This document shows, piece after piece, positions 1 through 33,088 of a stretch of 33,088 nt of DNA. The position numbers were made by a program, and so were the translations under genes. The stretch's first letter is position 1. Each line of letters opens with the position of its first letter. The notes under the pieces were generated by a model. It did no database searches and was not told where the DNA came from. It worked only from the letters and a program-made list of their open reading frames with translations. The stretch is from positions 1 to 33,088 of the forward strand of contig JAGQPV010000003.1 in the NCBI GenBank assembly GCA_020426545.1. Reading direction: 5' to 3'. The DNA comes from Planctomycetaceae bacterium (GTDB taxonomy: Bacteria; Planctomycetota; Planctomycetia; Planctomycetales; Planctomycetaceae).

Positions 1-35
1 GTTCCAGAGCAGCATACATGGAGGCAGTGGCCGGT

Positions 36-257
36 ATGATGATATTTGCAGCATTAACGGACGATCAGCTGGCCCTTTCCGGCTGTGCGGTCGCCCTGCT
101 GGTGTGCGGTGGAGCGATGTGGGTCAGCTATTTCGTGGGCCAGTACTTCCGCGGCAGCAATCTCGATTCTTCACGGCAGACACTCAGCCTGCCCCTGCAC
201 GAGGCGGCAGTGAAAGCCCGCGTGGCCGAGCAGCCCGAACACCGCCGCGCTGCCTGA
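36..257 (+). CDS. Small single-pass membrane protein, unknown function
   Basis: I do not recognise this 73-residue protein. A hydrophobic stretch near residues 11-35 (ending around VSYFVG) suggests one membrane span, followed by a polar, arginine-rich tail ending in HRRAA. I chose ATG 36 because a GGAGG Shine-Dalgarno at 20-24 lies 11 bases upstream; an in-frame ATG at 18 would overlap that site and has no clear one of its own. Codons end mostly in G or C like the real genes nearby. It could be the last gene of an operon that begins left of the window. A chance frame cannot be fully excluded. Confidence 0.55.
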   Translation: MMIFAALTDDQLALSGCAVALLVCGGAMWVSYFVGQYFRGSNLDSSRQTLSLPLHEAAVKARVAEQPEHRRAA

Positions 258-1037
258 CACACCAGTAACCGAAATGGCTGCCCGGCCTGATTCTTCGCCA
301 GAGGCCGGGCGGCCCGATTCCCGGCAGCGGGCCCCATGCCGGGGAATCGGGACTGGGGATCTGCGCGGAGATTCCCGATCAACCTGCCTGCGGCGGCAGG
401 AGCCCCCCAGGCAGAGGTGCGGAGCGGGGCCCCGCAGCCGGATGTCACTGCATGATGCCTCGGCCCGGTGCATGCCCCCGGTGCATCCGCCCCGTGCCTC
501 CGTCTGATGCAGCGGAACGGCATTCCCGCGGGCCTGCTGCCGGTATGGGCAAACCCGGTGGCGAACAGGCTCCCGGCCGCAAATGGCCTGCGGGGCGTGT
601 TCTTCTTCCCCGTGCAACTTCACCCTGCAGCAGAATCGCCCGACCGGAGTCGCGGTGCCCGATGGCGGTTTCCCACGCAGCACGGGCGACGTGCCGGCAC
701 GGTGCAGCTACCGGCTGGCAGCAGGAAGGAAGCAGCCATTCCCGGCCTCCCGCTGTTCAGACAGGCGGACTGCAGGCGGCTGATCAGGCAGCTGCAATGG
801 AGTGCGCCCGAACAGGCTGGCTGCCCCGTACTTCACAACCGGTGCAGAGTAACACTCGCACCAGTCGATATCGATGTGTTAGAATATCGGCAGCATAATT
901 CACGACAGGGCGGACGTGGCACCCGCCTCCTTCCTGAAGATCCCTCATCCATCCGCCACGAAGCATCGCTCCTGCGGATGGACCTGCCTGACCGCATTCC
1001 CTCAATGTGACTTTGCCCGACTGTGGAGACGGCTTCC
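258..1037. other. Long non-coding spacer upstream of the DUF1501 gene
   Basis: About 780 bases without a convincing gene; the open frames here lack ribosome sites and recognisable protein features. An imperfect hairpin lies at 313-351 (arms CCCGATTCCCGGCA and TGCCGGGGAATCGGG, one bulged base, 10-base loop) and could end transcription of the small upstream gene, although it has no T-run. A TAGAAT (880-885) and a CATAAT (894-899) resemble -10 boxes, but neither has a good -35 partner. Confidence 0.5.
313..351. terminator. GC-rich hairpin after the first gene
   Basis: Arms at 313-326 and 337-351 pair with a single bulged base around a 10-base loop. The position, 56 bases after the stop at 257, fits a transcription end. 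There is no T-tract, so the call rests on stem strength only. Confidence 0.35.
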
Positions 1038-2498
1038 ATGCGAATTCCTCCCGGCCATCGCTTCCAGCACGATCACGCTTTCAATGCGTTCAATCCGCTG
1101 GTTCCTGAAGGTCTGACGGTTCTGAGCCGACGCAATATGCTCAAAGCCTCGCTGGCGGGCCTCGGCGGCCTGTCGGTGCCCGGCCTGCTGAAGCATCAGG
1201 CACAGGCGGCGCAGAGCGGCAAATCCTCCACCAATGGCCGCAGCGTGATTCTGCTGTGGATGACGGGCGGCCCGAGTCATATCGATACGTGGGACCCTAA
1301 ACCCCAGCGTCCGGTCAATAACCGCGGCCCCTTCGCCCCGATTCAGACGGCCCTGCCGGGTACGTACATCTGCGAGCACCTGCCGAAGCAGGCCGCCATG
1401 ATGGACAAGTTCACGCTCATCCGCTCGGTGGATCCCCGGAAGAGCAGCCACCAGCCCAACCAGGTCATGCAGACGGGCAACCTGGAAGCTGCTCCCCGGT
1501 CGAACCCCAAGGGCGACCGCTACCCGGCGATTGCCTCGGTCTGCTCGAAGTTCCGCGGAGCAAACGACCCGACCATGCCCCCGTACGTGGCCTTTTACAG
1601 GCACGATTCCCACGTGGCCTGGGCGGGTTACCTCGGTCGGGAATACGATCCTTTCAACGGGAACGATGCCGCCCGGCTGCCGGTTTATTCGCTCACGGGG
1701 CAGAAAACCGGCGGAATGAGCGGCGGAAACCTGTTCTCGCTGGCCGGTGGACTGAACCACGAACGGATTCTCGAACGCCGCTCGCTGCAGCAGCAGTTCG
1801 ACCGTCTGCGGACCAACCTCGACCGGAACGGCTCGATGGAAGCCCTCGACACGTACGGCCAGCAGGCCGTCGAGATGGTGGTGGGCGGCAAGGCACAGCG
1901 GGCGTTCGATCTGTCACAGGAGTCGGATTCCGTCCGGGCCCGTTACGGAGACCACCTGTGGTGCCAGCAGGCGCTGCTGGCCCGGCGACTGGTGGAATCG
2001 GGGGTGAGTTTCGTCACGCTCGACCTGAGCTATCACACGGCTTCCGGAACCTGGGACAACCACGGAATTCCGGGGGGAGTGTATGGCGGCATCAGCAAGG
2101 GACTGCAGCCGCTGCTGCCCCTGTTTGACCACCTGCTGACCACGCTGGTTTCCGACCTCGAAGAGCGGGGGCTGCTGGAAAACACACTGGTGATTGCCAT
2201 GGGCGAGTTTGGCCGCACGCCCAACATGGGCACGCAGGGCAGCACCGATGGCCGTAACCACTGGCCAGTTGTGATGTCGATGTGCATGGCGGGTGGCGGG
2301 CTGAACCACAGCCAGGTGATCGGGGCCTCGACTCCCGATGGTGCCAATATTCTCGAACGGCCAGTGACTCCCGGCGACCTGGCCGCCACAATTTACCGGT
2401 ATATGGGCGTTCCCGTCGACGGAACCTACCTCGACGACCGTCAGCGTCCCCGGTTCATCGTGGAAGACGGCGCCCCCATGCCGGAACTGTTTGGCTGA
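1038..2498 (+). CDS. DUF1501 domain protein, Tat-exported
   Basis: A 486-residue member of the DUF1501 family, a planctomycete-rich group related to the sulfatase/alkaline phosphatase superfamily. The substrate is unknown. Visible features: a twin-arginine signal (SRRNMLK at residues 30-36, then a glycine/leucine-rich stretch), the family motif WMTGGPSHIDTWDPKP near residue 75, and a C-terminal GEFGRTPNMG...GRNHWP motif. Folded export to the periplasm is inferred. A GTG at 1023 is in frame, but GGAGA at 1026-1030 lies 8 bases before ATG 1038, so the later start is preferred. DUF1501 genes often sit beside a DUF1549/DUF1553 cytochrome-like gene; none is present here. A hairpin follows the stop. 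Confidence 0.9.
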   Translation: MRIPPGHRFQHDHAFNAFNPLVPEGLTVLSRRNMLKASLAGLGGLSVPGLLKHQAQAAQSGKSSTNGRSVILLWMTGGPSHIDTWDPKPQRPVNNRGPFAPIQTALPGTYICEHLPKQAAMMDKFTLIRSVDPRKSSHQPNQVMQTGNLEAAPRSNPKGDRYPAIASVCSKFRGANDPTMPPYVAFYRHDSHVAWAGYLGREYDPFNGNDAARLPVYSLTGQKTGGMSGGNLFSLAGGLNHERILERRSLQQQFDRLRTNLDRNGSMEALDTYGQQAVEMVVGGKAQRAFDLSQESDSVRARYGDHLWCQQALLARRLVESGVSFVTLDLSYHTASGTWDNHGIPGGVYGGISKGLQPLLPLFDHLLTTLVSDLEERGLLENTLVIAMGEFGRTPNMGTQGSTDGRNHWPVVMSMCMAGGGLNHSQVIGASTPDGANILERPVTPGDLAATIYRYMGVPVDGTYLDDRQRPRFIVEDGAPMPELFG

Positions 2499-3144
2499 CG
2501 GCCACCATCCCCTGCAGCGTCTGCTCCCTGTGTCTGTCAGGCAGGCCCCACCGCACCGCATGCCCCCTCAATCTCGAGGGGGCGGTCCGGGCGACGGCGC
2601 GGTCTCCCGCAGGTGAAGCAGAGTGTCCCGCTGAGGAACCTCCCGCAAAGCAGCCCGGCCCGCATCGCAGTGACTTTCTGTGACCCTCTCCACTGCGGTA
2701 TAGTGCCTGACACCGTGTCGCCCGGGCTGCCGCTGCGCTCTCAACCAGCCGGCACCTGACTTTCACGCGGGGCAGTCCCGCGGGCAATTCTGCTGGTTTT
2801 CCCGGAAGGCATGACCTCCCTCCGGCTGCAACGGGCATCTCGCCTGCAGACGGGAAGATGTCCCGGATGTCTGAAGGTTTGTCCGGAGAACCGCGCCACG
2901 CCACTCGTCGGCGGCGAACGGCGTACGGTTTCCAGCCTGTCAGCCCGGGCCGGTGGTGATGGTCCAGATGCGGCGACTGGTCAGCCGGAGCAGCGGATGG
3001 ATCGTACCGGGCGTGTTGCCCGGTGGATTTTGTGCGGATCGCCAGCGGACTCGCCCCAGCGAAACGCGGAGACATGGAATCGCGGAGACCGCGTTCTGGC
3101 AGGGCAGCCGCCTGTGGAACACAGCAAAGCGGGGGAATGCACAG
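2499..3144. other. Non-coding spacer before the GYF_2 gene
   Basis: About 646 bases with no convincing gene. It contains the hairpin at 2562-2583 and a possible -10 box TATAGT at 2699-2704 with only a weak -35 (TTTCTG, 2675-2680). The frame of the downstream gene stays open upstream to 2953, but that stretch lacks a start with a ribosome site and does not look like protein. Confidence 0.5.
2562..2583. terminator. Hairpin downstream of the DUF1501 gene
   Basis: A perfect 8-bp stem (GCCCCCTC / GAGGGGGC) closes a 6-base loop, 63 bases after the DUF1501 stop. There is no T-run after the stem, so termination is likely but not proven. Confidence 0.5.
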
Positions 3145-4413
3145 ATGAATGAAGGCCAGTGGTACTACGCCCGCGAAGGCAAGCAGCTGGGCCCGGTTTC
3201 TTTCAGCCAGCTGAAGCAGCTGGCGAGCGATGGACGGCTGCAGCCAGGCGACCTGGTCTGGAAGCAGGGCAACCCCGACTGGATGCCGGCGACCGCGGTT
3301 CCGGAACTGTTCGCGGCAGTGCCGATGCCCGGCTCCGGTGCGCACCCGACGATTCCCCGCGGGGGGACCGCTGGCCCGGTCCGCTCCCCGCAGGCGGCAG
3401 GACAGCGACCGACCAATCTGTGGATGACTCTGCTGGATTCCGTCCGCGAGATGGTTCCAGAGCGGGCTCTTCTGGCACTGTCGAGCAGTCTGGCGCGGTG
3501 GGGGCACCTGTCGCTGTTCGTGGCCATGGTGGCTGGCCCGGCGTGGCTGGTGCTGCTGGGCGCCCGAATCGACAGTCTGTTCCCGATTCTGTGCGGAGTG
3601 CTGGCCTTTGTGCTGCTGGCGGTGGGTCAGTTCATGGCCAGCCGCATTCTCGGCACGCTGGAAGTCCTGGTGGAAGGCACCCCCAGCACTCTGGCGGGTT
3701 CAGCCTTTCTGGATGTGCTGGCCCAGCTGTTTCTGGTGGGTTCCGGAGGTCTGTTCGGCTCGTGGATATTCTCGCTGGTCTATAACGACGGGGCCTTCAG
3801 CCCGGTGGTGACCGGTGTGGCCCGGCTGATCGATATGATTCAGGCCTTTCCGGTGATGATTCCTTTCTTCATGCTGCTGACCATGCTTTCCGGACTGCTG
3901 GAAAGCTCGGGAGCGGTGTTTGGCCCGGGGTTTCTGTCGTCAGTTTTCGGTTTTGGCGACAGCAGCCAGTCGGCTCTGGCCCAGCTGGTGACGGTGGCGA
4001 CCGCGGTGCTGATGCTGTTTTACACAGCGATGCTCTGCCTGCACCCGCGCCTGCTGAACGTGAACACCACCCGGACAGCCAGCATGGGGGAAGAGGCAGT
4101 GGGTGTGCTGTCGGCTCTCCTGAAACTGATACTGCGGACGGTGCCCGTGCATTTCGGACTGGGCAGTCTGCTGGGTACCGGTGGACTGGTGCTGGCCGTT
4201 ACACTCAGCTTTGGCAGCGACGAAACACGGGCCACCTCGCTGGCGGTGGCGGTGGTATCCGCCAGTACCCTCGTGGTGAGCATGATGCTGCCAGTCGCGT
4301 GGTATCTGTGCGGCATCTGCTTTTATATTGTGATCGATGTGATCCGCTCGATCCTGCTGCTGCCCGGCAAGCTGGACCGCCTGGCCGGGGGCGGTTCGGA
4401 CCGGCCCTCCTGA
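3145..4413 (+). CDS. GYF_2-domain multi-pass membrane protein
   Basis: A 422-residue protein. Residues 1-57 form a GYF_2 (DUF4339) domain, recognisable from GQWYYAREGKQLGPVSF, LVWKQG and PDWMPA; such domains are thought to bind proline-rich partners. A proline/glycine-rich linker (about 58-95) follows, then a long hydrophobic region with roughly seven or eight membrane spans. GYF_2 domains commonly cap membrane proteins of this kind in planctomycetes, and the catalytic role, if any, is unknown. ATG 3145 is chosen because GGGGGA at 3131-3136 sits 8 bases upstream and the GYF fold begins immediately. The stop is 54 bases before tsaB on the same strand, so the two may be cotranscribed. Confidence 0.85.
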   Translation: MNEGQWYYAREGKQLGPVSFSQLKQLASDGRLQPGDLVWKQGNPDWMPATAVPELFAAVPMPGSGAHPTIPRGGTAGPVRSPQAAGQRPTNLWMTLLDSVREMVPERALLALSSSLARWGHLSLFVAMVAGPAWLVLLGARIDSLFPILCGVLAFVLLAVGQFMASRILGTLEVLVEGTPSTLAGSAFLDVLAQLFLVGSGGLFGSWIFSLVYNDGAFSPVVTGVARLIDMIQAFPVMIPFFMLLTMLSGLLESSGAVFGPGFLSSVFGFGDSSQSALAQLVTVATAVLMLFYTAMLCLHPRLLNVNTTRTASMGEEAVGVLSALLKLILRTVPVHFGLGSLLGTGGLVLAVTLSFGSDETRATSLAVAVVSASTLVVSMMLPVAWYLCGICFYIVIDVIRSILLLPGKLDRLAGGGSDRPS

Positions 4414-4467
4414 ACTCCCCGGTCCCGGGCCGGTCGAGAGACTTCGAATTGTGCGGAAAGACTGCGA

Positions 4468-5223
4468 ATGCTGATTGCGGCCATCGAAACTTCGGGACGC
4501 AGTGGCAGCATTGCGCTGTGTGAGACAGCCGGCGAATCGGGCCAGCTTCCGGCCACCTCCATCGAGACCCGGTCGCTTGACCGGGAAGGACGGCGGCACG
4601 CCCGCACTCTGGTGGCCGAGCTGGACCGGCTGTTTCGCGACCACGGGCAGACTCTGGCCGCATGCGAGGCCATTGCCGTCAGCATTGGCCCCGGCAGCTT
4701 TACCGGGCTGCGAGTGGGCCTGGCCTGCGCGAAAACCCTGGCCTGGGCCACCGGCTGCCGAATTCTGGCAGTCGATACCCTGCAGTGCGTGGCGGCGCAG
4801 GCACCGGCCGACGTGGAGGAAGTCCTCGTGATTTCCGATGCCCAGCGGGGCGATGTGGCGGTCAGAACCTTTCGCAGAGCGAAACCGGCCAGCAGGCAGC
4901 CCGGGTCCGGCGGACTGACCGAACCGGGACAGATGGAACCCGCTGGCGCACTGAGCCTGCTGCCGGCCGACGTCTGGTGTGGCGAGCGGTCGCCGGACGA
5001 CTATGTCAGCGGGCCGGCGGTGGCGAAATACCAGCCCCTGCTCGAAGACCGCTGCCGGATCGCTCCTCCCGAACAGTGCCAGCCCGGAGCCGATTCCCTG
5101 CTGCGGCTGGCCATTCCCCGGCTGCTCGCCGGAGCGGCCGACGATGCCTGGACCATCGAACCGGCCTACACTCGCCGCAGCGCCGCGGAAGAAAAGGCGG
5201 ATGCCGTTTCACACGGCCACTGA
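4468..5223 (+). CDS. tsaB: tRNA threonylcarbamoyladenosine synthesis protein TsaB
   Basis: A 251-residue TsaB. In bacteria TsaB pairs with TsaD and TsaE to place the t6A modification at position 37 of ANN-decoding tRNAs; TsaB is the non-catalytic, ASKHA-fold partner of TsaD. The N-terminus LIAAIETSGRSGSIAL and the diagnostic motif SIGPGSFTGLRVGL (about residues 71-84) are clear. GGAAAG at 4455-4460 lies 7 bases before the ATG. The length fits the family, and a moderately divergent C-terminal half is normal for TsaB. It follows the GYF_2 gene at 54 bases. No other t6A gene is in the window. Confidence 0.93.
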   Translation: MLIAAIETSGRSGSIALCETAGESGQLPATSIETRSLDREGRRHARTLVAELDRLFRDHGQTLAACEAIAVSIGPGSFTGLRVGLACAKTLAWATGCRILAVDTLQCVAAQAPADVEEVLVISDAQRGDVAVRTFRRAKPASRQPGSGGLTEPGQMEPAGALSLLPADVWCGERSPDDYVSGPAVAKYQPLLEDRCRIAPPEQCQPGADSLLRLAIPRLLAGAADDAWTIEPAYTRRSAAEEKADAVSHGH

Positions 5224-5826
5224 GTACCCGGCCCGGCGATCCCCTGCACTAACCCCTTTACAGCCGGCAGGATATGCCGATCTCCGCTGATGGCGGCTGC
5301 CCGCGTCCGGCCGGTTCCATAGCGTTCCGGCAGGCTCCTTATGCACTGGTCGCGAGTACGCTGGCAGGGCGCGTACGCCCCCGCTGACCAGCGTTCCGAG
5401 CCGAGACCCCCGGGCCTCCCGGCTCCCTGGCGTCCGCTGAACCAGCCCCGCTGCCGACCACGGAATAGACCTCCCCGCCCCCATCCCGCCATGGGGTTTC
5501 TTCCGATGCCTGAGGTTTTCGCTTGATTTTCCGAGAGTTTCTCACGACTATCGAGTAGAGAACTGCCTGTTTCTACATAATCCACTCTGGTTTGTACGCA
5601 GTTTTCCCCACTTATCTGTACGTCCTTACCGTCCGGCAGCTATTCATTGCAGCTCTTCTCCCTCTGCAACCGCTGCCTGCCTCGCAGCCGATCAGGAAAG
5701 TCGCACCTGATTGCGCTGAAGTTTTTCGCTGTCAGATTCCACGAACGGCTCGTTGTTTCATTTTCTGTTTTTTCTTCCCGTTGTGGGTTCGTCCCGCTGC
5801 CGGGAAGAACTCTGAGGAGTTCCGCC
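5224..5826. other. Non-coding spacer upstream of DUF1559 gene 1
   Basis: About 603 bases. The first half is GC-rich and carries a nested inverted repeat at 5346-5391. The second half (about 5500-5820) is richer in A/T and probably holds the promoter and leader of the DUF1559 gene; TTGATT (5523-5528) with GACTAT 17 bases later is a weak candidate. The gene's frame stays open back to 5647, but that stretch lacks pilin-like content. Confidence 0.5.
5346..5391. repeat. Nested inverted repeat (possible cruciform or RNA hairpin)
   Basis: Outer arms CTGGTC (5346-5351) and GACCAG (5386-5391) enclose inner arms GTACGC (5356-5361) and GCGTAC (5371-5376). Both pairs are perfect. It lies 123 bases after the tsaB stop and may help end that transcript. 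Confidence 0.4.
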
Positions 5827-6762
5827 ATGCTGCGAAATCGTCGACTGCGACCAAAATCCGGCTTTACGTTAATCGAACTGCTGGTGGTCATTGCCATCAT
5901 CGCCATTCTGATTGCACTGCTGCTGCCAGCTGTGCAGCAGGCACGCGAAGCCGCCCGGCGGACGCAGTGCCGCAACAACCTGAAACAGCTGGGCCTGGCA
6001 CTGCATAACTACATCGATACGACCTCGGAAATCATTCCCCGCGGCGTGAATCACTCGAGCGGCCCCGGCTGCTGCTGCGTGACCGATAACGGGCAGTACG
6101 CCTACACCGTTCACACCATGCTGCTGCCCTACATCGATCAGGGTCCGCTGTACAACAACATCAACTTCCAGGTCGATCCCCAGCACGCCAACAATGCGAC
6201 CATTCGCGCGACGCGAATTCAGGCCTTCCTCTGCCCCAGCGCACCATTGCGGGAAGATTCCACCTACGCACCGCATAACTATCCGGTGGCGGGAACGGCT
6301 CACGGTTATGGCCTGTGCGGCATTCACGGCAGCTCCACCTCCAACGGTATCTTTGCTTCCCGCTGGGGGCTGTACAACACCGATACTGCAACCGGCATGG
6401 ATTCGCAGATGAAGCTGAACAAGGTGACGGACGGCACCAGCAACACGATTACCTTCTCGGAGTTTGCCACCGGGCTGGACTATATTCTGCCCGCCGGCCA
6501 TATCATGGGCCGCAGCTGGTTTGATCCCACGGTGAGCTATGGCAACATTGAGTTCACCACATCATCCACCGCCACCCCCAACAACCCCCGCGCCACCTAC
6601 TCCACGACAATCAACTGGGGCACGGTCGGCAGCTATCATGAAGGGGGCGTCCACTGCGGATTCATGGACGGCACCGTCCGGTTCATCAGCGAGAACATCA
6701 GCGGCACCGTCTGGAACCGCCTGTGTGCTCCGCAGGATGGTCAGGTCGTCGAGGTTCCATAA
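5827..6762 (+). CDS. DUF1559 protein with type IV pilin-like N-terminus (copy 1)
   Basis: A 311-residue DUF1559 (SBP_bac_10-type) protein, a family greatly expanded in Planctomycetota. It starts with a prepilin leader: basic residues, then SG before [18 protein letters not shown] (from residue 13, Glu17 being the usual +5 glutamate), continuing into the family signature [16 protein letters not shown] prepilin peptidase should cut after Gly12. The C-terminus has the HEGGVHCGFMDGTVRF motif. ATG 5827 is supported by GAGGAG at 5814-5819, 7 bases upstream. The role is unproven; surface or pseudopilus-like functions have been suggested. A small lipoprotein gene follows, with a hairpin between. The 5' end is close in sequence to the copy at 24543. 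Confidence 0.93.
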   Translation: MLRNRRLRPKSGFTLIELLVVIAIIAILIALLLPAVQQAREAARRTQCRNNLKQLGLALHNYIDTTSEIIPRGVNHSSGPGCCCVTDNGQYAYTVHTMLLPYIDQGPLYNNINFQVDPQHANNATIRATRIQAFLCPSAPLREDSTYAPHNYPVAGTAHGYGLCGIHGSSTSNGIFASRWGLYNTDTATGMDSQMKLNKVTDGTSNTITFSEFATGLDYILPAGHIMGRSWFDPTVSYGNIEFTTSSTATPNNPRATYSTTINWGTVGSYHEGGVHCGFMDGTVRFISENISGTVWNRLCAPQDGQVVEVP

Positions 6763-6834
6763 CGGAGCCGGCTCGGTGGCATCCAGGTGATGCGCCGATG
6801 GTCTGACAGCCGGAAAACGTTGAAATACACAGTG

Positions 6835-6866
6835 CAGCACGCATGGGATGCTTCCTGTGCGTGCTG
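6835..6866 (+). terminator. Hairpin between DUF1559 copy 1 and its lipoprotein gene
   Basis: A perfect 9-bp stem (CAGCACGCA 6835-6843, TGCGTGCTG 6858-6866) with a 14-base loop, followed by TCTGTTTAA. It lies 72 bases after the DUF1559 stop and 47 bases before the lipoprotein start, so it may be a terminator or a partial attenuator that lowers lipoprotein expression. Confidence 0.55.
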
Positions 6867-6913
6867 TCTGTTTAACGAATCAGCAGAAATTCTGAGTGAT
6901 GGGAGTGTGGCGA

Positions 6914-7327
6914 ATGCAGCAGAAACGAACAGTTTCGGCGGGAACAGTGGTGGCAGCAGTCATGGGCGCGGTGCTCTGCGGCACTGCGATGACCGGCTGC
7001 GGAGGAGGAGGCGAAATTCCGGCTTCTGAACGGGTCGAGATTTCGGGCACCATTACCCTCGACGGGAAGCCGTTTTCGAATGCGGAGGTTGTTTTCGTTC
7101 CTCTGGAAGGGGACGAACGCAAGGGGACCATGCTGAGCATCACCAACGAAACGGGCAGCTACACGATCGCCGGAGTCCCGGCAGGCGAATACCGTGTGCG
7201 GATCGATCGGCAGGTGAATGGCGGGCCGAACCCGGCCCTGAGCAAGTACCATGAGAACAGCGAGCTTCGGGCGGAAGTCTCCGCCGAGCAGAAGCAGTTC
7301 GACTTCGACCTGACCAGCGGTTCGTAA
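6914..7327 (+). CDS. Small lipoprotein with carboxypeptidase-regulatory-like domain (copy 1)
   Basis: A 137-residue predicted lipoprotein. A basic, hydrophobic signal ends at a TAMTGC lipobox-like site and a glycine run. The mature part resembles a small beta-sandwich of the carboxypeptidase regulatory-like/transthyretin type: VEISGTITLDGKPFSNAEVVF, TNETGSYTIAGVPAGEYRV. Such proteins commonly follow DUF1559 genes in planctomycetes; their role is unknown. ATG 6914 is chosen because GGGAG at 6901-6905 lies 8 bases upstream; in-frame GTG 6896 and ATG 6899 lie before that site. The gene is a distant relative of the one at 32007-32435, which has the same neighbour. Confidence 0.82.
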   Translation: MQQKRTVSAGTVVAAVMGAVLCGTAMTGCGGGGEIPASERVEISGTITLDGKPFSNAEVVFVPLEGDERKGTMLSITNETGSYTIAGVPAGEYRVRIDRQVNGGPNPALSKYHENSELRAEVSAEQKQFDFDLTSGS

Positions 7328-7358
7328 GCACAGCCTGACGGTTCCTCGGTCCCGTGGT

Positions 7359-7418
7359 GCATCCGGCCCGCTCTGCCCGACTGATCTGACGGGAAGAGGG
7401 CAGGCGTGAGCCGGATGC
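7359..7418. terminator. Bidirectional hairpin between convergent genes
   Basis: Arms GCATCCGGC (7359-7367) and GCCGGATGC (7410-7418) pair perfectly. An inner CTGCCC (7373-7378) pairs with GGGCAG (7398-7403). It lies between the + strand lipoprotein stop and the - strand exporter stop, where a shared terminator is expected. Confidence 0.55.
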
Positions 7419-7470
7419 CATGCTGCGGGTGGTTCAGCCGGGGCAGGCCATGTCGAACGGAGCGAAGTTC

Positions 7471-10149
7471 TCAGGATTTGGAGCGGGAGCCCCGCTTCTT
7501 CTTCTTTCTCCGCCCCGCGACCATGTGCGGCTTCCGGATATGCGCCGAGCCCGCGCCGGCCTGCTGCGCAGGATTGTCTGACGGCCGGCTGCTGTTGCCG
7601 GCAGGAACCTCCTGCTCCGCCGGCTGCCGGCTGTCGGCTGTCGGGCCGGGTGGCTGCACCGGGGCAGGCTGAGGTGTGGTGGTTCCGGAATCATCCGCAG
7701 AGGACGAGGGAGCTGCCCCCGCCAGTTCGCGTGCGGCCTGCTGCACATGATCGACCGCGACCCGACGTCGGATCAGCCGGCCAAGGGCACCGTTCAGCAG
7801 GGCCGGCAGGAACACGATATCGGCCACGAGTGCCACACCGACGAGGGCGGCCATCATCCAGCCGAAGCGGCTGATCAGCAGCAGTTCCGCGGGCCACAGC
7901 ATCAGCAGTCCGAGGCCCACGCCCACGCTGGTCTGCCACATGGCCGGGCCGCAGTGTGCCAGCGAGCTGGAGATGGCCTCGCTGCCCGGCATGCCCTGCT
8001 GCACGCCTTTGCGGTACCAGGTCAGCAGGTGCAGGGTGCCATCCACGGCAATACCCAACGCCACCGACGCGGTAATCATCGTGCCGATATCGATTCGCAG
8101 GCCGCCCCAGGAAATCAGTCCGAAGACCACTCCCACGGGGAACAGGTTGGGCAGCATTGTCAGCAGTCCGGCCCGGGCACTGCGGAGCAGCACCATCATG
8201 ACCACCGCGATGATGGCAAAAGCCAGGCCGAAGCTGCGAATCAGACTTTCGACCACAGCCTGCTGGGTCCGCAGGAACAGCGGCACCATCCCCGTGACAA
8301 AGTAGCCGGTGCCTTCCTGCTCCTGGAGAGCTTCGCCGATGAGTTCCTCCAGATCGGCAATCAGGATGGTGTAGTTCGCGTCGGACATCATGGAGACGCT
8401 GGCACCGATTCGCCAGACTTCATCGCCCGGTGAAGCCAGATGCCCCACACCACGTCCCTGCGGGCCTTCGTCCTTCACGACGGTCACGAAGCTGCTGGCG
8501 TGTGTTTTCTCGCCGGAGTACAGCCGGTCTTCAATCTGCAGCAGCTTCGAGTTGTACGAAGCCCGTTTGCCGAAGGAGACTTTGCGGTTCTCATCGCGGA
8601 TGAAGTCCGGCAGTGAGAGCGTGCCGGTGATTTCCGGGTGCTTCCGCAGAGCTTCCTCCACCCGCCGGACCGTGGCAATCCGCTCGATGAAGGGCGAACT
8701 GTTGCGGGCTTCCGGCGAGAAGCGAATGGCGATTTCCACCGGAACGGCCCCGGCCACGTGTTCTTCCACGTAGCGGTAATCCTGCACGACCCGGTTGTAT
8801 TCCGGGAAGTAGCGAATGGCTTTGGTCTCGGTGCGGAACCACTGAAATCCCACACAGGAAACGGCGAACAGCAGCAGGCAGGCGGCTGTCACCGGTGTGC
8901 TGTAGCGGCACAGCCACTGCCCCAGCACCCGCCAGCGGGTCCGATCCAGCGGCTGGGCATTGGCGGAAGGACGTCCGGGCCACAGCCGCAGCATGGCGGG
9001 CAGGGCGACCAGTACCATCACCAGAGACACCACACAGCCGATGGCAGAATACATGCCGAAGCTGCTGACGGGTTCCAGCGGGCTGGTCATCAGCGAGGCC
9101 AGGCCAATGGCCGTGGTGATGCTGGCCAGAGTACACGGGCGGGCCGCCATCCGGCGGGCCACGTCGACGGCTGTCTCCGGATTTTCCGCCGCGGCGTGCT
9201 TCCAGTAATTCACCACATGGATGGCGCCCGACAACGTCAGCACCATCAGCAGGGTGGGCATGACAATCAGCACCATGTTCAGCGTCCCGCCGGTCAGCGG
9301 GACAATGGCGGAGGCGACGGACGTGGTCATCATGCTGGTGACCAGCACAATCAGAGTCAGTCGCAGGTTTCGCAGCAGGAAGAACGCCATCAGGACGGAA
9401 ACCACAACCGTCAGCAGCACGGGCGAGCTGGACGGCAGCCACCACCAGGTGGCTTCGGGATTCCAGCGGGCCATGTTCATTTCGTGATCGAGTTCGCTGC
9501 TGGTGACCGCCCGCCCCGTCATGTGCAGCGATTCCGCCGGAATGCCGGCTTCGACAGCCGCCAGGCGAATGTCGGCGAGAATTTCTTCCCGTTTCCGCTC
9601 GGAATCATCCAGCGCGATGGAGACTCCTACGGGATCGCCCGGCTTCCGACCGACGAACACTCCCCGCAGGCGGCGAATGGCTTCTTCCCGCAGGACGTCG
9701 TTGTCCACCATCGCGTTGACGACATCGGTCGGGCTGTCCACATCGGCCACGCCGACGATTCCAGCCGACTCGGTCGCGGAGGGCTGCCCGGGATCACTGT
9801 CCGCGTCATCGGCGGAACTGTCGGCAGCGGAACCGGAACCGGGGCCAATGGTATCGGCGAAGGCTTCGGGCTGATCACTGCCCCGCAGCAGCTGGACAAA
9901 CCGGCCGATCCGCGGATCTTCGAGTGTGCTGTCTTCCCACACCACCAGAATGCGGTTTTCGAGGGGGAAGTGCTTTTCGTACCAGCGCAGCACGGCCGTC
10001 TGCGGATCATCTTCCGGCAGCCAGGTGCGTACGTCGTTCTGGAATTCGGTCCGCGTCAGATGCGTCATCGCATAGCCGCAGCCCAGTACCAGGGCCAGCA
10101 GCACCAGCGCAGCGCGTGTGCGGGTGGTGGGTGGGGGTGTGGACGCCAT
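7471..10149 (-). CDS. RND superfamily exporter (MMPL/SSD type)
   Basis: An 892-residue inner-membrane transporter with two repeated halves: a span at about 12-30, a soluble domain, a bundle at about 240-390, a span at 415-436, a second soluble domain, and a bundle at about 637-790. The second half carries GIAVDGTLH with Asp703 in the usual proton-relay position; the matching site in the first half reads SGAIH and lacks an acid. Overall layout resembles MMPL and hopanoid-type (HpnN) exporters; the substrate is unknown. Odd parts are an acidic, serine-rich insert at about 103-128 and a proline-rich tail ending in a lysine/arginine cluster (879-891). The start at 10149 has GGAAGGAG just upstream. 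A longer in-frame reading to 10596 is not protein-like. Confidence 0.9.
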   Translation of the reverse strand: MASTPPPTTRTRAALVLLALVLGCGYAMTHLTRTEFQNDVRTWLPEDDPQTAVLRWYEKHFPLENRILVVWEDSTLEDPRIGRFVQLLRGSDQPEAFADTIGPGSGSAADSSADDADSDPGQPSATESAGIVGVADVDSPTDVVNAMVDNDVLREEAIRRLRGVFVGRKPGDPVGVSIALDDSERKREEILADIRLAAVEAGIPAESLHMTGRAVTSSELDHEMNMARWNPEATWWWLPSSSPVLLTVVVSVLMAFFLLRNLRLTLIVLVTSMMTTSVASAIVPLTGGTLNMVLIVMPTLLMVLTLSGAIHVVNYWKHAAAENPETAVDVARRMAARPCTLASITTAIGLASLMTSPLEPVSSFGMYSAIGCVVSLVMVLVALPAMLRLWPGRPSANAQPLDRTRWRVLGQWLCRYSTPVTAACLLLFAVSCVGFQWFRTETKAIRYFPEYNRVVQDYRYVEEHVAGAVPVEIAIRFSPEARNSSPFIERIATVRRVEEALRKHPEITGTLSLPDFIRDENRKVSFGKRASYNSKLLQIEDRLYSGEKTHASSFVTVVKDEGPQGRGVGHLASPGDEVWRIGASVSMMSDANYTILIADLEELIGEALQEQEGTGYFVTGMVPLFLRTQQAVVESLIRSFGLAFAIIAVVMMVLLRSARAGLLTMLPNLFPVGVVFGLISWGGLRIDIGTMITASVALGIAVDGTLHLLTWYRKGVQQGMPGSEAISSSLAHCGPAMWQTSVGVGLGLLMLWPAELLLISRFGWMMAALVGVALVADIVFLPALLNGALGRLIRRRVAVDHVQQAARELAGAAPSSSADDSGTTTPQPAPVQPPGPTADSRQPAEQEVPAGNSSRPSDNPAQQAGAGSAHIRKPHMVAGRRKKKKRGSRSKS

Positions 10150-10564
10150 GTTCGCTCCTTCCGGCTGCATCAAGGCAACCGCGTCCCGAGAGAATGCGCA
10201 GTATTCCACAGCCCGGCCTCCGCCCGGCGGAGACAGACAGGCCCGGTGCGCCATCGGTTCATTCGCTTCATGGGGAGGGGACCCCGCGAATACGCCAAAG
10301 TGTTCTCCGCAACTGCACCTTCTGCAACCGACAGAACCCGCGTTCTTCACTTCAGACGAAGACTCGGGTGTGTTTAAACCGCTCAGACAGTCTGTGTCTG
10401 TCCGTCTGTTCTCGACGACTGCGTGGGACGGCCCGTCTGGGGGGAATGTATCGAAAAGGAAGACCTGTATTTCGCGTGGCAGGCAAACTCCCGCCGGCAC
10501 CCGCCAGAACGTACTGCCGGAGCCGGCTGCCAGGTTTCCTCCGTGAAGTCCCGGGCAGGGCCCC
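10150..10564. other. Spacer between the ldh-like gene and the RND exporter
   Basis: About 415 bases with no convincing gene. The strong ribosome site of the exporter (- strand, GGAAGGAG) adjoins 10150. A short hairpin CAGACA-GTCTG-TGTCTG lies at 10384-10400, in a CTGT-rich stretch. The spacing suggests the exporter has its own promoter, but no clear -35/-10 pair is visible. Confidence 0.45.
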
Positions 10565-11656
10565 TCATCTGAGGGAAACCCCCGTCTGCCGGGCAACCTC
10601 TTCCAGCTCCTGGACCACCGGGCCGATCAGCGGGATGCCATTCTGCCGCCGGTCGGCTTCCGCCAGTCGCTCGGGGTCTCCGGGAATCAGCGGTCCACTG
10701 GTTCCGGGGGCCGGCCGCGTGCCCCGCATCGTGCGGATCCAGTCATCGACCTGCCGGCCGAATTCGTCCCGGTCGAGAAACGCTTCGACCTGCAGTGCAC
10801 CGAACAGGTGCCCCAGGCCCTCACCCACACTGCGGGTGGGGTCGGCATACTGCAACGTGAAGGCCGGAGTGAACGGTCCCCAGTTGGCACCCGCCAGCGG
10901 CCCGCACAGCAGATCGACCATGGCAGCCAGCGCATACCCTTTATGACCCCCGAGTTCACGGGTGGAGCCCAGAGGCAGCAGGGCTCCGGAGGCCATCATC
11001 TCCACGGGATCGGTCGTGCCCAGCCCGTCGCCTCCCAGGGCCCAGCCCGGGGGAATCTGCTCTCCCTTCCGGCGGGCCATTTCGACTTTCCCGAAGGCGG
11101 CGGCCGTGGTGGCCATATCGATCACAACGGGCGGTTCTTCTCCGGCCGGGAAGGCAACCGCAATGGGATTCGTTCCCAGCATACGCTCCGCCCCGAACAG
11201 GGGAGCCACCATGCGGGTGGTGTTGGTCATCGACCAGCCGATCAGCCCCCGCTCGGCAGCTTCCATGACATAACCGCCGGCGATGCCATAGTGGTTGGAG
11301 TTCCGCACGGTCACCCAGCCGGAACCGGCCTGTTCGGCCTTTTCCATCGCCACCCGGTTGGCCTGGGGGCCCACTACCAGGCCCAGGCCGTTGTCTCCAT
11401 CGACGGTGGCTGTGGAGGGCGTTTCTCGAATGGTGCGGACGTTCGGGCGGGGGTTGATCCGGCCGGCCTGCAGCATCTGCACATAGGCCGGCAGCCGGGC
11501 CACGCCGTGCGAGTCGATTCCGCGAAGATCACTCAGCACCAGCACGCTGGCGGCTGTCAGGGCGTCTTCCTCGGGCACGCCCAGCATGGTGAAGACATCG
11601 CTGCAGAAGGTGTGCAGCTCGACTTCGGAAAAGACAGACGGACCGGTTTCAGCCAT
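10565..11656 (-). CDS. Ldh2/MDH2-family NAD(P)-dependent 2-hydroxyacid dehydrogenase
   Basis: A 363-residue member of the malate/L-lactate dehydrogenase type-2 family (YlbC/AllD/DlgD relatives), cytoplasmic NAD(P)H enzymes that interconvert 2-hydroxy and 2-oxo acids. Visible motifs: SDLRGIDSHGVARL with the probable catalytic His50, SNHYGIAGGY (from residue 120), GTNPIAVAFP, and GGHKGYALAAMVDLL. Exact substrate cannot be read from sequence. The start at 11656 gives a family-like N-terminus but a poor Shine-Dalgarno; an in-frame start at 11722 would overlap lhgO by 29 bases. It sits 37 bases after lhgO, with a small hairpin (11671-11684) in the gap, so the two are probably cotranscribed. Confidence 0.88.
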   Translation of the reverse strand: MAETGPSVFSEVELHTFCSDVFTMLGVPEEDALTAASVLVLSDLRGIDSHGVARLPAYVQMLQAGRINPRPNVRTIRETPSTATVDGDNGLGLVVGPQANRVAMEKAEQAGSGWVTVRNSNHYGIAGGYVMEAAERGLIGWSMTNTTRMVAPLFGAERMLGTNPIAVAFPAGEEPPVVIDMATTAAAFGKVEMARRKGEQIPPGWALGGDGLGTTDPVEMMASGALLPLGSTRELGGHKGYALAAMVDLLCGPLAGANWGPFTPAFTLQYADPTRSVGEGLGHLFGALQVEAFLDRDEFGRQVDDWIRTMRGTRPAPGTSGPLIPGDPERLAEADRRQNGIPLIGPVVQELEEVARQTGVSLR

Positions 11657-11693
11657 GGAGAAGTCTTTCTGCCGGAAACCCGGCGGAGCCGCA

Positions 11694-12896
11694 TTACAGC
11701 TGTTCGGCCACACGGTCGACAATCAGCGAGCCGATATTCAACGAAGCCGTGGCAGCCGGCGAAGGGGCATTGAGCACGTTAATCACCCGGTCGGCCGGCT
11801 CGATCAGAAAATCATCCACCAGATTCCCCGTGCGGGCCAGCGCCTGCGCCCGGACTCCGGCGGGTGTCCACACCATGTGCTCGGCCCGCACCTCGGGCAT
11901 CAGCCGCTGCAGCGCTTTGACGAACGCCGCTTTGCTGACCGAACGCCACATTTCTCCCAGCCCGGTTTTCCAGTAGCGGGCCGCCATTCGCAGGAAGCCG
12001 GGGTACGTCAGCGATTCCGTCAGATCGCGGAGGTTGATATCGGTTTTGCGATAGCCTTCACGGGCGAAGGCCAGGACGGCATTCGGCCCGCATTCCACCC
12101 CGCCCAGAGCCATGCGGGTGAAGTGCACCCCGAGGAACGGGAACCGGGGATCGGGCACGGGGTAAATCAGGTTGCGGCACAGGTGCTCGGCTTCGGGCTT
12201 CAATTCAAAATACTCGCCGCGGAACGGGACAATCTGCGAAGTCGGTCTTGCGCCGGACAGCCGGGCCACCCGGTCGGCATGCAGGCCGCTGCAGTTAACG
12301 GCCAGCTGCGATTCAACATCGCCCGCAGTGGACTGCAGCTGCACCCGCCCGCCGACATGGGACATGCCCGTCACCCGGGCCGATGTCAGAATTTCACCGC
12401 CCCGTTCCTCGATGCGGGCGGCCAGCCGGCGGCAGACACCGGGGTAATCGACAATGCCGGCTTCCGGTACGTGAATGGCCTGGATTCCGGCGACGTGCGG
12501 TTCCAGTTCCCGCAGGCGGTCCGGACCGATCAGTTCGCAGCGAATGCCGTTCTGCAGACCGCGTTCGAGAATATTGTTCAGCCGGGGGATTTCATCCTCC
12601 GTGACGGCCACGATCACTTTGCCGCAGATATCCACGGCGACTTCTTCCTGGCGGCAGAACTCTTCCAGTGCCAGGCGGCCCGCGCGGCAGTTGGTGGCCC
12701 GCAGGGAACCGGGGCGATAGTAGATTCCAGAATGAATCACGCCCGAGTTATGGCCCGTCTGGTGGAAGGCCAGCTGCGGCTCCTTCTCGAGCAGAACCAG
12801 CTTCCGTCCGGGATATCGCTCCAGAAAACGGTAGCCCGTCGCCAGCCCGATAATTCCTCCCCCGATGATTGCCAGGTCGGCCTGTCGGCTGCTCAT
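11694..12896 (-). CDS. lhgO: L-2-hydroxyglutarate oxidase/dehydrogenase
   Basis: A 400-residue FAD-dependent enzyme that oxidises L-2-hydroxyglutarate to 2-oxoglutarate and passes electrons to the quinone pool. Features: Rossmann FAD motif [13 protein letters not shown] (residues 10-22), acidic Glu37 after the second strand, and the family signature [17 protein letters not shown] (44-60). [10 protein letters not shown] and [15 protein letters not shown] in the middle are also typical. Length matches the family. A GAGGAC about 11 bases upstream of the start is a modest ribosome site. It lies about 300 bases downstream of the nqr-apbE block and directly upstream of the 2-hydroxyacid dehydrogenase gene, suggesting shared 2-hydroxyacid metabolism. 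Confidence 0.92.
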
Positions 12897-12963
12897 GCTG
12901 CTGTTCTGTCCTCAAGAAACTGGGCGGACTCGATTCCGGCTGACCGGCTGCCACCTGCGTGGC

Positions 12964-12984
12964 TGTCGTTCGCGGAGAACGACA
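12964..12984. promoter_or_regulatory. Short perfect hairpin upstream of lhgO
   Basis: Arms TGTCGTTC (12964-12971) and GAACGACA (12977-12984) pair perfectly around a 5-base loop, 67 bases upstream of the lhgO start. It could be part of a leader or a protein-binding dyad; nothing identifies which. Confidence 0.3.
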
Positions 12985-13080
12985 CGCTCCCGGGCAGCTG
13001 TCATCAGCCTGCTGAACGATAGCACAACCCGCCAGGAAAATTCAGCCGACCGGGCTGGCACACTCACCACAACCTGACAT

Positions 13081-13129
13081 GGCGACCAGGCAGGTGACCA
13101 GCCACAGAAATCGCCGGAGTCTGGTCGCC
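13081..13129 (-). terminator. Hairpin after the apbE-nqrM fusion gene
   Basis: Arms GGCGACCAG (13081-13089) and CTGGTCGCC (13121-13129) pair perfectly with a 31-base loop, 66 bases beyond the fusion gene's stop. It is the best candidate for the end of the nqr transcript, separating it from lhgO. There is no T-run, and the large loop weakens the call. Confidence 0.35.
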
Positions 13130-13195
13130 CCGCTGCAGCCCGCCACCGGAATACACCAGCTGACCCGAGACGGCGGAAAGTCGGCTGGCCGGCAG

Positions 13196-14710
13196 TCAGC
13201 GGGCACTGGCCGAAGTCCGGCGGGCCTCGGTGACGGCGGCGCTCAGCGGGCATTCAGTCTCGGTGCAGTTCCCCTGGTCTCCGGGACAGCCAGCGGGAAC
13301 CTCCGGGCCGCAGGCCTCGCCTTCGGCTTTGTCGGCACTGCAGTCATTCCCGGCGGGCGACCGGGGAGCGGTGCCGCCCGCTTCTGCCGGTTCTCCACTG
13401 CAATCGGGAGAAGGCGTCCCGCATGATTCGCACTGCACACCGCCATCTTCGTCCCGCATTCCGGCCAGGCCGCCGCAGCTGCCCTTTAACCGGCGATTGC
13501 TGAAGATGACTCCCGCGGCCATGCCGGCAAACGCAATCAGAAAGACGGCTCCGGAAGCCAGCAGAATCGGCAGCAGGCCGCCCTGATCGTCGTCATCGGC
13601 TGCCCCGTGATCCCCGGTGGCGGAGTTCTCCGCGGCCGGCTGTGCCGCCCGGGCAGGCGACTCATACCTGCTGAAGGCGGGGGTGGCCTGCTCGGTGAAG
13701 GTGCCGTCCTCGTGCCGTTCAATCAGCAGGGCGGCGATCTGATTTTCACTGGCCCATTCATAACCGGCCTCGGGGCCCAGCACCATTAACGTGGTGGCGA
13801 GGCCGTCGGCTTCCATGCAGCTGTCGGCGATGACGGAAACGGAACCCAGACGGTGCCGGGCCGGGCGGCCCGTGCGGGGGTCGATGGTGTGCGAATACTC
13901 CTGCCCGTCGATCTCGACGAAACTGCGGTAGTCGCCCGAGGTGGCCATGGAGGCATCGCTGAGGCGGATCACCCGGTGCAGGGTGCGGCGGCCTCTGATG
14001 GGTGCTTCCACCCCGATTCGCCACGGCGTGCCATCACCCCGCAGGCCCCGCGTGCGGACTTCGCCGCCAATCTCGACCATGTAGGCTTCCGCGCCCAGTT
14101 CATCCAGCAGATGGGCCACGTGATCCACGCCGAAGCCTTTGGCGATGGCGGACAGATCCACCGACAGATCGGGCAGGGATTTGCGGAGGGCGGGAGGATC
14201 GAGGCGAGCCTCCAGATGGGTATACCCCACCCGCTGACGGACACGTTCCAGCGCTGCGGTGGAAGGAACGGCGGGAGGTCCGGCGTCGGGGCCGAAACTC
14301 CACAGACCGACCAGCGGAGCCACGGTCACATCAAAGGCTCCGCCGCTGAGGCGACTGATGCGTTGCGCCTCGCTGACGACGGTGGCTGTTTCCCGGGATA
14401 CGGGGAACCAGTCGGTGCTGGTGCTGCTGTTGAACAGCGAGAGCTCCGAATCGTCCCGCCAGTTGGACATCCCGGCGTTGACACTGTCCAGAGCCTGTTC
14501 GATCTGGCGGGTCAGTGCCAGCCGGTCGGTTCCGCCGGGCAGATCTGTCAGCCGCACATTCCAGGTGGTGCCCATGGTGGCACCACTCAGCTGCGCGCCC
14601 TCGATTTCCGCTTCGCTCGGCGAGCGACAGCCGGCCAGAGACAGACCGAACAGCACCATGCAGAGCAGGGCAGCGGAAGACCGCAGGATGGACCGGAGCG
14701 GATTGAACAT
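13196..14710 (-). CDS. apbE: Fusion: FAD:protein FMN transferase (ApbE) + NqrM-like domain + Cys-rich tail
   Basis: A 504-residue predicted lipoprotein. The signal peptide ends at lipobox LAGC (Cys28). Residues about 40-345 are ApbE, which attaches FMN by phosphoester to threonines of NqrB and NqrC: GATMGTTWNVRL, DLSAIAKGFGVD, TSGDYRSF (257-264), HTIDPRTGRP (274-283) and EADGLATTL (300-308) are all intact. After an acidic linker comes a membrane span (about 378-402), then SNRRLKGSCGGL with Cys412 and a CESC pair (427, 430). Span plus GSCGGL is the hallmark of NqrM (DUF539), needed for Na+-NQR assembly and probably iron delivery. Basic residues after the span predict ApbE outside and the NqrM cysteines inside the cell. 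The tail (431-504) has six more cysteines. It lies 68 bases after nqrF. Confidence 0.9.
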   Translation of the reverse strand: MFNPLRSILRSSAALLCMVLFGLSLAGCRSPSEAEIEGAQLSGATMGTTWNVRLTDLPGGTDRLALTRQIEQALDSVNAGMSNWRDDSELSLFNSSTSTDWFPVSRETATVVSEAQRISRLSGGAFDVTVAPLVGLWSFGPDAGPPAVPSTAALERVRQRVGYTHLEARLDPPALRKSLPDLSVDLSAIAKGFGVDHVAHLLDELGAEAYMVEIGGEVRTRGLRGDGTPWRIGVEAPIRGRRTLHRVIRLSDASMATSGDYRSFVEIDGQEYSHTIDPRTGRPARHRLGSVSVIADSCMEADGLATTLMVLGPEAGYEWASENQIAALLIERHEDGTFTEQATPAFSRYESPARAAQPAAENSATGDHGAADDDDQGGLLPILLASGAVFLIAFAGMAAGVIFSNRRLKGSCGGLAGMRDEDGGVQCESCGTPSPDCSGEPAEAGGTAPRSPAGNDCSADKAEGEACGPEVPAGCPGDQGNCTETECPLSAAVTEARRTSASAR

Positions 14711-14746
14711 GAAAACCCATACCGTCAGGCCGCTGCAAGCTCCGAC

Positions 14747-14771
14747 GCACCAGACCGGGGGGGCCTGGTGC
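14747..14771 (-). promoter_or_regulatory. Intercistronic hairpin between nqrF and apbE-nqrM
   Basis: Arms GCACCAG (14747-14753) and CTGGTGC (14765-14771) pair perfectly around an 11-base C-rich loop (as RNA). It begins 7 bases after the nqrF stop. It may protect the nqrF mRNA end or partly terminate, giving less maturation factor than enzyme subunits. Confidence 0.4.
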
Positions 14772-14778
14772 CGCCGGT

Positions 14779-16002
<1,224 letters not shown>

Positions 16003-16072
16003 GGTAAGACGCCGCTCTCTGCCGGAATACTATCTGAAGATGAGGGGACAACCTGCGGGCAGGTGGCTGCGA

Positions 16073-16687
<615 letters not shown>

Positions 16688-16782
16688 CCTGCAAAGTCCT
16701 CTTCTGGATGACAGGTTCCGGTCCGTCTGCCCGGGCCAGTCGGCCGGCAGGCTGGTATGTGGATTTCTGTCGCTCGATACCG

Positions 16783-16805
16783 CACGACTCCCGGCGGGAA
16801 TCGTG
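16783..16805 (-). promoter_or_regulatory. Hairpin in the nqrD-nqrE gap
   Basis: Near-perfect inverted repeat: CACGACTCCCG (16783-16793) against CGGGAATCGTG (16795-16805), one A-C/G-U position apart from perfect. It sits inside the 199-base gap. It could be an mRNA processing or attenuation point, or the 5' leader of a separate nqrEF transcript. Confidence 0.4.
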
Positions 16806-16886
16806 GTTCTGTTCAGGATTCACCCGCAGACAACTGAGGGGGAAGCCGCTGTGATGATGGCCAGCCACTGCGGGCCGGCCGGTGGA

Positions 16887-17513
16887 TCAGGCTTCTTCGA
16901 CCTGGTCGGGACGAATTGTCCGCACGCCCCAGATGATCAGCCCGATGATGAAAAATGCACTGGGAGGCAGGAGCATCATGCCGTTCGGCTCGTACCAGCC
17001 GCCTTCCTGGGTCACCGACAGGACCTGGAAACCGTACAGCTTGCCGGAGCCCAGCAGTTCGCGGAAGAAGGCGACGATCAGCAGAATCATGCTGTAACCG
17101 ATGCCGTTGCCGATGCCGTCGAGGAAACTCATGCCGACGGAATTCTTCATGGCGTAGCCTTCGGCCCGGCCCATGACGATGCAGTTGGTGATAATCAGCC
17201 CGACGAACACCGACATCTGCTGGCTGACGCCGAAGGCATAGGCCTTCAGAATCTGATCCACCAGAATCACCATCGAAGCGATGATGGTCATCTGCACGAT
17301 GATGCGGATGCTGGAGGGAATCTGCAGGCGAATGGAGGCCACCGCAGCGCTGGAGAAGGCCACCACGAAGGTGACGGCCAGGCACATGACCAGCGAAGTT
17401 TTCAGCTGGGTGGTGACTGCCAGGGCCGAACAGATCCCCAGCACCTGCAGGGCGATGGGGTTGTTGTTCAGGATGGGCCCGAACAGGACTTTTTTCGGTG
17501 AGGCATCAGCCAC
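16887..17513 (-). CDS. nqrD: Na+-translocating NADH:quinone reductase subunit D
   Basis: A 208-residue membrane subunit with six predicted spans, partner of NqrE around the intramembrane iron-sulfur centre. Cys28 ([10 protein letters not shown]) and Cys111 ([16 protein letters not shown]) are the expected ligands. The start is a GTG at 17513-17511 giving [13 protein letters not shown]; no in-frame ATG fits the family. The GTG overlaps the nqrC stop by 8 bases, so translation is probably coupled to nqrC, with AAGGAA about 11 bases upstream. The open frame runs on to 17825, but that part is the shadow of nqrC. Confidence 0.95.
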
Positions 17514-18360
17514 GGGGCACCGATTCCTTTCCGGCAGTTGAACTGCGAAGGCGCTGGAGAAACGGGCCGAAACCCTGTTCGCCGGTTTCTCCACCCAGCC
17601 AGTACTGCAGCAGGCTGCTGATACCGCGGGTGGTGATGGTGGCACCGGCCAGGCCGTCCACTTTGAACGAGCTTTCCGGATCCTGGGGATCGACGGCTCC
17701 CTTGGTGACCTGAATGGCGATGTCGCCATCCTGGTCGAAAGCCTGTTTGGGATGATCCGGGTCGCGCCACAGATCCTTCCAGCGGGGGTTATCCACCTCG
17801 CCACCCAGGCCCGGTGTTTCCCCATGCTGGTAGAATGTCAGCCCGCGAATGGTGGAGAGGTCTTCGTCCAGAGCCAGAAAACCATACAGCGTGGACCACA
17901 GACCATAACCGCGGACCGGCAGCACCCAGCCGGTGATCGGGCCTTCCGGATCATCGTGGACTTCGTACACCACGGAGTATTTTTCCTGCCGGCGAATCCC
18001 GGCGATGTCTTCACTCTGGCTGAGCGGGTCGCTGAGCTTATCGCTCTGCAGCATCTTGTTCAGCGAGTGCGCTTCCGGCGGGACACGGTCTTCCGGCACG
18101 GTGACTCCGCTTTCCAGCCGAATCACCCGCGGAACGATGTGTGCCTCGTAGAGTTCTTCAATGTTCCGGCCGTCGCTGCCGGTGTCCTGGCCTTCCACCA
18201 GAAAGCCGGACGCAATCAGAATGTTGCGGTTCCGTTCTTCGAGGCGGTTGGCATTCTGCAGATCGCGGAGGCCCACCGCCGCCAGGGAAACGGCGACGGA
18301 ACAGACCACGCACAGAATGATGGTGACCTTGAGTGTATGGGCAATCGAATCACGCGGCAT
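17506..18360 (-). CDS. nqrC: Na+-translocating NADH:quinone reductase subunit C
   Basis: A 284-residue subunit with one N-terminal membrane span (about 9-30) and an extracytoplasmic FMN-binding domain. The flavinylation motif [10 protein letters not shown] occupies 235-244, with Thr241 the predicted covalent FMN site; ApbE makes this bond. The fourth motif position is Ala238, where Ser or Thr is more usual. GEVDNPRW (187-194) and [10 protein letters not shown] match NqrC. It overlaps nqrB by 11 bases and nqrD by 8, indicating tight translational coupling. Confidence 0.95.
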
Positions 18361-19597
18361 TGCGGGCGAGCCTCCGTCTGATGTTCGCCTGAACGACGGT
18401 GTAATCGATCAGCGGCGCAAACACGTTGCCGAACAGAATCGCCAGCATGATTCCTTCGGGGAAAGCCGGGTTAATCACGCGGATGAGAATCGTCATCGCG
18501 CCGATCAGGGCTCCGTAGTACCACTTCCCGGTTTCTGTCATGGAGGCAGAGACGGGGTCGGTGGCCATGAACACCAGGCCAAAGGCGAGGCCGCCCACCA
18601 CCAGGTGCCAGTGAGCCGGCATGGCAAACATGGGGTTCGTGGGGCTGCCAAGGTAGTTCAGCAGTGCGGCCAGGCTCATGGAGCCGATCAGCACGCCCGC
18701 CATGATTCGCCAGGAACCGATACCGGTGGCAATCAGCAGGATCGCTCCCAGCAGGCAGGCGAGGGTCGATGTTTCGCCCATCGAACCGGGGATGGTGCCA
18801 AGGAAGGCCTGCAGCCAGGTGAAGTTCAGCCCTTCAGCCCCGGTAATCGCAGTAATTCCCGTCTGCACCGGAGCAATGGCCTGGGCTCCCAGCGGTGTGG
18901 CCGCGGTATAGCCATCCACAGCCGTCCAGACGGTATCGCCCGTGATGAACTTGGGGTGAGCAAAATACAGATAGGCCCGGGCGGTGAGGGCCGGGTTGAG
19001 GAAGTTCCGGCCAGTGCCGCCGAAGACTTCCTTGCCGAAGACCACCCCGAAGCTGATGCCCAGAGCTACCTGCCACAGCGGGATGGTGGGCGGGAGCGTC
19101 AGCGGGAACAGCATTCCGGTAACGAGGAAGCCTTCGTTGATTTCATGCTTGCGGACCACACCGAACAGGACTTCCCAGAACCCGCCGGCCATGTTGCAGA
19201 CCAGGAACACGGGGATGAAATACAGGGCCCCGTGCAGCAGGTTGGACAGCATGCTGCGGGGGTTGTAACCCACACCCAGCAGCTGCATCACGGAATCCCG
19301 CCAGCCGGCCGCTGAAGCCGCGGCGGCCTCAGGATCGAGCTGGTCCAGGGCCAGGTTGGCCTGGTATCCCGTATTCCACATGGCCATGACAATACACGGA
19401 ATCAGGGCGACCACGACGGTGCCCATCATGCGCTTCATGTCCAGACTGTCGCGGACGTGCGAGGCCTGGCTGGTCACCTCACCCGGTGTGTACAGGAAGG
19501 TATCCAGCGCTTCATACAGCGGATAGAGACGTTCCAGCCGTCCCCCCCGCTCGAACTGCGGCTTCACGCGGTCCAGCACATTACGTATCGGCTTCAT
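18350..19597 (-). CDS. nqrB: Na+-translocating NADH:quinone reductase subunit B
   Basis: A 415-residue multi-pass subunit that forms the Na+ path and binds covalent FMN and riboflavin. The flavinylation motif DGYTAAT is at 228-234, making Thr234 the probable FMN site. Typical stretches include [48 protein letters not shown] and a MATDPVSA motif near the end. It begins 10 bases after nqrA and overlaps nqrC. Length matches the family. Confidence 0.97.
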
Positions 19598-19607
19598 CCT
19601 CGAACGG

Positions 19608-20954
19608 TCATCCTTCCTTCTCGATGCGGGTCAGATTGTCCCGCAGAATCGGACCGTATTCATACTTGCCCGGACAGACGAACGTACACAGGCCCAGGTC
19701 TTCTTCGTCCAGTTCCAGGCAGCCCAGCTGCTGTGCCTGTTCCGTATCGCGGATAATCAGCGAGCGGAGCAGGAAGGTGGGCTCGATATCGAGCGGCATG
19801 ACGGCTTCGTACATGCCCAGCGGAACCATCGCCCGGCGGCTGCCTTCCTGCGATGTGGTGAAGCGGAACAGACGGCCCGCCCCCGACAGCGTGGAGGAAT
19901 AAACCCGCTTGATGGAAAATTTGTTGCCGCCCGGCATCTGCCAGCCCAGGAACTCGCGTTCGGTTCCTTCGGGCAGGGCGGAAATCTGTGCGTGATAGCG
20001 GCCCAGCCAGGCGTGGACTCCGGCAGCTGTCCTGCCGGACAGAACCGAACCGGAGATGACACGGTTGATGCCATCGGCCAGGCGCCCGGCTGTCAGGTCT
20101 TCGGTGCTCGCCCCCAGGCGGGTCCGCAGGACAGTCGGCTTCGCGATGCCGGGGCCACCCACAGCCACCACCCGCTCCACCGGCAGTCGCCCGGTGGTGA
20201 ACAGCCGACCGACGGCAATCACGTCCTGTGCGTCGATATGCCAGACGAAACGACGGTCGCTGACGGGGTCGAGCAGGTGAATGTGTGTGCCGGGCAGCCC
20301 CGCGGGGTGTGGTCCGTCGAATGCTTCGGCCTGAATTCCGGGCAGATTGTGCCCGGGAATCACCTGGCCGGCGGCGTGACACAGATAGACCGGGCCATCG
20401 GTCAGGTGTTTGAGGATCTGCAGGCCATGAATGAAGGCTGTTTCGTTTTCACGGATCAGCGGGACGGGATCGGCCGCCAGCGGGCGGGTATCCATCGCGG
20501 TGACGAACAGCGAGCGGGGAACCCGTTCCGGCGAGGGAACCTTCCCGAATGGCCGCTGCCGCAGGGCCGTCCACAGACCGGAGGCCAGCAGATTCTCGCG
20601 GACATCTTCCCGCGAGAGCGTTGTCAGATCGCTGTCCCGCCAGGAACGGAATTCGACTTCCCCGTCTCCGTCCAGAGCAATCACGATGGACTGAAACGCG
20701 CGGCGGGCTCCCCGGTTGATGGCCTGAACCGTACCGCTGCCGGGCGAGGTATAATTGACCCCCGGCGTTTTGCGGTCGGTGAACAGCACCTGACCCAGCT
20801 GGACGCGGTCTCCTTCAGCCACGGCCATCGCCGGCTTCATGCCGACGTAGTCGTCGCCAATCAGGGCCACCGTCCGCACGGGAGGAGCGGGTTCCACCTC
20901 CAGCGGGGGAACTCCTTCAATGGGCAGGTCGAGCCCTCTGGTAATCCTGTGCAT
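19608..20954 (-). CDS. nqrA: Na+-translocating NADH:quinone reductase subunit A
   Basis: A 448-residue cytoplasmic-side subunit, the first gene of the nqr operon. The N-terminus [12 protein letters not shown], the [13 protein letters not shown] segment, [10 protein letters not shown] and the C-terminal [20 protein letters not shown] ending are all characteristic. The ribosome site is weak (AAGTCGG directly before the ATG). Upstream lies an 847-base spacer that must hold the operon promoter. The downstream gap to nqrB is 10 bases. Confidence 0.97.
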
Positions 20955-21801
20955 CCGACTTCGCTTTTCCCGGGTTCGCGGTGTTCGGGCTGCTGTCGCC
21001 TGTTGAACCGACCGTGTTGATTTCAGGTGGCCCGCCGGCCTGACTCACTGGCTGCCGCAGGTCGATGAACAGCACCCCGCAGCGGGAATCTTCCCCGGCA
21101 GCGGCCAGGACCGAATTTCCCGCCGGACCAGTCTGATCCGGACCGACCCGGTCCACTTCCGCCACCGATGCAGAATCCCTGCTGAAGGATGTAACGTCAT
21201 CCGTTCAGGCCAGCATGATATCGCCGTAACCCGGGCCTGAGACGGAGCCTGGTCAGCGTCTTCTGTATTGTTCAGGATTCACAGCTGCTCCCCCTGGTAC
21301 AGGTACCTGGGGGAAGTCATTGGCCATGTCCGGTGGTCGCCCGTGCGGATAAGAAGGTTCAGGCTCCAAGTACCGAACCTGTTACCAGCGCGACACGACA
21401 TTCTGTGAATGTCTCAGCGGTCATTCCCCAGCGTGCTGAGGTCTCGTCCGATCTTCAGACGGCAGCCCCACTTGGGGAAATTGCCGTTTGAACATCACCC
21501 CGTTCACAGCGGGCGCTGCTGCAGGCAGGGGACAGAAACGGACAGGAATACCCCTGTGGAACAGCCCGGAAAATTCCAGGTTGAACAGGGCGGACTGCCA
21601 GATTCTGCCTGATGTGTCGCCAGCGGAGTGCTTCAGCAAGCTGCCGAGGGCCGGCGACGGAGGGTATCTTACACACGCTTCATGGAAATTACAGTGAAGC
21701 GGAGTGCTGAAATTTCCGCAATCTCATGTGAGAGAATTTCCGGCACCCCGCAGTGCTGATTTTGAGAAGCGGAGGGAACCCGGCAGGCTGGTCAGAACCT
21801 G
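20955..21801. other. Long spacer upstream of the nqr operon
   Basis: About 847 bases, all short open frames unconvincing. Two hairpins stand out: 21182-21208 (CTGAA-GGATG / CATCC-TTCAG with a one-base bulge) and 21290-21313 (CCCCC...GGGGG, one T-T mismatch, then GGTA/TACC). Around 21690-21775 the sequence AGTGCTGA recurs twice beside AAGCGGA. I found no known riboswitch consensus and no strong -35/-10 pair on the - strand. Confidence 0.45.
21182..21208 (-). promoter_or_regulatory. Bulged hairpin in the nqrA upstream region
   Basis: CTGAA (21182-21186) and GGATG (21187-21191) pair with CATCC (21198-21202) and TTCAG (21204-21208), leaving one bulged base. It lies about 230 bases upstream of nqrA and could be a leader structure or a terminator for the thioredoxin gene upstream. 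Confidence 0.3.
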
Positions 21802-22428
21802 TCAGCCGGCCAGAGCCAGGCGAATGGCTTCCTCCAGGCTGCCCTGCCCGTCGGTGCTCCAGAAGATCCGGCCATCCCGCCCGACCACCCACACCACGGG
21901 GAAATACTCAGCATTCAGGGCCAGCAGCGTATCGAGCGCGCCGTAACCCTGCGGCCAGGTGATCTTATTTTCTTCAACGAACCCTTCAATGCGGGGAATC
22001 ATTTCGCCGCTTTCGTGCGTCAGCCCGACGAATTTCACTCCCTGGCCTGAGAATTTCTCGTGCAGCTCCACCAGTTCGGGAGCTTCGCGCCAGCAGTAGG
22101 GGCAGTCGACGAACCAGCCGTGCAGCACCACCACATTCCCTTTGAGCTCTTCCGGCGAGACGCCTTCGCTGTTGATCCAGCCGGCCGCTTCGACCGGGGG
22201 AAGCTCGGCCCCGGCCTGAGCGCCGCCATGCCAGGCCCCGCCTTCCTGCTGCTTGACTCCCTGCTTCATGAGGGTGGAAAAACCGATTCCCGCGCACAGA
22301 ACCAGGGCGATCACCAGCACGAACACACCAAAACCGCCCCCCGCCGATGAGGAAGAGGTCGCGGACGAGTCTGTCCCGGGCTGCACCGGGGCCGCTGCGG
22401 AGTCGGACGGGTTGGATTGTGAAGACAT
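21802..22428 (-). CDS. TlpA-like membrane-anchored thioredoxin-fold protein
   Basis: A 208-residue protein with a serine/proline-rich cytoplasmic N-terminus, one membrane span (about 32-52), and a thioredoxin-fold domain in the periplasm. The redox motif is WFVDCPYCWREAPEL with Cys109 and Cys112; HESGEM and EYFPVVWVVGRDGRIFW fit the TlpA/ResA/AhpC-TSA group. It may reduce disulfides in exported proteins or haem-protein precursors; the partner is unknown. ATG 22428 has a modest GGAA site 9 bases upstream; ATG 22443 is an alternative adding five residues. It is on the same strand as nqr but 847 bases away, so a link is doubtful. Confidence 0.85.
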   Translation of the reverse strand: MSSQSNPSDSAAAPVQPGTDSSATSSSSAGGGFGVFVLVIALVLCAGIGFSTLMKQGVKQQEGGAWHGGAQAGAELPPVEAAGWINSEGVSPEELKGNVVVLHGWFVDCPYCWREAPELVELHEKFSGQGVKFVGLTHESGEMIPRIEGFVEENKITWPQGYGALDTLLALNAEYFPVVWVVGRDGRIFWSTDGQGSLEEAIRLALAG

Positions 22429-23167
22429 AATGCAGTGTTCCATTCAGCCCTGAAGGACTGCCGCCATGGCGGGGGTACCGGAATAAGCGGACTGCCGGGC
22501 CAGACGCAGCCGATGAAACAGGACAGCCGATTCCAGCAGGATTAACAGAATTCGATGACCGGACCCGGGCAAACCCCGCTCAGCACAGCCGAGACGAAGC
22601 CCGAACTTCCGGCAGCGAGTCTGACCTCTATTCTACGTCAGACAGAGGCGGCGGAGTGTAATACAGAATACGAAATCCGGCTGCCCGGAAAATCTGCCTC
22701 GAAAATCCCGTTTTTCCGGGTACTGGGAATGATCTTGCCCGAAAACAGCGAACCTGCGAGACTCCCGCGCAAGCAGCCCGTCAGCTGGCAATCCGCCGGT
22801 GCATGGCGGGTGGCTCACATCCAGACTTCTCCCCCTCCCGGTTATTCCCCCTCACCTGACCTGAGCGGTTGTCACCCCTGACTGCCGACAGGATCGACGT
22901 CGCGACAACAGAAGCCACGCCGGGCTGAATCTGATGCGGCTCAACCCTGCTGTCGCAGGCAGATACCGCCTCAGCCCAGCCTGTTCACTTCGTACCGGCT
23001 GCCCGACGGGAATTCCCCGGAATCGCGCAGCCTGAATGGAATGTTGTTTCGCAGCTGCCGGTGCCCCGCACCGCGCGGGACTGCTCAGCAGGACTCTGGC
23101 CGCCTGCCCGAACCGGGCACCAACCGACCGTTTGAGCAGCTCTGCTGCCACAGGAGTGTCCCGACCG
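22429..23167. other. Divergent spacer between the thioredoxin and lipoprotein genes
   Basis: About 739 bases between divergently transcribed genes, expected to hold promoters for both. A loop-free 12-base palindrome CCGCCATGGCGG is at 22461-22472, 33 bases from the thioredoxin start, and CCCG-TTTTTC-CGGG is at 22707-22720. The small open frames here look random. Confidence 0.4.
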
Positions 23168-23761
23168 ATGTCTCGCTGCCTCTGGATTCAGGAACTGCTG
23201 GCAACAGTCGCTCTGTTCTCGGCTGGCGGGTGCAGCATGGCTCCGGCAACTGTTCCCCCGGAGCAGCTGGCCACGGCTCAGTCCAGTTCCATTGTTGTGA
23301 ACGGGAGTCACCCGGAAGTCATCTGGGAGCGGGCCATCGACGTGCTGCATGCCTATCAGTTCGACATTGAGCGGGAAAACAGGCTCGATGGCATCATCGA
23401 AACCGGCTACCAGGTCGGTTCGGGCGTGCTGGAACCCTGGCGAAGCGATTCGGTCGGGCTGGAAAACCGGCTCGAAAGCACGCTGCAGTCCATCCGCCGC
23501 CGAGTCCTGGTTTCGCTCTCTCCGGCCGGCAGCCCCGGGACCACTTTGATCACCGTGGAGGTGCTCAAGGAAATCGAAGACATGCCGGGTGTGGCGGCGA
23601 ATTCCCCCGGCGGCGCGACGTTCCAGGAAAACAGTCCGCTGCAGCGGGACCTGAATCTGGTGGTGGGCCAGTCCACCCCGTCCGGCTGGATTCCTTCCGG
23701 CCGCGACCTGGCCCTCGAGCATAACCTGCTGGAACGACTGCGGACCGCGATGGCTCAGTAA
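23168..23761 (+). CDS. Putative lipoprotein, unknown function
   Basis: A 197-residue protein I cannot assign to a named family. It starts with a hydrophobic signal ending near SAGGCSM, which resembles a lipobox with Cys22, so outer- or cytoplasmic-membrane anchoring is likely. The mature part alternates polar strands and helices (HPEVIWERAIDVLHAYQF, LDGIIETGYQVG, RVLVSLSPAG, LITVEVLKEIED), a pattern like small periplasmic alpha/beta domains in assembly lipoproteins. AGGAG at 23152-23156 lies 11 bases before ATG 23168; an in-frame GTG at 23156 overlaps that site. Copy A of a dispersed repeat begins right after the stop. Confidence 0.75.
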   Translation: MSRCLWIQELLATVALFSAGGCSMAPATVPPEQLATAQSSSIVVNGSHPEVIWERAIDVLHAYQFDIERENRLDGIIETGYQVGSGVLEPWRSDSVGLENRLESTLQSIRRRVLVSLSPAGSPGTTLITVEVLKEIEDMPGVAANSPGGATFQENSPLQRDLNLVVGQSTPSGWIPSGRDLALEHNLLERLRTAMAQ

Positions 23762-23762
23762 A

Positions 23763-23857
23763 CGCCTGCCCGGGAAGGTGCTCTGCTGTCAAGCGAGCGA
23801 AGGCAGGAAGAAAAAGCCAGGCCTGCGGAAGAAATCCAGACCAGTCAGTACGGCCTG
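23763..23857. repeat. Dispersed intergenic repeat, copy A (compact form)
   Basis: This stretch matches 29834-30035 across two blocks: CGCCTG.CCGG.AAGGTGCTCTG...GCGAGC...GGCAGGAAGA.AAAGCCAG.CCTG, then CGGAAGAAA.CCAG.CCAGTCAG. By eye the match is roughly 85% over the shared 90 bases. It directly follows a stop codon, as copy B nearly does. It shows no coding potential. Confidence 0.8.
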
Positions 23858-24395
23858 GCAGGGGCTGACTGGCGAAACGGTTCCGGCAGGCGGTCTGCCG
23901 CAGCGGCCCCCTGCTTTTTTCCGCGAACTCCCCGGCGCGTGCTGGCCCCCGGTCCGTTCTGACTGGGGGATGCCGGCCGCCAACCGCCAGCATCCGGCAG
24001 TCCGCCCCCGCCGGCGGTGGCCGGGTTCTCTCTCGGCTCCGGCCCTCTTTCTGCTTCGGTTCCGAGGACTGTGTCTCACTGTCAGCCGAGATTCCGGCCA
24101 AACCAGCCTGAAACCGGCCAGGGCACCGCTGGATACCCCCTGAACCCCCGCGGAACACGCTCCGTTTCGCCCCGAATGCACTGCTGACAGCAGTTCTTCC
24201 GGCTGCCGGCAGTCAGCCCCTGGCGGCAGGACCTCAGGGCAGAAAAAACCGGCCTGCCGGGCGTTCCGCGTGGACAAAATCTGTCCCAGAAGAAGCCATC
24301 TCGGGAGGAATACGAGGCCGAACACCTCGTAACGTGTTCTGCGACTGACAGTTGGGGGACTGAGCACCGTTTATCCTCAGGCAGGCCGGGGAGGA

Positions 24396-24423
24396 TTGAA
24401 TTCAGTCAGAAACCGGCTAGAAT
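24396..24423 (+). promoter_or_regulatory. Candidate sigma-70 promoter for DUF1559 gene 2
   Basis: TTGAAT (24396-24401), a 16-base spacer and TAGAAT (24418-24423) match the TTGACA/TATAAT consensus at 4 and 5 of 6 positions. It lies about 120 bases upstream of the gene, in a locally less GC-rich stretch. Confidence 0.5.
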
Positions 24424-24542
24424 CCGTGGAACTGAGACTCATTCTCAATAAGAGCCGGGTGCTTCAGCGTAACCCGCCGGACCCGTGGGCACATGGTTCT
24501 CTCATTCCCGCCAGTCAGCATCAGCAGAACAAGAGACCACAA

Positions 24543-25580
24543 ATGCCAGCCAGCCCGACTGATCGACCGCCCGTCTCCCGCCGCCAGCGGGGCTTTACCC
24601 TGATTGAGCTGCTGGTGGTGATTGCCATCATCGCCATTCTGATTGCTCTGCTGCTGCCTGCCGTGCAGCAGGCCCGGGAAGCCGCCCGCCGCAGCCAGTG
24701 CAAGAACAACCTGAAGCAGATCGGGCTGGCCCTGCACAATTACCTCAGCACTTACAATGTGTTCCCGCTGGCGATGGCCAGTGACCCCACTGGAGCGACC
24801 AACGGGGGCCAGTGGTCCGCGCAGGCCCGGATTCTGCCGTACATCGATCAGGGAGCGATGTACAACAACGTCAATTTCTCGGTGAACTATGCCAAGGGCG
24901 TCAGCCCGGCCAGGGACCGGGTGCCCGTCTTCCTCTGCCCCAGCGAACCAAACGACAAGGTGCGGCTCGACGGGGGGCTGGAGATCTACCCGATCAACTA
25001 CGGGTTTAACGGGGGCACGTGGGAATACTGGAACGAAACGAACGGCAAAAAGGGCGATGGTGCTTTCTGCGTGAACAGCAGCTTCCGCCCGCGGGACTTC
25101 GTCGATGGAATGACCAACACCCTGGCCTTCGGCGAAGTGAAGACTTTCACCCCGTATATTCGTGACGGGGCCAATCCGTCCGCTGCCGGCACGGCCGTAC
25201 CGACCAGCATTCTGTCGTACTCCGATGGAAGTCTGAAAACCGGTGGCGGAATTGGTGCCAACTCCAGTTCCGGCCATACGGAATGGGTGGACGGCCGGAT
25301 CCATCAGACGGGGTTCACCACTACCTTCACCCCCAACAAGATCACCCCGATCACCGATGGTTCCACCACGGAGCCGGACGGAGACTTCAACAGCTGCCGC
25401 GAAGCCAACGGCTGCACCACCCCCACCTATGCGGCGGTGACGACCCGCAGCTGGCATGAAGGCGTGGTGCACGTGCTGCTGATGGACGGTTCCACCCGTT
25501 CGGCCAGCGAAAACATCAGCCTGACCATCTGGCGGAACCTGGGAGCACGGGCCGACAATCAGGTGCTGGGCGAGTGGTGA
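24543..25580 (+). CDS. DUF1559 protein with type IV pilin-like N-terminus (copy 2)
   Basis: A 345-residue DUF1559 protein. The leader ends RRQRG before [18 protein letters not shown] (from residue 18, Glu22 at the +5 site), then [16 protein letters not shown] prepilin peptidase should cut after Gly17. The C-terminus has [21 protein letters not shown] and ends NQVLGEW, nearly the NQVLGEF of the copy at the right edge. ATG 24543 has only a weak AGAGA upstream. Unlike the other two copies it has no lipoprotein gene behind it; a strong hairpin and a convergent transporter gene follow. Confidence 0.93.
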
Positions 25581-25653
25581 GCCACCCAGCTGCCCTGGCC
25601 TGAAGAGCAGAGAAGCCGGGCAAGAGAGAAAAGAACGAGACGCAGCAGACAGA

Positions 25654-25691
25654 CAGCGGCTGGCAGCAGGACAATCCCGCGCCAGCCGCTG
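25654..25691. terminator. Hairpin between DUF1559 gene 2 and the convergent MFS gene
   Basis: A perfect 11-bp stem (CAGCGGCTGGC 25654-25664, GCCAGCCGCTG 25681-25691) with a 16-base loop, 73 bases after one stop and 99 bases from the other. It may serve both directions. There is no T-run. Confidence 0.6.
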
Positions 25692-25790
25692 CTGTTGCGC
25701 GCGGGCCGCTCCGGGATCAGCCGACGGAACCCTGCACGCCGCAGGCACCGAGCTGCCTGCAGTCAAACCGGGCTGCCGATGGCGAAAGAT

Positions 25791-27188
25791 TCAGTTCAGC
25801 GGGCAGTCGGCCGGGCGATAGAACAGCGCGATGGGCAGCAGCAGCAGGCCGGTGGCGGCGAACATCCAGCTCATGGGCAGAGACCGGGCTGCCAGCAGAT
25901 GTCCGCCGGCGGCGTAGAATCCGGCAGAGAGCAGAATGCCGATCCAGTTGACGAGGTTCATCGCCCCGATCATCCGCCCTTTCTGATCGGCGGGCGGGCG
26001 GGACTGCATAAAGACCTGCAGCGGGACGACAAACAGGCCGGCAGACAGGCCCAGCATTGTCAGCAGCAGCCGGGCTGTCAGCTCCGGGAGCGAGCGGGGC
26101 AGCAGCATGCTGCCCAGTGTTTCCCGTACCACCGGGGCGGTTTCTGCCACGGCGATGGTGGAGGTTGCCTCCGCACCGGCCACGGTGGCTTCCGCCGGTA
26201 TGCCGGTGAGACCCAGAGCGGTCAGCAGCAGCAGCCCGCAGAACAGTCCCCAGCCTCCCAGACGGACCAGCCCGAACCGGACCGTGGAATGCGACAGCCG
26301 GCCGGCAATCACACAGCCCAGTGCAATTCCCACGCCCATGCAGGTGGCCAGCAGGCTGGTTCGCCCGTCGCCCAGCCCCATGCGGACTTTGCCGAATTCA
26401 TTCACGGCCGGCAGAACCACGCCTCCCACGAACCAGAACAGCGAAGACACGGCCAGCACCTTCAGCAGGGGCCTGTCGTTCAGCAGCATGCGAATGGTGT
26501 CGCGGCTGACTGCCAGAGAGGATACCTGAAATTCCAGGCCGGGGTGTGCGACGGGAGTCCGCCGGACCAGCAGTGAGCTGAGCGTACCCAGCACGGCGAT
26601 TCCCACGCACCACAGCGAGACGACCCACAGCGCATCGGGATACATTTCCTTGAGCCACCCGGCGGAAGCGGTGCCGAGGATGATGGCCACAAAGGTCGTC
26701 ATCTGAATCAGGCCATTGGCCCGGGGCAGGTCATTCTCGTGCAGCATCTCCGGCAGAATGCCGTATTTGGCCGGGCCGAAGAACGCACTCTGCATGCCCA
26801 TCAGAAACAGAACGGCCAGCAGGCCCCACAGGCCGGAAAACGCAAAGGCCAGCAGCCCTCCCAGCATGACGGCGATTTCCGCCACCTTGCTGGCCACCAC
26901 CACGGAGCGTTTCACGGTGCGATCGGAGATCCAGCCGGCGAAGCCGGAAAACAGGATAAACGGCAGGGCAAACATCCCCTGGGCCAGTCCCTGCACCTTG
27001 CCGGCACTCATCTCGGTGGAGAGGGCGTAATCCACGCACAGCAGCAGAACCAGCTGCTTGAACAGGTTGTCGTTGAATGCGCCCAGCAGCTGAGTGACTG
27101 TCATCCCGGCGAAGGCCCGGTCGCGGTACAGCCGGGGCAGGCGGTCCTTCGTCTCCGGCAGCTGCGCGGGCGGTGAAGCGGTGGCCAT
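25791..27188 (-). CDS. LplT-like major facilitator superfamily transporter
   Basis: A 465-residue, roughly 12-span transporter. The N-terminal LLGAFNDNLFKQLVLLLCVDY, FALPFILFSGFAGWISDRTVKR and QSAFFGPAKYGILPEMLHENDLPRANG-type stretch are characteristic of the lysophospholipid transporter LplT and of the MFS half of two-domain Aas proteins. Those move lysophospholipids inward for re-acylation; this substrate is inferred, not proven. No acyltransferase is fused or adjacent, so the partner enzyme would be elsewhere. An alanine/threonine-rich loop interrupts the middle of the second half. The ribosome site is weak. A structured spacer of 317 bases separates it from the PDZ gene upstream. Confidence 0.85.
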   Translation of the reverse strand: MATASPPAQLPETKDRLPRLYRDRAFAGMTVTQLLGAFNDNLFKQLVLLLCVDYALSTEMSAGKVQGLAQGMFALPFILFSGFAGWISDRTVKRSVVVASKVAEIAVMLGGLLAFAFSGLWGLLAVLFLMGMQSAFFGPAKYGILPEMLHENDLPRANGLIQMTTFVAIILGTASAGWLKEMYPDALWVVSLWCVGIAVLGTLSSLLVRRTPVAHPGLEFQVSSLAVSRDTIRMLLNDRPLLKVLAVSSLFWFVGGVVLPAVNEFGKVRMGLGDGRTSLLATCMGVGIALGCVIAGRLSHSTVRFGLVRLGGWGLFCGLLLLTALGLTGIPAEATVAGAEATSTIAVAETAPVVRETLGSMLLPRSLPELTARLLLTMLGLSAGLFVVPLQVFMQSRPPADQKGRMIGAMNLVNWIGILLSAGFYAAGGHLLAARSLPMSWMFAATGLLLLPIALFYRPADCPLN

Positions 27189-27505
27189 GGGTGTGTTCGG
27201 TCCCTGAACAGACTGAGGCGGAGGAACTCCGCCGCGTGAAATTTTCCGGTCCGGGAAATGACTGCCGCGGTCGCTCCAGCAGGTTCCTCCCCGGGCGGAC
27301 GACCGACCTGCCTTCCCGGCAGCGCCAGCGGAAAGTTGACTCCAGCCCGTGTGGGCGGCTGGTTGCAGTGGCGGAAGGCTGGCCTGGCGTGGCCCCTTCC
27401 GCCTGATGGGCCAGCCTGGCAGGTCAGACGGACAGGCGGCGTCTTCCTGTCTGGCTGTCTGGAGACTCTTCCGGCCTCCAGGCCTGCTGCCGAAAACCGG
27501 TCGAT
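27189..27505. other. Structured spacer between the PDZ and MFS genes
   Basis: About 317 bases on the path from the PDZ stop to the MFS start (- strand). It contains interleaved inverted repeats at 27371-27416 and a tight hairpin at 27217-27233 (GGCGGAG-GAA-CTCCGCC), 28 bases before the MFS start codon. No gene is seen. Confidence 0.45.
27371..27416 (-). promoter_or_regulatory. Interleaved inverted repeats, mutually exclusive stems
   Basis: GCGGAAGG (27371-27378) can pair with CCTTCCGC (27395-27402). GGCTGGCC (27377-27384) can pair with GGCCAGCC (27409-27416). The left arms share two bases and the pairs interleave, so both full stems cannot form together, as in attenuators. The area is GC-rich, so chance is possible. 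Confidence 0.3.
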
Positions 27506-28543
27506 TTACTGCCAGACATCCAGAGTGACGGTCAGCGTCACCGGCTGGAGGTTCCGCTCGATGATGACTTCCACGGCATCCCCCGGACTGTGGGATTTGA
27601 TGCTCTCGATCAGATCTTCAAAGCCGGCGATTTTCTCCCCATCGAAACTGGTGATCACATCGCCCGGCTGCAGCCCGGCCCGGTGGGCGGCTTTTCCCGG
27701 ATTCACCGTCTGGATCAGACAGCCATTCCCGACGGTATTTCCCGACACTCCCAGGTAGGCTCGTCCCCGCATCTGGATATTCAGCTGGGGCATGGCCGTC
27801 TGCAGACTGGCCAGCGCCCGATTGCTGACGGGGGCGCGATTCTTCCCCCGGCTGACATAGAGGGCGGGCAGGTTGCGAAGACGGGCCACATGCCGCAGCC
27901 CCTCGTCGCCGCCGGTCCAGCTGTCGCCAATCACCACGTGGGAAATCTGCGGAGACTGCTGCTGGGGCACGCGAACGGCCGGGTTGCCCGGACGGACGTT
28001 AATGAACCGCCCGCGATTGACGGTCTGATGTTCGATCACGCCACCCAGCCGACGGATTTCCACAATCGCCCGCTGCTCCGCGATTTCCGAATTGTCCTCC
28101 AGAACCAGCCGGGCACGCTGTGCCGCCGAACGGTTCCCCGCCTCCGCCACGGCAGACAGGGCAAACTCGGCAGCATCCGTCGTGGTGAATTCGCCCACCC
28201 GCGCGCTCTGCCGATAGATGGCAGCCAGAATGCCCACCACCCGCGAACTGGCTTCCAGACTCGTCTTCCCGGCGGATTCCGACAGAATCTTCACTGCGGG
28301 CCGGCCGATGGAAGTCAGCTCGGCCGTGGCCTGCTCGCGACTGTCGTAGTCGTCGCTGTCCAGTTGGTCGATCAGACGTTTCAGCCGCTGCTGCATCTCC
28401 GGGCTGATGGCCGGTTCGCTGTTCTGCGGCGGACGGGGAGCTTCCACCGGCGCCGCCGCGGTACTGCCGGGCCGGGACAAGACACAAACTGCAGACAGAA
28501 GGCCGCAGACGATCACCGTGGACTGCCAGCTGGTGTGCCGCAT
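27506..28543 (-). CDS. Exported PDZ-domain protein
   Basis: A 345-residue protein with an N-terminal signal sequence (hydrophobic core about 9-22, likely cut near STAAA). Residues about 45-160 are helical and alanine-rich (LKRLIDQLDSDDYDSREQA), resembling HEAT-like repeats. A middle region (about 165-255, VVEIRRLGGVIEH-like, HVVIGDSWTGGDEGLRHV) recalls leucine-rich-repeat-like segments seen in planctomycete proteins. The C-terminal 87 residues (259-345) form a PDZ domain: YLGVSGN, VNPGKAAHRAGLQPGDVITSF, GEKIAGFEDLIESI. No protease domain or catalytic triad is visible, so a binding or scaffold role is likely. AGAGGAA lies just upstream of the ATG. Confidence 0.82.
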   Translation of the reverse strand: MRHTSWQSTVIVCGLLSAVCVLSRPGSTAAAPVEAPRPPQNSEPAISPEMQQRLKRLIDQLDSDDYDSREQATAELTSIGRPAVKILSESAGKTSLEASSRVVGILAAIYRQSARVGEFTTTDAAEFALSAVAEAGNRSAAQRARLVLEDNSEIAEQRAIVEIRRLGGVIEHQTVNRGRFINVRPGNPAVRVPQQQSPQISHVVIGDSWTGGDEGLRHVARLRNLPALYVSRGKNRAPVSNRALASLQTAMPQLNIQMRGRAYLGVSGNTVGNGCLIQTVNPGKAAHRAGLQPGDVITSFDGEKIAGFEDLIESIKSHSPGDAVEVIIERNLQPVTLTVTLDVWQ

Positions 28544-29207
28544 GGAATTCCTCTGTTGTCCTGTTCGCTGTCTGGTTCGCCGCCTGGAAACAGGTGTTCT
28601 GAGCAGACGATCAATCGCTCAGCTGTCCGACATCTTCCGTACCAGGCCTCAGAGATTGTATCAGTTCTCCACCGCCTGCTGAACAGGGAACCCGATTCCC
28701 GCTGAGACTGGCTGCCACCCGGCCGGGAAAACCGCCCGGACTCACCCCGGGGCGGCGGAGACAGAAACCACCGGACGACCGGGACACAGGGGGAATCCCC
28801 GGAGCCGGTTCCTCCGGTTTCTCTGATGAATCGGATTTTCACCAACGGATCCAGCGGTTCGCACTGGTCACACGGCCTTCCGCGGACAAGTCGAACGTGC
28901 GGGGCCATCCGACGGGCAGACACATCTTGTCTCACCCGGAGGGGAAGCGTACAGTGAAGCGTGGATGACCCGGTCTCTGCCGCCTCTGGTGCCCCGGCAG
29001 GCGAAGTTGCCTGCTTCCCGGTGTGCTGTCGGTGGCGGACGCCGGGACTGCGATATTTTCCAGACAGCACGAATCCTTTCGGAATCGTGTATCCGGTTTC
29101 CCCTTCCCGTCCACTGATGAAGGTGAGACACTGCCCGGGCAGCTGTTTCGTACAGATTCTGCAGCTGGTTTTCTCCATCGTCGCCAGTTTTTCTGGAGCG
29201 GACGTTC
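28544..29207. other. Divergent spacer between the PDZ and sigma factor genes
   Basis: About 664 bases between divergent genes. I see no gene, no strong hairpin and no clear promoter; small frames here look random. The sigma factor ribosome site (GGAGCGG) is at its right end. Confidence 0.4.
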
Positions 29208-29801
29208 ATGGCGCTCACTGAAATCGATCGCACACTGCTGAAACGATGCCTGGCTGGGGAATCCGGTGCGTGGAAGGATTTCGTTGATCGGTTCATTGGA
29301 CTGTTCATCCATGTCATCAACCATACGGCCCACTCACGGAGTGTCGAGCCGTCCACGGCGGATGTGGACGACCTGTGTTCCGAAGTTTTCCTGGCGATTG
29401 TGGCCAATCACTACGCCGTGCTGCGCCAGTTCCGGGGCAACAGCTCGCTGGCCACTTATCTGACGGTGATTGCCCGCCGGGTGGTGGTGAAGGAAATGAC
29501 CCGCCGCCGCATGGCGGAAGCTCTGGGCCATGTGGGACTGCGGAACGACCATGCCCCCGTGATGACGTCCATCGCGGCTGATGGCACTGCGGTGATCGAA
29601 CAGCAGGAAGAGGTCGAACGGCTGCTGGAAGAACTGCCCGAGGAAGATGCCCGGGTCGTGCGGCTGTTTCATCTTGAAGGCAAGTCCTATCGGGAGATCA
29701 GCAGCGAGCTGGGTATTCCCGAGAACTCGATCGGCCCGGTGCTGTCCCGTGCGCGGGAACGCCTGCGGCAGACGAATGTGGGCACTCCCGCCGGCGGCTG
29801 A
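29208..29801 (+). CDS. ECF-type RNA polymerase sigma factor
   Basis: A 197-residue sigma-70 family factor with regions 2 and 4 only. Region 2 covers about 10-95 (DLCSEVFLAIVANHYAVLRQF, SSLATYLTVIARRVV); region 4 covers about 130-185 (LEELPEEDARVVRLFHLEGKSY, EISSELGIPENSIGPVLSRARERL), a normal helix-turn-helix. It directs polymerase to a small regulon. Upstream GGAGCGG supports ATG 29208. No anti-sigma factor or membrane regulator adjoins it, unlike many ECF genes. Repeat copy B starts 33 bases after its stop. Confidence 0.9.
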   Translation: MALTEIDRTLLKRCLAGESGAWKDFVDRFIGLFIHVINHTAHSRSVEPSTADVDDLCSEVFLAIVANHYAVLRQFRGNSSLATYLTVIARRVVVKEMTRRRMAEALGHVGLRNDHAPVMTSIAADGTAVIEQQEEVERLLEELPEEDARVVRLFHLEGKSYREISSELGIPENSIGPVLSRARERLRQTNVGTPAGG

Positions 29802-29833
29802 GTGTGCTCTGGCCGGGTTTTGCTCCCGCTGAG

Positions 29834-30035
29834 CGCCTGTCCGGAAAGGTGCTCTGTCGTAAAGCGAGCAATGGCAGGAAGAGAAAGCCAGACCTGGTAT
29901 TTGCGTGCACCCCGGCCGGCTGGTTCAGCAGTGCCTGCAGAGATGGAATAACCGCCTGGTGCCGCAAGGGTTGGATTCGTCAGGCACAGCCTGACCTACG
30001 GAAGAAACCCAGGCCAGTCAGCCGCGTACGACCTG
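29834..30035. repeat. Dispersed intergenic repeat, copy B (with about 102-base insertion)
   Basis: It matches copy A at both ends (29834-29896 and 29999-30035) and has about 102 extra bases between. The extra segment is bounded by GACCTG (29891-29896) and GACCTA (29993-29998), like a short target duplication. It ends with a perfect 7-bp palindrome at 29979-29995 (GTCAGGC-ACA-GCCTGAC). It is non-coding. Confidence 0.75.
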
Positions 30036-30359
30036 AGTGCGCTGTTGCCGAGCGTTATTTCCCCCGGCACCTCGCAGCCGGCCACCAGTCCGCTCTTCAG
30101 CTGGCGCCCGATTCTGCGGTCTGTCCGGAGCGGGCCACAAGTCAGCCAGCCCGGGGGATTCTTCCGCAGCCTCCCCGGGGAATGTCCGGGGCGAGGGTGC
30201 ACCGCCTGCTCCGGCCCGCTCCCGCTGCAGAGATTCTGCCTGCGCGAACGCCGGGTTCTTCCACGGCAGACCGTACGATTCCGATGCCTTCCCGGTCGAT
30301 GGCCGAGCACAGGGTACCGGCTGGCCAGACATCGGTTCTTTCCGTGTTCCGGACTGCAT

Positions 30360-30365
30360 TATAAT
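30360..30365 (+). promoter_or_regulatory. Candidate -10 box for the PAP2-MgtC pair
   Basis: A perfect TATAAT, 103 bases before the PAP2 start. The best -35 at 17-18 bases spacing is poor (TTCTTT at 30336-30341), so this may be an activator-dependent or chance site. Confidence 0.35.
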
Positions 30366-30467
30366 CCGTCCGCCGGGACTGCGGTTTCAACCGCGGTCGC
30401 GAGAATCGGCCGGCCCGGGGGCGGGTCAGGCGACGGAACTGGTGCAGCGCAGAGGGACACAATCGGC

Positions 30468-31259
30468 ATGTGGGAGAGAACAGCAGCGGTATCCGCAGTG
30501 GCCGGGGTGGTCCGCAAAGTGGGTGGCTGGGAACCGATCGTCCTGCTGGTTCTGCTGACCACCGGTACCGCCGGCTGGGCCTTCATCGAAGTCGCCGATG
30601 CCGTGCTGGAAGGCGAAACGCAGACGTTCGATGAACGGGTCGTCCGCATGATGCGGCAGGCGGATGATCCCGGCGTCCCCGTCGGCCCGCAGTGGCTGCA
30701 GGAAGCGGGGCGGGATGCCACCGCTCTGGGAGGCCTGGGCTGGCTCATCTTCTTTATCGCCGTGGTGGCGGGGTACATGTGGCTCGACGGTCGCCATCGG
30801 ATGATGGTGTTCATGCTGTCGGCCTCCGGCAGCGGACTGCTGCTGAGCCTGCTGCTCAAACGGCTTTTTTCGCGGCCCCGGCCCGGCGTGGTGCCTCATC
30901 TGTCGCATGTGATGACCAGCAGTTTCCCCAGCGGGCATTCCATGCTGTCGGCCGTGGTGTATCTCACACTGGGTTCGCTGCTGGCCGCCGGTGCCGGTCG
31001 CCGCTCGCTGAAGGTGTATCTGATTACCGTGGCAGCGGCGATGACCCTGCTAGTCGGCACCAGCCGCGTTTACCTGGGAGTGCATTACCCCACCGACGTG
31101 CTGGCCGGATGGCTGGCCGGAACCATCTGGGCGCTGCTGTGCTGGCTGCTGGCTCACTGGCTGCAGCGGCGGGGACAGGTGGAGCAGGCTGAACCTGACC
31201 CGGACGATCCGGATTCCGCTGCGGCCGATGCAGTCTCCTCGCAGGGTTCCACCATCTGA
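30468..31259 (+). CDS. PAP2-family membrane phosphatase
   Basis: A 263-residue membrane enzyme of the type 2 phosphatidic acid phosphatase family, acting on lipid phosphates such as phosphatidate, phosphatidylglycerophosphate or undecaprenyl pyrophosphate. The three catalytic motifs are intact: K131-x6-R138-P139, PSGH at 154-157, and S199-R200-x5-H206-x3-D210. About five or six spans are seen, and the tail is acidic. GAGGGA upstream supports ATG 30468. The exact substrate cannot be decided. The stop is 39 bases before the MgtC-family gene, so the pair is probably one operon. Confidence 0.9.
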   Translation: MWERTAAVSAVAGVVRKVGGWEPIVLLVLLTTGTAGWAFIEVADAVLEGETQTFDERVVRMMRQADDPGVPVGPQWLQEAGRDATALGGLGWLIFFIAVVAGYMWLDGRHRMMVFMLSASGSGLLLSLLLKRLFSRPRPGVVPHLSHVMTSSFPSGHSMLSAVVYLTLGSLLAAGAGRRSLKVYLITVAAAMTLLVGTSRVYLGVHYPTDVLAGWLAGTIWALLCWLLAHWLQRRGQVEQAEPDPDDPDSAAADAVSSQGSTI

Positions 31260-31298
31260 GTGGTGCAACTTCCGGGATGTGGAAAGAGGGAAGTCGAA

Positions 31299-31850
31299 AT
31301 GTGGGAGGAACTGCAGGAAACATGCATCCGCCTGCTGGCTGCTCTACTGGCCGGTGCCTGCGTGGGCTGGGAGCGGGAATGGCGGGATAAATCGGCCGGA
31401 CTGCGAACGCATATGCTGGTCGCGCTTGGTGCGGCTCTGTTTATGATCTGTGCGACGGAATTCGCGGAAGCAGTGGGGGAGGAGAATCGCGGAAACCATC
31501 TGCAGATCGATCCTCTGCGGGTACTGCAGGGCATTGTGGGCGGAGTTGGCTTCCTGGGCGCCGGGGCGATTCTGCAGTCGAGAGGGCAGGTTCGAGGGCT
31601 GACCACGGCCGCCAGTATCTGGGCGGCCGCCGCGATTGGTGTCGCCTGCGGGATGGACTTCTACCTGATCGCCGCGACCGCAGTGGTGCTGGTGCTGGTA
31701 ACTTTGTCCATTTTCGGCAGGCTGGCCGTCCGAATCTTTCCGGAGTCCAGTGAATCCGCCGGAGAAGCAGACAGCCCGCCAGCGATCGGGGATGGTACGG
31801 CGGATAACGGAAGCAGGCCGGACAGCGGCTGGACTCCCCCCTCGAATTGA
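31299..31850 (+). CDS. MgtC/SapB family membrane protein
   Basis: A 183-residue membrane protein of the MgtC family, linked in other bacteria to Mg2+ limitation and envelope ATPase control. The signature GWEREWRDKSAGLRTHMLVALGAAL-like stretch is near residues 21-45, with GGVGFLGAGAIL and LTTAASIWAAAAIGVACGMDFY later. It has about four or five spans. The C-terminus after the last span is short and polar, so the cytoplasmic ACT-like domain of long MgtC proteins is absent, as in many short homologues. AGAGGGA 8 bases upstream supports ATG 31299. Confidence 0.9.
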   Translation: MWEELQETCIRLLAALLAGACVGWEREWRDKSAGLRTHMLVALGAALFMICATEFAEAVGEENRGNHLQIDPLRVLQGIVGGVGFLGAGAILQSRGQVRGLTTAASIWAAAAIGVACGMDFYLIAATAVVLVLVTLSIFGRLAVRIFPESSESAGEADSPPAIGDGTADNGSRPDSGWTPPSN

Positions 31851-31925
31851 TGGCCTGAGCCTGCGGATTTTCTGGCCGCACAGTCCAGTGACACTGGTTC
31901 TTCGCCCGGCAGACCAATGCAGAAA

Positions 31926-31956
31926 GCGGCTGCCCTTCGCATGGAAAGGCAGCCGC
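31926..31956. terminator. Bidirectional hairpin between convergent genes
   Basis: A perfect 9-bp stem (GCGGCTGCC 31926-31934, GGCAGCCGC 31948-31956) with a 13-base loop, between the MgtC-family stop and the lipoprotein stop. On the - strand it is followed by a short T-containing stretch (TTTCTGC). Confidence 0.6.
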
Positions 31957-32006
31957 CGGAATCAAAACAGCAGGTCCGGCACTCAGTGCCTGTGCGGAAT
32001 GCGGGG

Positions 32007-32435
32007 TTATTCCTCCAGCGCGAAGCTGAAGCTGTTCTCCCCTTCTTCCACCTTCGCCTTGAGGGGACTGGTGTCTGTACTCCGGTACCGGGCGGGAATG
32101 GTGCCATCATCGGGATTGGGCGGCGGCGCCTGACCGGGTGCAGGAGGCACGGGGTCCGCTTCCGGAGGCAGGATTGTGACGGTGTATTCGCCCACCGCGA
32201 CCCGGTCGATTGTCACGGTGCCCGTTTCATCGAGCGACCCGCCACCGCCTTCGCCGGTCGCCGGGTTCGCCAGATTAACAGAACCCTGAGTCACCGGCGC
32301 TCCGTCGGCGGTGACCGTGATCACAACGGAGCCAGTCACCTTGTCGGCCCCCGGTTCGGAGGAGCCGCAACCTGCCAGCCAGCAGGCCGCTGCCAGCAGA
32401 GCGGCAGCAGTCATACCATTACGAATCAGCTTCAT
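32007..32435 (-). CDS. Small lipoprotein with carboxypeptidase-regulatory-like domain (copy 2)
   Basis: A 142-residue predicted lipoprotein. The signal ends at LAGC (lipobox). The mature domain follows the same plan as the gene at 6914: VTGSVVITVTADGAPVTQGSV, ETGTVTIDRVAVGEYTVTI, then a proline-rich segment and a final strand. Function is unknown. ATG 32435 has AGAGGAT 5 bases upstream; an in-frame ATG at 32504 lies inside the upstream hairpin and is rejected. It follows a DUF1559 gene with a 102-base gap that holds a 12-bp hairpin, repeating the arrangement seen at 5827-7327. Confidence 0.82.
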   Translation of the reverse strand: MKLIRNGMTAAALLAAACWLAGCGSSEPGADKVTGSVVITVTADGAPVTQGSVNLANPATGEGGGGSLDETGTVTIDRVAVGEYTVTILPPEADPVPPAPGQAPPPNPDDGTIPARYRSTDTSPLKAKVEEGENSFSFALEE

Positions 32436-32485
32436 AATATCCTCTGAAATCTCAATTCCCTGGTCAGAATGCAGAGCGTTCTCCA

Positions 32486-32525
32486 CACTGGCTGCCGGTC
32501 TCAACCCGGGATGCGGCAGCCAGTG
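32486..32525 (-). terminator. Hairpin between the edge DUF1559 gene and its lipoprotein gene
   Basis: A perfect 12-bp stem (CACTGGCTGCCG 32486-32497, CGGCAGCCAGTG 32514-32525) with a 16-base loop, starting 12 bases after the DUF1559 stop. No T-run follows. It is probably a terminator or a partial attenuator for the lipoprotein gene. Confidence 0.6.
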
Positions 32526-32537
32526 GACTTCAGACGA

Positions 32538-33088
32538 TCAGAATTCGCCCAGCACCTGGTTGTCATCGCGAACCGACAGGTTGAGCAGCGTCTGCAGGTT
32601 CATGTTTTCCGACAGGAACCGCACCGAGCCATCCGCCAGCAGGGCATGAATTCCTCCTTCATGGAAGGAATTGATCACCGTGTTGACTTCATACTCGCTG
32701 CTGGCGCTGGAGGGGGCTCCCGTGGTCCAGTAGGAATTGATGGGATGGCGAACCGTCGTCATTCCGCCCAGGTAGCCATTGACGGCGGTCAGGGTGCTCA
32801 GGTCGGTGCCGGGATCCATCTGCTCGCCACTGTTGTTGACCCAGCCATGCCAGCCGCCCAGCGGGTTGGCACTGTTTTCGATGCCGTTCACCTGGCCGGA
32901 CTGCTCCGCCACGATCATCGTGTTCGAGGTTCCATCGGTGACATCCCGCATCCGCATCGACCTGTAGACCGGCAGCATGCCGTTGTTGCAGTAGGTGCCG
33001 CCGCTGACGATGTTCGCCGCCGTGCAGACGCTGGCCCGGCCGAGCGGATCGGGCGTGGCGCCGGTGACGCCGACGTAATCCATCACCT
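32538..33088 (-). CDS. DUF1559 protein, C-terminal part (cut by window edge)
   Basis: The last 183 or so residues of a DUF1559 protein; the frame stays open to the edge, so the pilin-like N-terminus lies outside. Family features are DVTDGTSNTMIVAEQSG, the C-terminal FHEGGIHALLADGSVRFLSENM, and the ending NQVLGEF, close to the NQVLGEW of the gene at 24543. It is followed by a hairpin and a small lipoprotein gene, as in the 5827 locus. Confidence 0.92.
   Translation of the reverse strand, partial: VMDYVGVTGATPDPLGRASVCTAANIVSGGTYCNNGMLPVYRSMRMRDVTDGTSNTMIVAEQSGQVNGIENSANPLGGWHGWVNNSGEQMDPGTDLSTLTAVNGYLGGMTTVRHPINSYWTTGAPSSASSEYEVNTVINSFHEGGIHALLADGSVRFLSENMNLQTLLNLSVRDDNQVLGEF

Follow-up and report, generated by a model that had tools for sequence, protein, structure and literature searches.

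Does the gene directly downstream of nqrF in a Planctomycetaceae genome encode a single protein that serves both as flavin transferase and as NqrM-type maturation factor of the Na+-NQR? ApbE attaches FMN to NqrB and NqrC, NqrM takes part in inserting the intramembrane [2Fe-2S] cluster, and in Vibrio apbE and nqrM both lie downstream of nqrF (PMC12174285, PMC6209661). We analyzed a stretch of 33,088 nucleotides (contig JAGQPV010000003.1, assembly GCA_020426545.1), called the window here. An earlier note, made from its letters alone, had claimed one 504-residue frame right after nqrF containing a lipobox, complete ApbE motifs, a membrane span at about 378-402 and a GSCGG motif with Cys412 and a CESC pair. 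The frame was found as claimed. It lies on the minus strand, which the earlier note did not name, and runs from an ATG without interruption to the stop codon, directly downstream of nqrABCDEF and in the same orientation (Table 1).

Table 1. Positions in the window of the apbE-nqrM fusion gene, its parts and the genes of the nqr operon.
Feature	Position	Strand	Evidence
apbE-nqrM fusion gene	13196..14710	minus	one ATG-to-stop frame, 14710 to 13196, 504 aa
Lipoprotein-type signal sequence, residues 1-28, lipobox LAGC with Cys28	14627..14710	minus	sequence, lipobox rule
ApbE flavin transferase domain, residues 46-328	13727..14575	minus	PF02424, 6nxi match, AlphaFold
Ala/Asp/Pro-rich linker, residues 353-379	13574..13654	minus	low pLDDT, without start codon
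Single membrane helix, residues 380-408	13487..13573	minus	AlphaFold helix; acidic before, RRLK after
NqrM domain, residues 381-444, Cys412/Cys427/Cys430/Cys437	13379..13570	minus	profiles, Cys alignment
C-terminal extension, residues 445-504	13199..13378	minus	sequence
nqrF	14779..16002	minus	TIGR01941 E 5.5e-205
nqrE	16073..16687	minus	aligns with nqrE of relatives; Cys contexts GMCTF, VNCAI
nqrD	16887..17525	minus	TIGR01939 E 4.7e-92
nqrC, FMN attachment motif DGLAGAT	17506..18360	minus	NF003749 above cut-off, E 2e-84; TIGR01938
nqrB, FMN attachment motif DGYTAAT	18350..19597	minus	TIGR01937 E 7e-167
nqrA	19608..20954	minus	TIGR01936 E 1.8e-169

Since NqrB and NqrC of this operon carry FMN attachment motifs, the substrates of ApbE are encoded in its immediate neighbourhood. 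The nqrD frame has an additional upstream ATG at 17825, inside nqrC, and homology begins near 17504, about 105 residues on; automatic annotation may thus overextend nqrD. The fusion gene is directly followed by a gene for L-2-hydroxyglutarate oxidase (11694-12896, minus strand), which also follows apbE-nqrM in loci L038 and L045. Genes typical of planctomycetes occur elsewhere in the window, namely for a DUF1501 protein (1023-2498, plus strand), a GYF_2-domain protein (2953-4413, plus strand) and a DUF1559 protein with an N-methylation motif (5647-6762, plus strand).

The N-terminal half of the protein is a complete ApbE. The Pfam match (E 1.5e-87) covered model positions 1-265 of 266, and the closest solved proteins were FAD:protein FMN transferases, with 6nxi matching residues 36-351 at an E-value of 1e-89. 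AlphaFold predicted the ApbE fold with confidence (pLDDT mostly >85). The lipobox and all three motifs reported by the earlier note were located, TSGDY at residues 257-261, HTIDPRTG at 274-281 and EADGLATT at 300-307, and the motif residues are invariant or nearly so across the aligned fused set. His274 of YSHTIDPRTG is retained; the aligned position is His in 6nxi and Gly in 6nxj.

The NqrM half was less obvious from Pfam. PF04400 (DUF539), against which the earlier note had proposed to check this region, matched residues 401-430 with an E-value of 1.9e-4 and 21.6 bits, 0.4 under the cut-off of 22; together with neighbours in frame the score was 22.3 bits. Because this match was marginal, we built a clade-specific profile from 44 unfused planctomycete NqrMs of stand-alone loci, with the window sequence excluded. 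The window protein reached 91 bits (E 2.4e-26) with this profile, which also retrieved all 48 fused proteins. Consequently, the NqrM match is not a chance one. A planctomycete NqrM profile which included the window sequence gave an E-value of 1e-25 for the window domain, and both Pfam families were matched by 10/10 members of one fused set. Cys412, the CESC pair (Cys427 and Cys430) and a fourth aligned cysteine, Cys437, are invariant in the aligned fused set, and all 48 fused proteins contain a GSCGG-type motif with at least four cysteines within 40 residues of it. A structure search matched no solved structure resembling NqrM. Five further cysteines (456, 467, 474, 481 and 486) lie in the C-terminal extension, which is mostly missing from the aligned fused relatives.

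Between the two halves the AlphaFold model showed a disordered linker (residues 353-378, pLDDT <50), then a helix at the place of the claimed membrane span, then an unstructured tail of low confidence. In 48 fused proteins the mean net charge was -1.6 ahead of the helix and +2.2 behind it, which is consistent with the earlier argument on topology; the N-terminus is thus predicted to lie outside and the cysteines inside. The 27-residue linker stands where unfused relatives have their stop/start junction, and GC3 is high throughout the ApbE/NqrM junction. No in-frame ATG, GTG or TTG occurs from residue 336 up to Met397. Since Met397 sits inside the helix, the NqrM half has no start of its own, and separate internal translation of NqrM from the window gene was ruled out. 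For the same reasons, one frame and no start before the helix, we class it as a domain within a fusion and not as a stand-alone NqrM. ATG, GTG and TTG are all absent from the 28 codons ahead of the helix in 16/48 fused genes, and ATG is absent there in 33/48. Six other fused genes, each with a start codon preceded by a purine-rich stretch, may have an internal NqrM start.

The fusion is widespread and recurrent in planctomycetes and not a local accident. An NqrM match was present in 79 of 170 genomes of the family to which the window belongs. In 47 of these 79 it was part of a long frame (273-609 aa), the remaining frames having at most 180 aa, and a sample of the class revealed the same mixture of fused and unfused forms in other families. 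We examined 101 loci, the window and 100 relatives picked to cover genera and not at random: 48 had NqrM fused with ApbE in frame, 45 had apbE as a gene of its own, upstream and in the same orientation, and eight showed neither arrangement. Public genomes with the fusion include HKST-UBA60, OFTM22, OFTM354, SP200 and ACE_PLA27 (Planctomycetaceae), OFTM39 and casp150-mb.177 (Planctomycetota), IP29b_bin.173 (Planctomycetales) and PL25a_bin.70 (Pirellulaceae). The few loci outside the planctomycetes in the contig profile scan (Latescibacterota, Competibacteraceae, Azospirillaceae, Myxococcales) were all unfused. The earlier note had been concerned that other strains might reveal a frameshift. The fusion turned out to be uninterrupted in many genera, and the separate genes are ordinary adjacent or overlapping ones, not a broken fusion. 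Locus L105 (genome G335) has apbE and nqrM in different frames, and the other examined members of its genus are fused. Here a frameshift in the assembly is likely, because the sequence read in the ApbE frame becomes unrelated ahead of the junction.

The presence of NqrM follows that of the Na+-NQR. Among the 170 family genomes 76 had both nqrD and NqrM, five nqrD only, three NqrM only and 86 neither; most of the eight discordant genomes are incomplete drafts. A separate nqrM elsewhere in the source genome, which the earlier note had suggested to look for, was not detected in this draft of 88% completeness. Likewise, none of the listed fused genomes of the family and of the class sample had a second NqrM match. 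In five species (G137, G194, G266, G291 and G274) the fusion gene lies away from nqrA-F, and within the available sequence neither apbE nor nqrM adjoins the cluster; in G266 the contig stops within nqrF, which puts the 3' side of nqrF outside that sequence. The closed genome G024 (locus L184) of the family contains nqrA-F and no NqrM detectable by profile; the drafts G437 and G438 have nqrD and likewise no detectable NqrM. NqrD and NqrE of G024 keep the four cluster cysteines. NqrM is maybe not needed everywhere, since G024 has nqr without a detectable NqrM. Loss of NqrM in one subclade is possible, because G137 and G194 belong to the same genus and have the fusion gene at a site apart from nqr.

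Fused and unfused ApbEs differ in their N-termini. A lipobox was found in 37 of 44 unfused ApbEs (35 by rule and two by hand), the other seven having a hydrophobic N-terminal segment. The count for fused proteins was limited to the 45 whose N-terminus is intact, and only five of these have a lipobox: the window protein, L102, L127 and, doubtfully, L107 and L166; the call for L036 was rejected by hand. The fused proteins without lipobox mostly begin with a sequence ending in a signal-peptidase-I-like manner, as judged by eye. Fisher's test of the rule calls, before hand corrections, gave p 1e-10, a value to be read with the reservation that related sequences are not independent. Nearly all independent tree contrasts that differ do so in the expected direction, and they are too few for significance. 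The scarcity of the lipobox in fused ApbEs and its frequency in unfused ones suggest that the NqrM helix stands in for the lipid anchor, and we infer that it took over the anchoring from the lipobox. The window protein has both features for export and anchoring predicted from its sequence, the LAGC signal and the C-terminal helix; L194, outside the counted set, also keeps both. The earlier note had described a lipid-anchored ApbE outside the membrane. The lipobox is indeed there, but among fused proteins a lipid anchor is atypical, and the helix makes it redundant.

The unfused genes suggest how the fusion could have been formed. The start of nqrM lies inside the stop codon of apbE, with a 4-nt overlap such as ATGA, in 21 of 44 unfused neighbours, and most others are within 60 nt. 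In L038 (G257), where the locus continues with L-2-hydroxyglutarate oxidase, the junction reads GAGAAACAATGATTACT, TGA being the end of apbE and ATG the start of nqrM. From a junction of this type, fusion would require a frame change and a linker, and no more. The fusion thus probably originated from an apbE and an nqrM that lay next to each other or overlapped. On the tree of the ApbE domain the label fused or unfused needs 13 changes, at least three of them forced by strongly supported branches; on a tree of NqrA, NqrB and NqrF, which is independent of the fused gene, nine changes are needed and at least five forced. Apparently, the fusion arose or was undone several times, fusion and fission being left unseparated by either tree. 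The closest rows to the window on both trees are mostly unfused, with weak support, so its own fusion is maybe a separate event.

An assembly or sequencing error which joined two neighbouring genes is very improbable as a source of this frame. The source genome is in draft form, with 1197 contigs, and an indel could join the genes of unfused relatives, which are adjacent, often overlapping, and in different frames. However, the linker takes the place of the stop/start junction, no start codon is left before the helix, and independently assembled genomes, including the single-contig G291 and G304, have the same architecture. Because of this evolved linker and the many independent fused genomes the error reading was rejected.

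Cleavage within the linker might also split the fused product, releasing ApbE and NqrM as two proteins. In favour are the length, disorder and variability of the linker and the fact that both parts work separately in relatives; yet visual inspection revealed no cleavage site, and the loss of the lipobox in most fused proteins would leave a freed ApbE unanchored. We consider cleavage improbable, and the fused chain presumably stays whole after translation. Equally improbable is that the NqrM part is a mere membrane anchor for ApbE, with its helix in place of the lipid anchor and a cysteine chemistry that is lost or unnecessary. Such an anchor would fit the scarcity of lipoboxes among fused proteins and the marginal PF04400 score of the window protein. 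It would not need the motif and the at least four cysteines kept in 48/48 fused proteins. Moreover, fused genomes carry nqr, yet another NqrM was not found in them, and the window protein retains its lipobox, which makes a second anchor unneeded.

We therefore prefer, with a probability of about 0.78, to regard the window protein as a bifunctional membrane-spanning assembly factor of the Na+-NQR, its two activities being deduced from family membership. The proposal of the earlier note that both assembly factors work as one protein is supported by the presence of both domains and the absence of an internal start, the function of each half being the putative one of its family. The ApbE half, outside the cytoplasmic membrane, would move FMN from FAD to the Thr of DGYTAAT in NqrB and of DGLAGAT in NqrC. 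The flexible linker would then lead into one helix crossing the membrane from outside to inside, and the NqrM cysteines on the cytoplasmic face would help to bring iron to the NqrD/NqrE cluster. Possible, though rather doubtful, is a further proposal that flavin attachment outside and iron-cluster insertion inside are coupled steps: ApbE and NqrM would as a rule bind jointly to the NqrB-C-D-E core during its maturation, and in planctomycetes they would be permanently tied, with the NqrM helix assuming the role of ApbE's lipid anchor.

How the Na+-NQR receives its flavins and its intramembrane iron cluster, and in which order, is poorly known, and the orientation and the partner of NqrM have so far been inferred, not seen. 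Natural fusions in many genera predict a common site of action for ApbE and NqrM on one complex. They also fix the likely topology of NqrM, with the N-terminus outside and the cysteines inside, and the replacement of the lipid anchor by the NqrM helix offers a testable indication that the fused protein functions as a unit. No description of an ApbE-NqrM fusion was found in the literature searched; the 2016 NqrM paper, which was outside this search, may mention it. NqrM is absent from the 2025 ApbE review, the accessible part of the 2021 flavinylation survey mentions neither NqrM nor fusions, and ApbE is unmentioned in the 2014 evolution paper. Each domain is already known; new are their combination, its spread and the anchor exchange.

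Compared with known systems, the window protein shares with ApbE (PF02424; 6nxi, 6nxj, 5mgy and others) the domain, the motifs, the lipoprotein-type signal and the adjacency to nqr. The usual ApbE stops after the domain, whereas the window protein goes on with linker, helix and NqrM, and most fused relatives, unlike the usual ApbE, have no lipobox. With NqrM/DUF539 (PF04400) it has in common the helix followed by GSCGG and three more cysteines, the place at the end of the nqr operon and the tracking of nqrD. However, NqrM is normally a separate small protein (here frames of about 60-120 aa), and in the window it is the C-terminal part of ApbE. Vibrio cholerae has the same gene set, nqrABCDEF with apbE and nqrM, at the same place downstream of nqrF (PMC12174285, PMC6209661), but as two genes instead of one fused gene. 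ApbE is also a domain of a larger protein in trypanosomatids, where it is fused to its target fumarate reductase (review PMC12052999). That fusion joins ApbE to the substrate which receives the flavin, whereas the protein of the window joins ApbE to a second assembly factor for another cofactor.
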